A stretch of DNA of 63,524 bases. Origin: Bacteriovoracaceae bacterium. Lineage in GTDB: Bacteria > Bdellovibrionota > Bacteriovoracia > Bacteriovoracales > Bacteriovoracaceae. The notes below the pieces were generated by a model. It made no database searches, was not told where the DNA came from, and saw only the letters and a list, made by a program, of their open reading frames with translations. How positions within the stretch are numbered: position 1 is the stretch's first letter; every line of letters starts with the position of its first letter. A program made the translations under genes and the position numbers. This document shows, piece after piece, positions 1 to 63,524 of the stretch. The DNA is taken from assembly GCA_019752535.1 (NCBI GenBank), contig JAIEMA010000046.1, positions 1 to 63,524 on the forward strand. Direction: 5' to 3'.

Positions 1-184
1 CATATTCATAAATAATCATGTGCGGAAATTGCTCATCAAGACTTCTTAGATATTCTAAAGCAGCGCTTTCGCTATCTGATGTGTGAATGATGGAGTCGAA
101 TTGCCACTCGAGAACAAAGCGAACCAACTCTCTAAAAGAGGGCCGTTTTGAAACGATGAGGTATTGGACTTTTTCGCTGCTCAT
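1..184 (-). CDS. Receiver-like signalling protein, N-terminal part only (cut by window edge)
   Basis: The first 61 residues are visible, beginning MSSEKVQYLIVSKRPSFREL and running off the left edge. The pattern of a hydrophobic beta strand (VQYLIVS), a helix (FRELVRFVLEW), a second strand (SIIHTSD) and a helix (AALEYLRSL) followed by HMIIYEY resembles a response-regulator receiver fold, although the usual acidic pair after strand 1 is replaced by SKR. The start ATG overlaps the stop of the upstream glycosidase-like gene as TAATG, so the two are probably translationally coupled. The arrangement recalls the N-terminus of the HD protein at 13050-14369. The output domain is outside the window. 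Confidence 0.6.
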   Translation of the reverse strand, partial: MSSEKVQYLIVSKRPSFRELVRFVLEWQFDSIIHTSDSESAALEYLRSLDEQFPHMIIYEY

Positions 185-1245
185 TAGTTTGATCCTGCTT
201 GAAACTGTTTAATTGTATCATAGGCAGGTCGAGTTTCACCAAAAGCAGTATACGAGTGACGCGCTTCACGATTGTGTCCTGGTCGAACATCTTCAAGTCT
301 CCAGGCCAGGGCGCTCTGAAAGCCACACTCTCGAGCATTGTTGAGAAATGAAAAGGTCACCTTTGTCTGCAGGTCATCATCAAAGCGAGGATTTTTTTGT
401 CCATATTCACCTAGCTGAAAGATTGCTCCATTAGCGGCGGCTTTTTTGAACCAATCACAGCCAGGTATTTCGCCAGTGTCATTGTAGAGATGAAGATCTT
501 GATAATCACTGCAGTAGGTGGGGAGATCGCCATTTTGAAGATGCTTGTATGCACCGGCGTGGCCAACAGAGACTCCATATTGAATTTTTCTATCTTTAAA
601 TACGTTATGCCACTGGCAGACAAAAGCTTGCGCAGAAATCCAGTCATTGGCAAAAATATCATATTTAACTGCTGCATCGATTTCATTCATGATTTCAACT
701 TGCGCCACTACTTCTTTTAATCCTTCTTCATCGATGGCATCAAAAAGTGGATTCACAATTGCCTTTAAAAACCAAGTGCCCATTGCATATTTATTATTTA
801 AAACATTCCACCACCAACCACGCTGCTGGGACTCAGGAAGTCTCTCATGGGGGTAAGCATTGCCATCAAACAATGTGAGGTTCGCCTTAAGTCCGCGCTT
901 TTTGCACTCTTTAAGAAAATAAAGCACGTTTGGAATGTATTCCTCTCTAAGAGCGACAGGCATGCCGGTTTCATCTTTTTCAAATTGAAGCATTCCTGAA
1001 TCTTCAAACAACCATATCCTCACTAAATCAGAATTCGAATTTTTTGCAAGATCAAGTAATTCACGAACTTTTCTTGGTGAAAAACTTCCCTCATTCCATT
1101 GATGTCCATAATGAGTGTCCCACCAGGCAATATTAAAACCTTTCAAAATTTTAGTTGAAGCAGGAGACCTCAGTGTAGACTGCGGCGAATGGGCTGCTGA
1201 CCACGCGTAAATCATAAATGCGATAAATAGGGCACTCCACTGCAT
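184..1245 (-). CDS. Secreted glycoside hydrolase of the GH5-like (beta/alpha)8 clan A type
   Basis: 353 residues with an N-terminal signal peptide (hydrophobic stretch 4-18), so probably periplasmic or exported. The core has clan-A features: RIWLFED near 76-82, an acid/base glutamate in EIMNEIDA (N187-E188), DLHLYND (H252) on a following strand, and a late strand FQLGEYG with the probable nucleophile E280. This matches the retaining mechanism of GH5 endo-glucanases and mannanases. The substrate cannot be told from sequence. It lies upstream of, and overlaps by one base, the receiver-like gene on the same strand, an unusual pairing of an exported hydrolase with a cytoplasmic signalling protein. 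Its promoter must lie in the divergent gap at 1246-1396. Confidence 0.75.
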   Translation of the reverse strand: MQWSALFIAFMIYAWSAAHSPQSTLRSPASTKILKGFNIAWWDTHYGHQWNEGSFSPRKVRELLDLAKNSNSDLVRIWLFEDSGMLQFEKDETGMPVALREEYIPNVLYFLKECKKRGLKANLTLFDGNAYPHERLPESQQRGWWWNVLNNKYAMGTWFLKAIVNPLFDAIDEEGLKEVVAQVEIMNEIDAAVKYDIFANDWISAQAFVCQWHNVFKDRKIQYGVSVGHAGAYKHLQNGDLPTYCSDYQDLHLYNDTGEIPGCDWFKKAAANGAIFQLGEYGQKNPRFDDDLQTKVTFSFLNNARECGFQSALAWRLEDVRPGHNREARHSYTAFGETRPAYDTIKQFQAGSN

Positions 1246-1284
1246 GAGCTATTTATCGGTTTATAAAGATGATTTCCTGAGAGA

Positions 1285-1303
1285 GTGTCTAAACTTTAGA
1301 CAC
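1285..1303. repeat. 19-bp near-perfect palindrome in a divergent promoter region
   Basis: GTGTCTAAACTTTAGACAC has 9-bp arms around one central base and lies between two divergent genes, where a terminator is not expected. A copy differing at one base is at 57578-57596. An operator in the 151-bp gap at 1246-1396 is the simplest reading. No other clear signal was seen in the gap apart from the CCTAGGAG ribosome binding site before 1397. Confidence 0.55.
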
Positions 1304-1396
1304 ATTTATTCCTCTAACTCCCTAAGGATTGGTGAGGCTCATTGGCCTTCTTTTTGCTTCATTCATCACTAAATATTTGATCCCTAGGAGTTTTCT

Positions 1397-2572
1397 ATGA
1401 AAATGCATCTCTCTTTTTGTCTACTATTAGCTCTCTCAACTCAAGCAAGCTTTGCTGCTGAGCCAGAATTTAGGCTTAGTCCTCAAGATAAACTCCAGGC
1501 CGCCCATGACCTAGAAACTTCAAAAGATAAGCCAGAAAATTCAGAACAAACCAAACGTATGATGAGCAAAGTAGCCGAGAGCTTAAGGATTTCTGCTTTT
1601 GAGGATCAATCAAAGATCCAAGATTCAGAGTGTGCAGTAAACGGCAACGAGTCTGAGCCTCTTAAAGAGAAGAAGCCTTTCTTCACACGCTTGGGTCGCA
1701 CACTGGGTAAAGGGGCGACATGGCTGTCGGTTCAAACAATGAAACCGTTTATGACTGCTGGCTCATTCATGACAGGATTTTTTGAGAAAGAAGAAAAAAA
1801 TCAAGACGTCGTTGGTCTCTATAATATTTTTTTAAAAAATGCGCCTGAGTTTGATGATCTTTACAAAGAAGCAGGAACTCCGGAAGAATTTTTAGAACTT
1901 CTTATGTTGAAGTTTGAGCAGATCGTAGAGAAAAAAACGAGTATCATCATGCACGACACTTTGGTGGCACTCAATCTTGGAGTAGATATCCCAGAGAATT
2001 TAGAAGATCTAGATTGGTCAAAAGTTGATATCTCAAAACTTGATTCAGATAAGATAGATCCTAAACTTATTAACGAGCACCCAGAGTATCAAGACTTGCG
2101 AGCGATCTTGGGTGATTTCACTAAAGAGCAAATCGAAGACATCCTGGCTTCAGGTTATTATGATCCAGCTGTTGATTTTGAAAACGTCAAAGCAGCGATG
2201 CCAAAAGTGCATGAGCTGGCCGGCGCATTGGTTGGCCAGATCTTTGGACCAAAGATTGTACTAGGTGTTATCTCGGGCTCACTGGCTTCTCTTTACACCA
2301 CTCCAGTCCTTCTGGCCGATGTCGGAGCAGGTGTGTCAGTTGCAGTTTGTTTAAACAAAAACACTCAAGAAAAATTAAAGTCTGATGATGATCTTCGCCA
2401 GTTTTGTTCATACGCAACAAATTGGTCAAGTTATGAGCTCATGAAGTCTCGGGCCAAGGGTTATGTCTCTGGAAAAAAGACAAAAGCGAAGCTAAAAAAG
2501 TGGAACAAAAAGAGAAAAGAAAAGCGCGCAGAGAAGCGTCGCCAGCGTGAATTGGCTTCCGTGTCTAAATGA
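1397..2572 (+). CDS. Secreted protein of unknown function with basic C-terminus
   Basis: 391 residues with a clear signal peptide (MKMHLSFCLLLALSTQASFAA, cleavage after about residue 20). The mature part is rich in charged residues, has an acidic middle (LEDLDWSKVDISKLDSDKID, about 203-222), a hydrophobic stretch at about 285-315 (a possible membrane insertion segment) and a strongly basic tail (KKTKAKLKKWNKKRKEKRAEKRRQ). I recognise no family. A good ribosome binding site (CCTAGGAG) precedes the ATG. The gene stands alone and ends at a strong intrinsic terminator. A role in the envelope is likely from the signal peptide only. Confidence 0.75.
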   Translation: MKMHLSFCLLLALSTQASFAAEPEFRLSPQDKLQAAHDLETSKDKPENSEQTKRMMSKVAESLRISAFEDQSKIQDSECAVNGNESEPLKEKKPFFTRLGRTLGKGATWLSVQTMKPFMTAGSFMTGFFEKEEKNQDVVGLYNIFLKNAPEFDDLYKEAGTPEEFLELLMLKFEQIVEKKTSIIMHDTLVALNLGVDIPENLEDLDWSKVDISKLDSDKIDPKLINEHPEYQDLRAILGDFTKEQIEDILASGYYDPAVDFENVKAAMPKVHELAGALVGQIFGPKIVLGVISGSLASLYTTPVLLADVGAGVSVAVCLNKNTQEKLKSDDDLRQFCSYATNWSSYELMKSRAKGYVSGKKTKAKLKKWNKKRKEKRAEKRRQRELASVSK

Positions 2573-2594
2573 AAACAGAGTAAAAAATGATCTC

Positions 2595-2626
2595 CAAAAA
2601 ATGCCCCGATGACGGGGCATTTTTTA
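2595..2626 (+). terminator. Intrinsic terminator
   Basis: Stem ATGCCCCG (2601-2608), loop ATGA, complement CGGGGCAT (2613-2620), followed by a T run and preceded by an A run. It terminates the secreted unknown gene and insulates topA. Confidence 0.9.
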
Positions 2627-2690
2627 TTTCCTTGACGATTTTCCAGACCACCCTTAATCATTGATAAACAAATGTCATTGCTGGAAATCC

Positions 2691-5246
2691 ATGGAAAAAA
2701 AATATTTAGTGATTGTGGAGTCGCCTACTAAGGCAAAAACCATCCGAAAGTTCTTACCCAAGAACTATATAATTGAAGCCAGCATGGGCCATGTCCGTGA
2801 CTTGCCTCAATCGGCTTCAGACATTCCAGCCGCGTTAAAAAAAGAAGATTGGGCGAAACTTGGTGTTAACGTTGAAGATGATTTCTCTCCTTTATATATA
2901 GTGCCCAAGGATAAAACAAAAATCATTCGCGAACTCAAAGCGAAAATGAAGGACGTCTCCATCGTCTACCTCGCGACCGACGAAGATAGAGAAGGAGAAT
3001 CGATTTCGTGGCACTTGCTGCAACTTTTAAAGCCAAAAGTTCCAGTCAAGAGAATGGTGTTTCATGAAATTACAAAAACAGCGATCACTAAAGCTTTAGA
3101 GAAATGCCGCGACGTGGATGAAAATCTTGTCCGTGCGCAAGAAGCGCGTCGTATTCTCGATCGTCTTTACGGCTACACACTCTCTCCTTTAATTTGGAAA
3201 AAAATCGCTTACGGTCTCTCTGCCGGTCGTGTTCAATCGACGGGTCTTAAAATGATTTGTGAGCGCGAACGTGAGCGTATGCGCTTTAAACGTTCTAGTT
3301 ACTGGGATGTGAAAGCTGTCGCTCATCCGGCCAGTGCAAAAAAAGAGACTTTTGATCTTCGCATGAGCTCTCTTAAAGGATTGCGTCTTGCGGGTGGTAA
3401 AGATTTTGATGGGCTGACTGGTAAACTCCATGATGCAAAAAAAGTATCACTTCTCGATGAGAAGAACGCCACAAAACTTGCCGCAGAGCTCGCGAAACTC
3501 GATTGGAAAGTCACAAGCGTTGAAGAGAAGAAATTTAATTCAAATCCTGCCGTGCCATTCATCACTTCGACTTTGCAGATGGAAGGCAACAGAAAGCTTG
3601 GGATGTCTTCAAAAGATACGATGAGAACGGCTCAGCGACTGTATGAAGAAGGTCTCATTACTTATATGAGAACAGATTCTCCCAATCTTTCGACGGAAGC
3701 GATTAAAGCGGCTCGAGACATGGTCCAAAGTCTTTATGGAAAAGAATATTTAAGTCCAGAACCTCGTCAGTACTCAGCTAAAAATAAAGGCGCTCAAGAA
3801 GCCCACGAAGCGATTCGTCCTGCAGGTGCAGAGTTCATGCATCCTGATAAAACAGGACTAACCGGCAAAGAGAAGCAACTCTACGAGCTCATTTGGAAGA
3901 GAACCATGGCCACTCAGATGAAAGAAGCTGAGAAGGCGAGCATGACAATAAAAGTTGAAGCAGGAGATGCGGAGTTTACGGCCAGTGGAACACGTATCCT
4001 CTTTCCGGGATTCTTGCGCGTTTATGTTGAAGGCAGCGATGATCCAGAAGCAGCACTTGAAGATAAAGAGCTCATTTTACCAGCGCTTAAAAAAGGCGAC
4101 ACCTTAAAGCCTGTGACAGTGACTCCAGAGTCCCATGAAACGAAACCACCGGCGCGCTTTACGGAAGCCTCTTTGGTTCAGCAGTTAGAAAAAGAAGGCG
4201 TTGGTCGTCCTTCAACATACGCCTCAATCATTGGAACTATTCTCGATCGCGGCTATGTGAGAAAAGAAGCCAATGCATTGATCCCATCATTCACTGGTAT
4301 GGCCGTGATCCAGTTGTTGCAAAAGCATTTTGAACAACTCCTAGAGTACAGCTTTACTTCTGAGATGGAAGAGTCCTTGGATAAAATTGCTTATGGCGAG
4401 CAGGACTGGATTAAATATCTTGATAAGTTCTACAACGGTAAGAATGGACTTCTGAAGAAAGTTGAAGAGCAAGATAAAAAAATTAAGCCTGAAGAATCGC
4501 GCACCATCAACATTGAGCGTGATGGTGAGATTCTAGATATAAAAGTGGGCCGCTTCGGGCCATATGTCGTTCAGATGAATGGAAAAGAAGAAGTTCATGC
4601 TTCAATTCCAGAAGATATTGCTCCCGCCGATATTCGCCCAGAGCAAATCTCTGATCTCTTAAAGCAATCAAAGAATGGCCCAACTCCGATTGGAAAAGAT
4701 CCGAAGAGCAAACAGAACATTTACTGTTTAGTGGGACGCTACGGCGCTTATTTGCAACTTGGTGAGAAAGTGGAAGATGGCCCTGCTCCTCGTCGCGCTT
4801 CACTTCCTAAGGGCATGGATCCAAAAAATATTGATATGGAAGTGGCCCTCAAACTTCTCTCTCTTCCTCGCGAACTTGGTGTGCACCCCGAAACCAAAAA
4901 ACCGATTCTTGCGAATAATGGACGCTTTGGGCCTTATGTTATGCATGACGGGAACTTCCGTTCGCTCAAGAAAGACGATGATCTTTATACTGTCGATCTT
5001 AAGCGTGCCCTCGAGATTCTCTCCGAGGAGAAGAAAGGCCCACGTGGATCGAAACTTGTTCGTGATTTTGGCCTGGTGGCCAAACTTAAGAAGAAAGCCG
5101 CTGTTTACGAGGGCAAGTACGGTCTCTATGTGAAGGTAGGGACTAAGAATATCACTCTTCCAGAAGACAAAAGAGACCTCAAAGTCATAGCCGCTATGAC
5201 TGAGGCAGAACTGGCTTCGATCGTTTTAGCTTCAAATAAAAAATAA
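2691..5246 (+). CDS. topA: DNA topoisomerase I (type IA)
   Basis: Relaxes negative supercoils through a 5'-phosphotyrosine intermediate. Counted from the start at 2691 (851 residues), the N-terminal TOPRIM domain has E10 in VIVES and the DxDxE motif D97-D99-E101 in LATDEDREGE. The catalytic tyrosine is Y325 in GLITYMRTDS. The C-terminus has no zinc-ribbon cysteine clusters. It carries about four Topo_C repeats with GRFGPYV, GRYGAYLQLG, GRFGPYVMHDG and GKYGLYVKVG signatures. An ATG 30 bases further upstream adds ten residues that do not resemble the family, so 2691 is preferred. The gene is single, between a terminator and the L31 gene. Confidence 0.97.
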   Translation: MEKKYLVIVESPTKAKTIRKFLPKNYIIEASMGHVRDLPQSASDIPAALKKEDWAKLGVNVEDDFSPLYIVPKDKTKIIRELKAKMKDVSIVYLATDEDREGESISWHLLQLLKPKVPVKRMVFHEITKTAITKALEKCRDVDENLVRAQEARRILDRLYGYTLSPLIWKKIAYGLSAGRVQSTGLKMICERERERMRFKRSSYWDVKAVAHPASAKKETFDLRMSSLKGLRLAGGKDFDGLTGKLHDAKKVSLLDEKNATKLAAELAKLDWKVTSVEEKKFNSNPAVPFITSTLQMEGNRKLGMSSKDTMRTAQRLYEEGLITYMRTDSPNLSTEAIKAARDMVQSLYGKEYLSPEPRQYSAKNKGAQEAHEAIRPAGAEFMHPDKTGLTGKEKQLYELIWKRTMATQMKEAEKASMTIKVEAGDAEFTASGTRILFPGFLRVYVEGSDDPEAALEDKELILPALKKGDTLKPVTVTPESHETKPPARFTEASLVQQLEKEGVGRPSTYASIIGTILDRGYVRKEANALIPSFTGMAVIQLLQKHFEQLLEYSFTSEMEESLDKIAYGEQDWIKYLDKFYNGKNGLLKKVEEQDKKIKPEESRTINIERDGEILDIKVGRFGPYVVQMNGKEEVHASIPEDIAPADIRPEQISDLLKQSKNGPTPIGKDPKSKQNIYCLVGRYGAYLQLGEKVEDGPAPRRASLPKGMDPKNIDMEVALKLLSLPRELGVHPETKKPILANNGRFGPYVMHDGNFRSLKKDDDLYTVDLKRALEILSEEKKGPRGSKLVRDFGLVAKLKKKAAVYEGKYGLYVKVGTKNITLPEDKRDLKVIAAMTEAELASIVLASNKK

Positions 5247-5259
5247 TACAGCGCAAAAA

Positions 5260-5288
5260 GAGCGAGGAGTGTTTGACATTCCTCGCTC
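5260..5288 (+). other. Hairpin upstream of the L31 gene
   Basis: A perfect 9-bp inverted repeat (GAGCGAGGA / TCCTCGCTC, 11-base loop) follows the topA stop. No T run follows, so it is not a standard intrinsic terminator. The loop contains TTGACA (5273-5278), with CATAAC about 15 bases downstream, so a weak promoter for the L31 gene may overlap the hairpin. Confidence 0.45.
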
Positions 5289-5336
5289 TCCCGCATAACT
5301 TCCCAGGACTACATTTTCTGTAATAAGGATCAGACT

Positions 5337-5579
5337 ATGAAAAAAGGCATTCACCCAGAATATCGCGATGTTGTGTTTAAAGACGTATCAAGCGATTTCG
5401 AAGTTCTCACTAAATCAACTGTAAAGACGACTGATAAGACGACTTTTCAGGGCAAAGAGTATCCTCTATTTAAAGTAGATATCTCTTCAGCTTCTCACCC
5501 GTTCTACACTGGAACTCAGAAGATCATGGATACTGAGGGACGCGTGGATCGCTTCAAGAAGAAATACGGCAAAAAGTGA
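5337..5579 (+). CDS. rpmE2: 50S ribosomal protein L31, type B (cysteine-free)
   Basis: 80 residues beginning [20 protein letters not shown], with the type B L31 hallmarks [26 protein letters not shown]. It contains no cysteine, so this is the zinc-independent form that in many bacteria replaces the zinc-binding L31 when zinc is scarce. The start has an AAGGA box at a suitable distance. It is monocistronic and ends at a strong terminator. Confidence 0.97.
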
Positions 5580-5590
5580 TTTCAAAAATA

Positions 5591-5616
5591 AGCCACCTTC
5601 GGGTGGCTTTTTTTTT
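5591..5616 (+). terminator. Intrinsic terminator with UUCG loop
   Basis: Stem AGCCACC / GGTGGCT with a TTCG tetraloop followed by eight T. It ends the L31 transcript and lies just beyond the 3' end of the convergent MerC-like gene. Confidence 0.92.
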
Positions 5617-5626
5617 GCCAAAAATA

Positions 5627-6004
5627 TTAGCAGCAGTGCTTATGTTTCTGTGAATGACGGATGTTCTTGATATGGGCCCAAACTAATAAGAACGAACCAA
5701 TAATACTAATACCGTGACTGAGATACTCATTAGTTGAGCCATCAACAAATACGCCAGTAAGAATAAAAATGAGACCAGCAATAGCTGTCACGAGAACACT
5801 GTGTACACCGTGGCGGCGGTAGCCTGGGACAAACGCCAGGGGTGTCGTGAAAATGATAAATAAAGCAAATACACGATGAATCCAAGGGGAGTGAACCATG
5901 AGTTCAATCGCTGGAAGCATGAGCGGAAGAAAAACCACTGCAAAGCAGTGAACTAGACAAGCGGCTGACAGGGCAATGCCCCATTTGTCCCAAATTTTTC
6001 TCAT
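5627..6004 (-). CDS. MerC-family inner-membrane protein
   Basis: 126 residues from the ATG at 6004; an in-frame ATG at 6028 would add eight. Neither start has a good ribosome binding site. Four hydrophobic segments are visible. The first carries the metal-site motif CLVHC (C16, H19, C20) typical of MerC-domain proteins, and the C-terminus is HKHCC, another possible thiol/histidine metal site. MerC proteins carry Hg(II), or possibly other soft metals, across the inner membrane. The divergent neighbour is a periplasmic HMA-domain protein, which supports a joint role in metal handling. A Fur-like box lies in the shared intergenic region. Confidence 0.8.
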   Translation of the reverse strand: MRKIWDKWGIALSAACLVHCFAVVFLPLMLPAIELMVHSPWIHRVFALFIIFTTPLAFVPGYRRHGVHSVLVTAIAGLIFILTGVFVDGSTNEYLSHGISIIGSFLLVWAHIKNIRHSQKHKHCC

Positions 6005-6075
6005 AGTTATACCGTGGACGAGTTCCATAGATGATCAGTATATAAAGAGGGTAGTATCTCTTCGTCTAGCGAAAT

Positions 6076-6094
6076 GAAAATGATTCTCATCTTC
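6076..6094. promoter_or_regulatory. Fur-like box between MerC-like and HMA genes
   Basis: GAAAATGATTCTCATCTTC matches the classical 19-base Fur consensus at 14 positions, with the inner TGAT..TCA symmetry intact. It lies 22 bases before the HMA start and 72 bases before the chosen MerC start, so one metalloregulator could control both. A Zur or other Fur-family protein is also possible. Confidence 0.5.
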
Positions 6095-6115
6095 AATAAA
6101 TTTTATGGAGGTTTT

Positions 6116-6394
6116 ATGTCTAAGGTTTTTGTGTTTTTAATGACTTGTATGCTTTCTGTTTCGGTTTGGGCCGCGAAGGTTGAAGTGGCGATCGAAGGGA
6201 TGACTTGTGGCATGTGCGAAGGAAAAGTCACTGAGATGCTGAATAAAACCGGCAAATGCCAAAATGTAAAAGTCAGCGTTGAATCTAAGAAAGCTTCTTT
6301 TGAAACTGTTAAGGGCAAGGGCATAACAGATAGCGAAATCAAGAAAGCAGTGCAGGATGCGGGCTACGATGCCAAGAAAATTACGCGTTCATAA
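6116..6394 (+). CDS. Exported heavy-metal-associated (HMA) domain protein
   Basis: 92 residues from the ATG at 6116, which has an excellent TGGAGG site; the longer frame from 6074 would cross the Fur-like box. A signal peptide (MSKVFVFLMTCMLSVSVWAA) is followed by one HMA domain with the metal-binding motif GMTCGMC (C31, C34) and the end motif DAGYDAKKI. This is the MerP/CopZ fold in a periplasmic setting. With the divergent MerC-like protein it probably forms a capture-and-transport pair for a thiophilic metal. Confidence 0.88.
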   Translation: MSKVFVFLMTCMLSVSVWAAKVEVAIEGMTCGMCEGKVTEMLNKTGKCQNVKVSVESKKASFETVKGKGITDSEIKKAVQDAGYDAKKITRS

Positions 6395-6420
6395 ATTTAA
6401 AAAATAGGTAAGATGAGAGG

Positions 6421-7317
6421 ATGAAAATCGCCATCCTCTCTCGAAACCCTCGCATCTATTCCACCTATCGATTGGTTCAGGCTGCTCGAAAGCGTGGTCA
6501 TAGTGTGAGAGTGGTCAATCCGCTTCGCTGTTTTATGAACATCACATCAGCAAAGCCGATGGTTCATTACCGTGAAGAATCTCTCACTGATTTCGATGCG
6601 ATCATTCCTCGAATCGGAGCTTCGATTACTTTTTATGGAACGGCGATTGTGCGCCAATTTGAAATGATGGGCGTCCATTCTCTCAATGAATCAACCGCGA
6701 TCACTCGCTCAAGAGATAAGCTTCGTTGCCTACAAATTCTCTCTCGTGCTGGCATTGGTCTTCCTGTCACTAGCTATGCTCACTCGACAAAAATGACTTC
6801 AAAACTTATTGAGCAAGTGGGTGGGGCACCCTGTGTGATTAAATTGATTGAGGGCACTCAAGGCAAGGGTGTCATCCTTGCAGAAACGGCAAAAGCCGCT
6901 GAGTCTGTGATTGATGGTTTAAGACAGATGGACGCACATTTTCTGGTTCAACAATTTATTCCGGAATCGAATGGTTGTGACATACGCGCCTTTGTGATCG
7001 GCAATAAAGTGGTGGCCAGTATGATGAGAGTGGCCAAGGAAGGAGAGTTTAGATCGAATCTTCATCGTGGTGGAAGTGCTGTGCCTGTTGTTCTCACTGA
7101 GACGGAGAAAGCCATGGCGATCAACGCGGCAAAGTCCTTAGGACTGGCCGTGGCCGGGGTAGATCTTTTGCGATCAAAAAAAGGGCCATTAGTCATTGAA
7201 GTGAACTCCTCACCAGGGCTTCAGGGAATTGAGCGCACGACGGAGCTTGATATTGCTACGATGGTGATTCAATACATCGAAGAGAGTGCGAAAAAGAGTG
7301 AGGAATACCTCGGTTAG
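6421..7317 (+). CDS. rimK: RimK-family ATP-grasp alpha-L-glutamate ligase
   Basis: 298 residues, the usual RimK length. The N-terminal pre-ATP-grasp part begins [22 protein letters not shown], and the ATP-grasp core has [17 protein letters not shown], the strand ending [16 protein letters not shown] and the magnesium-binding end [14 protein letters not shown]. RimK adds glutamates to the C-terminus of ribosomal protein S6; relatives modify other peptides or make poly-glutamate. The partner here is not certain. Its 3' end overlaps the convergent pyrD stop by four bases. Confidence 0.88.
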
Positions 7318-8381
7318 CGTCCAAAAGCGGCAATGAGCTTTTGTCTCTCTCTTGGCTCAAGACTAAAAAATGTTTGAAGCGTCTGAAGTTTTGCTCTCGT
7401 TAAAAAACCTAATATATGTGATTCGATGTCTCGCAAAATCTGTGGGCCTTGATAAATGAACGAAGTATAAATCTGAAAAGCCTCTCCTCCTGAAGCCCAC
7501 CACGCAAGGACGTCATTCATATCTTCGAATCCACCGACTCCGACGAGGGGAAGGTGACGATCGCGGGCCACTTCTAAAACAACACGTCTTTTTTGATGAC
7601 CTTTTACACGTAATAAACGTCCAGACACTCCACCGACTCCACGCTCAGGCATATGAGTTGTGTTGGTGGCCACTAAACCATCGGCCCCTAGATCTGCTAG
7701 CACAGTTGTAAGGTGACGAAGGGTTTCGTCTTCAAGATCGGGAGCAAGTTTGACAAAAATTTCTTTTCCAAGTTTTGATTTGAGAGGGAGAAGTGTCTCG
7801 AAAAGTTTCTTGAGCCAGTCCTCTTGTTGTAAATCTCTGAGTCCAGCCGTGTTTGGAGAAGAAATGTTGACGACGACCCAGTCAGATAACGGAGCAAGAG
7901 TAGTGTAGAGTTGGGCGTATTCTTCAAGAGCTTCATCTGGATTAGAATTTTTTGATTTTCCTATATTGACTCCAACTGGAAAACTGGTGGGGCGAGTTTT
8001 TAACTTCTCAGCGCACTCTTTCATTCCGTTATTAGGAAAGCCCATCGAATTTCTCAATGAGAATTCTTCGGAGTAGCGAAACATACGTGGTTTAGGATTT
8101 CCAATTTGCGGATTGACAGTAATAGTTCCGCATTCCATTGATCCAAATCCAAGTCTTGAAAAAAAATCTAGCGCGACAGCGTTTTTATCAAGTCCAGCGG
8201 CCAGTCCCACCGGACTTCTCCACTCAGTCTTTCCAACCTGGCAATTCAGTTCCTTTTTATCGCTAAATTGCCACCCTGCGGCCAATTGAGGAAAAAGGTG
8301 GGCCATCTCGAGAGTGAGATTGTGAGCCGTTTCAGGGGGAAGAAGGAAGAGACCTTTGCGAAGAATTGGATATGTGTTCAT
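7314..8381 (-). CDS. pyrD: Dihydroorotate dehydrogenase (quinone), class 2
   Basis: 355 residues. Fourth step of pyrimidine synthesis, using FMN and membrane quinone. Class 2 features are the N-terminal membrane-association helix ([24 protein letters not shown]), [38 protein letters not shown] in pieces, [18 protein letters not shown] and the active-site serine in [12 protein letters not shown]-binding loops VATNTT and [12 protein letters not shown] follow. It converges on the RimK gene. The upstream gap of about 70 bases is shared with the divergent small secreted protein. Confidence 0.96.
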
Positions 8382-8450
8382 AGGTCTTGAGGATATCCTG
8401 GAAAAGCCAAGGAAAACCAGTGATAATAATCCATCAACTAGGGAGTCGCT

Positions 8451-8879
8451 GTGCGAATATCGTTGTTATTTTTTATAGGAATCATCCCATTTTTTGCACT
8501 TGCCCAACAAGCCGAGAGCCCCGAAAGTAATCTTGATTTACGTGCGGGAAAAGCTTTGTTTGTCTTAGAAGATCTAGATGAAAAAGAGAAAATTCTTTTA
8601 GAAAAAACCAATACCGGTGATACCTATTTGATCTATAGCGATGAAGACGGTTCGCACAAAAGTAAATTGGCCCGACCTAAAGCTGATGAGCTTGATCAAC
8701 GTTTCTCTGCGATGTTTCTCAAAGTTCAATACGAGCTGCCCGAAGACCCTAAGGGCTGTCAGGCCGACTGGAAACTAATGATGCGCGGTGAAGAGCAGCG
8801 TGTATGCCCTAAGAATGAGCAAAAAAATCAAGAAATCAAGCCGCTGTTCAAAGAATTGAAGAATATTGTTCATCCTTAA
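8451..8879 (+). CDS. Small exported protein of unknown function
   Basis: 142 residues starting at GTG, with AGGGAG nine bases upstream. A signal peptide (MRISLLFFIGIIPFFALAQ) is followed by a charged, soluble domain with two cysteines (KGCQADWKLMMRGEEQRVCPKN) that may form a disulfide. No family recognised. It precedes the tail-specific protease gene by 93 bases in the same direction. Confidence 0.7.
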   Translation: MRISLLFFIGIIPFFALAQQAESPESNLDLRAGKALFVLEDLDEKEKILLEKTNTGDTYLIYSDEDGSHKSKLARPKADELDQRFSAMFLKVQYELPEDPKGCQADWKLMMRGEEQRVCPKNEQKNQEIKPLFKELKNIVHP

Positions 8880-8941
8880 AATAGAGAAATCTCCTTGCTC
8901 CCAACTCGTTAGGGTAGGACAATAGTCTGAATCTACTCTCG

Positions 8942-8955
8942 TGCGAAATATCGCA
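8942..8955 (+). other. Short inverted repeat upstream of the S41 protease gene
   Basis: TGCGA-AATA-TCGCA, 17 bases before the protease start. It may be a small operator or a 5' hairpin; no independent support. Confidence 0.25.
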
Positions 8956-8972
8956 TTCTATATGGGGATCTC

Positions 8973-11147
8973 ATGAAATTTCTTTTGTTCTTAGCACTCA
9001 TTACCGTCACTCCAAGTCTTCTTGCTCAAAATTTATTTTCTAGCGAAAGAGAGGAGAGACAAAATCTTGGAACCGTAACGGGAAAAGATCCTGGCTACAC
9101 TCGTGAAATGGTTCTAGGAAATATTTTGAAGGGTGCACTCGAGAACATGCATCTTGCTAACAAGACGATCGATGACAGTCTTTCAAAAGAAGCCTTTAAA
9201 CTTTATTTAGATAGAATTGATTACGGAAAGCAGTTTCTCACTCAGAAAGATTTAAAAACACTCAATAAGTATTCCGATAAAATGGATGATGAGCTTGTGA
9301 GTGGTCGCCTCGATCTTATAACTGAAACTTCAAAAATTATGGATAAAAGAATTCCAGAAGTTCAGGCTTGGATAGCTGAGATCTTAGCTAAACCGATGGA
9401 CTACAATAAGAAAGAAAATATTGAGACTGACGCTGAAAAAAGAAAATTTTTAAAAGATGAGAAAGAACTTAAGGTGCTTTGGTCTAAAATTCTCAAATAC
9501 GATGTCATGGGCCGTTTAGCGGACTTGAAGGAAGAGCGTGATCAAGATCCTGCCAAGAAAGCAGAAGAGTTAAAAAAATCTAAGAAAAAGAAAAAGAAAA
9601 GCCAAGCTGATGGTGAAGACTTAAAAAAGCTTGATGATGTAGCCCTTGAAGCAAAGGCTCGCCAAAAGACTGGAGAGAGCTACAAGAAAATTCTTGAACG
9701 CCTCAAAGATGAGAAGCACAACGATAAATTAGATAAGTTTTATAATTCCATTGCTCGTGTTTACGATCCCCATACAAGTTATCTCATTCCGGAAGAGAAA
9801 GAAGACTTTGATATTGATATGTCAGGCAAGCTTGAGGGGATTGGGGCGATTCTTCGTGAAGAAGGCTCTTACATAAAAGTTGAAAAAATTGTCCCAGGGT
9901 CTGCGTCTTGGAAAACAAAAGAACTCGATTCTGAAGACACGATTTTAAAAGTGGCTCAAGGCAAGGAAGAGCCGGTTGATGTCGTTGATATGCCCCTTCG
10001 CGAAGCGGTTAAACTTATTCGTGGAAAAAAAGGAAGCGAAGTTCGTTTAACTGTTAAAAAGCCAAACGGTCTTATTAAAACGGTGCCTATCATTCGCGAC
10101 GTCGTTGAAATTGATGAATCCTATGTCAAAGGTTCTGTTCTTGAATTAGATAAAGCTAAAACTAAAGTTGGTTATATCAATGTTCCAAAGTTTTATCGTG
10201 ATTTCAATGATCGCCAGGGCCGCAATTGTACCGATGATGTGAGAAAAGAACTTGTACGCCTCAAGAAAGAAAATATTCAAGGTTTGATCTTGGATCTTCG
10301 TAATAACGGCGGTGGTGCTCTTGAAGATGCGCGTATGATCTCAGGATTATTTTTTGAGAAAGGACCTGTCGTTCAAGTCAAAGCTTCAACTGGAACGGTT
10401 GAGATCTTGGCCGATCAGGATCCAAGTGTAGAGTTTGATAAGCCGATGATAGTACTTATTAATAGATTTTCGGCTTCTGCTTCAGAAATCGTAGCCGCTG
10501 CCCTTCAAGATTACGGACGTGCCTTAGTTGTAGGAGGGGAGTTCTCTCACGGTAAAGGAACAGTTCAGCTCGTTGTTGATCTTGATAATTATGTCGCCCC
10601 AATGGCTAAAGCGTATTCACCACTTGGTGCATTGAAGATCACCATTCAAAAATTCTTTAGAGTGAATGGTTCCTCCACTCAGTATAAGGGTGTGACTCCA
10701 GATATCATCCTTCCAGATCCGTATTCACACCTTGAAAGCGGAGAGCAATTCTTAAAGCATTCAATTCCATGGGCAAAGGTTCAAGCTGTACCGTTTAAGA
10801 CTTGGAAGAAAGCTTACAATGAAAAGAAAGTTGTTACGGCTTCTAAAAAACGCGTGAAAGAGAATCCGCGTTTTGAAAGAATTCGTGAATCGATTGCTTG
10901 GTATGATCTTAGAAGGAAGCAAACAGTTAAAGACTTAACGATGGAAGCCTATCTTAAGGATCGCAAAGAAGTGAAAGAGCGCTCAGAAGCTTTTGAGAAG
11001 GAAGAAGAAGACAAGGATCTAGTGGTTAAATCACTTGATCCAGTTAAGGATAAAGTCGCTCAAGAGAAATTTGATGAGTACGCAAAAACTTTAAGAGTTG
11101 ATCCAGTCATCGAAGAATCCATGCTGATTTTAAAGGATATGCTTTAA
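8973..11147 (+). CDS. prc: Periplasmic tail-specific (C-terminal processing) protease, S41 family
   Basis: 724 residues with a signal peptide (MKFLLFLALITVTPSLLAQ). Order: N-terminal helical region to about 260, PDZ domain at about 285-365, S41 protease core and C-terminal DUF3340-like helices from about 600. The Ser-Lys dyad is S502 in RFSASASEI and K528 in HGKGTVQ, with D513 between them, as in E. coli Tsp. It degrades or trims periplasmic proteins from unstructured C-termini. A lysine-rich insert (KKSKKKKKKS, about 201-210) is unusual. It is followed after nine bases by an unknown gene, probably in one operon. Confidence 0.95.
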   Translation: MKFLLFLALITVTPSLLAQNLFSSEREERQNLGTVTGKDPGYTREMVLGNILKGALENMHLANKTIDDSLSKEAFKLYLDRIDYGKQFLTQKDLKTLNKYSDKMDDELVSGRLDLITETSKIMDKRIPEVQAWIAEILAKPMDYNKKENIETDAEKRKFLKDEKELKVLWSKILKYDVMGRLADLKEERDQDPAKKAEELKKSKKKKKKSQADGEDLKKLDDVALEAKARQKTGESYKKILERLKDEKHNDKLDKFYNSIARVYDPHTSYLIPEEKEDFDIDMSGKLEGIGAILREEGSYIKVEKIVPGSASWKTKELDSEDTILKVAQGKEEPVDVVDMPLREAVKLIRGKKGSEVRLTVKKPNGLIKTVPIIRDVVEIDESYVKGSVLELDKAKTKVGYINVPKFYRDFNDRQGRNCTDDVRKELVRLKKENIQGLILDLRNNGGGALEDARMISGLFFEKGPVVQVKASTGTVEILADQDPSVEFDKPMIVLINRFSASASEIVAAALQDYGRALVVGGEFSHGKGTVQLVVDLDNYVAPMAKAYSPLGALKITIQKFFRVNGSSTQYKGVTPDIILPDPYSHLESGEQFLKHSIPWAKVQAVPFKTWKKAYNEKKVVTASKKRVKENPRFERIRESIAWYDLRRKQTVKDLTMEAYLKDRKEVKERSEAFEKEEEDKDLVVKSLDPVKDKVAQEKFDEYAKTLRVDPVIEESMLILKDML

Positions 11148-11156
11148 AAACTGAGC

Positions 11157-11915
11157 ATGGAACCATCAGATCCAAATGATTCTCCTTCATCGGGTATCTC
11201 TCTTGAAGAGTTGCCCGATGATACTCCTCTTAAAGAAGGGGAGCTTGAGGTTAAGCAAAAGATTGAAGCCTTTAAGGCCAAGAAGCGCTGGGAGAAAACC
11301 CAGCAAGAAGATCCTAGAGCAGCTCGCTTAGAAAAACTCTCAGTTGAAGAAAAGGTGTTGGCGATGTCTCGCCAATATGAATTTGATCGCAAAGAGCCTC
11401 GTTATGAAATTTTGATTTTGTGTCTTCTGCCAGTGGCGATGAAATATGGTCAGGTCTTTCCTCGAATTATAGAACTTGTTGAGACGAGTGGTGGCGATTT
11501 TAATGTAGCGGCAGCTTTGTTTCTAAAGGTTTTGGAAACCAGTGCAATCATTTTTAAATTTGCAGAATTAATTTCAGCTGGTCTGATTTTTATGTTTCCT
11601 CCCTTAAGTACAACGAGAGAAAGATTTTTGTTAACCTATGATGGTTTAGATACTCCTTTTTCATTAAGACTTAAACCCGGTCAAGAAGAGCGTAGGCAGA
11701 AGATTCGCTGGGATCAGATTGGAGGAGTGAAGTCATTTGATGGCGCAGTGAAAGGGATTCAGCTCACTGGCCATTCAAAGCAAGTTCTTGGAGAATTACG
11801 TTGGGATTTGTGGAGAAAAGATAAAGTCGCTTTTTTGAAATTACTCAGAAAGCATGTTGGTGAGAAGCATCCATTACGACGCTTTGTTGAGCAGGAGTTG
11901 GGTCATGAAGAGTGA
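11157..11915 (+). CDS. Unknown protein with central hydrophobic region
   Basis: 252 residues. The first 70 are acidic and proline/serine rich. About 82-160 contain hydrophobic helices (YEILILCLLPVAMKYGQVF, and ISAGLIFMFPP), suggesting a membrane-associated middle. The last 90 residues form a basic soluble domain. No family recognised. It follows the protease by nine bases, and its end overlaps the methyltransferase start by 11 bases, so it sits in a three-gene transcription unit. Confidence 0.65.
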   Translation: MEPSDPNDSPSSGISLEELPDDTPLKEGELEVKQKIEAFKAKKRWEKTQQEDPRAARLEKLSVEEKVLAMSRQYEFDRKEPRYEILILCLLPVAMKYGQVFPRIIELVETSGGDFNVAAALFLKVLETSAIIFKFAELISAGLIFMFPPLSTTRERFLLTYDGLDTPFSLRLKPGQEERRQKIRWDQIGGVKSFDGAVKGIQLTGHSKQVLGELRWDLWRKDKVAFLKLLRKHVGEKHPLRRFVEQELGHEE

Positions 11916-12699
11916 TTTAGATCTTAAAACGAAATATGATTGGTACGAGAGAGCCGTCCAAAATCCCGAGTCTGAAGTCGATTTTATGCGCACATGGTTT
12001 AAAAAACTTCATGGGCGCTTTCCCTTGGTCTTGCGTGAGGATTTTTGTGGCACTGGAGCGATCTCGTGTCAGTGGGTGCGCAAGAGTGCAGAGGCCACTG
12101 CAATAGGCGTGGATCTTGATCCAGAGCCTATTGCCATGGGTAAAGAGAGACATTGGTCTAAGCTGAGTCCAACGGCGAAGAAGCGCATGACTTATCTTGA
12201 GGGCAATGTTCTTGAAAAACATAAATTCACGGCTGATGTGATCTGTGCCTTCAACTTTTCATATTTCATTTTCAAAACTCGTCCTCAACTTTTAAGTTAT
12301 TTTAAAAAAGTTCGTCAGGGTCTTGGCAAACAAGGCGTATTCTTTCTGGATCTTTTTGGTGGTCCTGAGAGTCAAAAGATTGTGACTGATAAAAGAAAGA
12401 TTGGTGGGCTCACATATTATTGGGAGTGCCAGAGCTTTAATCCCATTACCGCGGAGTGCACGTTTGCTATTCATTTTCGAGATGCGAAAGGAAAAAAGCA
12501 TGAAAATGTTTTCACCTATGATTGGCGTCTTTGGACAATAGCAGAGTTGCGGGAGATTCTCACTGAGGCTGGTTTCAGCCGCTCAATTGCTTTCTGGGAA
12601 GGGGATGATGAGAAAGGCGGAGGAGATGGAAATTATACTCCAAGTGAGATCGGTGAAAACTGTGATGCTTGGGTATCTTACATCGCTGGATTAGTTTAG
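11905..12699 (+). CDS. Class I SAM-dependent methyltransferase
   Basis: 264 residues from the ATG at 11905, with CAGGAG upstream; the longer frame starting at 11854 lacks a good site. Motif I region is LREDFCGTGAISCQWV followed by the acidic end of strand 2 in IGVDLDPEPI. VICAFNFSYFIFKTRPQL is the motif IV region, and VFFLDLFGGPES follows. The Rossmann order fits a small-molecule or protein methyltransferase. The substrate is unknown. It overlaps the preceding gene by 11 bases and the convergent small gene by four. Confidence 0.85.
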   Translation: MKSDLDLKTKYDWYERAVQNPESEVDFMRTWFKKLHGRFPLVLREDFCGTGAISCQWVRKSAEATAIGVDLDPEPIAMGKERHWSKLSPTAKKRMTYLEGNVLEKHKFTADVICAFNFSYFIFKTRPQLLSYFKKVRQGLGKQGVFFLDLFGGPESQKIVTDKRKIGGLTYYWECQSFNPITAECTFAIHFRDAKGKKHENVFTYDWRLWTIAELREILTEAGFSRSIAFWEGDDEKGGGDGNYTPSEIGENCDAWVSYIAGLV

Positions 12700-12965
12700 G
12701 CTGCCCAACGTCCGAATTCTTTGTTGTTTCCTTTAACGTAATCAATGAGCTCTGTTTCCGTTTCAGTACCAAAGAAATGCATGAAATTGTGACGATATTT
12801 ACCAAGAAATTTACGCTGTCCGACTCTGAATAATTCCCAAGAGTGCCCATAACAAAGTGGGATCACGATATCACTTCCACGGTCTCTATAAATGCGATCT
12901 TTCGATAGCTCTTTATGAGAGTGGTCACCAAGATATTTACAGATCAGGCAGCGATGGTCATTCAT
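12696..12965 (-). CDS. Small CxxC...CxxH putative zinc-binding protein
   Basis: 89 residues. CLIC (C6, C9) near the start and CYGH (C38, H41) could form one zinc site. The rest is polar with several aromatic residues. No known family recognised. The upstream gap holds two direct copies of TAAGCTTAA, so it may be specifically regulated. Confidence 0.6.
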   Translation of the reverse strand: MNDHRCLICKYLGDHSHKELSKDRIYRDRGSDIVIPLCYGHSWELFRVGQRKFLGKYRHNFMHFFGTETETELIDYVKGNNKEFGRWAA

Positions 12966-12990
12966 AGAGGTATTTTCGGTTATTAATGGA

Positions 12991-13036
12991 TTAAGCTTAA
13001 CCCAATATAAGCTTAAGATTTGTAAGGAGATCTTAA
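12991..13036. repeat. Paired TAAGCTTAA elements and an inverted repeat
   Basis: TAAGCTTAA occurs at 12992-13000 and 13008-13016, 16 bases apart, and each copy is itself near-palindromic. TTAAGAT (13013-13019) and ATCTTAA (13030-13036) form a further inverted repeat. All lie upstream of the small zinc-site gene on the minus strand. This looks like an operator region for a dimeric regulator. Confidence 0.4.
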
Positions 13037-13049
13037 CACGTCGTAAGTA

Positions 13050-14369
13050 CTAGAAAGTTATCTGTTCTAGGAGGTCTATGATCTTTTGGAAGCGGGAAGT
13101 GGTGAAGGTTTGTCGAAGTTCTCGAGTCATATCTCGCCCATTAAATGGGCCATTTTCCTTGGCAATGATAATACGGGTGAACTCTTCAGCTACGATAAAG
13201 ACGATCGCCATGGGCGAGAGGTTGGCGCCAAAGTGATCTGAAAATCCAACGCCATTAAGCATCCCATGATGCTGCCTGATGATTTGATCAGAGCCCATGG
13301 GAGCGTGGGGATATTTATGAACAATTTCTGCAGCGACTTGGGCATGTTTTTCTACGACAGCTTTCTCTCGAGGATCGAATTGAGCGGATCTCAATTCCTC
13401 TTTTGAGCAGATTTTTGCTTGAGTATCATTTTCTAAAGCAATGTCATGGAAAAATGAAATGAAGGCAATTTTCTCTTCTTGCTCTGGTGTCCCCCAATCA
13501 ATGTTTCGAACAATATGAAGGGCCACATAAGTGACAATTTGAGTGTGCCTATAAAGATAACCCGCTTTGTTGGAGAGCATCCTCTGAAGCAAGTTTCCAA
13601 GTTTGGGATAGCGTTTGACATTACCAGCAAAGGAATCCATTCCTTTTTTTGCGAGTCCAATTGTTTCTTCATTAATTCCAATGGAGAGAAGTTTTTTAGA
13701 GAGCATCTCTAAGTTTGAAACTCCTGCCTGAATTTGTTCATCTGGATTGAGATCCTTGTCTTCTAGCCGCCCCACGAGTTCAGCCGTGATTTGATTCACC
13801 ATTTGTAAGCGATCAAGCTTGTCGACAAAAAGCAAAGATGATCCCTGGATTTTAGAGCGATCTAGCATCTCATTCGCTTTAAAGATGACTTCCATCTCTC
13901 CCTTGTCACTCTTTCTTAAAATTGGACAAATAGGGTAGTTAATCCATTTAAAATGTTCCGCTGGTATAGGAAAGTAATCCTCAACTTTCATATTCACCAT
14001 ACTCTGTGCCGTTACACCAAGAGCACTTGCGGCCCCTTTGACTACACCCTTGAGATCAAGACTACCTGGCAGGACTCCATGAACGAGAGAGGGGTATAGG
14101 CCGTGGCCGATGACGAATAATGGGATATTAATTTGTTTGCTGGCCATCACTTCAGAGAGTGGAACCGCGACTTCATCATTGCCAATTTTTGCGCGGCAAA
14201 TAATTAAAGCAAATGGTTGCTTGTCCACCACCAATGAGGCTTCTTTAAGTCCTTTAACAACTAAGACATCAAGACCCACGTAGGTCTTTAAATTGAGTTG
14301 ATAAATTTCAACAATTTTGGGGTTATTTTCAACTAAAAGCGTTAGTGACAAAAATGCTCTCCTTGCCAT
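13050..14369 (-). CDS. Receiver-like plus degenerate HD-GYP-type signalling protein
   Basis: 439 residues. The N-terminal 120 look like a degenerate receiver domain (SLTLLVENNPKIVEIYQLNL, FALIICRAKIGND). A middle region leads to a C-terminal HD domain with HTQIVTYVALHIV, FISFFHDIAL (the HD pair), KHAQVAAEIV and QHHGMLNGVGF. The last motif corresponds to HHExxDGxGYP of cyclic-di-GMP phosphodiesterases, but the Glu and the GYP triad are changed, so activity is uncertain. A role in signalling is inferred. It is divergent from mutA with only 55 bases between starts. Confidence 0.78.
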   Translation of the reverse strand: MARRAFLSLTLLVENNPKIVEIYQLNLKTYVGLDVLVVKGLKEASLVVDKQPFALIICRAKIGNDEVAVPLSEVMASKQINIPLFVIGHGLYPSLVHGVLPGSLDLKGVVKGAASALGVTAQSMVNMKVEDYFPIPAEHFKWINYPICPILRKSDKGEMEVIFKANEMLDRSKIQGSSLLFVDKLDRLQMVNQITAELVGRLEDKDLNPDEQIQAGVSNLEMLSKKLLSIGINEETIGLAKKGMDSFAGNVKRYPKLGNLLQRMLSNKAGYLYRHTQIVTYVALHIVRNIDWGTPEQEEKIAFISFFHDIALENDTQAKICSKEELRSAQFDPREKAVVEKHAQVAAEIVHKYPHAPMGSDQIIRQHHGMLNGVGFSDHFGANLSPMAIVFIVAEEFTRIIIAKENGPFNGRDMTRELRQTFTTSRFQKIIDLLEQITF

Positions 14370-14424
14370 TATTGTACACCCTTTCTACAGGACGATGGGG
14401 TGAGTTTTTTGATAGGATTGGAGT

Positions 14425-15933
14425 ATGAAAAATTGGACATCTTTTGAAGAAGCTAAGTTTGAGAAATGGCAGCAGCTCGTTGGTAAAGAATTAAAAACCG
14501 ACCAAATCGAGAGGCTATTAAAAGTGACAACTCCTGAAGGATTTGTCCGTAACGGTTTTAGCGACTCTGCCGAATCATGGACTGATAATCATTTCTCGCA
14601 AGCAGCACTTAGTTTTACATGGACTCGAAGTGATGAAGTCGATTGGAGTGCGCTTGCTCAAATGACTTCTTCTGGAGTTTGGGATTTTATCTTGGATCCC
14701 TTCTTGCTTGATTGGAATGAGCAAAAGTTAGTTCAAGAGATCAGAAAGGCTGAATCCGTTTTAGATAATTGTGAAGCTCGACTTTGGGTTGCGTCTGACC
14801 ATCATTTTAATCATCCCAAAATTAATCGAATATTAAGTGGTCACGAAGCAGTCAGGTTGGGCGGAAGTGGAGTGCTAGAAGTGGCTTCAATTTTGCTTCA
14901 AATTATCGATTGGGCCCAAAATAAGCCACAAAAAATCGCTGTCGCTTTAAATATGGAAAATGAATTTTTCCAATCCATGGCAAAAATGCGTGCCTCGAAG
15001 CAGCTCGCTCAAAATATTTTAGAAAACCTTAATCTAGCTCATCTCTATCAAGACATCTCTTGGATGGGGCGAGTTTCCTGGAGAGATTTTTCTGGTTTTG
15101 ATCAAGCCAATAATATTCTGAGAAATTCGACATCCCTGTGCGCGAGTTATCTGTCTGGTGCACAAATTGTTGAGTCACTCCCTTATGATCTTCTTATCAA
15201 AACCAACGCCGGTACTCACGCCAGAGCGAAGCGTTTGGCCATCACGAGCCAGCTCATTTTGCAGTCTGAATCGGGCTTAGGAGAAGTGGTTGACCCCTCT
15301 TCAGGGAGCTTTTCAATTGAGGAGATGACTCTCAACTTTGCCAAAGTCTCATGGGAGATGATGCAAAAAATGTCAAAGCTAAATAAGCAAGAGCAAGCTG
15401 AGTATCTTCAATCTGAAGCCAATAGAAATTGGTTGGAGCTTCAAAGGAAGTTTGCGACAAGAAAGAAAGTTCAAACCGGAGTCAATGACTTCTCTAATCC
15501 TTCTGAAGAGATTGTTCTTCTCCAGCGATGGCTTAAGGATGATCATGTGAGATTAGGGAGAGCCTTTGAAGAGCTGAGACTTGGTTTGAAAAATAATAAA
15601 CCTAGTGTGTGTGTGGCCGTTTTAGGTGATTATGCTGCTCTTCAGCCTCGTTTGAATTTTACAAAAAATTATTTTGAGCTTTTAGGTCTCAATGTCGTTG
15701 AGAGTGGCCCTTCTCAAAATTTAGACGATTTAATGAAATGGCTCAAGAATCAAAAAAATGAAATTAAAGTTTGGGTCACGAATGATGAAGATCACGCAAA
15801 ATTGAAAGCTGTTGGTGATCGATGCTATGTCGCCGGTAAAACACAAGTGAGTGGTTGCTTAAACCTATTTAGTGGACAAGATATCTATGCGACGTTGGAT
15901 GAAGTGATTAAGTGGTGGGAGAGTCGCAAATGA
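14425..15933 (+). CDS. mutA: Methylmalonyl-CoA mutase, small subunit
   Basis: 502 residues, homologous to the catalytic-barrel part of the large subunit but without the DxHxxG cobalamin motif, as expected for the non-catalytic beta chain. Family motifs include [17 protein letters not shown]-type and [17 protein letters not shown]. It pairs with MutB to interconvert methylmalonyl-CoA and succinyl-CoA, linking propionate, odd-chain fatty acid and branched amino acid breakdown to the TCA cycle. GGAG lies before the ATG. The stop overlaps the mutB start as ATGA. Confidence 0.95.
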
Positions 15934-18062
15934 AGCAGATTGATTTTTCACAAGTTGCTTTTTCATGGCCCAAAATCAAAGACTTTGAATCTCGAGGGGG
16001 GAAAGTCACTCCCGAAGGGATTGAACTCAAAACGAGATATTTTCCAAAAAATATTCCTCATCCCGAGATGACTAAAACTTATCCTGGTTTGGCTCCATTT
16101 ATACGTGGCCCCTATGGTTCGATGTATATCTCAAAACCTTGGACGATCAGACAGTACGCAGGATTTTCAACGGCCGAAGATTCAAATCGATTTTATCGTG
16201 CCAATTTATCCAAAGGTCAAAAAGGTCTCTCTATCGCTTTTGATCTAGCGACTCATCGTGGATACGACTCAGATCATCCTCGGGTGGCCGGCGATGTTGG
16301 CATGGCCGGAGTGGCTATTGATTCAATTATGGATATGCGAATACTCTTTGAAGGTATTCCACTCGATCAGATGAGTGTTTCGATGACCATGAATGGAGCC
16401 GTCATTCCTATTTTGGCCCTTTATATCTTGGCCGCAGAAGAGCAGGGAGTCAGTCAGGAGAAATTATCAGGCACAATTCAAAATGATATTTTAAAAGAGT
16501 TCATGGTGAGAAATACCTATATTTATCCGCCAGAACCTTCGATGAGAATTATCGGTGATATCTTCTCCTATACAGCTCAGCATATGCCCAAATTTAACTC
16601 TATTTCCATTTCGGGCTACCATATGCAAGAAGCCGGTGCGACGGCCGATTTGGAATTGGCCTATACGCTGGCAGACGGTCTTGAATATTTGAAGCAAGGA
16701 ATTAAAAGCGGTTTGGATATTGATGCCTTTGCTCCTCGTCTCTCTTTTTTTTGGGCGATAGGCATGAATTATTTTATGGAAGTCGCTAAGATGAGAGCCG
16801 CTCGAATCCTTTGGTCGAAGATTGTTAGCGAGTTTAATCCTAAGAATCCTAAATCCATGGCCCTGAGAACTCATAGTCAAACCTCTGGATGGAGTCTGAC
16901 CGCTCAAGATATTTGGAACAATGTCGTACGCACTCAGATTGAAGCCATGGCCGCTGTTCATGGGCACACACAGTCCTTACACACCAACTCTCTTGATGAG
17001 GCCCTCGCTCTTCCAAGTGAGATGAGTGCAAGAATAGCAAGGAACACTCAATTGTATCTTCAACAAGAAACTGACTCCTGTAAGATTATTGATCCTTGGG
17101 GAGGCTCTTTTTACGTAGAAACTCTCACTCAGCAATTAGCGGATAAGGCGTGGGAGCATCTACAAGAAATCGAAAAGCTTGGTGGAATGTCTAAAGCTAT
17201 TGCGAGTGGACTTCCAAAAAGAAAAATTGAAGAGGCGGCTGCGCGCACGCAAGCGAGAATTGACTCAGGAATTCAGGCTGTCATCGGGGTGAATACTTTC
17301 AAGCTTGATGAAGAGGAAGATATCCCTGTTTTACAAGTCGATAATAAAGCGGTGAGAGAATCACAAATCGCTCGTTTAAAAGTGTTGAAGAATAATAGAG
17401 ATGCAAAAAAAGTTGAAAAAGCTTTAGCAGATATGGAATTAGCGGCACAGACGGGTCAAGGCAACCTTCTTGATCTAGCGGTTAAAGCTGCTCGTGCTCA
17501 CGCAACCGTGGGTGAGATGTCTGATGCAATGGAGAAAGCTTTTGGCCGCCATCGGGCTCAAATTCAAACTATTCAAGGTGTTTACTTAAAAGAAGTTAAA
17601 CAAGGGAAGCAAGACGTGAGTGACATACAAAAGGCGATGGAAAATTTTGTTCAACAAGAAGGACGTCGTCCTCGAATCCTAGTCGCGAAGATGGGTCAAG
17701 ATGGTCACGATCGCGGGCAAAAAGTCATTGCTACAGCGTTTGCTGATTTAGGTTTTGATGTCGATGTCGGACCTCTATTCCAAACGCCTGAAGAAGTTGC
17801 CGATCAAGCTGTGGAGAATGATGTTCATGTTGTTGGAGTGAGCTCCTTAGCCGCAGGTCATCTCACCTTAGTCCCGGCCTTAATTGAGGCACTTAAAAAG
17901 AGAAAGCGCTCTGATATCCATGTTGTCGTCGGGGGAGTGATTCCTCCTCAAGATTATGCTGAACTCAAAAAAATGGGTGTGGCCGGAATTTTTGGTCCGG
18001 GAACAGTTATTGCTGACGCGGCAAGAGAGCTTATCCAAAAAATTCTAGGAGGCTCCAATTGA
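15930..18062 (+). CDS. mutB: Methylmalonyl-CoA mutase, large (catalytic, B12-binding) subunit
   Basis: 710 residues. The N-terminal TIM barrel carries the substrate-binding region ([20 protein letters not shown]-type motif). The C-terminal Rossmann domain carries the cobalamin signature D591-x-H593-xx-G596 in GQDGHDRGQ. The chosen ATG at 15930 overlaps the mutA stop; a longer frame from 15912 is not needed. It makes the adenosylcobalamin-dependent carbon skeleton rearrangement. The stop overlaps the TTG start of meaB, so mutA-mutB-meaB form one tightly coupled operon. No methylmalonyl-CoA epimerase gene is present nearby. Confidence 0.98.
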
Positions 18063-19027
18063 AAAATTGGACAAAAGAAGATTTTGTTAATGGCTTTAAA
18101 AATCGAGATAAAAACGCTCTCTCTAAAGCGATCACTCTTATTGAATCTTCTAAGGCGGAACATAAAATATTAGCTCAAGAGCTATTAAATATTTTGAAGC
18201 CTTCAAAGCCAACAAAGAGAATTGGAATTTCGGGAACACCCGGAGTAGGGAAGTCCACCTTCATAGAAAGTTTTGGAACTTTGCTCACATCTAAAAATTT
18301 AACTGTTGCTGTGTTAGCTGTTGATCCCACAAGCCAAGTCTCTGGTGGAAGCATCTTAGGAGATAAGACGAGAATGGAGCTATTGGCCCGGGATCCAAAA
18401 GCCTTTATTCGTCCAAGCCCTAGTGGTGGAAGTTTAGGTGGGGTGGCCAAAAGATCAAGAGAAGTCATTCAGCTTTGTGAAGCTTTCGGCTTTGATATTG
18501 TCCTCATTGAAACGGTTGGAGTAGGGCAGAGTGAAACGGCAGTCGCCAATATGGTTGATTGTTTTATGATGCTCTTGCAACCAGGTGCCGGTGATGACCT
18601 TCAAGGAATTAAGCGAGGAATTTTAGAGCTAGTTGATTTGGTCGTCGTCACTAAAGCTGATGGAGAACAATTACAAACGGCAGAAGCTGCGACTCATCAT
18701 TATCAGCAAGCATTGCATATTTTAAGACAAGAAGGTTGGCATCCTCCGGTTCTTAAATGCAGTGCCCTTGAAAATAGAGGACTCAAAGAAATTTGGGATA
18801 CGATCGAAAAGTTTTATCAACATTTAGGGCCGAATATAAATTCTAAGCGTTCAAAACAGCGACTGTCCTGGTTGGATGAAAGCATCAAAGAAGCTTTGCA
18901 AGATTGGTTCAGTCACCAAGTGACGGAAGCCAGTTTAGAGAAATATAAAAATGATGTTGTCTCCGGTACTCTCACGGTTACACAAGCTCGAGATCAGCTG
19001 ATGTCTTTGATGAAAAAAGGAATTTAA
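18059..19027 (+). CDS. meaB: Methylmalonyl-CoA mutase-associated GTPase MeaB (ArgK family)
   Basis: 322 residues starting at TTG, with a strong AGGAGG site. G3E-type GTPase: Walker [10 protein letters not shown] (59-67), [22 protein letters not shown]-like switch region, ETVGVGQSE and VVVTKADG (guanine specificity). MeaB gates cobalamin loading and protects the mutase from inactivation. The coupling to mutB fits this. Its first codons share 14 identical bases with the start of mutA. Confidence 0.96.
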
Positions 19028-19031
19028 TTTT

Positions 19032-19922
19032 ATGACTTCATCCGTTTGGCTCAATTATCATCACCTGCTTTATTTTAAGACAATTGCCGAGACCGGATCT
19101 CTAGCGAAGGCTTCTGAGATTTTAAGAGTTGGGCAAAGTGCCCTCTCGATGCAGTTAAAAATTTTAGAGGATCGTCTTGAGCAGCCTTTGTTTGAGAGAA
19201 AGCAGAAAAAACTTGTTCTCACGGAAGCAGGGCAGCTGGCTTTAGACTACGCGAGACAAATATTTTCTCTTGGCGATGAGATGCTCGACACTCTCTCCGA
19301 TACCAAACAAGCTGAAAAAACTCATATTCAAATTGGTATCGAGGAAGGTGTTCCTCATTATTCTGCAACTGAGCTCCTTAAGTCTGCCCTCAAACAGCCT
19401 GGGGCTTCACCTTCAGTTTCTCATGGTGCCGCTGAAACTCTCGTTCAAGACTTGATTGAGCATCGTCTCGATATGGTTTTATTACTTGAGCAAGCGCACA
19501 TCAAAGATAAGACAATTCTATTTCAAAGACGAGTTTCTCACTCCCCGCTGTTTGCGCTAGCTTCTCCTGAATTTGCTCATTTAAAGAAAGGATTTCCTGC
19601 ATCTTTGGGGTCTCAACCCTTGCTCTTGCAGTCACCCCTTAGTCGTCCCAGACATGAAATAGAAAGATTTTTTCATGAGAATCATTTACCTGTGAATCTT
19701 GTTTTAGAAACGGATGAGAACACTTTACTCAAAAATCTTGCAGTGGCCGGAAAGGGAGTGACCTGTCTCACTGAGGGGTCTGCTGCTCATTGGGTGAAGT
19801 CCAAAGAGCTTGTTGTCTTAGGGCAATTGCCAGTGTTTTTAGAGCTTTGGCTGGTGGGTCCCAAGCGTAAAATGGTGAATAAAATTGCACAAAAGCTCCT
19901 TAAGGAATTCTCACTCGAGTAA
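19032..19922 (+). CDS. LysR-family transcriptional regulator (NhaR-like)
   Basis: 296 residues. The N-terminal winged helix-turn-helix is at about 5-62 (YHHLLYFKTIAETGSLAKASEIL in parts, VGQSALSMQLKILEDRL), followed by a periplasmic-binding-like effector domain. The LNYHHLLYF start is like the NhaR branch, which responds to sodium or alkaline stress in enterics, but the effector here is unknown. It lies four bases after meaB in the same direction and is probably co-transcribed with the mutase operon. It could regulate that operon or a distant one. Confidence 0.9.
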   Translation: MTSSVWLNYHHLLYFKTIAETGSLAKASEILRVGQSALSMQLKILEDRLEQPLFERKQKKLVLTEAGQLALDYARQIFSLGDEMLDTLSDTKQAEKTHIQIGIEEGVPHYSATELLKSALKQPGASPSVSHGAAETLVQDLIEHRLDMVLLLEQAHIKDKTILFQRRVSHSPLFALASPEFAHLKKGFPASLGSQPLLLQSPLSRPRHEIERFFHENHLPVNLVLETDENTLLKNLAVAGKGVTCLTEGSAAHWVKSKELVVLGQLPVFLELWLVGPKRKMVNKIAQKLLKEFSLE

Positions 19923-19979
19923 TCTTCTCGGGTATTTCGTATTTCTTAGGAATTTCGATAATTTTGACGAATAGAAAGG

Positions 19980-21458
19980 GTGAAATTTTCAATCCTCCTT
20001 TCTATTCTAATAATTAGCAATTTGGCTTTTGGCCAAAATCAAACCCCACAAAGCTCTGAAGAAATCATTAAACAATCACAAGCTCAGCAGCAATTTGAAA
20101 ACTGTGAGAGTTCTTTTACTAATAATTCCGGACTCACACTTAATACCCTTAAAGGTGTGCTTGGGAATTGCAAATTTAGACCGATTGATGCTCAAGACGT
20201 CATTTGGAATCAACTTCCAGGTATTAATACTACAAAAAGTTTTCAAAAAAATCTTGAGGCCCAAAGGAAAGCCGCTCAAGAGATGATTGAAAGAAAAAAC
20301 CGTGATGATGAGGTTGTTATCACAGATAACATCATTCGTTTTGATCAAGTTCGGCCTGAAGTTTTCCAATCTGCAGGATTTGCTCTGGGACAAGAGGCGA
20401 CATCGCTTTCCCATTCTGTCACTGAGATCATGCTTTATTTAGAAAGATCAGATAGTTTGGAAGAATTTGCAAAAAAACCAAAGAAGAAAATGGGGCCCGG
20501 CATCGAAGCGCTTGCAGAACTCTCATTCCTTTCAAGTCTGGTTGATGGAAAAAATATCAATTGTGCTCAAAATATGAGTTTTGAAAAACTTCCAGCGAAT
20601 AGCAATGAAGCGACAGCTATACTTTGGGATGTTAAAGGGAAGAACTATTCAAACAACACTGAATCTGCTCTACAGATGTTTCTTGGATTTCAATCAAAAT
20701 CCGATATTGAAAAGGTCGATGCCTACCGGTGGAAAGACAAAGATGGGATCTTCCATTATTTGTTCAGAAGTAAGGGAAATGGAGAAGATCGCTGGGTGCT
20801 TGCAAACTATGATGTAAAAACAGGAAGAATGAAGCTTCGCAATTTCAGAATTGTCTCAAGAGAGATGATTGCTAAAATTCATTCTGATCGAACGATTGGA
20901 TTTTCACCTTTGGGGTTCTCCACTCGAAGTGACGGCGAGGGATACTCCACAGAGTTGAGTGGTGCCATAGGTTTTGAACTCAATACCTATAACGAATCCC
21001 TGCCCTGGGGGGGAGAAATTATGCTGCCTACAAAGAGTGTGAATCTCTCTCAGATCAAGCTCATCCATGCAACCAATCAAATGTACAGCAGTCATGAGAT
21101 AGATATTAGTAATGATCGTGTGGATCTAACGTCTAATATGGCTCCGATTCAAAATTCCAACTGGCAAGCCAATTTTCATGCTGGAGTTAAGACTGATTCT
21201 GGTGAATGGCGAACAGGAACAAGTGTGAGAGTCGAAAATCTCATGATGGGAATTGATCGCTCCAATGGTGGAAAAAATTATGTAAGCTTTGGAGTGGTAG
21301 GGGATGACAGTTATGCCAAGATCGAGACGGATGGTCGAAGTGCAAATAGAATTATTGCGGGCAAAAGTCTCAGTAACACGAGAAAAGCGGCTCTAGTCTT
21401 TAAAGCCGATTTAGATAAAAGAGCCTATCAAGTTCAAGTCGTCGTTTTTCTCGATTAA
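19980..21458 (+). CDS. Secreted protein of unknown function
   Basis: 492 residues from a GTG start, with GAAAGG just upstream. The signal peptide is KFSILLSILIISNLAFGQ. The mature protein has a glutamine-rich start, cysteines at about 43 and 63 that might pair, and a long C-terminal part rich in beta-forming and aromatic residues (for example WRTGTSVRVENLMMGI, KAALVFKADLDKRAYQVQVVVFLD), perhaps a beta-rich envelope domain. No family recognised. Its stop abuts the stop of the convergent deaminase-like gene with no gap. Confidence 0.7.
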   Translation: MKFSILLSILIISNLAFGQNQTPQSSEEIIKQSQAQQQFENCESSFTNNSGLTLNTLKGVLGNCKFRPIDAQDVIWNQLPGINTTKSFQKNLEAQRKAAQEMIERKNRDDEVVITDNIIRFDQVRPEVFQSAGFALGQEATSLSHSVTEIMLYLERSDSLEEFAKKPKKKMGPGIEALAELSFLSSLVDGKNINCAQNMSFEKLPANSNEATAILWDVKGKNYSNNTESALQMFLGFQSKSDIEKVDAYRWKDKDGIFHYLFRSKGNGEDRWVLANYDVKTGRMKLRNFRIVSREMIAKIHSDRTIGFSPLGFSTRSDGEGYSTELSGAIGFELNTYNESLPWGGEIMLPTKSVNLSQIKLIHATNQMYSSHEIDISNDRVDLTSNMAPIQNSNWQANFHAGVKTDSGEWRTGTSVRVENLMMGIDRSNGGKNYVSFGVVGDDSYAKIETDGRSANRIIAGKSLSNTRKAALVFKADLDKRAYQVQVVVFLD

Positions 21459-23081
21459 CTATTTAGCTTCTCTCATCTTCCATAAGAGCTGAGACAGATA
21501 TGGTCTTCTTGTTTCCCCAGTTGCGACCATAAGTAGCTTCGTGATTTTTAAGTTCTCAGAGTCCGTGAACAGTAGGATGAGTAACTCTTGGATATAATCC
21601 GTATCAAGCGTGACATAGTTATCCGTACCGATCCCAAGCTTAACACCTTTTTTCTCCCACCATGAAAACGGATGGTCTTTATAGTCTGGAAAACTATTCG
21701 TGAGTTTATTATTGCTTGAGGGAAGAGCAATCAGGGAGACACCTTTGTTGATCATACGATTTAAAACGTCATGTTGGTAATGCTCTACTTCTCTTGCTGT
21801 ATGAAATTTCACTTTAACAAAAAGTTTTCTCTCCTCATCCGTAAGTATTTTTCCTGCAAAGATTTTGTCACGGATATCTTCGTGTTCACGCCATTCCATC
21901 TCCATAAGCTCTTTGTAGTCTGCACTTCCTGTTTTTACAGGATGACCTTGCTCGTTGGCGGCAATTAAACGTAAGAAGAATGAATGGTAATAAAAGTTTG
22001 GGTTAATGCCGAGTGACAGCCCATGCTCCAAGGTGTCTATGTGCCAGATGTTGAGCGCATTATCTACGGCCTGAACACCACACTTCAAAGTGTGCCAAGT
22101 TTCGCCGTGGTGAGAGCGAATGCGAAAGCCTTTATAATGAAGCTTCCTGAAGCCTTGTTGCATTTCATTGAAATGCCCTTTGCGATAGAGATCACGCTCA
22201 TTGCCAACAGTATCGACTTCGCAGAGATGCTTGTTGAGTTCAGGATATTTTTCGATCAAATTGAGAATCTGATCACACTGATGATTAAAGTGCTCTTTTT
22301 TTGAAGAGTATTTTTTATTATCCCAGAAATCGGCTTCTTTTCTGAAGCATGGACTTAAGACAAAATTGAAATGAGGAACTTCTCTACGATACTGCATAAA
22401 GCCTTCATAGAGACCCAGAACAACATCCTCTTCCGTTAGGTTTTCAAGTCCAGGAATATTTTCCTCCGCATCAGATGAAGCGCGCGAGAGTGTAAATTTC
22501 AAGCGAATCATTCCGACGTTATATTTCTCATGCAGTTCTTGGGCCATATGATAAGCGGCTTTGCGATGCATTTCCCTTGAAGTCAAAATGAGTTTTGGAA
22601 GAAGTAGTATCTTGAGATAGCGATCAAAGAACTCATCATCTTTCAGACGAATGAGTTGATCAACATCTTCTACCGTTTTAATATTCGCACTTCCAGATCC
22701 CCAAATTTTCTCAATCTTCTCTACATAGATCTCACGATGCGGCCCTTCTAAGAGTTGCATGAGATGGAGAAAGATAAATTCAGCGGTGAGTGATCCCGTG
22801 AGATGGATATGCTCTTCAATGTAGGGTTTAGGAAATCTTTTAAAAAAATCTCTCAAAGCGTAAGCAACTGGATGTTGAAGCAGGGTTTTGATGTCTACTT
22901 CATCTTGCTGGAATCCAGAAAGTAGGCGCCTGAATTCAACTAAGGTTTTCTTAATGAGTGGATTATCGTCACGACTATCGCCAATAGTGGAGAGCTCAAG
23001 TGTATCTGAAAGAGTGATCCCATTCGTCTCCGAGATGATTCTCACGAGATGATCTGTAAGCCCTTCTTGAAATTTTGTCAT
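21459..23081 (-). CDS. Adenosine/AMP deaminase-like metal-dependent hydrolase
   Basis: 540 residues, well above the 330-350 usual for bacterial adenosine deaminase. The amidohydrolase motifs are in order: HIH in EEHIHLTGSL (first metal-site histidines), HHGETW (catalytic H and E region), LPSSNNKLTN, and GIGTDN (metal and catalytic aspartate). It should convert adenosine or a related purine to the inosine form. The extra length, mostly helical material in the N-terminal half, is closer to the AMP deaminase/ADGF style. No signal peptide is seen. It is followed upstream in the same direction by the HCCA isomerase-like gene, nine bases apart. Confidence 0.85.
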   Translation of the reverse strand: MTKFQEGLTDHLVRIISETNGITLSDTLELSTIGDSRDDNPLIKKTLVEFRRLLSGFQQDEVDIKTLLQHPVAYALRDFFKRFPKPYIEEHIHLTGSLTAEFIFLHLMQLLEGPHREIYVEKIEKIWGSGSANIKTVEDVDQLIRLKDDEFFDRYLKILLLPKLILTSREMHRKAAYHMAQELHEKYNVGMIRLKFTLSRASSDAEENIPGLENLTEEDVVLGLYEGFMQYRREVPHFNFVLSPCFRKEADFWDNKKYSSKKEHFNHQCDQILNLIEKYPELNKHLCEVDTVGNERDLYRKGHFNEMQQGFRKLHYKGFRIRSHHGETWHTLKCGVQAVDNALNIWHIDTLEHGLSLGINPNFYYHSFFLRLIAANEQGHPVKTGSADYKELMEMEWREHEDIRDKIFAGKILTDEERKLFVKVKFHTAREVEHYQHDVLNRMINKGVSLIALPSSNNKLTNSFPDYKDHPFSWWEKKGVKLGIGTDNYVTLDTDYIQELLILLFTDSENLKITKLLMVATGETRRPYLSQLLWKMREAK

Positions 23082-23090
23082 AGATCTTCC

Positions 23091-23741
23091 TTAAAAATTT
23101 AATCCCTGACTGGCCGCTCGAGGTGTTCCGTCTAACAGTGATTTAAACAACTCTCGATCTAAGTTATCATGACCTTCAAGGTATAATTTTAATTGCGGAA
23201 TCGAATCAGCTCCCCAAAAAAGCTCTTCAGTTGCCACAAAACTTGGAACTCCAAAAACGCCACTCGCGGTAGCGCGTGCGATATTGGCCTTGAGAGCTTT
23301 TTTTGCCTCGGGAGTAAAACTTTTCTCGTACAGCTCTTCTGCCGGAAGATCAGCCGCTCTGAGAGCTGCGATCAATTCATCAGGTTCACCCATATCAATG
23401 CGCTTCTGCCATCCTGCTTTCCATAAAGTATCAATGACTCTCTCTTGCAAGGGGCCTGCAACTTCTTTAAGTGAAAGTCTCAAGGCATAAAGAGAATTAA
23501 AAGGGTGAGTCTTTGGAGTCGTGAAGGGAAGGCTCGTTTTTTTTGCTTCACGAATACATTGCTTGAGCAAAAATTCTCTCTTCGGTTGAACCTCACCAGG
23601 GCCTTTGATTCCCCAATGATTCAAGACTGGGCCCAAGGCCACTGGAAGCAATTCCAACTTGGCGGGGATCTCTTCTCTTCGCATCCAGGCGAAGTAGGAG
23701 AAGGGTGAGAGGTAATCAAAGTAGAATGGAATAGATTGCAT
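23091..23741 (-). CDS. 2-hydroxychromene-2-carboxylate isomerase-like, DsbA/kappa-GST fold
   Basis: 216 residues. The N-terminal FDYLSPFSYFAW matches the glutathione-activating serine region of HCCA isomerases, and GVFGVPSFVATEELFWGADSI is the cis-proline loop and C-terminal signature. These enzymes are glutathione-dependent isomerases in naphthalene breakdown; most homologues in non-degraders have unknown substrates. It probably forms an operon with the downstream deaminase-like gene. Confidence 0.88.
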   Translation of the reverse strand: MQSIPFYFDYLSPFSYFAWMRREEIPAKLELLPVALGPVLNHWGIKGPGEVQPKREFLLKQCIREAKKTSLPFTTPKTHPFNSLYALRLSLKEVAGPLQERVIDTLWKAGWQKRIDMGEPDELIAALRAADLPAEELYEKSFTPEAKKALKANIARATASGVFGVPSFVATEELFWGADSIPQLKLYLEGHDNLDRELFKSLLDGTPRAASQGLNF

Positions 23742-23913
23742 ATGTTAGACCTTTGCTGCCACTTCATGTTGCCACTTTTTTGGCACGACGGCGAGTTTAG
23801 AGGGGGCCTTGAAGTAGAGATAAGTTCATGAAGATCAAAGGAATTTGACATTTTCTTCTTGAAATCGCCAAGTCGCGTTAAACTGCCATCCACCAGTTCA
23901 AACAAATAAATGT

Positions 23914-23989
23914 ATTTCAGTATCGTGTGGGACGTTTGTTGAAGTTGCACGTAAATGGTGAACGAATACTGAAATCAACCCGTGGGACG
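23914..23989 (+). ncRNA. Putative structured leader upstream of a lipoprotein gene
   Basis: Within the 268-bp gap at 23742-24009, ATTTCAGTAT (23914-23923) and ATACTGAAAT (23966-23975) form a perfect 10-bp inverted repeat. CGTG (23924-23927) and CACG (23948-23951) can extend the pairing inside it. GTGGGACG occurs twice, at 23927-23934 and 23982-23989, just after each arm. This suggests a folded 5' leader or small RNA rather than chance sequence. It matches no riboswitch class I know. The rest of the gap shows no gene. Confidence 0.35.
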
Positions 23990-24009
23990 ACGTCCTTCTG
24001 GGGTATCTT

Positions 24010-24816
24010 ATGAGTTTTGTACGTCTATTTCAGTCTCTGCTCGTGGTTTTCTCTCTTGTCTCGTTAGTGTCATGCGGTAGTAACGGCGGCGTTCAAATTG
24101 TTAAAGGTCTTAAGGTTGAGACTACAGTTGTGAACAATGAAGTGACTCTTCGCGTTTCATCTGACATCGATTTTGGAAACATTATGTTTCCAAGTTTGCA
24201 GATCCCTGTGATCCGCAATAATCGCCAAATCGGTACAGTTTCTATGGTTCCTGTTCTTGGTTCTAAGACTCAATTTGTGATTGAGGTGAATGCTTCTGCG
24301 CTTGCTGATCTAAACGTGGGCCCAGTTCTTCTTCCAAACGGTACATTAGCTCCATTGATCGGAACTAATACTGCGATCTCAGTTGATCTTGGATCGAAAG
24401 CGCAACTCTATGTAGCGGCTGCAACGAATGCATACGCTCTTGGTGTAGCGATTCCAATTTCTGGTCTCGATTCAATCGGCCAGTCTCTTGGTGGAATTAA
24501 TTTCTTCCCAATGTTTGCCATTGATAAGGCCACTGGTGCAGCTGGTATTTTTGCAAGCAATCAGCCAGGTAAATCAGGATTCGGATTCTTTGTTGATATC
24601 ACTCAATATGTTCAAGGTTTGAACTGGGGTGCTCCAGCAGTTGCTGCAAGTTCAAAAGCCATGAAGGCTCAAGCTCTCTTAGCAGTTGATGCTGCAAGTT
24701 CTATGCGCGAAATCTCATTGGATTATTCAGAGATTCGTCCAAGCTCTTCTCAGGAGAGAAAGCTCAACAGCATCCTTTACAACATGAATCGTCGTAAAGC
24801 TCAGCTTGCAAGATAA
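24010..24816 (+). CDS. Lipoprotein of unknown function
   Basis: 268 residues with a lipoprotein signal: LVSLVSC with C22 as the lipidated cysteine, followed by GSNGG. The mature part is beta-rich, with many small and hydrophobic residues (GLKVETTVVNNEVTLRV, AISVDLGSKAQLYVAA) and then a charged C-terminus. No family recognised. It has its own leader region and ends at a terminator shared with rpsU. Confidence 0.78.
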   Translation: MSFVRLFQSLLVVFSLVSLVSCGSNGGVQIVKGLKVETTVVNNEVTLRVSSDIDFGNIMFPSLQIPVIRNNRQIGTVSMVPVLGSKTQFVIEVNASALADLNVGPVLLPNGTLAPLIGTNTAISVDLGSKAQLYVAAATNAYALGVAIPISGLDSIGQSLGGINFFPMFAIDKATGAAGIFASNQPGKSGFGFFVDITQYVQGLNWGAPAVAASSKAMKAQALLAVDAASSMREISLDYSEIRPSSSQERKLNSILYNMNRRKAQLAR

Positions 24817-24837
24817 AATGGATTTTAAAGTCAGATA

Positions 24838-24870
24838 AAAAAATGAGGGCCCCAAGATGGGGCCCTTTTA
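24838..24870. terminator. Bidirectional intrinsic terminator
   Basis: Stem AGGGCCCC (24846-24853), loop AAGAT, arm GGGGCCCT (24859-24866), with an A run before and a T run after. It can end both the lipoprotein transcript and the convergent rpsU transcript. Confidence 0.9.
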
Positions 24871-24876
24871 TTTGAA

Positions 24877-25116
24877 CTAGATTTTGCGAGTGATACGATT
24901 TTTTGAAAGAGTCTTACGACGACGCTTTTCTGCGTTCTCACGCTTCTCACGATCTTTAATTGATGGCTTTTGGTAATACTCGCGAGCACGGTATTCTTTT
25001 ACGATTCCGTACGCATCACAAAGACGTTTGAATTTCTTCAAAGCCTTATCAACGGCAAAGCCGTCACTGATTTCAAGTCTTACGTTTTCTCCAGAGTCTC
25101 TGTGTCTTTCGGCCAT
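24877..25116 (-). CDS. rpsU: 30S ribosomal protein S21
   Basis: 79 residues from MAERHRDSGENVRLEI. Family features are the basic helices AVDKALKKFKRLCDAYGIVKEYRAREYYQKPSIKDREKR and the arginine/lysine-rich end. S21 helps mRNA binding at the 30S platform. An ATG four codons upstream is possible but adds non-family residues. It has its own short unit ending at the shared terminator. Confidence 0.96.
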   Translation of the reverse strand: MAERHRDSGENVRLEISDGFAVDKALKKFKRLCDAYGIVKEYRAREYYQKPSIKDREKRENAEKRRRKTLSKNRITRKI

Positions 25117-25192
25117 GAGTATCCTCAAATAAAGTTGATGATTAGTCTTAGGGGCAAGAGATTAACATATCTGATCTAAAAGGCCAGAATTG

Positions 25193-26161
25193 TTAGTAAT
25201 TTGGATGCTGCGAAAGGTCGAATTCAGCATAAAGAGGAAAATGGTCTGAAGGCAGAAGTTTTCTTTGGGCCTGCTCAACCGGAACGGGAAGGGCCATTCC
25301 TTCTGAATTAAGGTAGCGAGCAAATACGACTGAGTCTTGGATGAGGATTTTTTGCGCCGCCTCATTCAAAAAGAGGTAATCGAGCTGTTGAGCGATTCGC
25401 CCCTGAACCGAAGTCCTGAAATAGAGATAACTAAAGCGCTCCTCTTCGGGAATGTTCGATAAAGCCACGGCATCTTTCAAATTTGAGCGGTGATAGAGAG
25501 GTAAAAATTCGGGCTCAGGATTCGGCCAGCGGGCATCTCCATTAAAGTCTCCCCCCAAAAGCAGAGGAATATTGGGATCAAAGCCGCTGATAATTTCTGC
25601 TAGTCCATGGACCTCGACAGCTCTGCGAGTTCTGCCTTCAAAGTCCTCACGATTTTTATCCAATTTAGATTTCAAATGAACGAGAAGAGTATTGAACCAA
25701 AGCTTTCCATTGAGGCGCATCTCTAAAGAGAGAACATCTCGTGAAAATTTTGTGTATTTGGGATGGGGGAGTATGAGTTCTCGGCGACTTTTGATTTCTA
25801 CTTCCCAGTCACCTCTCACGAGATAGCCCATATCAATGCCACGATCTGAATTTCCCTCAAGAAGATGGCACTTCCATTTTGATTTAAGAAAATGTTCATT
25901 GAAATTTTCCAATGATTTAAGTCCTCCGACTTCAGTCATAAAAATTAAATCAGGATCGATGCTGTTGAGGGTGAAAGCCAAATCTCGGGTTTTTTGCAGG
26001 GGTTTATTGTCTAACATGCCTGCATTGGCGAGCTGCCATTTCACTTCGGTCATCTCACTCATGGCCGTCCCATCCCATCTCTCGAGGAAAATAAAGAGAT
26101 TTTCAGCATTCAAAACGAGAACCTTGAGGGTTTGGGGAGCTGAATTGGAAGGTTTTACCAT
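25193..26161 (-). CDS. Endonuclease/exonuclease/phosphatase (EEP) family hydrolase
   Basis: 322 residues. The five EEP motifs are present in order: LNAENLF (N), FMTEVGGLKSL (metal-binding E), LVHLKSKLDKN (H), LLGGDFNGD (D and N) and SDHFPLYAEF (DH). This fold covers DNA repair nucleases, sphingomyelinases and inositol phosphatases. The motifs do not decide the substrate. There is no signal peptide. It is divergent from the barrel gene at 26214. Confidence 0.88.
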   Translation of the reverse strand: MVKPSNSAPQTLKVLVLNAENLFIFLERWDGTAMSEMTEVKWQLANAGMLDNKPLQKTRDLAFTLNSIDPDLIFMTEVGGLKSLENFNEHFLKSKWKCHLLEGNSDRGIDMGYLVRGDWEVEIKSRRELILPHPKYTKFSRDVLSLEMRLNGKLWFNTLLVHLKSKLDKNREDFEGRTRRAVEVHGLAEIISGFDPNIPLLLGGDFNGDARWPNPEPEFLPLYHRSNLKDAVALSNIPEEERFSYLYFRTSVQGRIAQQLDYLFLNEAAQKILIQDSVVFARYLNSEGMALPVPVEQAQRKLLPSDHFPLYAEFDLSQHPNY

Positions 26162-26213
26162 AGAGAGCGAACCATTTTTGTTTGTTTTACAATTATACCA
26201 TTAGGGAGACGTT

Positions 26214-26777
26214 ATGAGATTGCTATTCGTGACATTTTTTTTCTTGGTGAGTGCAACGGCTTGGTCGCAAGACAAATGGTCCGTTCGTTTTGAGCCGCTC
26301 TATGGAATTGAACATGTGGCCAATCGCTATCCTGAACCGGCACGCTATAGCACACGATCTTTTTTTGGCTTAAGAGTTCTGGCCGGCATCCCGATGCTCT
26401 CTCTCGAACTTGAGGCGAATCAATCCAATGGACGAAGAGACTATCCTTCGGACAATCAAAAAGTAGAAGATCAAGTGCAACGAGGGATGGTGGGGTTGCG
26501 CTCAACATATGGCCTATTATCTTACTTAGGTTTTTATTTGAGGGCCGGAGCGAGGGCCACCAAACAGAAAACCACAATTACGGATACGACCAATAACTCG
26601 CAAGTTGTTAAAGAGCCGCCCATCGCATGGGATCCTTATGCGGGGACTGGGTTACAGTTTGCGTTTGCACAAAATTTAGCACTCAGTGCAGGGGCAACTT
26701 GGATTTTTCCTGATGATGGAAAGCCAGATGTGCAGTACACTTTTGGTTTAACAGTAAAATTTGGGCAGGTAAGATAG
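26214..26777 (+). CDS. Small outer-membrane beta-barrel-like protein
   Basis: 187 residues with a signal peptide (MRLLFVTFFFLVSATAWSQ). Alternating hydrophobic/polar strands such as MLSLELEANQS, GLLSYLGFYLRAGARATK, GTGLQFAFAQNLALSAGATW and VQYTFGLTVKFGQVR suggest a small eight-stranded barrel of the OmpA/OmpW type. The end is VR rather than the classical terminal phenylalanine. It is two bases before the TatT-like lipoprotein gene, so both are probably co-translated. Confidence 0.72.
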   Translation: MRLLFVTFFFLVSATAWSQDKWSVRFEPLYGIEHVANRYPEPARYSTRSFFGLRVLAGIPMLSLELEANQSNGRRDYPSDNQKVEDQVQRGMVGLRSTYGLLSYLGFYLRAGARATKQKTTITDTTNNSQVVKEPPIAWDPYAGTGLQFAFAQNLALSAGATWIFPDDGKPDVQYTFGLTVKFGQVR

Positions 26778-26779
26778 CA

Positions 26780-27643
26780 TTGAGACTTCATTTTCTTTTT
26801 TTTCTAATATTCATTTCCGCCTGTGCCTCAGATCCTCGACAAGATATTGTTATCGATCAAACACCGATCGAGCTCTCAAAAAAAGAATCCATTACTATAC
26901 GATCTAAGGCGAGAGCGACCTGGTTACAGAGGAATAACAAAGAGAAGCTTCTTGAATCAATTTCTCTTTGGGAGAAACTATCTCGTACCTCAGCTGCTGA
27001 CAAAGAAGTCTTTAGCACTCTTGCTCATGGCTATTTTCATTTAGCTGATGCGTATGAAGATGATATTGAAATAAAGAAAACTCTTTGGGAGAAAGGATTA
27101 GATTTTGGAGATCACGCTCTCTCTTTGAACCCCAAGTTTGCCAACGCCCTTGCTCATGATCTGAAGTATGCCGACGCCTTACAAGAATTAGAAATAGACG
27201 ACATTGACTCGATTTATTGGACTCTCGCTAATTTAGGCAAATGGGTTCATTATTCGGGCTTAATGACTAAGTTTAAATATGAAAAACGAATAAAAAATTT
27301 ATTGAAGACAGTCGAGCGCTTAGATAAGAATTACTTTTATGGTGCCGTCCCTCGCTACTGGGGAGCCTTTTATGCAGGGGCGCCAAGATTTTTTGGAAGA
27401 GATCTTAAAAAATCAGAAGAGTCATTCCTCGAATCAATAAAAATCGCGCCACAATATCTGGGAACAAAAGTTTTGATGGCCGAGGTTTTGTTCATTCGCA
27501 CGAAAGATAAAAAAAGATTTAAGCAAGTATTAGAAGAAGTCGTAGCGACATCAGATAAAATCGACAAGAAACTTGTTGTGGAAAATCAAATGGAGAAAGC
27601 CAAAGCGCAAAAACTCTTGGCGCGAATCAGTGATCTCTTCTAA
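26780..27643 (+). CDS. TatT-type lipoprotein (TRAP-T periplasmic component family)
   Basis: 287 residues starting at TTG. Lipobox ISAC with C15 as the lipid site. The rest is helical TPR-like, with the family hallmark PRYWGAFYAGAPRFFGRDLKKSEESF and IAPQYLGTKVLMAEV. TatT proteins, studied in Treponema, are lipoproteins that work with a TRAP ligand-binding protein TatP. No TatP or TRAP permease gene is in the window, so the partner may be elsewhere. The barrel gene just upstream may be its functional partner. Confidence 0.85.
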   Translation: MRLHFLFFLIFISACASDPRQDIVIDQTPIELSKKESITIRSKARATWLQRNNKEKLLESISLWEKLSRTSAADKEVFSTLAHGYFHLADAYEDDIEIKKTLWEKGLDFGDHALSLNPKFANALAHDLKYADALQELEIDDIDSIYWTLANLGKWVHYSGLMTKFKYEKRIKNLLKTVERLDKNYFYGAVPRYWGAFYAGAPRFFGRDLKKSEESFLESIKIAPQYLGTKVLMAEVLFIRTKDKKRFKQVLEEVVATSDKIDKKLVVENQMEKAKAQKLLARISDLF

Positions 27644-27771
27644 TTATTGAAAAAGATAAATAAGATTAGCCGGAACTCCGACGGCTAGTACTCCACCCAT
27701 CAAAATGGCCGTACCCACGAGAACAATGGCGATAGCTTTGTAAGGCAGTGATAAAATTTTTGTTTTCATAG
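27644..27771 (-). pseudogene. Possible frameshifted small membrane peptide gene
   Basis: From an ATG at 27771 the frame reads MKTKILSLPYKAIAIVL and then stops shortly. A second frame continues with VGTAILMGGVLAVGVPA and NLIYLFQ to a stop at 27644. Joining them by removing two bases in a CTCTC tract gives one 41-residue single-span membrane peptide. It follows the rhodanese gene by seven bases. It may be a broken gene, a sequencing error or chance. Confidence 0.25.
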
Positions 27772-27778
27772 ATCTATC

Positions 27779-28093
27779 TTAATAGAGAGGTATTTTAGGG
27801 TCAATCAATCTTGACCAGGAGTCGATTCCACCGGCCAAAGAAAAGGCTTCAAGATCTTTTTGAACAAGAATTTGAGCGGCATGAAGGCTTCTCACACCAT
27901 GGTGACAATAAGTGACTATCGGACCCTCATCGTCAGGTATCTCACGCCATCTTCTCTCAAGTTCTGGGAGAGGAATCAAAGTTCCTCCGATATCGGCAAT
28001 TTTCTTTTCCTCTTCAAAACGAACATCAACCAAAGTAAATTTTTGGCCTTCATCAATCCACTTTTTGAGTTCTTGGGCCGTAATTTCTTTCAT
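27779..28093 (-). CDS. Single-domain rhodanese-like sulfurtransferase
   Basis: 104 residues: one rhodanese domain with LVDVRFEEE, the active-site loop C63-HHGVRS, and the final GGIDSW motif. It transfers sulfane sulfur from a persulfide on C63. Its start overlaps the cysE stop by four bases, so it is made with serine acetyltransferase and probably works in cysteine or sulfur trafficking. It is cytoplasmic. Confidence 0.93.
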   Translation of the reverse strand: MKEITAQELKKWIDEGQKFTLVDVRFEEEKKIADIGGTLIPLPELERRWREIPDDEGPIVTYCHHGVRSLHAAQILVQKDLEAFSLAGGIDSWSRLIDPKIPLY

Positions 28094-28872
28094 GTGTTAA
28101 ACACTTTTGAGTTTGCCGGCACTGATTGAGTGAGCCAGTAGTTTCCGCCGATAACTGAGCCTCTCCCCACAACAGTCTCTCCACCTAGAATGGTCGAGTT
28201 GGCATAGATGACGACATCATCTTCAATCGTAGGGTGACGTTTAATATGTTGCATTCTCTTCTTTACACTCAAAGCTCCCAGAGTCACACCTTGATAAATT
28301 TTAACATTTTTACCAATGATGGATGTCTCACCAATCACCACACCAGTTCCATGATCAATGAAAAAGCTCTCCCCAATTTGCGCAGCTGGATGAATATCAA
28401 TGCCTGTGCGTTCATGAGCGTATTCAGACATAAGGCGCGGGAGGAGAGGAATTTCTAATTTAACTAAAGCATGGGCAATTCGATGAGCGGCGATAGCGTA
28501 AAATCCGGGATACGAGACGATTACTTCTTCTATTGAGTGAGCGGCCGGATCACCTTGGAAAGCCGCTTCGGCATCTTTATCACACAGGGCCGCAATTTCT
28601 GGAATTCCAGCGAGAAAGGTTTGAACAAGTTTCTCAGCTTCAAGGCCAGGCTTTAAAGTTGAGAGAGCAGAGACTGCGCTGATGAGTTTTTTTGAAATAT
28701 TATCAATCGCATGCTGAGCATCATTGGCGTTTTGCAGCTGAATTCGTCCTCTTTGGGGATAGAGGAGGGCAATAATATCTTCCACCGTACAACGAAGCTC
28801 TGAGACATTAAGCGTCAATTGCCCCTTAAGTGTGCGATCTTGATAAAGAAAATGTGCAAGTTCAGAGGACAT
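28090..28872 (-). CDS. cysE: Serine O-acetyltransferase
   Basis: 260 residues. Helical N-terminal domain, then a left-handed beta helix of hexapeptide repeats (DIHPAAQIGESFFIDHGTGVVIGETSIIGKNVKIYQG region), with catalytic histidines in DIHP and IDHGTG. It makes O-acetylserine from serine and acetyl-CoA, the first step of cysteine synthesis. It is divergent from the cysteine synthase gene, sharing an 88-base promoter region that contains an imperfect CGGTAA/TTACCG pair (28886-28917). A rhodanese gene follows. Confidence 0.95.
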   Translation of the reverse strand: MSSELAHFLYQDRTLKGQLTLNVSELRCTVEDIIALLYPQRGRIQLQNANDAQHAIDNISKKLISAVSALSTLKPGLEAEKLVQTFLAGIPEIAALCDKDAEAAFQGDPAAHSIEEVIVSYPGFYAIAAHRIAHALVKLEIPLLPRLMSEYAHERTGIDIHPAAQIGESFFIDHGTGVVIGETSIIGKNVKIYQGVTLGALSVKKRMQHIKRHPTIEDDVVIYANSTILGGETVVGRGSVIGGNYWLTQSVPANSKVFNT

Positions 28873-28960
28873 GACATACCTTTTGCGGTAAGTAAGAAGC
28901 CTTTAAGAGTTTTACCGTTTGAGTCTAAAAAACGCAATCTGTCCTTGCTTGGAGATGACT

Positions 28961-30007
28961 ATGACTTCAAAAGATCAAGTTTTCGAGAATATTAAAAAAA
29001 CTGGGCTCTTGGGTCTCATTGGAAATACTCCAATGATTAAAGTCGAAAGTTTGTCGAAATTGACTGGGCGAGACATTTTCATGAAGTGCGAAAACTTCAA
29101 TCCGGGCGGCACGATTAAAGATCGTCCCGCTCTTTATATGGTGGCCAAGGCCATTGCTGACGGAAGACTCAAGCCCGGCATGACCATTGTGGAGGGTACA
29201 GCTGGTAATACGGGAATTGGTCTCGCGATGGTAGGTCAATGCCTAGGTTACAAAGTGATTGTTGTGCTTCCTAAGGGGCAGGACCCATCGAAGCTTAAAA
29301 ATCTGGCTCTCTATGGAGCCGAAATCGTTGAAACAGATGCGGTCATGTATCCCGATGAAAAGCATTTCTTTTTAGTGGGCAAAAAAATTGGCACTAGCTC
29401 TCCTGATTACTGGTGGGCCAATCAATTTGATAATCCAGACAACTGGGGATCTCACTATGAGACGACAGCACCAGAGATGTGGAAGCAGCTGGATGGCAAG
29501 ATTGATCATCTCGTATGCGCCGCTGGATCAAGTGGAACCATCGCGGGCGTCTCTAAATTCTTTAAAGAAAAAAATCCTGCGATAAAAGTCACTCTTGTAG
29601 ACCCACACGGCAGTGGTCTTTGTGCCAATGTTCATAAGAAAACATGGGATGTAGATGGGACCTACACCATGGCCGAAGGAGTGGGCATCACTCGTCCTAC
29701 AGAAAATTGGGCTGCCGCTTCAGTAGATGACGCCTTCACGCTTCCTGACCAAGCTCTCACTAGTCTTGCTTACTGGATTCGTCATAAAGAGGGACTAGTC
29801 ATGGGAATGTCCTCGATGTTGAATTTATCGGGCGCCTTTAGAACGGCCCTCAAATCACCAAAAGGCTCTCGCCTCGTTACCTTTATGTGTGACGGTGGAG
29901 ATCGCGCGACCGGGAAGATGTATAGTTCAGAGTTTTTGAAAGAAAAAAATCTTGATCCAAAAATTCTTAGTGATCAGGAATTAGTGAAGTATTTCGAATC
30001 ACTGTGA
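28961..30007 (+). CDS. cysK: Cysteine synthase, PLP-dependent
   Basis: 348 residues from the ATG at 28961, which has GGAG at the right distance; upstream ATG codons are less suitable. PLP lysine K53 lies in NPGGTIKDRPA, the phosphate-binding loop is GTAGNTGIGLA and later AAGSSGTIAGV. CysK enzymes usually have PSxSVKDR; the PGGTIKDR form is found in a separate branch of cysteine synthase/CBS-like enzymes. It uses O-acetylserine from the divergent CysE plus sulfide. Its end overlaps the end of the convergent membrane gene by nine bases. Confidence 0.9.
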   Translation: MTSKDQVFENIKKTGLLGLIGNTPMIKVESLSKLTGRDIFMKCENFNPGGTIKDRPALYMVAKAIADGRLKPGMTIVEGTAGNTGIGLAMVGQCLGYKVIVVLPKGQDPSKLKNLALYGAEIVETDAVMYPDEKHFFLVGKKIGTSSPDYWWANQFDNPDNWGSHYETTAPEMWKQLDGKIDHLVCAAGSSGTIAGVSKFFKEKNPAIKVTLVDPHGSGLCANVHKKTWDVDGTYTMAEGVGITRPTENWAAASVDDAFTLPDQALTSLAYWIRHKEGLVMGMSSMLNLSGAFRTALKSPKGSRLVTFMCDGGDRATGKMYSSEFLKEKNLDPKILSDQELVKYFESL

Positions 30008-31629
30008 AAGTGCACAAGCCGCATAAAATTCGCGGGCCCTCAAAAAGAGCGGATGCAATGGATCCTTTTCTAGTTTAGGGTTCTTCCTTGCTTGAGAGAG
30101 AGCATTCTCGACAACATTTAAAGCACGTTTCGGCTGACCATTATGAGCAAAATGGGCCGCAAGGCTGAGTTGTGATATTCGATCTGTGGGATGAAAACTT
30201 AATACTCTTTCAAAATACATCTTATCATTCTTAAAGGCAGCCGCATAGTCTACGGTCTGGAAACTCAAAAGAAACCATAAAGAGACGAGAGTGAGAGTTT
30301 GAAAGCGTTTAGGAAGAAGAGAGATGAGCCAAAGTTGTATCATGATAAAAAACGGAAGGACTAAGTAGTAGTGCTGTTCACTGATGTAGGAGTAAGTCAT
30401 ATAAGGAGCAATAATAAAGCCGATGAAAGGGACAAGACCTAGAACGATTGCAACGATAGAAAAAAGAGCAAGCTTAGATTTTTTGAACATTCCAAAAAGG
30501 ATTAGTGCGAGTGCTAGTCCATAACCTAGATAAGCCTTTGCTCCAAGTTTTCCACTAAAGGATCCATGAATTGGTGCAAGTGGGTAAGTGAAAAAAGGTT
30601 TTAAAATATACTCACCAAGAGTTTGAACAATGAGCAAAGCTTGGCTCGTCTTTACGTCTGGCTTCGGCTCTTCGTCTATCGGTTGGACTTCTACGGGAGG
30701 ATTGGTCGTCTCAATATTAGCCGTGACGGCTTCTGTGTCCGCAGGTGGAGTTTCTTGAAGAATTGTTTTTTCATCTTTTGGCGTTGAAGAATCCAAAACA
30801 TTTCCAATTGAATTGGGATCATTATTGTTTTCGAGTTTCTGAAGGGCAATTTTTTCAATATCACTCTCACAAGGACCTTCAAACTCTTCTTCCGGCTTAG
30901 ACATCGGTTCAGGTTCAGGTTCCGCTTCGACAGTTCTTTTTTGATCAACGATTGTTTTTGATTCAGCGACTCTTTCTTGAACCATATCATTGGTATAAAT
31001 GCGCCAGGTAGAAAATAGAGTTATTAATAAAAATGGGAGCAAATAGAGTTGTCTGCTTTGAATTTTTCTTTGTTGATACACAAGAAAGAGAAGAGCGATC
31101 CAGGGGAATGGCAGAACAGATGATTTCGAGAAAACGGAGAGAGTGAAAAGCAAAAAAGAGGCAACGTAGTAGCTTTTCTTTTTTGTTCTCCAGAATCGCA
31201 AACCGGCATGGAGACTTAAGATAAATAAAAAACCACAAAGAACGGTTTTAAATTGAACGATCCAAGCCACACTTAATAGGTTCAGTGGATGGAACCAAAA
31301 CAAAAGCATAACAGGGATGGCCCAGGCCCGTCGAAAATGTCGCACGAAACTTCCCAAAAGATAGCCGTTACTAAATGTAAGAGAAAATTGAGGCTATGCC
31401 AGTAGAAAGTGTTGTCTTTAAAAATGGAATAGAGAAATGCCAAAGAAGAGTCAAAGAGCGGCCATATATGAAAGCGCCAATAAACAGTATGGTCGGGAGT
31501 GTGATTGTAGAAGCGCCAAAATATAAAATGATAATCATCCCAAATCGGCTCACCAAAAAAAGTTTGTCCATAAGCGAAAACGAGGATGAGGATGACAAAA
31601 AAATAAAAAAGGATTTTTATCGCTTTCAT
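29999..31629 (-). pseudogene. Polytopic membrane protein with C-terminal TPR-like tail, frameshifted
   Basis: Two overlapping frames make one protein of about 543 residues. The first (31629 to about 31370) reads MKAIKILFYFFVILILVFAYG, PIWDDYHFIFW and LNFLLHLV. The second (to 29999) continues NGYLLGSF-like into LLFWFHPLNLLSVAWI, then more membrane spans, a glutamate-rich cytoplasmic or periplasmic insert and a C-terminal TPR-like segment (AAHFAHNGQPKRALNVVENAL). The layout is that of GT39-like/O-mannosyltransferase-related TPR membrane proteins. The shift falls near 31366-31372, where one extra A would restore HLVNGYLLGS. The start overlaps the HprK-like gene by four bases. Confidence 0.7.
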
Positions 31630-32636
31630 TTCTTCTCCAAAAATTGGAGAAGTGAGAGGGCATTCTGTTTAGGGGATGTTCCCATTGTGAAGAGATAGTG
31701 AGAACTGTTCTGCCAGAGTCTGATCGCAGACCATACTCTTTTTAGAGCAATGCTAAAGAGTTTGAGCCAATCAGAGGGAGTGCTTCTAATAAAGTATTCC
31801 AAAATCATAGGAAGCCCAATTCCAATGACCATATGTTCACTCAATGCCCTAAAAGTTCTGAGAGCGTCCATTGTAGAGAGATGAGATTCCGGCGAACTCC
31901 ATCTTTGGGCAAGAATGAGAATGGCCTTAGAACTCGGAGTGTTTTCAGCAATAGGAGAAGGCAGTTGATCAAGTGGGATAAGCCACTTATCTGTGAATTG
32001 CTGACGCTTGAAGAGACTGAATTGAGATTTTTTTTCTTCAAGTTCAGATGGCAAATGATCGACTCCAAGCCTTAAGGGGAATGGATGAACTCGTCCATTT
32101 GAATCAATTAAAGGCGTATCATCCGAGATGAGAGAGACCCCAGGCAGCTTTGCGATCTCCAAAAATAATGTTGTTTTGCCCCCTTTAGAAGGGAGCATCA
32201 CTATCACATCCTGAGATCTGTATCTAAATGAGCAGGCATGGACTTTGTGAAAACCACGAGAATCGAGATCCTTTCCAGTGAGGGAGAGAATCATGAGGTA
32301 AGCAATTTCATGAATGAGATCTGAGTCATTTGAATAGATGATTCCTTCATTTTTTCTGTAATCGTAAATACTAAGGGCTTTTCCAAAGTAATCATTCCAT
32401 CTCACTGCTCCATCGTCATAGGTCAGAGAGTTTTGTGAGATTTTATTGGCCGGAATTCTAGGAATAATACCACTGGGAGCAGAGGTGTGATGGAGTGTAA
32501 TGATAAAGTCAGGTTTAGAAATGGAGGGGGTCAGAAAATACTTAAATTCAATTTCAAGCATCTTTAGTGTTGAAGCTTGCTTTGACTGCACACGAATTGT
32601 GCTACCATAAATATTAATATCAACCGTTTGGTCCAT
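31626..32636 (-). CDS. HPr-kinase-like (PEPCK-fold) P-loop kinase
   Basis: 336 residues. GFHKVHACSF (128-137), a P-loop LPSKGGKTTL (148-157) and LISDDTPLID (169-178) follow the order of HprK-related kinases (HAxxV, P-loop, SDD). The typical GxxGxGKS is changed to SKGGKTT. It lacks the N-terminal half of true HprK, so it belongs with HprK-related kinases that occur in peptide-modification or surface-assembly clusters. The substrate is not known. The end overlaps the frameshifted membrane gene. Its start is only three bases from the divergent GT2 start; a later ATG (32561) is a possible alternative. Confidence 0.7.
   Translation of the reverse strand: MDQTVDINIYGSTIRVQSKQASTLKMLEIEFKYFLTPSISKPDFIITLHHTSAPSGIIPRIPANKISQNSLTYDDGAVRWNDYFGKALSIYDYRKNEGIIYSNDSDLIHEIAYLMILSLTGKDLDSRGFHKVHACSFRYRSQDVIVMLPSKGGKTTLFLEIAKLPGVSLISDDTPLIDSNGRVHPFPLRLGVDHLPSELEEKKSQFSLFKRQQFTDKWLIPLDQLPSPIAENTPSSKAILILAQRWSSPESHLSTMDALRTFRALSEHMVIGIGLPMILEYFIRSTPSDWLKLFSIALKRVWSAIRLWQNSSHYLFTMGTSPKQNALSLLQFLEKK
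32582..32611 (+). promoter_or_regulatory. Putative promoter for the GT2 gene inside the opposing kinase gene
   Basis: TTGACT (32582-32587), an 18-base spacer and CATAAA (32606-32611) lie about 29 bases before the GT2 start, in an AT-rich stretch inside the 5' coding part of the HprK-like gene. Confidence 0.35.
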
Positions 32637-32639
32637 AGT

Positions 32640-33614
32640 ATGATCTCTGTTCTTATCATAACCCGAGAGCGCACAGCTCTGCTAAAAAAATGTTTAGCCT
32701 CTCTCTCCACTTGGGGTGAGATACACCCGGTTGAGGTGATTGTTATTCTCAATGGTGAAGACCCTGAGACTGAGAGTTTCCTTACTCAATCTAAAATGCG
32801 CTCTCTTCAGTGGCATAAGACTAAAGAAGTCTTGCTACCAGGGGCCGCGAGAAACTTCGGCATCAATTTTATCAAAGGTGAATGGACCTTTTTAATTGAT
32901 GATGATGCTCGGGTAACGCCTGGGTACCTTGAATATTGGATAAAGCTCGCTCGCGAGTTTCCGCTTGCCCAAGTTATTGGGGGACCTGATTCGCCACCCC
33001 CTGATAGTGATGGAGTGCCAGTGGCGGTCTCAATCGCACTTGCCTCACCACTATGCAGTGGAGCCACTTACAAAAGACATTATCCCGTTGGGCTTAAACC
33101 AGAGAAAACAGATGAAACGACGCTGACATCTTGTAATCTTTGGATCCGCTCACATTGGTGGCATAAAGGAATTAGGTTTCCAGAAAATTATCGCAGAGGC
33201 GAAGAGACGGTACTTTTAAGAGATATTCAAAAAAGAACGGATGAACTCTGGTGGTTTCCAGGCCTTTCAGTTTGGCATGTGAGAAGAAATAATTTTGTCT
33301 CTTTAGCAAAAGCAAGTTGGGGTGGGGGATATTTTAGGGCACGAGTTATCAAGGAGAGTGGTGGAGAGAAGTGGTATTTTCTCGCTCCACTTTTTGTCAT
33401 TCTTCATTTCTCAATCGTTGCGATGCCTCCCTTCTTTGTCTTTCTTGCCTGCTTTTGGTTATTGATAGTGGGCAGTATGTCGATCGCTCTCTCTTACAAA
33501 ATGAAGAGGCTCAAGCTATTTCCAATCGTCATTTTTCTCCATTGGTGGATCCTCTTTAATTATGGATGCGGCTTTTTTCAGTTTCTTACTGAATGGGGGA
33601 GAAACGATGAGTGA
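32640..33614 (+). CDS. Glycosyltransferase family 2 with C-terminal membrane segments
   Basis: 324 residues from the ATG at 32640. GT-A fold: MISVLIITRERTALLKKCL (nucleotide-binding start), the metal-binding acidic patch TFLIDDDARVTPGYLEYW and a later acceptor-binding motif with NYRRGEETVLLRDI. Two hydrophobic helices close the protein (about 240-300: FVILHFSIVAMPPFFVFL and LFPIVIFLHWWILFN). It should transfer a sugar on the cytoplasmic side of the inner membrane. The end overlaps the S26-like start by eight bases, so the two are one operon. Confidence 0.9.
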   Translation: MISVLIITRERTALLKKCLASLSTWGEIHPVEVIVILNGEDPETESFLTQSKMRSLQWHKTKEVLLPGAARNFGINFIKGEWTFLIDDDARVTPGYLEYWIKLAREFPLAQVIGGPDSPPPDSDGVPVAVSIALASPLCSGATYKRHYPVGLKPEKTDETTLTSCNLWIRSHWWHKGIRFPENYRRGEETVLLRDIQKRTDELWWFPGLSVWHVRRNNFVSLAKASWGGGYFRARVIKESGGEKWYFLAPLFVILHFSIVAMPPFFVFLACFWLLIVGSMSIALSYKMKRLKLFPIVIFLHWWILFNYGCGFFQFLTEWGRNDE

Positions 33615-34011
33615 CGCAGGCAAAATGACATGGGAAGAATTTGTTGAAGTAAAAAAATCTCAACCCCTGTTTAAGTTTTCTGTCATTACTGGATCGATGG
33701 TCCCAGTTCTTCAGGTAGGCGAGACTGTGGTTGTTGATGTGGATTCGACAATTGATATTCACGATATCATCGTGTTTTGGCAGGATGGAAAATTAGTCTG
33801 TCATACCGTTTGGCGAAAAAATAGAATCATACGAGATGAAGGTGAAGAGGTTTGGGTCACAAGAGGGATAGCCTCAAACATGATGGACCTCTCCATCAAA
33901 AAAAGTGAAATACTGGGCAAAGTGATCAGCCATAAGCTCCCACTGTGGTGGAAGCTTAAATTAAGATGGAGAGAATTAAAGCTCTTCGGGCAATCTCAAC
34001 CTTTCCACTAA
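33607..34011 (+). CDS. Soluble S24/S26 signal-peptidase-like protein (Ser-His type)
   Basis: 134 residues from the ATG at 33607 with a GGGGGAG site. It resembles the SipW/ER type signal peptidase core: nucleophile loop ITGSMVPVLQVGE with S30, strand VVVDV, DIIVFW, then LVCHTVWR with H66 in place of the usual lysine, and VTRGIASNMMD matching the box E KGDNNxxxD region. There is no N-terminal membrane anchor, unusual for a signal peptidase. Small soluble S24/S26-like proteins occur next to HprK-like kinases in some peptide-modification clusters. It overlaps the GT2 end by eight bases and the convergent unknown gene by 36 bases. Confidence 0.72.
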   Translation: MSDAGKMTWEEFVEVKKSQPLFKFSVITGSMVPVLQVGETVVVDVDSTIDIHDIIVFWQDGKLVCHTVWRKNRIIRDEGEEVWVTRGIASNMMDLSIKKSEILGKVISHKLPLWWKLKLRWRELKLFGQSQPFH

Positions 34012-34932
34012 TAATTCTAAGAGCGCAGGAATAATAGGGTAAGGAAGAGAGGCTTTTTTATTCAATGAAGTTTTCTTGTGAAATAAAAAAGGTGAAAAAT
34101 CAGAATCCTCACATTCTGCAGTGTAGATCGTAAGATTGTGTTTAAAAGACATTGGCCACTCGCCAATTTTCTTTCCCTTGAAGCCCGGATATCTCGTCCG
34201 AGGTTGAGTCTGAGCGGACTGAGAGTAAACTAAATTATCAACTGCACATAAACTCACCCCACCAAAATACAGATCTGTGTTGATGTAAGTGATATCAGTC
34301 TTAGAACACATGGCCTTAAAATCTAAAAACGTGAGTAGTTCAGGTGCATTCTTAAAATAATTTTGAAAAATGGACATAAATTCAAAGGATATTTTCTTAT
34401 CTGTCCAAGTGTGATCAAAAGGTTCGTTTCTAGAAGCGATATAGGCACTCAACGTGGCATCTTTTGGAAAACGCTCAAGCCACTTCGGCATGTGATGCTT
34501 AAAGTGCTGCCAAGATAAACACGTGTCAGAAACCATAGAACAGAAAACAAGTCGCTTCGTTTGTTTAAAGGGTCTTGGATTTTCCATGCGATAGGCTAAC
34601 ACTTTTGCTCTCCAAGCATCGGGAACTAAAAACAAGAGATCTGCTGGAACTAAAAATGTGGCGACATTACCTTTAGGTGAAGGAAATCTTAAAAAGAAAT
34701 CCAGCAACATATGTGCGCCGTCTCTCAGAAGTACAACTTTAAAGTATTCTAAATGCTCTTGAGTTTGAAAAAAACATGAAAACATCGCATTGAGAGGATG
34801 GTAAAAGTCCTCACTCGAAGGCCACATGCGACCTTGCATATCGGTCGGTAGATCTGCATGAAGGGGGTTATCCCATCTGAAGGTAAGAAAGTGACGTGAA
34901 GCTTCGACTTCTTTTTTTAGATTATCTAACAT
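33976..34932 (-). CDS. Unknown 318-residue protein next to glycosyltransferases
   Basis: 318 residues without signal peptide or clear membrane spans. It is rich in aromatic residues and contains several cysteines. I recognise no family. Its start overlaps the GT4 stop by 11 bases, so it is translated with that glycosyltransferase and may act on the same surface sugar. Its 3' end overlaps the convergent S26-like gene by 36 bases. Confidence 0.65.
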   Translation of the reverse strand: MLDNLKKEVEASRHFLTFRWDNPLHADLPTDMQGRMWPSSEDFYHPLNAMFSCFFQTQEHLEYFKVVLLRDGAHMLLDFFLRFPSPKGNVATFLVPADLLFLVPDAWRAKVLAYRMENPRPFKQTKRLVFCSMVSDTCLSWQHFKHHMPKWLERFPKDATLSAYIASRNEPFDHTWTDKKISFEFMSIFQNYFKNAPELLTFLDFKAMCSKTDITYINTDLYFGGVSLCAVDNLVYSQSAQTQPRTRYPGFKGKKIGEWPMSFKHNLTIYTAECEDSDFSPFLFHKKTSLNKKASLPYPIIPALLELLVERLRLPEEL

Positions 34933-36208
34933 AGTGACGATAGACCTGCATGTAGAGTTTGTTGAAGGTGTGCTTCTTCATATCCGTGAAGGTATTAGAG
35001 CGATTATAAAGTTCAGATTCAGCTGCTTTATGAAGAGTTTCAGTGAATCCTTTAAATGGAGTAAGATTCTTTAATCCAGCTTTAACGATTTGTGCTGCGT
35101 TTTCGATACCAGTCCATTTAAGAGAGTTTTTTTGAATAAGACTGCGATTAAAGCCTTTCGCATTCTCGTACATAAAACTTAATTCTTTCTCGAGTGATTT
35201 GATATGAATGAGTTTTCCCTTAGGCGCAATTTTGACGGGCACTAACTTAATGGCCTCTTCTAGTCCCGGTTGAACAAAGCCTTCAAAGCCTGCCCAGTCA
35301 GTAAGAATCAGCGGGAGCCCACAGGCCAGTGCCTCTGCACAACTCATTCCATAGTCTTCATCATTATGAACACTAATGTTCACTAAACAGTCTGCAGCAT
35401 TATAGTAAGCAGTTAATTCTTTATTGGGTCTGAAACCATGGAACTCAAAATATTTTTTTTCTTCATCTGGTAGTTTATTTAAAACTTTTTGCAGGCGATG
35501 GAAGTATTCGCCTTCATATTCGCCTTTAAACAACCAAGGTTCACCAATCTTATCTGTGTCACCTACAAAAACCATCTTGGCATTGGCTTTGGTTTCATTT
35601 CTCCACTTCGCAAATGCGGGGATGAGTTGATGAATCCTCTTCTGTTGAGAGAGGCGACCAGTGAAAATGAAGATGACTTCTTTGTCGCTCCATCCATAGC
35701 TCTTGCGAGCCGCTAGGCGAATTTTTTCATCGAATCCGAATTCGCTGTCATCAACAGGGAAGGGGCAAATAGCGAGTTGATCTTCAGGGATAAACTCAGT
35801 CAACATCGCCTTTTGTCTTCGGCTGGCTGCATACCAAAGAGTCTTTTTATCTTTCATCATCTTCTCAAAAACTTTCCAGTGCTTGAAAGTAAGGGTGAAG
35901 TCTCCATAGAGATGGAAGATATAATCTGGGGTATGGCCCATTTCCTCAAATTCATTGCCCAACCACTGCATGATATAAATGGGATGGGGCTTGTGATCAA
36001 GAAAGATAACGACATCTGGCTTAGAGTCTCGAGCTTTTCTCGCGCTCTCATAATACTCAGTATCTTCAAGATATTCAGAGTAATGAATGGGGATTATTTC
36101 AATGTCTTTGGCGTTCACTTCATACGCCTTGATCAGATTTGAGACAATCTTTTGGCAACTAACCCAAGCCGAAGGTTTAAAAGAATAAATAATACACACT
36201 TTAAGCAT
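34922..36208 (-). CDS. Glycosyltransferase family 4 (GT-B fold)
   Basis: 428 residues from the ATG at 36208, where family similarity begins (MLKVCIIYSFKPSAWVSCQ); a longer frame to 36259 is less likely. GT-B C-terminal motifs: IFIFTGRLSQQKRIHQLIPAF, FHGFRPNKELTAYYNAADCLVN and DYGMSCAEALACGLPLILT, the EX7E-type donor site. It transfers a sugar from a nucleotide donor, likely in surface polysaccharide or glycolipid synthesis. It is followed by the unknown 318-residue gene. Confidence 0.9.
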   Translation of the reverse strand: MLKVCIIYSFKPSAWVSCQKIVSNLIKAYEVNAKDIEIIPIHYSEYLEDTEYYESARKARDSKPDVVIFLDHKPHPIYIMQWLGNEFEEMGHTPDYIFHLYGDFTLTFKHWKVFEKMMKDKKTLWYAASRRQKAMLTEFIPEDQLAICPFPVDDSEFGFDEKIRLAARKSYGWSDKEVIFIFTGRLSQQKRIHQLIPAFAKWRNETKANAKMVFVGDTDKIGEPWLFKGEYEGEYFHRLQKVLNKLPDEEKKYFEFHGFRPNKELTAYYNAADCLVNISVHNDEDYGMSCAEALACGLPLILTDWAGFEGFVQPGLEEAIKLVPVKIAPKGKLIHIKSLEKELSFMYENAKGFNRSLIQKNSLKWTGIENAAQIVKAGLKNLTPFKGFTETLHKAAESELYNRSNTFTDMKKHTFNKLYMQVYRHYVR

Positions 36209-36312
36209 GAGACTATTAGAAAACGCAAACATGAGTTGGACAACTAAAAAAACACACAAAGAGCAATAGTCGGGTAATAGTAATCCTCATTCCGTCATGG
36301 CAGCATGTGATC

Positions 36313-36747
36313 ATGAAAATACTTCTTCAAGAATCAGTGAATCAATCTGTCCCAGTCGTCTTCAAAGGTTTTGATCAAAAACTTTTTGAAGCTCTTACCC
36401 CTCGCCCCTTAAGAAAAAAAATGATGCGCTTTGATGGATGTAAAGTAGGGGACAAACTTGAGATTTCTATGGCCACGGGGACTTGGATTGGAGTTATTAC
36501 TGAGCGAGTCGAAACCGATAAAGAGAGCTATTTTGTAGATGTGGGAGAGAAGCTCCCTTTTCCATTTAAAAAATGGAGACATAGACACATTGTAAGACGA
36601 GGAGAGTCAAAGACACTTATCATTGATGATATTGAGTATCATACATTTTTCATTGGTGTAGATCTTCTCTTGTTCGCTCCTCTTTGGGTTTTTTTCAAAT
36701 TAAGACATCCGGTCTATCGCAGTTATTTCTCAGGAGATAAAAAATGA
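36313..36747 (+). CDS. SRPBCC-like ligand-binding domain protein
   Basis: 144 residues; an in-frame GTG at 36307 adds two. The pattern FEALTPRPLRKKMMRFDGCKVGD and LEISMATGTWIGVITE is typical of small SRPBCC-type (START-like) cytoplasmic proteins. The C-terminus has a hydrophobic helix (GVDLLLFAPLWVFFKL) that could lie in the membrane. Function unknown. Its stop overlaps the tesA-like start by four bases, placing it first in the tesA-ybbA-ybbP operon. Confidence 0.65.
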   Translation: MKILLQESVNQSVPVVFKGFDQKLFEALTPRPLRKKMMRFDGCKVGDKLEISMATGTWIGVITERVETDKESYFVDVGEKLPFPFKKWRHRHIVRRGESKTLIIDDIEYHTFFIGVDLLLFAPLWVFFKLRHPVYRSYFSGDKK

Positions 36748-37334
36748 AACTTTTTTTATTGCTTCTCATTTTTTCATCCACTCTGCATGCTCGAACAATT
36801 CTCTTCATAGGAGACTCATTGACAGAGGGGTATGGCATAGATCAAGAGGATGCTTTTCCTGCCCAAGTAGAAAAGCTTCTTCACGGGCAAGGGAAAAAAG
36901 ATATCAAAGTCATTAATGGGGGCATTAGCGGATCAACCACGGCCAATGCCACTCAAAGGGTGAAATGGTTTTTAAAATCCAAGCCTGACATTTTGGTCCT
37001 TGCTCTGGGGGCCAATGATGGACTTAGGGGATTAGAAGTCATAGAGAGTGAAAAAAATCTTAGCAGCGCCATTAAACTGGCCCAAGAAAATAAAATAAAA
37101 GTGCTCTTAGCCGGGATGAAGCTTCCAAGAAACTATGGGGCTGAATATAGAGTGAATTTCGAATTAATGTTTAAAAGATTAGCTAAAAATTACAAGGTTC
37201 CATTGTTAGACTTTTTACTTGAAGGTGTCGGTGGGGTGCCGGAATACAATCAAGCAGATGGAATTCATCCAACAGCAAAGGGACATTTGAAAGTCGCCCA
37301 AAATGTTGTTAAAGCCCTGGAGCCTCATTTATGA
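36744..37334 (+). CDS. tesA: Periplasmic GDSL arylesterase / lysophospholipase (TesA-like)
   Basis: 196 residues with a signal peptide. Block I FIGDSLTEGYG with nucleophile S25, block III GANDGLRG with the oxyanion asparagine, and block V DGIHPTAKGH with catalytic Asp and His. TesA hydrolyses acyl thioesters and lysophospholipids in the periplasm. As in enterics, it is next to the YbbA-YbbP type ABC system; its stop overlaps the ATPase start. Confidence 0.93.
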   Translation: MKLFLLLLIFSSTLHARTILFIGDSLTEGYGIDQEDAFPAQVEKLLHGQGKKDIKVINGGISGSTTANATQRVKWFLKSKPDILVLALGANDGLRGLEVIESEKNLSSAIKLAQENKIKVLLAGMKLPRNYGAEYRVNFELMFKRLAKNYKVPLLDFLLEGVGGVPEYNQADGIHPTAKGHLKVAQNVVKALEPHL

Positions 37335-37993
37335 GTTTATCAGTTGAGAGTCTTTCTAAATCACATTTTCAAGCAACCAAGAAAATTCAAGTCTTAAATG
37401 AGTTAAATCTTCATGTCACGGCCGGAGAAAGTGTGGCCATCGTCGGTAAATCCGGGAGCGGGAAAAGCACTCTACTCTCTCTCTTGGCAGGACTCGATCG
37501 TCCAGATACAGGTGAAATTAAAATTGGCGGAGAGCTTTTAAATGCGCTCAACGAAACTGCTCTGGCGCGAATGCGTGCACGAAAAATGGGAATTATTTTT
37601 CAACAGTTTCAACTTGTCCAAACTTTAAGTGCACTTGAAAATGTCATGCTTCCTGGAGAAATTTTGGGAGACCAAGATGTTTCGACTCAAGCATTGGCTT
37701 TATTAAAAGCGGTGGGTCTAAGCGAGAGACAAGATCATTTCCCGAATCAGCTCTCTGGTGGCGAGCAGCAACGTGTCGCAATTGCACGGGCTTTAGCTGG
37801 AAAGCCAGAAGTTTTACTTGCCGATGAGCCGACGGGGAATTTGGATGTTGAAACTGGTGCCAATGTTATGGATCTGTTGTTTTCATTGGCCAAAGAGAAG
37901 GGGACATCACTCATCCTAGTGACTCATGATCCAGAAATTGCCAAGAGATGTGATAGAATACTTAAATTAGAAAAGGGTCAGCTTTCTGCATGA
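37331..37993 (+). CDS. ybbA: ABC transporter ATPase, LolD/YbbA type
   Basis: 220 residues. Walker A GKSGSGKST, Q-loop IIFQQFQLV, signature LSGGEQQRVAIARAL, Walker B VLLADEPTG and a switch histidine in LVTHD. It belongs to the MacB/LolD/FtsE group that drives large FtsX-like permeases in mechanotransmission rather than import. The partner is the next gene, overlapping by four bases. Confidence 0.96.
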   Translation: MSLSVESLSKSHFQATKKIQVLNELNLHVTAGESVAIVGKSGSGKSTLLSLLAGLDRPDTGEIKIGGELLNALNETALARMRARKMGIIFQQFQLVQTLSALENVMLPGEILGDQDVSTQALALLKAVGLSERQDHFPNQLSGGEQQRVAIARALAGKPEVLLADEPTGNLDVETGANVMDLLFSLAKEKGTSLILVTHDPEIAKRCDRILKLEKGQLSA

Positions 37994-40566
37994 ATAAAAC
38001 CCTTTGGATCAAAAGAGAGTGGCAATATTTTAGATCTTCCCACCTTCTTATTGTTGCTACAATTGTTCTAGGCCTCTCTGGTGTTTTTCTCATTGAAAAA
38101 CTTAAAGACTCTTTTCTCACTTCTCTTAGGGATCAGGAAAAAGAGCTTCTCTCTTCAGACTTTGCTCTGACTGCTCGAAGACCACTGAATCAAAAAGAAA
38201 TTGAGCTCTTTGAATCAAAATTAGATGGAAAAATTGAGAAGACTTACAGTGTCCTAGACATGAGCTCCATGCTCTATGCTCCGAATCAAGAGAGCTCTCA
38301 TTTAGTAGAGGTAAGAGTCATTGAACCTGGCTTTCCATTTTATGGAAAACTTGAAAATAGTGAAGGGACACTAAAACTCAATCCAGACCATTCTCTGTTT
38401 AGCGAAAACTGTCTTTGGCTTCATGATGAAGCTGTCCGACTCTTAGGTATCAATTTAGGCGACCCCTTATTTCTCGGCGAAGGAGAGTTTAAATATTGTG
38501 GAAATGTGACAGTGGATTCAACGCAGGGGTTTCGTGGATTCTCCCTGGCCGCTCGTGTCTACTTAGGACGCAGTAATCTTGCAAAAACTCAACTTGTGGG
38601 AGAGGGAAGTATCGCGAGCCATTCTTTTCACGTGAAATTCAATCAACAAGTCGCTCAAGAATCTATCGATCGCTGGCAAGAAGATTTGATACGCCAATTT
38701 GATGATCCTTCAATTCGAGTTCAAAAGCCCACTGATAGTAGCGAGCAAGTCGCGAGGAGTGGAAAAATTTTTGGTGACTATCTTCAACTCGCCTCTCTCG
38801 TTGCCCTTCTCCTCTCAGTGGTTGGGACATTTTACTTATTTCGAACTCTCGTTCTTCGAAGGCATAAAGATATCGCAATCCTTCGCTCTTTAGGAGTTTC
38901 ACCTTCAGAATCAAGATTACTTTTGCTCCTGCCTTTAGTTTTTGATTTTTTGATATCTCTTCCAATGGCCTGGATATTCTCGACTGTGCTCTTTCCCATT
39001 ATGGGAAAAGTGATGTTCCAATTGTTTGGGGCTTCATTAAATGACGTTGGATTTCCATGGCAGATTTGGCCCAGCCTTCCTCTGATTTTCGGTCTTATCC
39101 TTTCCGTTTTGCTTCCAAGTATCGAAGAGTCTCTGCGCACACCTATTATTGGCCTGATTCATAATCAAGACAAAATGAGTTCTTTAAGTAGAGTTCAAAC
39201 AATCCTTTGGTCATTACTGTCTCTCGCTTTCTTTATTCTTCTCTCCATCTGGGCGGCTCACTCATGGAAAATTGGGCTTCTTTTTGTAGCAGGGTTAATT
39301 GCCTCATTGATTCTCCTCATTTCTGTGAGCTTTGGTGCAAGCTATCTAGGAAGGATCACTCTTAAAGGGAGCCAAAGTCTCTCAAAGCCATTTGGCTTGA
39401 TGTTGGGGTTGGTGATTAGAAGATTAATCAGAAGACCCGTAACGACTGTGCTTACAATGGTCGCCTTGGGTCTTGGTTCCGTATTGGTCTCATTCTTAGG
39501 TCATCTAGAACTCTCACTTAATAAAGAGTTTAGTCTCACCGCAAAAGATAAACCCACCTTATTCCTATTTGATATTCAAGATGATCAAACTCATCTGCTC
39601 ACTGAGTTCTTAAAAAACAATAACACTGATCTGCAGGCCCTCTCTCCCATGGTAAGAGGAAAGCTTATTTCAATTAATGAGAAAATTTTTAAACAAGATG
39701 AAAAGGCTAAGTCCTTTCAAACTCGTGAAGATGAAATGAATTCACGGTTTCGCCAAAGGATGATGAATCTGAGTTGGGCCGAAAAACTTAATCCAACAGA
39801 AAAACTTATCGAAGGTGTAGAATTCAAAGACTCTAAAGTGGCAGCAGATGAGTCCGCCATTTCACTCGAGCAGAGATTTGCCCAACGTCTCGGCATCAGT
39901 TTAGGTGATAGGTTAAAGTTTGAAGTCTTAGGAATGCCTGTGATTGGCAAAGTGGTCAATATCCGTTCCGTTAAATGGACCAGCTTTCGTCCTAATTTCT
40001 TTATTGTGTTTGCCCCTGGCGCATTAGAAGAAGCTCCAAAAACGTGGCTCGCTTCGATTGGAAAACTCTCGGCCAGTGAGAAAGCAAAACTGCAAAATTT
40101 GTTATCAAAAAAATTTCCTAATATCTCTGCGGTGGATGTTGAGCAACTGGTTGCAAGGATTTTGCAGTTGTTCGAGAGATTAAAAAAAGCCCTAGAGCTC
40201 ATGGCCTATTTCTCATTTGCTGTGGGTATTATTGTGGTCGCTGCGATGGCACAGGACCAAGTCATTCGTCGCCAAAAAGAAGTTATGCTTGAAAAGGCCC
40301 TGGGTCTCTCACCCCTGCGTGTAACGCTAATGGTCTTAGGTGAGTTTCTCCTCTTAAGTTTCATGGCTTTTTTGTTCGGAGGGATTGCCGGGGGAGGCAT
40401 AGCTGGTCTTGTGACTCATTTTATATTTGAAGGGACCGTCATTTGGAGTTTAAAAATATTAATACTCTCAACTATAGGTGGGATGACGCTTGTGTCTATT
40501 CCGCTATTGTTTATGGGAAGGCGTATATTCACCTGGCGTCCTGCTGGACTGCTACAGGGAGCATGA
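37990..40566 (+). CDS. ybbP: FtsX-like ABC permease, YbbP type
   Basis: 858 residues with about ten membrane spans: one near the N-terminus, a group at about 265-450 (including LVALLLSVVGTFYLF), another at about 470-510 and three at the C-terminus (AYFSFAVGIIVVAAMAQ, FLLLSFMAFLFGGIAGGG). Two FtsX-domain modules frame large periplasmic regions. With YbbA and TesA it likely moves or exposes lipids or hydrophobic compounds in the periplasm. Confidence 0.94.
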   Translation: MNKTLWIKREWQYFRSSHLLIVATIVLGLSGVFLIEKLKDSFLTSLRDQEKELLSSDFALTARRPLNQKEIELFESKLDGKIEKTYSVLDMSSMLYAPNQESSHLVEVRVIEPGFPFYGKLENSEGTLKLNPDHSLFSENCLWLHDEAVRLLGINLGDPLFLGEGEFKYCGNVTVDSTQGFRGFSLAARVYLGRSNLAKTQLVGEGSIASHSFHVKFNQQVAQESIDRWQEDLIRQFDDPSIRVQKPTDSSEQVARSGKIFGDYLQLASLVALLLSVVGTFYLFRTLVLRRHKDIAILRSLGVSPSESRLLLLLPLVFDFLISLPMAWIFSTVLFPIMGKVMFQLFGASLNDVGFPWQIWPSLPLIFGLILSVLLPSIEESLRTPIIGLIHNQDKMSSLSRVQTILWSLLSLAFFILLSIWAAHSWKIGLLFVAGLIASLILLISVSFGASYLGRITLKGSQSLSKPFGLMLGLVIRRLIRRPVTTVLTMVALGLGSVLVSFLGHLELSLNKEFSLTAKDKPTLFLFDIQDDQTHLLTEFLKNNNTDLQALSPMVRGKLISINEKIFKQDEKAKSFQTREDEMNSRFRQRMMNLSWAEKLNPTEKLIEGVEFKDSKVAADESAISLEQRFAQRLGISLGDRLKFEVLGMPVIGKVVNIRSVKWTSFRPNFFIVFAPGALEEAPKTWLASIGKLSASEKAKLQNLLSKKFPNISAVDVEQLVARILQLFERLKKALELMAYFSFAVGIIVVAAMAQDQVIRRQKEVMLEKALGLSPLRVTLMVLGEFLLLSFMAFLFGGIAGGGIAGLVTHFIFEGTVIWSLKILILSTIGGMTLVSIPLLFMGRRIFTWRPAGLLQGA

Positions 40567-40596
40567 AGTAAAATAATCCCCATCCCAGGGAGCTCT

Positions 40597-41295
40597 ATGT
40601 TCGGCATTGATCTCAGCCCCGAAGGTCTGTTGACCTTTTTTTCGGCTTACGCTTACCAGCCTTGGTTAGTGTATGGGTTCATTATTATATTTATGCTCGC
40701 AAGTTCTTTTGGTTTTCCAATGCCAGAAGAACTTGTTCTCGTGAGTTCTGGTCTCGTCGCATTCTTGGCCAAACATCCTGAAAAATTTCCGGCCCCAAGC
40801 CCTGATGCCACGCCCGTTAACATGTGGACTCTCATGGGAGTGTGTTTTTTTGCAGTCTATTTCTCAGACACGCTCGTTTACAGTATTGGCAAATACTTAG
40901 GGAAATATCTTCTCAAATATAAGTGGATGCAAAGGCAAGTGAGTGGAAAAGCCTACATCACTGTTCAGAAGTGGTTTGAGAAATATGGATCTTGGTGTTG
41001 TGGCATTTTTCGTTTCACACCTGGTCTTCGCTTCCCAGGTCATATGTGGTGTGGAATGGTTGGAATACCTATGTGGAAATTCCTTCTAATAGATGGAGTC
41101 GTCGCCTTGATCTCAGTTCCCACTCAAGTTTATCTGGTCGCGACTTATGGCGAGAGTATTATTGGCTATATTCAAGAAGCGAAATACATCTCTGCGGTTA
41201 TCGCCCTTATTGCCTTTATCGTTTGGTTTGTTCGTCGCAAAATTAAAGAGCGTCGAGAGAGGTTGTCCGCTCAACAAAATCCTGAGCTGCTTTAA
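40597..41295 (+). CDS. DedA/VTT-family membrane protein
   Basis: 232 residues. DedA features: GFPMPEELVLVSSG (an acidic residue in the re-entrant loop), and the F-R-TPGLR-PGH motif in GIFRFTPGLRFPGHMWCG. About five membrane segments. DedA proteins recycle undecaprenyl-phosphate or other lipids across the inner membrane. The 3' end overlaps the convergent photolyase-like gene by 53 bases. Confidence 0.93.
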   Translation: MFGIDLSPEGLLTFFSAYAYQPWLVYGFIIIFMLASSFGFPMPEELVLVSSGLVAFLAKHPEKFPAPSPDATPVNMWTLMGVCFFAVYFSDTLVYSIGKYLGKYLLKYKWMQRQVSGKAYITVQKWFEKYGSWCCGIFRFTPGLRFPGHMWCGMVGIPMWKFLLIDGVVALISVPTQVYLVATYGESIIGYIQEAKYISAVIALIAFIVWFVRRKIKERRERLSAQQNPELL

Positions 41296-42727
41296 ATATT
41301 CTTTTTTTCCTCTCAGCATCCATCTTATTAAGATTACCCATCGCTGCTCCCATCCTGGCATTCTTTTTGAAAAAATCTTCATGCTTTTCCATGAATTTCC
41401 AATAAAGACCATCCATGATGTCACACCAAGGACCTTCCTTATAATGCGACATCTTACGAATATAATTCGAGCCGCAAATATAGGGCTTAGTCGCAAAAAT
41501 GCCACCATCAGAGAATTGTCCCATTCCCCAGACGTTTGGACCCATTACCCAATCAGCAGAATCGACAAACATTTCCATGAACCATCTATACACTTCATGG
41601 GGATGAACTTCGCTTAAAAGCATAATGTTTGAGAGAACCATGAGCCTTTCAATATGGTGGCAATAGCCTAAACGAGAGACTTTTTTGATAGTGTCATCTA
41701 AAGGCAATAGGCCCGTGTCTCCTGTATACCAGACATCTTTTAACTTCCTCTTGTGAGAAAAGAAGTTCGATTCTCTTTGAATATGGTCGTAGTTTCGATA
41801 AATGCCGAAGATGAACTCTCTCCAGCCAATGACTTGTCTCACAAACCCTTCAATCGAGTTGAGAGATACTTCCTTCTCTATTAGCTTTGGAATTTGAGTC
41901 ATTAGAAGTTCAGGGGGCAAAAATCCTATGTTCATATATGGAGAGAGGACGGAGTGAAAGACGAAATCACTTTCTTGAGAGAAGGCATCTTCATAAATAC
42001 CAAAGTTCTCCATCCGATGTTTAAAAAAATCAGCGGCCCAGATTTTTGCTTCACTTCGAGAGGTCGCAAGCCAGAAGTTTTCAACAGATCCTGGATGGTC
42101 TTTGAAGTGCTTATTGACTAATTTTTTTACTTCATTCAGCTCCTCTGTCTCCACAATCTGAGGAGGAGTAGGAGGGGAGATATCTTTGGGTAATTTCTTT
42201 CTATTTTCAGTATCAAAACTGTATTTACCCCCAAGAGGCTTGCCCTTTTTGTCCATTAATATATTTAGACTTTTTCTTTGCCCTTCATAGAAGGTTTTCA
42301 TAAAAGGTTTTTTTGTACCTTCAACGTAGCCAGAGAAATCGAGTCGAGTGGTTATGAATTTGGGAGATTTCAGGAAGATAAGTTCACAGCCATTTTCTTT
42401 GGCACAGGCAGCGATCAAGTTTTCAAAAAAAAGATCATCGATCTCATGGATATAGAGCTTACGGATTTTTCTTTTTTTTATCCAAGAATTTAAACGTTCA
42501 ACGAAACTTAAAGTTTTGAGTTCGTGATAATCAAGATCATATCCAAGGCTTCTCAACTCATGAGCGAAACGTCTCATGGAAGTTAAGAAAAAGAGAATTT
42601 TATGCTTATGGTATTTATAATGGCGGCAGAGATCGAAATCTTCCGCCATAAAGATGGGTTTCGATTGATGAGGTTTCCAAACTTGATCTGGAAAGAGCTG
42701 ATCGCCGAGAATAATTAAGCCTTCCAT
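41243..42727 (-). CDS. Photolyase-related protein (FeS-BCP/PhrB family) lacking the CxxC pair
   Basis: 494 residues. The N-terminal Rossmann domain (GLIILGDQLFPDQ, EDFDLCRHYKYHKHKILFFLTSMR in pieces) and the FAD domain (GYCHHIERLMVLSN, WVMGPNVWGMGQFSDGG, NYIRKMSHY, LYWKFM) match bacterial (6-4) photolyases and cryptochromes of the PhrB group. That group normally has four cysteines binding a 4Fe-4S cluster. Here C356 and C435 can be aligned, but the loop after KMSHY is shortened and the CxxC is missing (HYKEGPWC). DNA repair by light or light sensing is the likely role. It follows an unknown gene by six bases. Confidence 0.88.
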   Translation of the reverse strand: MEGLIILGDQLFPDQVWKPHQSKPIFMAEDFDLCRHYKYHKHKILFFLTSMRRFAHELRSLGYDLDYHELKTLSFVERLNSWIKKRKIRKLYIHEIDDLFFENLIAACAKENGCELIFLKSPKFITTRLDFSGYVEGTKKPFMKTFYEGQRKSLNILMDKKGKPLGGKYSFDTENRKKLPKDISPPTPPQIVETEELNEVKKLVNKHFKDHPGSVENFWLATSRSEAKIWAADFFKHRMENFGIYEDAFSQESDFVFHSVLSPYMNIGFLPPELLMTQIPKLIEKEVSLNSIEGFVRQVIGWREFIFGIYRNYDHIQRESNFFSHKRKLKDVWYTGDTGLLPLDDTIKKVSRLGYCHHIERLMVLSNIMLLSEVHPHEVYRWFMEMFVDSADWVMGPNVWGMGQFSDGGIFATKPYICGSNYIRKMSHYKEGPWCDIMDGLYWKFMEKHEDFFKKNARMGAAMGNLNKMDAERKKRIFKAAQDFVERTTSLDAL

Positions 42728-42733
42728 CTGACC

Positions 42734-43216
42734 TCAAAGGAATAAATCGCTCACCTCTTGCATGGCCAGAGGGAAGCCTTTTCTAAAGATTTGTAAATCA
42801 TCCCATGAAAAGATCTTCTTTTTCTCGATAAAATGTTCTCCACTCCAAAGATGTCTAGGATGTGCCCAGCTTACTTGAGCTGAGAGGGTCATTTTTCCTT
42901 TATCTGCACTTAATTCATGTATATCAATCTTCACTCTTGAAGCCACAGAAGGTTTCTCTTCACGAGGGACACTTTTGGCAAGCTGTTTAACCCCTTCTTT
43001 AATTTGAGGGAAACTTGATTTAAGGGCGTTTCCCATATTTTCTTCAAAGCTGAGTAAAATAAAAGTTTTCTCGCTCATCTCGAGATTTGGATTATTCAAG
43101 TAACGGTATCCAAAGTTCTCCATCGTATGAATCATGAAATCGATTAAGGCTTTAGAGTCCTGAAAGGTTGTTCGAAGTTTGTTCTCCCATTCTTTTTTGA
43201 CCTCTTCATTATTCAT
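42734..43216 (-). CDS. Unknown 160-residue protein upstream of the photolyase-like gene
   Basis: 160 residues, charged and helical at the N-terminus (MNNEEVKKEWENKLRTTFQ) with a beta-like C-terminal half (RVKIDIHELSADKGKMTLSAQVSW). No signal peptide and no recognised family. It is probably co-transcribed with the photolyase-like gene six bases away and is divergent from the AlkB-like gene, with 16 bases between starts. Confidence 0.6.
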   Translation of the reverse strand: MNNEEVKKEWENKLRTTFQDSKALIDFMIHTMENFGYRYLNNPNLEMSEKTFILLSFEENMGNALKSSFPQIKEGVKQLAKSVPREEKPSVASRVKIDIHELSADKGKMTLSAQVSWAHPRHLWSGEHFIEKKKIFSWDDLQIFRKGFPLAMQEVSDLFL

Positions 43217-43232
43217 CTTCTATCCTCAGTGT

Positions 43233-43886
43233 ATGAAATGGTATTCGCCTCGTAAGGACTTCTATGTTGCCGAAGATTACTTCTCTAGGGAAGTCGCACA
43301 AGGCTATTTAAAGGAGATACTACATTTGGGCGAGGATGCGTTAAAGGGATTTAAGCACCCCGACTTAAAAGCGAATAGATTTCACTTAAGGCCAAAGTAT
43401 CCTGTCTCTCACTACATGTGTTTCGGACTTTATTGGAGTCCACTCGATTACTTCTACCATTTAGAAATTCCCGATCAAAAAGTGAAGCCGTGGGAGATTC
43501 CTGATTGGCTAACTAGAGAATGTGTAAAATTAGTGAAAGAAAAATTTCCTCATCACAAGAGCTGGCGGGCCGAAACCACTCTTGTGAATTTCTATCAGGC
43601 TTCCAAAAAAATGGGATGGCATGTAGATAAAGAAGAAAAAAACCATACGGCCCCTGTGGTGGGAATCAATTTTGGATCGAGTGCGCGATTTTATTTTGAA
43701 GACGAGGAAAAGAGTGAGAAGAGTTTTATCTTACCCGCTAATTCCGTTTATCTCTTTGGAGATTCGGCCCGAATGATGAGGCATGCTGTAGGAGCTGGGC
43801 TCAAGAAAACACTTTCTCCAGAGAGTCATGGTCTTCTCAGAGAGGGAGAGAGATTGAATTTAACAGTGAGACAAGTTAGCCCTTAG
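43233..43886 (+). CDS. alkB: AlkB-like Fe(II)/2-oxoglutarate dioxygenase
   Basis: 217 residues from the ATG at 43233. The double-stranded beta helix has the iron ligands H130 and D132 in MGWHVDKEE and H184 in MRHAVG, with R207 and R213 near the end (LREGERLNLTVRQV) for 2-oxoglutarate and substrate. LVNFYQ and SVYLFGD also fit the family. It should remove alkyl groups from nucleic-acid bases. It is divergent from the photolyase-like unit, giving a direct-reversal DNA repair locus. Confidence 0.93.
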   Translation: MKWYSPRKDFYVAEDYFSREVAQGYLKEILHLGEDALKGFKHPDLKANRFHLRPKYPVSHYMCFGLYWSPLDYFYHLEIPDQKVKPWEIPDWLTRECVKLVKEKFPHHKSWRAETTLVNFYQASKKMGWHVDKEEKNHTAPVVGINFGSSARFYFEDEEKSEKSFILPANSVYLFGDSARMMRHAVGAGLKKTLSPESHGLLREGERLNLTVRQVSP

Positions 43887-44823
43887 CGAAGGCTTGGCGA
43901 ACCTTTGTGAGCATTTTACTGAAAACAGTGAGTGTATGGGGAGCCGAGATTTCGGCCAAACGGTGGTATCTTTGATTTAAATCACTCTCGAGATCAATTG
44001 AGCGATCAACGACATATTGTTTGGCGAGCTCAAGCTCTTTGATGCAGGTGAATTCACCTGTTTTTCTGAAATGTTCAAAATTCTGCTTCAAGCTCGGATT
44101 AATCTCCAGCATTTTAACAGTCACGAAATTCATCTGCCCATTCATTATATCGGCCGCAAAAGGCTTTCCAGACTGGGGATTAAAATCATTAACGTCGTCG
44201 AGCATTTGAAAATAGATACCAATGTCATTTCCTAAGTCGCGGCAAATAGAGACGATTTCAGAGGATTGTGAAGCGAGCTTGGCCGGAGTTGTGCAACTCC
44301 AAAGCATAAGACTTCCAGTCTTCTTTTTAGCGACCATTTCAAGTTCTTCCCAAGTGGCCGCTCCTTCAGACTTTAATTTAGCTTGGAGCCACTCGCCATC
44401 AGCTAAATCTTTGATCGCATCAGTTAAGTCTTGAATGACCTCAACCTTGCCCGTTTTTAAAAGATCGCCAATCACTCTTGCGAGAAGAAAATCGCCTGCA
44501 AGAATGGCTTGAGTGTCTGAGAAGCGATGGTTAAGTGTAGGAACACTTCTGCGTTCACTGGCTTCATCAATAACATCATCATGAACAAGAGAAGCTGTGT
44601 GAGTCATCTCGACGGCTTTAGCAAACGGAGCAAGGTCTTGCTCATTAAGCCCAAAGACTTGTCCAAATAAGAACACTAAGGCCGGTCTAAACCGTTTTCC
44701 AGAAGTATCAAACAGTGTGTTTAATTCTTTAGGGAGAGTAGAAACTGAAATTTCATGATTAAAATTGAAATCGAGTCTTGTGACCGCATCTAATATATCT
44801 GTGCCTATTTTATAGCTCTGCAA
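43876..44823 (-). CDS. ispB: Trans-polyprenyl diphosphate synthase (IspB-like)
   Basis: 315 residues. First aspartate-rich motif LVHDDVIDEASERR, second FQMLDDVNDF; also GKRFRPALVFLFGQVFG at the start of the family core. It elongates farnesyl or geranylgeranyl diphosphate to the long chain used for quinones. The second motif reads DDVND, within the family range. It converges on the AlkB-like gene with 11 bases overlapping. Confidence 0.94.
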   Translation of the reverse strand: MQSYKIGTDILDAVTRLDFNFNHEISVSTLPKELNTLFDTSGKRFRPALVFLFGQVFGLNEQDLAPFAKAVEMTHTASLVHDDVIDEASERRSVPTLNHRFSDTQAILAGDFLLARVIGDLLKTGKVEVIQDLTDAIKDLADGEWLQAKLKSEGAATWEELEMVAKKKTGSLMLWSCTTPAKLASQSSEIVSICRDLGNDIGIYFQMLDDVNDFNPQSGKPFAADIMNGQMNFVTVKMLEINPSLKQNFEHFRKTGEFTCIKELELAKQYVVDRSIDLESDLNQRYHRLAEISAPHTLTVFSKMLTKVRQAFAKG

Positions 44824-44944
44824 GAAGACTCCCTTTCCAGCCTCAGATTAAGGGAAATTGACCCTCCTGGCCAGAGGTGTATAAGCTTTGATTCATCTTC
44901 ATTTAGGCTTACCTGTGGCACAATGCTTGGACGGAGGGTTTTTT

Positions 44945-45475
44945 ATGAAATTTCAAGTTTTTGCGCTTCTTTTGGCCTGGAGTCTACCGGTTTTTGCCTC
45001 AAATTTTCACCAGTTGGTTGAGAAGGATATTGATGGAAAAGAGTTTAAAATGGACACCCTTAAGGGAAAGGTCGTTTTAGTCGTCAATATTGCCAGCCAA
45101 TGCGGCTTTACCCCCCAACTAGAAGACCTCCAGAAATTGCAGACAAAGTATGCTGCTCGTGGATTTACCGTTCTAGGAGTCCCATCAAATGAGTTCGGAG
45201 AGCAGACCCCAGAAAATGATCAGGGCATGAAAGAATTTTGTCAGAAAAAATATAATGTGAATTTTCCATTACTTTCTAAAGGGAAGGTTAATGGCAAAGA
45301 GAGACGCCCTCTTTATAAGTTCCTCACAGATCAAGAAAAATCTAAAGGCGATATCGGTTGGAACTTTGTGAAGTTCTTAGTGAATAAGAATGGTGATGTG
45401 GTTGATCGCTGGACTTCATCAACAGGTCCATTAGCAGACTCAGTGACTAAAGAAATTGAAACCAATTTGAAATGA
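44945..45475 (+). CDS. Periplasmic glutathione-peroxidase-family protein
   Basis: 176 residues from the ATG at 44945, preceded by GGAGG; a longer frame from 44888 would hide the signal peptide. Signal MKFQVFALLLAWSLPVFAS. Peroxidatic cysteine C53 in NIASQCGFT, then GVPSNEFGEQTP (catalytic Gln and Asn region), a resolving-type cysteine in EFCQKKY, and WNFVKFLV. It probably reduces lipid or hydrogen peroxides in the periplasm using thioredoxin-like donors. The stop overlaps the next gene's ATG. Confidence 0.93.
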   Translation: MKFQVFALLLAWSLPVFASNFHQLVEKDIDGKEFKMDTLKGKVVLVVNIASQCGFTPQLEDLQKLQTKYAARGFTVLGVPSNEFGEQTPENDQGMKEFCQKKYNVNFPLLSKGKVNGKERRPLYKFLTDQEKSKGDIGWNFVKFLVNKNGDVVDRWTSSTGPLADSVTKEIETNLK

Positions 45476-46908
45476 AAACAAGACTTGGTGTTATTGGTGC
45501 AGGAGCAGGTGGTCTAGCCGCGGCTTTGTTAGCTCAATCCCATCAAGTCGATGTCACTTTATTTGAATCGCACTCTCAGCCCGGAGGGTGTGCAGGATGG
45601 TTTGATCGCGGGCCATTTAATTTTGATGTAGGTGCAACAACTCTAAGTGGAATTGGAGAAGGAAGACCTTTTAGCGAATTTCAAAAACTCACCGGTGCAC
45701 CTCTTCAGGTGAAAGTCGTAGATCCAGGGATTGTTTTCCATTTGCCTCATACAAAAATGCGTCGCTACCAAGATAATCTTAAGTGGTTAGCCGAATTGGA
45801 GCGTGTTTTTCCAGGGATGAGTCATCAAAAATTCTGGAATGAGATAGAAGATCTTTCGGGCCGTGCATGGGGATTTCTTCCTCATGTGAGTGGATTTCCT
45901 CCGGCAAAATGGAGTGACCTAAAACATCTGCCCAGTTGGTTGAAAGGAATCGCTCTGGTTCCGTCTTTATTAACCAGCCTTGAAACATTTGAAAAAAAAT
46001 ATCAAACGAAAAATGATTTATATAAACGCTGGATAAATGCCCTATGCATGATATCTGCTCAAAACCACATTCATCAAATCCCTGCTCTCATTGGCTCTCT
46101 CGCCTTAACTTATCCTGCAGAAACATTCGCGCCTGTGGGTGGGATGAAAGGACTCTACTCTTCATGGCTGTCACATTTTGAAAGTATCGGAGGACAGTGG
46201 AGACCAAGAGAGAGAGTGGAGTCATTAAAATTTCAAAATAAGAATTGGAATCTTAAAACGGTCAAGAGTGAAAATGAATTTGAAAAAGTTGTCGCGAATG
46301 TAACTTCATGGTCTCTGGATAAAATGATCCAAGAATCTAAAATTGAGTCGCCTACTGAAGCTTGGGGGGCATTTACAGTTTATGCCGCTGTTAAGTGGGA
46401 AAACCTTCAAAATGAAACGTACCATCTTGTTCTTCCTGATGAATCAGAGGGAGTGGATGATTATTTTGTGAGCTTCTCTCTCCCGAATGACACGGAAAGG
46501 GCCCCGATAGGTTGTCAAACCGTCACGATTTCACAGCATACAAATGAGGCCGACTGGCTTGTCTCTAAAGAAATTTATTTAGAAAGAAAAAATCAAAGAA
46601 TGGAAAAGATTTGGCAGCATTTTTTTAAGACGTTTGGAAAACCCTCCGAAGTAAAGTTTTTAAGTGCTGGGACTCCACACACATTTGAAAGATACACTTT
46701 AAGACCGAAGGGACGAGTCGGCGGGATGCCTCATCGTTGGTCATATCCTATTTGGAGATGGCCATCATGGGATCGTGGAAACAATCTCGCTATGATTGGA
46801 GACACCGCTTTTCCAGGTCAAGGGATGGTCGCTGTCGTGAACTGTGCGCTCAATTGGTGGCGAGCTTCAGCTTCTCATTTTGATTTCCAAAGGAATCGCA
46901 GATCTTAA
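45472..46908 (+). CDS. FAD-dependent phytoene-desaturase-like oxidoreductase
   Basis: 478 residues. Dinucleotide-binding start RLGVIGAGAGGLAAALLA, ending with a glutamate in LFESHSQPGGCAGWF, and a C-terminal FAD contact GDTAFPGQGMVAVVNCA typical of CrtI/carotenoid isomerase-like enzymes. HTFERYT fits the same group. The substrate is unknown. It is co-transcribed with the glutathione peroxidase. The end overlaps the convergent mscS by 42 bases. Confidence 0.88.
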   Translation: MKTRLGVIGAGAGGLAAALLAQSHQVDVTLFESHSQPGGCAGWFDRGPFNFDVGATTLSGIGEGRPFSEFQKLTGAPLQVKVVDPGIVFHLPHTKMRRYQDNLKWLAELERVFPGMSHQKFWNEIEDLSGRAWGFLPHVSGFPPAKWSDLKHLPSWLKGIALVPSLLTSLETFEKKYQTKNDLYKRWINALCMISAQNHIHQIPALIGSLALTYPAETFAPVGGMKGLYSSWLSHFESIGGQWRPRERVESLKFQNKNWNLKTVKSENEFEKVVANVTSWSLDKMIQESKIESPTEAWGAFTVYAAVKWENLQNETYHLVLPDESEGVDDYFVSFSLPNDTERAPIGCQTVTISQHTNEADWLVSKEIYLERKNQRMEKIWQHFFKTFGKPSEVKFLSAGTPHTFERYTLRPKGRVGGMPHRWSYPIWRWPSWDRGNNLAMIGDTAFPGQGMVAVVNCALNWWRASASHFDFQRNRRS

Positions 46909-47760
46909 ATGCAAATCTCTTTGAGGAAAGCTGATTTCAATGTTTGCCGCTCTAAAGGCTGACTCAACGGCATAGCGGACTTCACTGCGACAAAATTGCA
47001 TCGATTCAACTTGGTCTGAGTCTGCCCAAAATTGAAGTTTGAAAATCAGTGAATTATCTCCGAAGTCATCAAACATCACTCGAGGGCGAGGTGATTGTTG
47101 CACAAAATCCATCTTGCTCAGAATATCAAGGGAGAGCTTTTTCACAACTTCCGTATTACTTCCATAGGCCACACCAACTGTGACTTCAGTGCGAACAATC
47201 GCATCATCGTTAGTCCAGTTCTGCATAGGGTTTTCTAAGAAAGTACTGTTAGGAATAATCCAAACTTTACTCTCTGGCGTTCTAATACGTGTGGCGCGAG
47301 TTCCAATTTCTACAATGGTTCCAGCAATACCATTGATTTCGACAATATCTCCAATTTTAAGCGGCCTCTCAACCATGAGAATCAAGCCTGAGATAAAATT
47401 GTTTACGATGTTTTGAGAGCCAAAACCAATACCGATAGCAAGTGCACCACCGATAACTGTGAAGATTGTTAGCGGAATACCAGCAAAAGTGAGCGCCACG
47501 ACGACGAACATAGAGAAGACAGAAGTGTGAACTAATTTTTGATAGGTACTTACCGCTGACTTATCATCCACAAAAGGAATGACGAGTTTTTTCATCACCC
47601 AGTGAGAGACAATTTTTGAAAATCTTTTAGAGAAACCAAGAAGAATGAGAGCGGTTGTGATGTTTCCAAGCGAGAGTTTGACGCCTTGAACAGCAAACAC
47701 TTTGTGATTCCAAATCATCCCCAAAACTTTGATATATTCCAGTATCTCGCTCATAGTCAC
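46867..47760 (-). CDS. mscS: Small-conductance mechanosensitive channel (MscS family)
   Basis: 297 residues, the length of E. coli MscS. Three N-terminal membrane helices, with pore helix TM3 in ALAIGIGFGSQNIVNNFISG, then the beta domain (VEINGIAGTIVEIGTRATRI, IPNSTFLENPMQNW) and a C-terminal alpha/beta vestibule. It opens on membrane tension to release solutes in osmotic downshock. Both neighbours are on the opposite strand. Confidence 0.95.
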   Translation of the reverse strand: MTMSEILEYIKVLGMIWNHKVFAVQGVKLSLGNITTALILLGFSKRFSKIVSHWVMKKLVIPFVDDKSAVSTYQKLVHTSVFSMFVVVALTFAGIPLTIFTVIGGALAIGIGFGSQNIVNNFISGLILMVERPLKIGDIVEINGIAGTIVEIGTRATRIRTPESKVWIIPNSTFLENPMQNWTNDDAIVRTEVTVGVAYGSNTEVVKKLSLDILSKMDFVQQSPRPRVMFDDFGDNSLIFKLQFWADSDQVESMQFCRSEVRYAVESAFRAANIEISFPQRDLHLRSAIPLEIKMRS

Positions 47761-47855
47761 AAACTCACTTTAGAAATAAACTTATTCACTCAACCTTGCG
47801 CCGAGATTAGAGAGCAGTCAATAGTGTTTTTATCCGGTGCGCAGAACTCTTTTGT

Positions 47856-47885
47856 TTTACGATCACCATCTTAAAAGCTTATGAT
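47856..47885 (+). promoter_or_regulatory. Putative promoter of the exbB-exbD unit
   Basis: TTTACG (47856-47861), an 18-base spacer and TATGAT (47880-47885; five of six matches) lie 40 bases before the chosen exbB start. This supports the start at 47926 over the in-frame ATG at 47881. Confidence 0.45.
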
Positions 47886-47925
47886 TTACAGCATTATTGC
47901 ATTGATTTCAATCGAAGGAAAAAGC

Positions 47926-48444
47926 ATGCGCTTAATTGATTACGTCAACCAAGGTGGATCGATCACATGGATATTGGTGGCCATGAATGTTATTGGACTC
48001 TCATTAGTCCTTTGGCGTTTTTGGGTACTGTGGGACTTCAGAAAAAATCTCTCCTCAAAAGCGGACTCATTAATTGCCGAACTTCTTGCGGGCCCTTCAA
48101 AAGGTGCTGATGCTCTCTCCCTAGCAAAAGATTTTATCGCAGCAAAAGTTTCTGAACTTGAGTATGGAATGATCATGATTCGAGTGATTGCCACAATTGC
48201 TCCACTCTTAGGATTGCTGGGAACAGTTGTAGGTATCTTTGAAGCTTTCCAAGTGATTGCCTCTAAGGGGTTAGATAATCCTGGAGACTTTGCTTCTGGA
48301 ATTTCGCTTGCCCTCATCACCACTATTGCAGGTTTGATCGTCGCGATTCCACACTATATTGCTCATAACCTTTTAACTGGTCAGCTCGATAAGCTTGAGA
48401 TCTCTCTTGAGCGAATCATGCTTCCAAAAATTTCTGGGAAGTAA
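47926..48444 (+). CDS. exbB: MotA/TolQ/ExbB-family proton channel subunit
   Basis: 172 residues from the ATG at 47926, with AAGGA upstream. Three membrane segments: ITWILVAMNVIGLSLVLWRFWVL, the conserved TIAPLLGLLGTVVGIFEAF and ISLALITTIAGLIVAIPHYIAHN. Forms a pentamer that with ExbD uses the proton gradient to energise outer-membrane transport or envelope functions. The ExbD gene follows after three bases. No tonB is seen nearby. Confidence 0.93.
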   Translation: MRLIDYVNQGGSITWILVAMNVIGLSLVLWRFWVLWDFRKNLSSKADSLIAELLAGPSKGADALSLAKDFIAAKVSELEYGMIMIRVIATIAPLLGLLGTVVGIFEAFQVIASKGLDNPGDFASGISLALITTIAGLIVAIPHYIAHNLLTGQLDKLEISLERIMLPKISGK

Positions 48445-48447
48445 GCC

Positions 48448-48843
48448 GTGTCTAGACGTCAGAGAAGAGAGCCCCTTACATCAGACTTAACACCCATGAT
48501 TGATATGGTGTTTTTGCTATTGATTTTCTTCCTCGTTACTTCAGTATTTAGAAAGAAAGAGCTCGCTTTACTTTTAAAATTACCTGAAGCCACACAGGGT
48601 AAGGGTGATGATAAGAAGCAGAAAGATTTAACTATTGAACTTTCTGATAATGAAGTGGCGGTTAATGGACAAAAAAGTTCAATGGATGATCTTGAAGGTT
48701 GGTTTAAAAAGTCTGAACCCTCAACGTTGGTCAATTTACGAGTGGATGGGGATGTTCGTTATCAGCGTTTAGTGAAGGTTCTCGATCTTCTACGAACAAA
48801 TAAGTTGGATAACATATCGTTGATTACTGATAAGAAAAAATAA
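48448..48843 (+). CDS. exbD: ExbD/TolR-family protein
   Basis: 131 residues from a GTG. A short N-terminal cytoplasmic tail, then one membrane helix with the essential aspartate D19 in LTPMIDMVFLLLIFFLVTS, then a periplasmic domain (DLTIELSDNEVAVNG, LRVDGDVRYQRLVKVLDLLR). It pairs with the upstream ExbB. Confidence 0.94.
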   Translation: MSRRQRREPLTSDLTPMIDMVFLLLIFFLVTSVFRKKELALLLKLPEATQGKGDDKKQKDLTIELSDNEVAVNGQKSSMDDLEGWFKKSEPSTLVNLRVDGDVRYQRLVKVLDLLRTNKLDNISLITDKKK

Positions 48844-48856
48844 ATCGGAGACACTC

Positions 48857-50323
48857 ATGGAATTGAGAGCTCATATGTCTCTTCCTCAAAAAGGAAGATC
48901 ACAAAAAGAAACTCTAAGTGAAATGGAAGAATTCCGAGTCACTGATGCGAACTGGAGAAAGGGAAGGACTTTCGGTTTAGTTTATTTTCACAGTCCTGAA
49001 CACCAAACCCTTCTCGAAAATGCTTATAAATTATTTTTTAATGAAAACGCTTTAAACCCTATGGCGTTTAAGAGTCTTAAGCGCTTTGAGCATGAGACTG
49101 TGAGAATGTGTGCAGATCTTTTTCACGGCAATGAGGAAACCGTAGGGTGTCTCACTACTGGTGGAACAGAAAGTTTAATGCTCGCAGTAAAAACCTATCG
49201 TGATCGTGCAAGAAAAACTCGTCCTTGGATTACAAATCCTGAAATTATTGTCCCTGAAAGTGCGCATCCTGCTTTTGATAAGGGGGCAAACTATTTTGAT
49301 GTGAAGCTCCGTCACGCGAGTGTCGGGCCAGATTTTAAAGTAGATCTTGATTCAGTTAAAAAACTGATTAATAGAAACACTATTGCGATTGTTGGATCTG
49401 CTCCTCAGTATCCTAATGGTGTGATTGATCCAATTGTTGAACTTGGCCAAATTGCGCAAAAGCATCATCTTCCTCTTCACGTAGATGCCTGTATTGGATT
49501 TAATCTTCCGTTTATTGAGAAAGCTGGTTTTCCCATTCCTGCTTTTGATTTTCAGGTTGAAGGCGTCACCTCTCTCTCGAGTGATCTACATAAGTATGGT
49601 TTCGCGGCTAAGGGAGCTTCGGTTCTTTTATGGCGCTCGATGGAATTTATGAAGTATCAGTTTTTCGTTTATGAAAATTGGACGGGTGGGATCTATGCAT
49701 CGGCCAGTATGCCAGGAACAAAAGCCGGTGGCTCTATTGCTGCTGCTTGGGCTGCTCTGACCACATTAGGTGTGGAGGGTTATGTCGAAGAGGCTAAGAA
49801 ACTCATGAACACCTCTCAAAGATTTAAAGAGGGTATAAACAAGATCCCAGGGCTCAAGGTCTTGGGTCACCCTGATGCGGGCCTTCTCTCTTTTTCAAAT
49901 ACTGATAAGCGATTAAATATTTATGCGATTGCAGATCAGCTCTTAGAACGTGGGTGGTCTATCGATCGAAATCAAAAGCCAGAGAGTCTACATATGACTC
50001 TCTCTCCGCCTCATGCTGAAATTTGTGATGAGTTTCTCAAAGATTTAAGAGAGTGCTGTGAGTTGGTTGCCGCTCATCCCGAGTTGGCGAGTTCAGGAAA
50101 TGCGGCCATGTATGGGATGATCGCAAAAATTCCGTTTCGTGGAATGATTAAAAAATCGGTTTTAGGAATGATGGAGAAGATGTACAGCGCGAATGCCTCT
50201 ATGCCAGATGCTCCTAAGGATAGTGTGGAGAGCTGGAGTGATTTAGCGGAGAAAGTAGGGGTGAAGGCTTTAGAAGTCACACGTACTATTGGCGATGCTC
50301 TTGATAAGGCCCGAGGTAAATAG
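48857..50323 (+). CDS. Sphingosine-1-phosphate-lyase-like PLP enzyme
   Basis: 488 residues, fold type I. GCLTTGGTESLMLAVK is the PLP phosphate loop, LHVDACIGFNLPF contains the pyridine-contacting aspartate, and the Schiff-base lysine is K246 in SSDLHKYGFAAKG. These details, and the DLHKYG context, place it with sphingosine-phosphate lyases and related group II decarboxylases rather than plain glutamate decarboxylase. Lyases of this type split phosphorylated long-chain bases into an aldehyde and phosphoethanolamine. It has no membrane anchor at the N-terminus. The stop overlaps the next gene by one base. Confidence 0.82.
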   Translation: MELRAHMSLPQKGRSQKETLSEMEEFRVTDANWRKGRTFGLVYFHSPEHQTLLENAYKLFFNENALNPMAFKSLKRFEHETVRMCADLFHGNEETVGCLTTGGTESLMLAVKTYRDRARKTRPWITNPEIIVPESAHPAFDKGANYFDVKLRHASVGPDFKVDLDSVKKLINRNTIAIVGSAPQYPNGVIDPIVELGQIAQKHHLPLHVDACIGFNLPFIEKAGFPIPAFDFQVEGVTSLSSDLHKYGFAAKGASVLLWRSMEFMKYQFFVYENWTGGIYASASMPGTKAGGSIAAAWAALTTLGVEGYVEEAKKLMNTSQRFKEGINKIPGLKVLGHPDAGLLSFSNTDKRLNIYAIADQLLERGWSIDRNQKPESLHMTLSPPHAEICDEFLKDLRECCELVAAHPELASSGNAAMYGMIAKIPFRGMIKKSVLGMMEKMYSANASMPDAPKDSVESWSDLAEKVGVKALEVTRTIGDALDKARGK

Positions 50324-51114
50324 TGAAGTGGCTTTTGCTTTTGTTCTTCATTTCTTGTGGGCAATCAAACAATTCAAATTCGCTGACTGAGCAAAGCCAG
50401 GGGGAGCCACTCCCGGAACCTTCTCCAGTCTTGTGCCGAGAGGGATCTCTACCTCAGTCGCTGATTCGAGATGTGGACTATCTCTCGTTTCCAAACTTTG
50501 GTTATCGAGGAGTCGGTCGCTGTCGCGGTCATGCTCTATTATCGCAAAAACTGTTACTCTTGATGCGCTTTGACCCTACTCTTCAGTGGAACTGTAGTGA
50601 AGAAAATTGCCGAGAATTGGTAAGAGAGTATTTAGAGCGAATTGAAAATGATGAAGTCGTCATTGTGCCGGGCTTTAAGAGTTTGGCCGCTTTTTCAGCA
50701 GAACCCGTTGTTCAGTTTGTAATGAAGTCTCACATCATCTCTTATGGAACGCGCTATTATGCCAGTCCCGTTCCACTACCCAATGATCGGCCAAGAAGCT
50801 TAAGCGTTTTTCAAGAGGCCCTAAGAAGAGTGCGCTCTCATCATGTGCCTTATATTGCTCTTAATGGAGCTCAGGTAGGTGATCATGGAGTCCTGGCTTA
50901 CAAAATTTCTAACCAGAAAGGATTCAAAGTCCTTTGTGTGAGAGACCCAAATATTATTCCAGATTTTGAAGAGCGCTGCCAAAATTACATGTTCGTGAGC
51001 GATCAAAAAATACGCTACGTAAGATTTGATCGCCCTGAAGACAATGTAGAGCTTGAACTCACAGATGATGAAGATAAGAGAGTGAAGAGTTACCGTCAGG
51101 TCCTATGCCGTTAG
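50323..51114 (+). CDS. Lipoprotein with possible papain-like Cys-His-Asp triad
   Basis: 263 residues from a GTG with CCGAGGT upstream. Lipobox FFISC with C12. The mature protein has GVGRCRGHALLSQ (C67 at a helix start), QVGDHGVLAYKI (H188) and CVRDPN (D208/N210), the order and spacing of papain-like or C39-like cysteine peptidases. This is inference from motif order only; other pairs of cysteines (C38, C91, C96, C205, C218) could instead form disulfides. It is co-transcribed with the lyase-like gene and converges on folE2 with four bases overlapping. Confidence 0.65.
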   Translation: MKWLLLLFFISCGQSNNSNSLTEQSQGEPLPEPSPVLCREGSLPQSLIRDVDYLSFPNFGYRGVGRCRGHALLSQKLLLLMRFDPTLQWNCSEENCRELVREYLERIENDEVVIVPGFKSLAAFSAEPVVQFVMKSHIISYGTRYYASPVPLPNDRPRSLSVFQEALRRVRSHHVPYIALNGAQVGDHGVLAYKISNQKGFKVLCVRDPNIIPDFEERCQNYMFVSDQKIRYVRFDRPEDNVELELTDDEDKRVKSYRQVLCR

Positions 51115-52076
51115 AGCACAGGACTTTCAGCTAATCCGTCTTCGATCCCTTTGTTTATCACTGCACATGCATTGTGAGAGTGAAGAGATTCAAAATGTTC
51201 AAGAGAGACAATCCAGTCCGTAATGCGAGCATCCTGGTTGAAGACTTTGTAGAGTCTCTTCGAGGCATGCTCAACGAACATAGGATTTGATCCATTGAGA
51301 ATGGCAAAAGCCTGCTCATCAATTCTTTTCACAAGACTCTGAGTCTCTGTAGGAATGGCCGTTCTTAAAAGCTCAATCAAATCTTCAATTCCAAAAACTG
51401 CATCTTTGGCAAGAATGACTTTAGCTGTCGCACGAGAACGTTGACCGTGGGCCACACCAATTCCATTTCCTTCAGTTGTAAGTCCTGCTGCGTAGTCAGA
51501 CTCATACTGCTTGGCCATTGAAAGTGAGCAAGGACAAGTTGAAGAATACTCATATTCGAGAGTGATGCTGCTGACAAAACCTTTAGTCTTTGTTTCTTTA
51601 GCTTCAACTATAGTTTTGTAATACTGCCAACCCCAGTTATTGCTTTTAAGAGAGAGCTGTTTTACAGGGTAGCTCAGTTCAATCTTTAATGAAGCCGCAT
51701 CAAGTTTCTCTTCATAATCATAATCTCTTAAATCAGTGCGATAACGATTAAGCACAGTTTTAAAAAAGTTTTGATTCACTTGAAGATGAGAGGATTCGTT
51801 TTGCAAAATAGAGCAAAGGCGACTCATGTTGATGCCCGTTTTTCCGGCCGGACAATTCACATACATGCTGGCAACGCAATCATGATTCATGATCGAGCCG
51901 TCACGATGCTTAAATGTGAGGGGAACTCTAAAGCGATTAATACCGACCTTAGGAATCGCTATGCCTTGGCGGTCTGGAACTTTTTGAAAATCATTTAAGC
52001 CTGTAGAGTCTTGAACTTCACAGTTTAAAACTTTTTGAGTTAAAGCGAGGTCAGTCGTTTGAGTATTCTCGGCCAT
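51111..52076 (-). CDS. folE2: GTP cyclohydrolase IB (FolE2)
   Basis: 321 residues from the ATG at 52076; the longer frame to 52172 adds 32 residues unlike the family. FolE2 motifs: DRQGIAIPKVGINRFRVPL, GINMSRLC, STCPCSLSMAK (catalytic cysteine region) and GVAHGQRSRA. It makes dihydroneopterin triphosphate for folate or queuosine. FolE2 works with several metals and often replaces zinc-dependent FolE under zinc limitation. The upstream region holds two inverted repeats. Confidence 0.95.
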   Translation of the reverse strand: MAENTQTTDLALTQKVLNCEVQDSTGLNDFQKVPDRQGIAIPKVGINRFRVPLTFKHRDGSIMNHDCVASMYVNCPAGKTGINMSRLCSILQNESSHLQVNQNFFKTVLNRYRTDLRDYDYEEKLDAASLKIELSYPVKQLSLKSNNWGWQYYKTIVEAKETKTKGFVSSITLEYEYSSTCPCSLSMAKQYESDYAAGLTTEGNGIGVAHGQRSRATAKVILAKDAVFGIEDLIELLRTAIPTETQSLVKRIDEQAFAILNGSNPMFVEHASKRLYKVFNQDARITDWIVSLEHFESLHSHNACAVINKGIEDGLAESPVL

Positions 52077-52150
52077 ACAGAAGTCCTTTGTATGAAGTCC
52101 ATTTATCCCACATAAAATATATGCCTCGTTACGAGTTAATGAGGAAGGAT

Positions 52151-52188
52151 AAAGACAACATGTCTTTCCCATGTCTAATACGCATTAG
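52151..52188. repeat. Two inverted repeats upstream of folE2
   Basis: AAAGACA-ACA-TGTCTTT (52151-52167) and CTAAT-ACGC-ATTAG (52175-52188) lie 75-112 bases before the folE2 start. They could be operator sites or leader hairpins. They do not resemble the enterobacterial Zur box closely. Confidence 0.35.
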
Positions 52189-52270
52189 CAAAGCGTTAAG
52201 TTACTTAGACTTCTAAATTTGAATAAATCCGCATGTTTTTGCCTTATTTCTAAATATAAGTTCTGTTTAC

Positions 52271-52300
52271 TTGCACTTATAGTGATTTTGGGCTTAAAAT
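52271..52300 (+). promoter_or_regulatory. Putative promoter of the tolC-RND-tetR operon
   Basis: TTGCAC (52271-52276), an 18-base spacer and TAAAAT (52295-52300; five of six matches). The predicted transcript start falls about ten bases before the operator-like palindrome. Confidence 0.4.
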
Positions 52301-52315
52301 CGCACAAACGATTGA

Positions 52316-52333
52316 TTCAAACGAACGTTTGAA
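52316..52333. promoter_or_regulatory. Probable TetR-family operator
   Basis: TTCAAACGAACGTTTGAA: 8-bp arms and a two-base centre, directly before the ribosome binding site of the TolC-like gene. The CAAAC-N4-GTTTG core fits a TetR-family site. The operon's own TetR gene (56962-57576) is the natural candidate repressor. Confidence 0.65.
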
Positions 52334-52347
52334 TAAGGATGATTATC

Positions 52348-53814
52348 ATGTATTTACTTCTTTTTGCTCTCTCTCTCACTGCTCAAGCTCAAGCGCCACT
52401 CTCTCTCTCAGAGAAGTCGCTCTCAGAGCTTTCTTTGAATACTTCTCCTCGCTGGGATTCTATTGAAGCGGCATTTTTGGATGCGAAAAATCAAACTCAG
52501 CAGCTTAATGATAAGTTTCGTCCTGAGATCTTTTCAGAAGCTCAATATTTAGAAACACGCGAAAAGGCGATTATTCAATTTCAGCCTATTTGGTCTCCGC
52601 TTAAGACTGCTCAATTGGGAGTGAGACAGAATTTTAGAGGAGGAGTTGGATTAAGCGCAGCCATGGGAATGGATCAAAGAAGTGCGACCACTCAGAGCGG
52701 AAAATTCGATAACGTCACTACTAATGTTCTGCGCTTAGATTTGACCGTCGATTTATGGAAGGATTTATTTGGTCGAATTAGCAAGGCTCAATCTAAATCG
52801 GCTGAGTTCTCTCAAGAGAGAGCGAACTTAGAGAAAGAGATTCAACAAAAAGCCTTTCTTCTTACTTTGCGAAGAACCTATTGGTCACTTGTGGCCAACA
52901 ATGAACAGATCCAAGTCTATGAAGGCTTAAAAAAAATCAGTGAGCAGCAAGTGGCTGACGCGAAAAGAAGACGCGGGGCCGGAGTTACTGATGATGGTGA
53001 AGTGGCAAGATATGAAGCTCAGGTGGCTTCAAGACAAGGCTCAGTCCTTTATTATCAATACCAAAGAGAAATTCTTCTGAAGCAACTTAAAACACTTCTG
53101 CCCGATTTGCAGGGAAGAGATGTCACTCTTGCCGAGTATAATGTTCCCAAAATGATTCAAACCGTTCTCGCCTGTACTGCGGTGATCGCCTCCCATCAAA
53201 AAGTTCCCTATGAGTTTACTAAATATGATGAGGTCATAGGCCTTCTTAAAAAAACGCAAGGTGAGCAAGCCAAACTTGCTTCATCTTATGATGATGTGAA
53301 TCTGAAGTTCATCGCTTCCGTTCAGGAAAAGGGTGTTGCAAGTCAGAGCAATGGAAACAATGTGAATAGTGGCTCTTATGGCGCGGCAGTCGATGACTGG
53401 AGAAATAACAATAGAACTGGATACTCGGCCGGTCTGCAGTTAGTTGTTCCTCTGGGGAAGGGTGATACTCGTAGCACTCAGGAGTTATTGGCCAAGAAAA
53501 AGTATGATGCCCAAATCAATCAGAATGAGGCCGATATTGAATCAACTCATAACCAATTGGTTAGAGTGATTGGTATTTTAACAAGTGTTGTAAAATCACA
53601 AAAAGAAAATACAGCGGCCCTTGAAAGAAGACTTAAAGTTCAAAACAGAAAATTCTTAGAAGCAAGAGTCTCGGTGAATGATCTGATCTTAGATCAAGAT
53701 GCCCTTTTAAACTCAAATCTCACGACAATTAATACTCAACTCGAAATTATCAATACTATCTTTGATTATCTTTCCGTCTTTACCGAAACTCCTTGTGAGT
53801 TCAATAGGATTTAA
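52348..53814 (+). CDS. TolC-like outer-membrane efflux protein
   Basis: 488 residues from the second ATG (52348), which has AAGGA at eight bases; an ATG at 52339 overlaps that box. Signal peptide MYLLLFALSLTAQAQ. Long alpha-helical hairpins with alternating coil regions (QQKAFLLTLRRTYWSLVANNEQIQVYEGL in pieces, RRLKVQNRKFLEARVSVNDLILDQDAL) match the OEP repeat of TolC. It forms the outer-membrane channel for the RND pump encoded next. Confidence 0.87.
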   Translation: MYLLLFALSLTAQAQAPLSLSEKSLSELSLNTSPRWDSIEAAFLDAKNQTQQLNDKFRPEIFSEAQYLETREKAIIQFQPIWSPLKTAQLGVRQNFRGGVGLSAAMGMDQRSATTQSGKFDNVTTNVLRLDLTVDLWKDLFGRISKAQSKSAEFSQERANLEKEIQQKAFLLTLRRTYWSLVANNEQIQVYEGLKKISEQQVADAKRRRGAGVTDDGEVARYEAQVASRQGSVLYYQYQREILLKQLKTLLPDLQGRDVTLAEYNVPKMIQTVLACTAVIASHQKVPYEFTKYDEVIGLLKKTQGEQAKLASSYDDVNLKFIASVQEKGVASQSNGNNVNSGSYGAAVDDWRNNNRTGYSAGLQLVVPLGKGDTRSTQELLAKKKYDAQINQNEADIESTHNQLVRVIGILTSVVKSQKENTAALERRLKVQNRKFLEARVSVNDLILDQDALLNSNLTTINTQLEIINTIFDYLSVFTETPCEFNRI

Positions 53815-53815
53815 T

Positions 53816-56800
53816 ATGAAAAATATCGCCGATTTTTTCATCAGAAATTATAAACTCACTCTAGTCCTTATGGGCTTTATGTTGGTCATAGGTCTGCAAG
53901 GGATTCGACGCATGAATGCCGAATCTTGGCCTGCTGTGGATTTTGCTATCGCCACGATTACAACTCAATATAAAGGGGCTTCACCTGAAGATATTGAAGC
54001 ACTTATTACAAAACCGATTGAAGATGAAATTAGAACTGTTTCGGGTTTAAAAGATGTCAAATCCATCTCGCAGATTGGTCAAAGTCAGATCATCGTCCGT
54101 GTCGATATGGATAATGTCGATGAAGTGAAAGTCATGGATGATTTGCAAAAAGCTGTTCAACGCGTATCGAAGCTTCCAGCAGATCTTGAACAGCAACCAG
54201 ATTTTAAAGAGATTAAAAGTGCTGAGTTCCCGGCAATTGAAATTGCAGTCGTCGGAAATGGAGATAATCGCCTAAGAGATAAAATCGCTGATTCTCTAAA
54301 AGAAGAAGTGGAAGATATTTTTGCAGTAAAAGATGTGCGACCTACGGGGTATAGAGAAAGAGAGTTCACCGTTGAACTTGATATGGCCAAAATGAAGCAA
54401 ATGAACATCGGCGTGGCCGAAGTTCTCTCAAAAGCTCAATCTCGCAATATATCCACTCCCGGTGGAGACATGAAAGATGCCAACACCAAAAGGCTCGTTC
54501 GATTAGATGCTAAAGTAAAAACAGCCGAGGAATTAGGCGATCTCGTTATCCGTTCAAACTTTGCCGGTCAAATTGTGCGTTTGAAAGATGTCGCTAACGC
54601 GATCGATGGGGCTAAGGAGCCTAGAACGCTGGCCACTTGGAATGGAAAGGATGCCGTTCTCCTTATTGTAAATAAAAAAGCCGGCGCCGATACGATCAAG
54701 CTTGCTGATAAAGTTTTTGAGGTCGTTGAGAGATATAAGAAAACTTATGAAGGCAGTGTTGAGTTTAAAGTCTATAATAATGAAGCCAAGAAAGTGAGAG
54801 CGAAGCTTGATACTTTAACCTCCAACGCCGTTTCGGGTCTGATTGTCGTTGTCGTTTTCCTATTAATCTTTATTCCTGGTTGGGTAGGGATCATGGCTTC
54901 AATGTCACTTCCACTGGCCATCCTAACGACTCTTGGTGTGATGCCACTTTTCGGATTAAATCTTGATTCAATCACTATTCTCGCTTTGATTATTTCAATG
55001 GGCATGCTTGTGGATAACTCTATCGTTATCACTGATAACTTTGTGGCACTCAGACGTGAGGGCATGGCGACTCATGAAGCTCTTGTTAAATCGGTGACTG
55101 ATCTCTGGGCCCCAATCACTGCGACCGCTTTTACAACGATTGCGGCGTTTCTTCCGATGCTCGTGACTAAAGGGATCATGGGAAAATTCATTATGGCCAT
55201 ACCGATTGTGGTCACGATCTCTCTTTTGATCTCTCTACTTGAGTCATTCTTCTTTCTTCCTATGCGTCTGTCATTTGTAGGCAATCGTGTCAAAAAATTG
55301 GATGCAGGTGGAAAAGATTGGTTTATTCCCTATCGTCTCAAATTTGAAAACTTGATGCGTTTAGTGATTAAGCGCCGCTATCTGACTGTCGGTGCGATGT
55401 TAGCTTTAATTGTGGGATCGATGATTCTCAATAAAGTAGGAAATAAATTTATATTATTCCCAGCTGAACAGACTGAAATTTATATGGCCCGCATGCAAAC
55501 ACCGGTGGGAACTCCAAAAGAGAAGACCAAAGAGCTGACAGCTGAGTTAAGTCGAAAAATTCTCGAAGTCATGGGTGAAGACGTGCGTGAAGTCGTGGCC
55601 CGTGCCGGAACGACGAAAGGGCGTCCGGATGATGCCAAAGGTGGCGAAGGTGATAACCAAGGGATGGTCACTATTTACGCATCTGATAATGCTAAATTCA
55701 ATATTCCTTATACCGTTTTCTTAAAAAAACTCAGAGATAATATTGATACAACAAAGTATGGAAGTGTGGTTTTTGAAGAACTCGTCAATGGCCCACCAGT
55801 TGGAGCTGCCGTTTCAGCAACTTTTAGATCCAACAATGCGCAGAAAAACCAAGAAGTCATTGATTTGGTCATCAAAGAACTTGGGGCCACTCCTGGTATT
55901 CTTGATTTGAAAATTGAAGACGTCGTGGATTCGGATGAAGTGCTGGTAAGAGTAGATTATCCCCTTGCTGATCGTTTAGGAATAAATGTGGCCGACATTG
56001 GCACGACAATCCGTACAGCGATGGGGGGATTACTTGTGTCTGATGTGACGTTAGATAATAAGGAAGTAAAATTAAATGTGAAGTTTCGCGATATGGATCG
56101 CCAAAACTATCAAGATTTAAATCTTATTCCTGTGATGGATAAACAAGGGAACTTAGTTCCACTTTCAAAAGTCGCAAGCTTTGATACTAAGCCAGGGACA
56201 CCTCAAATTAAGCGCTACGATTACAAAAGAGCTCGCACAATTACTGCAAGTGTAGACGGTGTGAAGATGACCTCACCTAAGGCCAATGCCATTTTAAAAG
56301 CGAAGTGGCAGGAGCTCCAATTAAAGTATCCAGAAGTTTCCCTTATTCAAGGGGGAGAAAACGAAAGCACCGCAGAGTCATTACAGTCACTCTTCGATGC
56401 CATGATTCTTGCACTCATTGGTATTTTTGCCTTGATGGTTTTCATGTTTAGATCATTCCTCATGCCATTTGTGATCATGATGACAATTCCATTGGGACTC
56501 ATCGGCTTCTCCGTTTCCTTCTTCTTTCATCAAAGACCCATCAGCTTCATGGCCTTGATTGGTATCATTGGTTTGGGTGGAATTATCGTGAACTCTGGTA
56601 TTGTATTAGTGGACTTTATCAATTCAATGAGAAAAGAAGGGAAGCTTCCGCTAGAAGAAATTCTTGTTCAAGCCTCTGGTCAACGTGTGCGTGCCGTTAT
56701 TACGACGTCCCTCACCACTATGGCAGGGTTGTTTCCAACGGCCTATGGAATTGGCGGAGCTGATTCCATGCTGATTCCTATGACTATGGCGATGGCCTGG

Positions 56801-56965
56801 GGACTAACAACAGGAACAATCTTTACGTTAATATTTGTTCCACCGGCCGTGGCCATCATTGAGGATTGGATGACTTTCCTGATGAAGCTTCCGGGATTGA
56901 GAAATTTTTCTAAGGTCGCTCATAGTGTTGAGGATTCTGTCTTAGATTCAAAGGCGACGGTATGA
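53816..56965 (+). CDS. RND-family efflux transporter (AcrB-like)
   Basis: 1049 residues from the ATG at 53816 (AGGAT upstream); family similarity begins there. Two repeats of a large periplasmic loop and six membrane helices each. TM4 reads ISMGMLVDNSIVITDN, with one aspartate followed by asparagine instead of the usual DD proton-relay pair, as in a subset of RND permeases. Proton-driven export of drugs or lipids. No membrane-fusion adaptor gene lies between it and tolC or after it. The stop overlaps the TetR start. Confidence 0.93.
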   Translation: MKNIADFFIRNYKLTLVLMGFMLVIGLQGIRRMNAESWPAVDFAIATITTQYKGASPEDIEALITKPIEDEIRTVSGLKDVKSISQIGQSQIIVRVDMDNVDEVKVMDDLQKAVQRVSKLPADLEQQPDFKEIKSAEFPAIEIAVVGNGDNRLRDKIADSLKEEVEDIFAVKDVRPTGYREREFTVELDMAKMKQMNIGVAEVLSKAQSRNISTPGGDMKDANTKRLVRLDAKVKTAEELGDLVIRSNFAGQIVRLKDVANAIDGAKEPRTLATWNGKDAVLLIVNKKAGADTIKLADKVFEVVERYKKTYEGSVEFKVYNNEAKKVRAKLDTLTSNAVSGLIVVVVFLLIFIPGWVGIMASMSLPLAILTTLGVMPLFGLNLDSITILALIISMGMLVDNSIVITDNFVALRREGMATHEALVKSVTDLWAPITATAFTTIAAFLPMLVTKGIMGKFIMAIPIVVTISLLISLLESFFFLPMRLSFVGNRVKKLDAGGKDWFIPYRLKFENLMRLVIKRRYLTVGAMLALIVGSMILNKVGNKFILFPAEQTEIYMARMQTPVGTPKEKTKELTAELSRKILEVMGEDVREVVARAGTTKGRPDDAKGGEGDNQGMVTIYASDNAKFNIPYTVFLKKLRDNIDTTKYGSVVFEELVNGPPVGAAVSATFRSNNAQKNQEVIDLVIKELGATPGILDLKIEDVVDSDEVLVRVDYPLADRLGINVADIGTTIRTAMGGLLVSDVTLDNKEVKLNVKFRDMDRQNYQDLNLIPVMDKQGNLVPLSKVASFDTKPGTPQIKRYDYKRARTITASVDGVKMTSPKANAILKAKWQELQLKYPEVSLIQGGENESTAESLQSLFDAMILALIGIFALMVFMFRSFLMPFVIMMTIPLGLIGFSVSFFFHQRPISFMALIGIIGLGGIIVNSGIVLVDFINSMRKEGKLPLEEILVQASGQRVRAVITTSLTTMAGLFPTAYGIGGADSMLIPMTMAMAWGLTTGTIFTLIFVPPAVAIIEDWMTFLMKLPGLRNFSKVAHSVEDSVLDSKATV

Positions 56966-57576
56966 CTGAAGAGCAATTAGTCGATACAAAACACAAAATT
57001 CTCACGGCGGCTCGTGAGCTTTTCTCTATCAAGGGATTTGACGGAGCCTCCGTTAGGGATATCGCTAGTTCTGCAGGGGTCAATATTGCGGCTGTAAATT
57101 ATCATTTCACGAGTAAAGAGAAGCTATTTTTTCAAGTCATAGATATGGTTTTTAGCGAGACGACTGAACATATTCGCCAACGTCGTCAAGCGAGAGCAGA
57201 TGAGAAGGTCGAGGATTTAGCCGTTTGGATTTTTGATTATTTCTTGGAGCGATCGGATGTGCTGCGTTCTGTTTTTAAAATGATGCTCTCTGAGAAAGGC
57301 TGGGGTCCAGAGCAGGTTTGTGGAGATGATGAAAAATTTGGACCGCCTGGAGGATTAGCGCTTGCTGAAGCCATCCAAAATGAGCTGGGACACGAGATTT
57401 CAGAGCAGAATATGTTTTGGGCCGTGAAGATGATTTTCTCTAATGTTGTGCATCTCTCGCTTATGTACTCAAATCACTTTTGTAAACTCCCACAAGATGA
57501 TTTCCCATTTCATGACCGTAAAACGCTCGAAAGTGACATCCGTCGTTTAGTTCGGGTGGTGTTAAAAGATCTCTAG
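56962..57576 (+). CDS. TetR-family transcriptional regulator
   Basis: 204 residues. N-terminal HTH: ILTAARELFSIKGFDGASVRDIASSAGVNIAAVNYHFTSKEKLF in sections, with the recognition helix at VNIAAVNYHF (CerR/YbiH-like form with AVNYHF). The helical ligand domain follows. Overlaps the RND gene by four bases and likely represses the operon through the palindrome at 52316-52333. Confidence 0.93.
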   Translation: MTEEQLVDTKHKILTAARELFSIKGFDGASVRDIASSAGVNIAAVNYHFTSKEKLFFQVIDMVFSETTEHIRQRRQARADEKVEDLAVWIFDYFLERSDVLRSVFKMMLSEKGWGPEQVCGDDEKFGPPGGLALAEAIQNELGHEISEQNMFWAVKMIFSNVVHLSLMYSNHFCKLPQDDFPFHDRKTLESDIRRLVRVVLKDL

Positions 57577-57602
57577 GGTGTCTAAGCTTTAGACACCTTT
57601 TT
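57577..57602. terminator. Terminator-like palindrome after tetR
   Basis: GGTGTCTAA - GCT - TTAGACACC followed by TTTTT, one base after the tetR stop. The 19-bp core (57578-57596) is the same sequence as the promoter-region palindrome at 1285-1303 except for one base, so it may also be a protein site. Confidence 0.7.
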
Positions 57603-57683
57603 ATCTATATGTCGCCTCGTTAAACAAGCTAACAATAAGTAATTATTACATTCTGAAAGATTTTCCTAAAGTTAGCCCGCTTC

Positions 57684-57737
57684 TTGCATAGAAATGGCAT
57701 GCAATGGATTTTTGCGTGTTGGACTGATGGATCAGTC
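57684..57737. repeat. Inverted repeats upstream of the barrel-metalloprotease operon
   Basis: TTGCAT-N9-ATGCAA (57684-57704) and GACTGAT-GG-ATCAGTC (57722-57737) lie in the 180-base gap before 57757. The second is almost adjacent to the GAGGGG ribosome binding site and could be an operator or a translation-controlling hairpin. Confidence 0.4.
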
Positions 57738-57756
57738 GCTATGAGGGGAAGCCTTT

Positions 57757-58578
57757 ATGCGTTTGATTTTATCTGCTCTATTCGCTCTAATCTTTTCGGC
57801 TGTGGCCGGGGCGCAGTCGACGCTGACTCAAAACTTATCTGCCAATAAACTTCCAACATATTCTGGAAACTTAGCTTTGGGTTATAACTCAAACTTCTAT
57901 AATAGTGACACGTACAGTGCTTATCGTACTGGTTCTGCTGACTTAACTCTTAACTACCGTGTGAAAGATGCAAATATTATTAGAACTTATATCGGTGGCT
58001 ACAAAGAGGTTGATCAGGGTCAGGAAAATAAATTAAATGATGGATTCATCGGTTGGGTGAACAACTCTTTCTGGCACAGAGCTGGAAAGCTCACTATCGG
58101 CCAGCAAGTTCGTATCTCTCTTCCTTATAGTAAAGACTCAAGAGTCCGCGATACGAAGCTTACTGGTGTCACAGTGGTACCAGTTTTCATGGTCAATGTG
58201 GCCCCGGCCTTCTTATTTATTTATCAGCCTCAAGTCACTAAAAACTTCCACACTTACACGGTTAACCGTGCTGGCACAAATAATACAGAATACGCGATGA
58301 ACCATACATTTGTGGGCTCATGGAGCATCAATGATAACTGGTACTTTCAGCCAGTCTTTGTTTACGGCAACTCGTGGACATATAAAGGTGGCCAGAAAGA
58401 TCCAACGTACCAAGTCTCTGGAGAACTGGGTCGCTCAATTGGCCACAGCATGACTCTTGCTGCTGGATGGGCCAACTCAGGAGCCATACGTAGGTTCCAG
58501 AATGGTAGTGATCAAAACATTCAAGCATTCGATAACAAAACAGCATCATATTACGCAGCTTTATACTGGATATTTTAA
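57757..58578 (+). CDS. Outer-membrane beta-barrel protein
   Basis: 273 residues with a signal peptide (MRLILSALFALIFSAVAGAQ). Regular amphipathic strands such as GNLALGYNSNFY, YRTGSADLTLNYRV and ASYYAALYWIF, ending in phenylalanine, the usual signal for barrel assembly. Likely a 12-16 strand barrel of unknown cargo. It is 21 bases before the metalloprotease lipoprotein gene, so both are one operon. Confidence 0.82.
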   Translation: MRLILSALFALIFSAVAGAQSTLTQNLSANKLPTYSGNLALGYNSNFYNSDTYSAYRTGSADLTLNYRVKDANIIRTYIGGYKEVDQGQENKLNDGFIGWVNNSFWHRAGKLTIGQQVRISLPYSKDSRVRDTKLTGVTVVPVFMVNVAPAFLFIYQPQVTKNFHTYTVNRAGTNNTEYAMNHTFVGSWSINDNWYFQPVFVYGNSWTYKGGQKDPTYQVSGELGRSIGHSMTLAAGWANSGAIRRFQNGSDQNIQAFDNKTASYYAALYWIF

Positions 58579-58599
58579 GGGAATAAAGGGGAACACTGT

Positions 58600-61500
58600 A
58601 TGAAAAAGACTCATTCTAAAATCCTATCACTTCTGGCCATTGCGGCGATCGCAGCTGGTTGTGCAAAGGAAAAAAGCTATGAACAGGTCTACAAAGAAAG
58701 CGTTATTGAAAAAAGCGCTCTCTCTACTGACCCTAATGATCCTTATGTCTATGTCCCATCAGTAGGAGAGACTCCTAAAGATGTAACTGCATCACGCTCT
58801 TTCTGGTTAGGTGAGCAAAAGCTAGTCACCTTTAGATATGAGGAAGATAAACTTATTGTTGAAGAACTTCCAAGAGAGACACGTTTTTCTGGAAACAGAA
58901 ATAACTTCTCTCCAGTGATGCAATTTAGCATTGATCATAAAGACTACCGCTGCAAAAAAGATCAATACAAAGAATGTTCAAACCAAGAAGAAGAAGTCGA
59001 TGACAAGCCTTGGGCTCAGAAGCGCTTTGTTAAAGTTGACTTTGCTTCATTAGATCTTGTTGAAACAAACACACTTCCTGAGCAGTTAACAAACGCGTTT
59101 CAAGGCTGTTTTGGTGAAGGTCAAACAGTCATTAAAGAAGTGAAGGTCGAAAAAGATGCACTTAATATCCATGTGACTAAAACATGGAAAGCCAATATGG
59201 AGTGTGCTGATATCCAGTCATTTGATGATCTTCGCAACAAAGCTTTTACTGTTAACTACTTCTATTCATTTGTTAAACTCTCAAAGCTAGCTTCTCAAGA
59301 TTACGAAGCAGCGAAGTACCCATTTGAAGACCAGAATACATTTGGATTCTTTACTACAGATGTAAAGAAGCTCACTGCTGATAATCGCACGACAATTGAT
59401 TCAAAACAGACTTTCATGAATCGTTGGAACCCAAATCGCAAAGAAATGACTTATTACTTAAGCGAAGGGTTCTATAAAGAAGGAATGGAAAGCGTTCGTC
59501 TTGCCACTGAGCAAGCGATGGCCACTATCAATAACTCACTTGCTTCTGCTGGTGTTGATCTTAAGATCAAGCTTGAAGATGGAAGAGGCAAGAGCATCGG
59601 TGATGCAAGAAACAGCTTTATTATCTTAGTTGAAGATCCACAAGCTTCAGGAGTTATCGGTTACGGCCCAGCGGTTACAAACCCACGCACTGGTGAAATC
59701 GTTAAAGCTCAAACTGTTATGTATTACGGAACTATGCGCAAGTATATCCAGGATACATATGATGAATTATTAGAAGAGCGCGCTCGTGAAGAGCAAGTTA
59801 AAGCTCAGTCGGAAGTTGCTGCAAATGTAAAAGTTGAGGCAGGAGCTCCGATCAGTTCAGAAGAGAGCTTGAATCTTCAGTCTCACAGAAACTTAGTTTC
59901 AAGAATTCAGACTTCTTCACCTGCTGCGACAAATCGCCCAGTAGCAAGAAATGCAAATCGCAACGTAAGAATGTCTGTTGATATGAGAAAAGAGATGTTT
60001 AATCCATCTCGCCGAATTGAGTTAAGCCATTGGGAAGATCAAATCAAGAATGCTAAGAATCTTTCTGAGTCTGATCTTGCAAAAGCACGTATGAACGAAA
60101 TGAGTCATCACTGCTTCTACCACGCAAGCATGGTGAACTGGCATGATGCGATTGCTTCAGAAATTTCTGCAGAAGCTCTTGGCATCGATGAACTTAAGCC
60201 TTGGAATGATTTGTCTGATGAAGAAAAGAATAAAGTGATCGATGTGTTAATGCCAAATGTATGGGTTTCAACTCTTGTGCACGAATTTGGTCATAACCTA
60301 GGTCTTCGTCACAACTTTAACGGGTCAGAAGATAAGGCAAACTACTATAACGCTACTGAGAGAGCGAGACTTGGTATTAAGAGAGATATCACTTACTCAT
60401 CAATCATGGACTATGCTCACACAAGTTTGAACCAGCTTTCGATCATGGGTAAGTATGACCTTGCTGCTCTACGCTTCGGTTATAACCGTGAAGTTGAACT
60501 TAAAGATGGATCAATCAATAAACTTCCAAAAGATGTAACAATTGAGACACTTAAGAAAAATGGACAAGATGCAGAGTTGAAAGACTTTATGTTCTGTACA
60601 GACGAGCACGTAGAAGTAAACCCGGGCTGTAACCGCTTTGATGACGGATCTGGCCTTAAAGCAATCGCTCAGAACTTCGTAGATTCTTACAAGAAGAACT
60701 ACGCGAAGAGAAACTTCCGTAACCGCCGTGCTAGCTTTGATTCTTACAGCGGTGACGTCAGTTACTACTTTGGAGTTGAGTTTACTTTTGAATCTCTACG
60801 TCGCTTCTTTGAGCTTTACGATAGAATTACTGTTCAGTATCCATGGTCTGTTGATGTGAACTGGGATGAAGAAATTGCGAATGCACCAGATGAGGCTACA
60901 CGCGAAGTTATGCGCTCTAACAAAGAATTCTTTGTTGGTTTGAAAGAAGCTGCACAAATCGCGGCAGACTTCTACCTTGAAGTGATCACGACTCCTGATG
61001 TTCACTGTGCAGTAGCGAACAAGCAGACGAACCGCCTTGCTGGAATTATTCCTCTCGCAGATATTGGAAAAGGAGCTGATTCTTGTTTCTCTGATAAAGT
61101 AAAACTTGCTCCTCAGTATGCAGTGATCGGTCAGACTGGTAAATTCATGAACAGTCAACGTTTTGAAGAAACGCTACCAGGTGAGTTAAATGCAGATCCT
61201 TCTCAAATCTCTGTACGCGGAATTTGGGCCGATAAAATATTAGCTATCGATTACTTAACAAAGCGTGTTCTTGGTATTTCGACCTTCGATGATGTTCGTA
61301 ACAACTTCATGGATTACCCAGCTTTTGCAGGAAAAATCCAAGAGACTCTTGCTGGATTCCTTACGGACGGTGTTGAGCTTGAGGCGGAGTTTACTTTAGC
61401 TGATGGTACAACCGCTAAAATTCCTCATGTCTTTGCAATTGGTAAAACACATGAAATCAAGCGTTCTTTCCACTCAGGCTTGAACCGCTACTTAGGTCTT

Positions 61501-61962
61501 AACAAAGTCATGACTGATTACCGTGAGATCATGATGAGCACAGTTAAGAAATCATTGAGTGGTGATGCTGATGATATCGAAAGCAAACTCGGTCAGTTCT
61601 ACACATATGACCTGACTCGTGAAGACATCTCTAAGCCGATCAATATGTCTTCTGTTGCTAAGTCTGCCACTTTCAAAGACGCCCAGGGTCGCTTTGTAGG
61701 TCGCTTCCATGCTACAGAGTCAAACACAATCGCTCTTGAACTAATGGAGATGCGTGAAATTCGCCAGTCACTTGAAAAGTTTGAGAGAAAAGATTTAATT
61801 CAGGTTTACACTAACCGTGCTTCTAATAAAGTGCCTGAGCAGATTCCTGAAGAGCTTAAGGTTGCTTACGAGATGCCTGTTGAAAACCTTTTAGCTTTCC
61901 TTCAAGGGACGCTGCCTGAAGATGATCACCTCTTGAGAATGTTCTTGATCCTTTCGAAGTAA
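58600..61962 (+). CDS. Large zinc metalloprotease lipoprotein (metzincin-like)
   Basis: 1120 residues with lipobox AAGC (C21). Zinc motif VHEFGHNLGLRHNF with H561, E562, H565 and third ligand H571, followed by the Met-turn SSIMDYAH about 40 residues later. This is the extended metzincin pattern of bacterial zinc-dependent lipoproteases (DUF4953-like). N-terminal 250 residues and the C-terminal half have no recognised domain. It should sit at the outer membrane, on the inner leaflet or exposed. It may act on envelope or prey proteins, which is inference. Confidence 0.88.
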   Translation: MKKTHSKILSLLAIAAIAAGCAKEKSYEQVYKESVIEKSALSTDPNDPYVYVPSVGETPKDVTASRSFWLGEQKLVTFRYEEDKLIVEELPRETRFSGNRNNFSPVMQFSIDHKDYRCKKDQYKECSNQEEEVDDKPWAQKRFVKVDFASLDLVETNTLPEQLTNAFQGCFGEGQTVIKEVKVEKDALNIHVTKTWKANMECADIQSFDDLRNKAFTVNYFYSFVKLSKLASQDYEAAKYPFEDQNTFGFFTTDVKKLTADNRTTIDSKQTFMNRWNPNRKEMTYYLSEGFYKEGMESVRLATEQAMATINNSLASAGVDLKIKLEDGRGKSIGDARNSFIILVEDPQASGVIGYGPAVTNPRTGEIVKAQTVMYYGTMRKYIQDTYDELLEERAREEQVKAQSEVAANVKVEAGAPISSEESLNLQSHRNLVSRIQTSSPAATNRPVARNANRNVRMSVDMRKEMFNPSRRIELSHWEDQIKNAKNLSESDLAKARMNEMSHHCFYHASMVNWHDAIASEISAEALGIDELKPWNDLSDEEKNKVIDVLMPNVWVSTLVHEFGHNLGLRHNFNGSEDKANYYNATERARLGIKRDITYSSIMDYAHTSLNQLSIMGKYDLAALRFGYNREVELKDGSINKLPKDVTIETLKKNGQDAELKDFMFCTDEHVEVNPGCNRFDDGSGLKAIAQNFVDSYKKNYAKRNFRNRRASFDSYSGDVSYYFGVEFTFESLRRFFELYDRITVQYPWSVDVNWDEEIANAPDEATREVMRSNKEFFVGLKEAAQIAADFYLEVITTPDVHCAVANKQTNRLAGIIPLADIGKGADSCFSDKVKLAPQYAVIGQTGKFMNSQRFEETLPGELNADPSQISVRGIWADKILAIDYLTKRVLGISTFDDVRNNFMDYPAFAGKIQETLAGFLTDGVELEAEFTLADGTTAKIPHVFAIGKTHEIKRSFHSGLNRYLGLNKVMTDYREIMMSTVKKSLSGDADDIESKLGQFYTYDLTREDISKPINMSSVAKSATFKDAQGRFVGRFHATESNTIALELMEMREIRQSLEKFERKDLIQVYTNRASNKVPEQIPEELKVAYEMPVENLLAFLQGTLPEDDHLLRMFLILSK

Positions 61963-61968
61963 TAATCA

Positions 61969-61994
61969 AAAGGGCCCTTCGGGGCCCTTTTTTT
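61969..61994 (+). terminator. Intrinsic terminator with UUCG loop
   Basis: AAAGGGCCC (61969-61977), TTCG, GGGCCCTTT (61982-61990) and further T. It ends the metalloprotease transcript; the convergent kinase stop codon overlaps its T run, and the A run allows it to act in both directions. Confidence 0.92.
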
Positions 61995-63267
61995 ATACCA
62001 TTCGCTGCCACACTAATCTTAAATCCATTGTTGTTTCAAGCTTCTTCATGGTTTGGAAAACTCCACCAAGCTTGCGATGAAGAAAAATCAAATTTTTTGG
62101 TGGAGGAGAGAACTTAAGCATCTTAGCGAAAGCTATTGAGGCGTCTTTAGAGTTTTTAGAATACGTTTCTTTTGAGAAATCAAAATCTCCCTGATGCCTA
62201 AAGGGTGCAATGACCACATCCATCATGTGAAGATAGGAGTCTTTCGCATCTTGGGACTCTCTTGGGTCAATGAGACCAAAACCTTCAGAGATTTTTAAAA
62301 GCTCTGCTTTTTCTCGCCTCATCGTGAGATCAAGAATTGAACGATAAGTTTTTCTGAATTCTTCGTCATAAACTTTACAAGCCCCAAAATCGAGAACTAC
62401 AAGTTCACATTTATCGGTGACTAGGAAATTTCCCCAATTCGGATCTGTCTGTACTAGACCGCATTCAAGATACTCATGAAGAAAGAGTTCCATCATTTGC
62501 GTTCCGATAAACTGCTTATCTTCTTTACTTGCCGTCAATGTCCAGTCTTTGAGAGACTGAGCTTTGATATAGTCCATGGCCAAGACTTTATTTGTTGAAA
62601 TCTCTCTAATCGGTGATGGAATGACGAATCCATTTTTATTCTTAAAATTCTTCGAATATTGCTCCATGAAATCAAGCTCTGCTGTATAGTCGGCTTCTTG
62701 ATGCAAAGTATTTCGAATTTCTTCAAAGAGTGGAGAGAGCTCAATCTTTTTATCAGTAAAAAATTGCAGTTTCGTCACTAGAGATTCTAGCATCGCAACG
62801 TCAGAATCAATTGTTTGTGAGATGCCCGGGAACTGAACTTTAAGAGCGATCGTGCGATCGTTATATTGGGCCGTGTGAACCTGTCCAATACTCGCCGAAG
62901 CAACTGAGGTTTGAGAAACGTGTTGAAGTGATGAATACTTCTCTTTCAGTTCGCTTTTAAGAATCTCTTCAATTTTTTCAATTGAAAGGGAGCTTCCTGA
63001 AGATTGAAGTTTAGAGAGAATTTCCACCACCTCAGGAGGAAGGTATTCCCCGGCCTCAAGACCTAAAAGCTGTCCTGCTTTCATAGCAGCGCCCTTCATT
63101 TGAGAGAGTGTCTCAACTAATAAACGCGTTTGTTCTATGCGGGCGGCAAGTTTTTTGGCCTGATCCATGGCCCCTGGAAGGCGATGTCCAATTTCTTGGG
63201 CGGCCATTTTTGATGCCATCTTAAGAAGCTTTGAGCCACGTGCCCATTTTGATTGTGGAATATCCAT
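61993..63267 (-). CDS. ABC1/AarF/UbiB-family atypical kinase
   Basis: 424 residues. The family-specific KxGQ motif is in MKGAAMKAGQLLGLEAGEYLP, followed by the alanine-rich loop SVASASIGQVHTA in place of a glycine-rich loop, the ATP lysine in ALKVQFPG, catalytic DPNWGNFLV and VLDFGACK (DFG). These kinases, including UbiB and COQ8, support quinone synthesis. The polyprenyl synthase in this window acts in the same pathway. Cytoplasmic; no obvious C-terminal membrane helices as in UbiB. Confidence 0.93.
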   Translation of the reverse strand: MDIPQSKWARGSKLLKMASKMAAQEIGHRLPGAMDQAKKLAARIEQTRLLVETLSQMKGAAMKAGQLLGLEAGEYLPPEVVEILSKLQSSGSSLSIEKIEEILKSELKEKYSSLQHVSQTSVASASIGQVHTAQYNDRTIALKVQFPGISQTIDSDVAMLESLVTKLQFFTDKKIELSPLFEEIRNTLHQEADYTAELDFMEQYSKNFKNKNGFVIPSPIREISTNKVLAMDYIKAQSLKDWTLTASKEDKQFIGTQMMELFLHEYLECGLVQTDPNWGNFLVTDKCELVVLDFGACKVYDEEFRKTYRSILDLTMRREKAELLKISEGFGLIDPRESQDAKDSYLHMMDVVIAPFRHQGDFDFSKETYSKNSKDASIAFAKMLKFSPPPKNLIFLHRKLGGVFQTMKKLETTMDLRLVWQRMV

Positions 63268-63436
63268 TCGATGAGCTTATCTCAAGTCCTCTTAGGCGTC
63301 CTTGTTGTTTAAGATGTGTTCAAAATAGTATCGTTTTGACCCTGGTGGTGTCATTTTTCCTTACAAATATTAACTCTCTAAATGCGTGCTTCCACAGAGT
63401 GTAACAGGAGGTTAAAACATTATATTGGGAGTCTGA

Positions 63437-63524
63437 ATGCGAGAGCCATGGAGAAGTTTTTTATATGTCATATTAGTGGGAACACTTCCCCTGGCGTTCT
63501 GGTATGCACTCTGGCCGCACAGGA
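63437..63524 (+). CDS. N-terminus of a membrane-anchored protein (cut by window edge)
   Basis: 29 residues are visible, MREPWRSFLYVILVGTLPLAF followed by WYALWPHR, with GGGAG upstream. One hydrophobic helix after a short basic start suggests a membrane anchor or uncleaved signal. The rest lies beyond the window, so no family can be given. The 169-base gap upstream shows no other gene. Confidence 0.5.
   Translation, partial: MREPWRSFLYVILVGTLPLAFWYALWPHR

Follow-up and report, generated by a model that had tools for sequence, protein, structure and literature searches.

A six-gene block encoding an HprK/PEPCK-like kinase and glycosyltransferases, co-inherited with a Wzm/Wzt-type exporter in Bdellovibrionota

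Gene content of the block

The window analysed here, 63,524 nucleotides from a Bacteriovoracaceae bacterium, is the whole of contig C21 (JAIEMA010000046.1) within a 3.49 Mb draft genome. Its positions 29999-36208 hold six genes, each found where the original prediction had placed it and in the orientation given there:

29999..31629, minus strand: GT-C glycosyltransferase-like membrane protein with C-terminal TPR (TMTC-like), putative; frameshifted (two ORFs as against intact homologues)
31626..32636, minus strand: HprK/PEPCK-superfamily P-loop kinase-like protein, 336 aa (AlphaFold2 fold, conserved motifs)
32640..33614, plus strand: family 2 glycosyltransferase (GT2) with a hydrophobic C-terminal segment (Glycos_transf_2, E 3.9e-12)
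33607..34011, plus strand: soluble S26-like (Sec11/SipW type) Ser-His protein, 134 aa from the ATG at 33607 (TIGR02228, 8.8e-12)
33976..34932, minus strand: family F3 protein beside GT4, weak GT-B-like fold (no Pfam family)
34922..36208, minus strand: family 4 glycosyltransferase (GT4; Glycos_transf_1, E 5.5e-22)

The GT4 gene may start at the ATG at 36208 or, in the ORF list, at a TTG upstream at 36259. The ORF coordinates leave nearly no intergenic DNA across the block, as had been remarked from the sequence. The kinase and GT2 genes diverge from start codons at 32636 and 32640, only 3 nt apart, so that the promoter and ribosome site of each would lie inside the coding sequence of the other. 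The S26-like and F3 genes are convergent and overlap, and the GT4 and F3 genes overlap by 11 bp. In several other genera the kinase/GT2 gap is ∼50 bp, compared to the 3 nt seen here (window 32634-32642).

Pfam and NCBIfam matches are firm for GT2 and GT4 and clear for the S26-like protein, and neither collection assigned a family to the kinase, F3 or the membrane protein. PADLOC returned no match among the six block proteins tested, on which ground a defence system was ruled out. Outside the block, the window carries a lone TAtT (TRAP transporter T-component) gene at 26780-27643; in the relative locus L016, TRAP transporter genes (L016 14646-17374) adjoin the TAtT copy, an arrangement absent from the window.

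Folds and motifs of the encoded proteins

The AlphaFold2 model of the kinase (pLDDT 90.7) matches ATP-PEPCK (1j3b) in VIA with Z 17.2 and rmsd 4.2 Å over 285 aligned residues. In Foldseek, PEPCK comes first (E 4e-10) and HprK/P second (probability 0.97-0.99). By this model, the protein is predicted to have the PEPCK/HprK catalytic-core fold over its full length. The relationship was revealed by the fold search; the kinase sequence profile gave chance matches only against the PDB, with none to HprK or PEPCK. Among 14 members of the family, G153, K154, S171, D172 and H133 are invariant, the P-loop GK is followed by Ser or Thr in every row, and D173 is kept in at least 90%. Weak matches to HprK-related kinase A or B occur in 7 of the 14 members (best E 7.8e-6). 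The window kinase scores 11 bits (E 0.15) against HprK-related kinase B, and the kinase of locus L109 reaches 34 bits (E 1.3e-8), in both cases against a cut-off of 200. All scores for HprK-related kinase A (TIGR04352) and B (TIGR04355) are far under the curated cut-offs for membership. The fold, the conserved P-loop and Asp, and these weak matches together bear out the assignment as an HprK-like kinase made from the sequence alone.

A homologue of the HprK family might be a regulator, that is, an HprK-like protein Ser kinase that would sense metabolism and switch a capsule or LPS pathway, and in many genera the kinase does stand with GT2 alone, at a site apart from the rest of the set. This is very unlikely in our estimation, given that the kinase structure resembles the PEPCK catalytic core more closely than it does HprK/P, that no sensor domain was seen in the kinase, and that no HPr, PtsN or transcription factor gene adjoins it in the window.

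For the S26-like protein, the best PDB match of the family profile is Sec11, and Ser45, Met46, Pro48 and His81 are invariant in 12 of 12 members. Together with the TIGR02228 match, this invariant Ser-His pair upholds the S26-like assignment. A transmembrane or hydrophobic segment was found in 0/12 members, and action as a signal peptidase is therefore unlikely. GT2, by comparison, has its hydrophobic segment at residues 259-277.

The F3 model (pLDDT 79) draws Foldseek and VIA lists dominated by GT-B enzymes, all below a reliable level: the best VIA match is SenB (Z 6.8) in a list with no clear fold match, the Foldseek TM is 0.37, and the F3 sequence has no match in the PDB. F3 adjoins GT4 in those F3 loci of the class that were inspected. 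From the model, it is plausible that F3 and GT4 form a GT-B pair, one partner of which may be non-catalytic.

The membrane protein had been described as polytopic with TPR repeats, and so it is; the gene, for its part, is not intact, a split that had been overlooked together with the protein's GT-C nature. Two ORFs, 31282-31629 and 29999-31357, correspond to the two halves of intact homologues, which in the same genus are single ORFs of 517-522 aa. The first ∼92 codons (31629 to about 31360) lie in one frame and the remainder, to 29999, in another, with the frameshift site at about 31340-31400, more narrowly about 31350 to 31390; either a mutation of recent date or a fault in the assembly would account for it. 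An Asp-Asp after TM1 (D31 D32), WP, HP and a Lys are conserved in 13 homologues, and there are weak PMT_2 and TPR matches. Judged by sequence, we take the protein to be a putative TMTC-like GT-C enzyme. As to the TMTC motifs KE(T/Q)xxT and ERxxY, the 13 members keep the Lys and not the Glu or the Arg. No DUF1736 match was found among them, and the family profile retrieved TPR proteins only among the PDB matches listed. The GT-C family is also found in genomes without the kinase.

Conservation and linkage to an exporter

Within the window's genus (g1), three other genomes have the same genes in the same order as far as their contigs extend, with cysteine synthase on one side and, where the contig reaches, a GDSL esterase and LolD-like ABC genes on the other. 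The six-gene block and its flanks recur in genus g24 (about ten genomes) and in one further genus, at loci L072-L078, L080 and L081; the GT-C gene is missing in L072, and the S26 gene in L078 and L080. In all 13 genomes checked, 960-1014 bp separate the kinase from S26. This arrangement is far from chance, the gene order being identical in other genera, and since order, flanks and kinase-S26 spacing are all kept, at least two genera probably inherited the block from a common ancestor. The genes proposed to form a cluster are hence not scattered in close relatives (g1 and g24).

Genus g24 also shows additions. An NAD-dependent-epimerase-like gene, so judged by eye, lies behind the GT-C gene (L073 11017-11718, L074 4756-5490, L075 2885-3622) and is missing in the window's genus. 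Another gene, which starts the operon beside GT4 and is not found in the window, encodes a short exported coiled-coil protein of 79-120 aa (L074 11498-11755 and its equivalents in L072-L081). The corresponding ∼80-aa ORF between GT4 and the next operon was considered as a precursor peptide and rejected, as it encodes this exported coiled-coil protein instead, is co-directional with the next operon, and is absent from the window.

In other genera the block is broken up, often over two or three loci. One locus retains the kinase and GT2 side by side; the second holds GT4 and F3, as a rule accompanied by the S26-like gene, Wzm and Wzt, and often adds a further GT2, twitch or SPASM radical SAM enzymes and a NodU-like carbamoyltransferase. 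Across 129 genomes of the class, the kinase was found in 69, F3 in 61, S26 in 57 and the specific Wzm in 67, with all four present in 53 genomes and none in 56. Of the 48 genera, 20 contain the full set of four, 26 contain none of them and 2 are mixed. Genus-level Fisher tests of co-occurrence among the four give p values of 3e-11 to 4e-14, which overstate independence because the genomes share ancestry; for a TRAP permease orthologue, taken from the neighbourhood as a control, there is no association (p 0.23). In genera g3, g7 and g12, near-complete genomes without one of the four are without all of them, so that gains or losses appear concerted rather than the product of one old split. One genome of g7 (G090, 81% complete) has the other three and no kinase.

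Wzm/Wzt proteins and glycosyltransferases belong to common families, and the link depends on a specific subfamily at a strict threshold. Physical linkage was observed as well: in 33 genomes no more than 1 kb separates S26 from Wzm, and in G029 the genes for HprK, Wzm, Wzt and S26 are adjacent. The best NCBIfam relatives of the pair are galactan Wzm/Wzt, TagH and KpsM. What is co-inherited across genera is a dedicated ABC-2 permease and ATPase of the polysaccharide-export class. The window's own genome has the matching pair at G000:C12, ∼53,090-54,630, unlinked to the block. The cluster as first delimited is real and at the same time too narrow, a partner exporter elsewhere in the genome having been overlooked. 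An apparent 'Wzt' near the kinase in window-type loci proved to be the flanking LolD-like ABC gene, a cross-match that was left out of the counts. One glycan locus, L063, also has a gene (L063 6891-7340) whose small product carries a Peptidase S74 (endosialidase chaperone) domain.

A phylum-wide sample added 24 kinase-bearing genomes from outside the class. In 20 out-of-class loci the kinase stands with GT2, GT4, F3, S26, Wzm/Wzt, GT-C, radical SAM and carbamoyltransferase genes in varying combinations; L109 offers a compact set (HprK-S26-amidohydrolase-Wzm-Wzt-GT2-GT4-carbamoyltransferase). Of the 47 kinase loci collected, 37 have GT2 directly beside the kinase, and in 24 of those 37 the two genes diverge. 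At L028 4109-6160, a GT2 is fused to a C-terminal domain of ∼350 aa, nucleotidyltransferase-like by eye, and this fusion gene adjoins the kinase and Wzm/Wzt.

These loci also bear on a RiPP-like peptide system, in which, by analogy, a small peptide would receive a phosphate from the kinase and sugars from the glycosyltransferases, with cleavage by the S26-like protein and export through the ABC transporter. Of the named families, those nearest to the kinase are HprK-related kinase A/B, and lasso clusters bring together HPr-kinase, PqqD and nucleotidyltransferase genes, their HPr-kinase-like tailoring kinase phosphorylating the C-terminal Ser (PMC7533575). L101 and L104 have PqqD-like genes at most 4 kb away from the kinase, and SPASM radical SAM enzymes occur in some loci. 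We nonetheless judge such a system unlikely, as the exporter is of the polysaccharide class and glycosyltransferases prevail in the set. The window, moreover, is without a precursor, PqqD or B1/B2/C lasso enzymes; the original prediction had itself found neither precursor nor PqqD there. With 33 intergenic ORFs of 60-140 aa scanned, just 2 kinase loci out of 47 had PqqD, both outside the class; neither a precursor-like ORF nor PqqD was found in the window block or near the kinase in the class.

Proposed function and comparison with known systems

Taken together, the block is probably the biosynthetic core of a conserved Bdellovibrionota surface glycoconjugate system with dedicated Wzm/Wzt-type ABC export. 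Modification or export of a surface peptide or glycan had been suggested; the glycan half of that suggestion is the one best sustained, while peptide modification finds no support as the leading interpretation: no precursor turned up, PqqD is rare (2/47 kinase loci) and the exporter is of the polysaccharide type. Gene order, folds, motifs, co-inheritance and linkage are direct observations. What follows on the chemistry and on the nature of the product is our inference throughout; our confidence is moderate as to the general type of function and low for any single step. GT2 and the GT4/F3 pair would assemble a glycan at the cytoplasmic face of the inner membrane, using a carrier or acceptor, and the HprK/PEPCK-like kinase would phosphorylate the glycan or the acceptor to provide a primer, linker or cap. 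Before export, the S26-like Ser-His protein of the cytosol may cleave or proof-read a partner, Wzm/Wzt would export the product, and the TMTC-like GT-C enzyme may add sugars from polyprenyl phosphate on the periplasmic side. Among the points against the glycoconjugate reading, the kinase could regulate the glycan rather than modify it, and the GT-C gene is broken in the assembly, missing in L072 and present elsewhere without the kinase.

A more specific version of the route is possible but doubtful. In it, the target of the kinase would be an acceptor, either a sugar or a Ser in a small protein, and the glycosyltransferases would extend from the phosphate placed there, giving an ABC-exported phosphoglycan or phosphoglycopeptide that a cytosolic S26-like enzyme releases, by a route undescribed before.

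Alternatively, the TMTC-like GT-C enzyme could be a protein glycosyltransferase acting on prepilin-like (type IV pilin-like) surface proteins. TMTCs are O-mannosyltransferases (PMC7801869) and the GT-C family keeps the DD motif; prepilin-type (N_methyl) proteins are encoded near the set in L024, L026, L057, L059, L071, L079, L095 and L097. We hold this to be quite unlikely, for the block contains no prepilin gene in the window or in genera g1 and g24, and protein O-glycosylation by a GT-C enzyme needs no Wzm/Wzt exporter. Prepilin-type genes were located at L024 11692-13880, L026 15626-17545, L057 5899-8118, L059 2311-4725, L079 2593-4386, and L095 8166 and 12439, several of all those listed being very large. 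Prepilin-like proteins near glycan loci could serve as acceptors.

Several orphan families (the Pfam-less PEPCK-like kinase, F3, the soluble S26-like protein and the bacterial TMTC-like GT-C enzyme) are here tied to one co-inherited exporter, a shared link that gives each of them a testable role. The hosts belong to a lineage of predatory bacteria, in which attachment to prey, sensitivity to phages and self-protection all involve molecules of the cell surface. Should the kinase act in an exported glycan pathway, the HprK-related kinases of peptide clusters would be connected to glycan biology.

The cluster had been put forward as undescribed, and we found no matching description of the set in the open-licence literature on HprK-like kinases with Wzm/Wzt, PqqD or Bacteriovorax glycans, an absence that is weak evidence. 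Among known systems, HprK-related kinases A/B and the HPr-kinase-like tailoring kinases of lasso peptides share the fold superfamily and weak profile matches with our kinase, whereas the set differs from theirs in that its scores stay far below cut-off and that, in the class, neither a precursor nor a PqqD partner was found. The S26-like protein has the same Ser-His catalytic pair and surrounding sequence as the SipW and Sec11 signal peptidases (S26B), for which a membrane anchor is expected; none is present in 12/12 of the proteins here. With the TMTC and PMT GT-C mannosyltransferases, the membrane protein shares its polytopic build, the Asp-Asp after TM1, an invariant Lys and C-terminal TPR, but it is without the Glu of KE(T/Q)xxT, the Arg of ERxxY and DUF1736, and its TPR stretch is short. 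Wzm/Wzt export of O-antigen, galactan and teichoic acid has in common with the present set the Wzm/Wzt type, GT2 and GT4 and, in many loci, a carbamoyltransferase. Unlike those systems, the set described here is often dispersed over two or three loci, and it adds a PEPCK/HprK-like kinase, a soluble S26-like protein, F3 and a TMTC-like GT-C enzyme.
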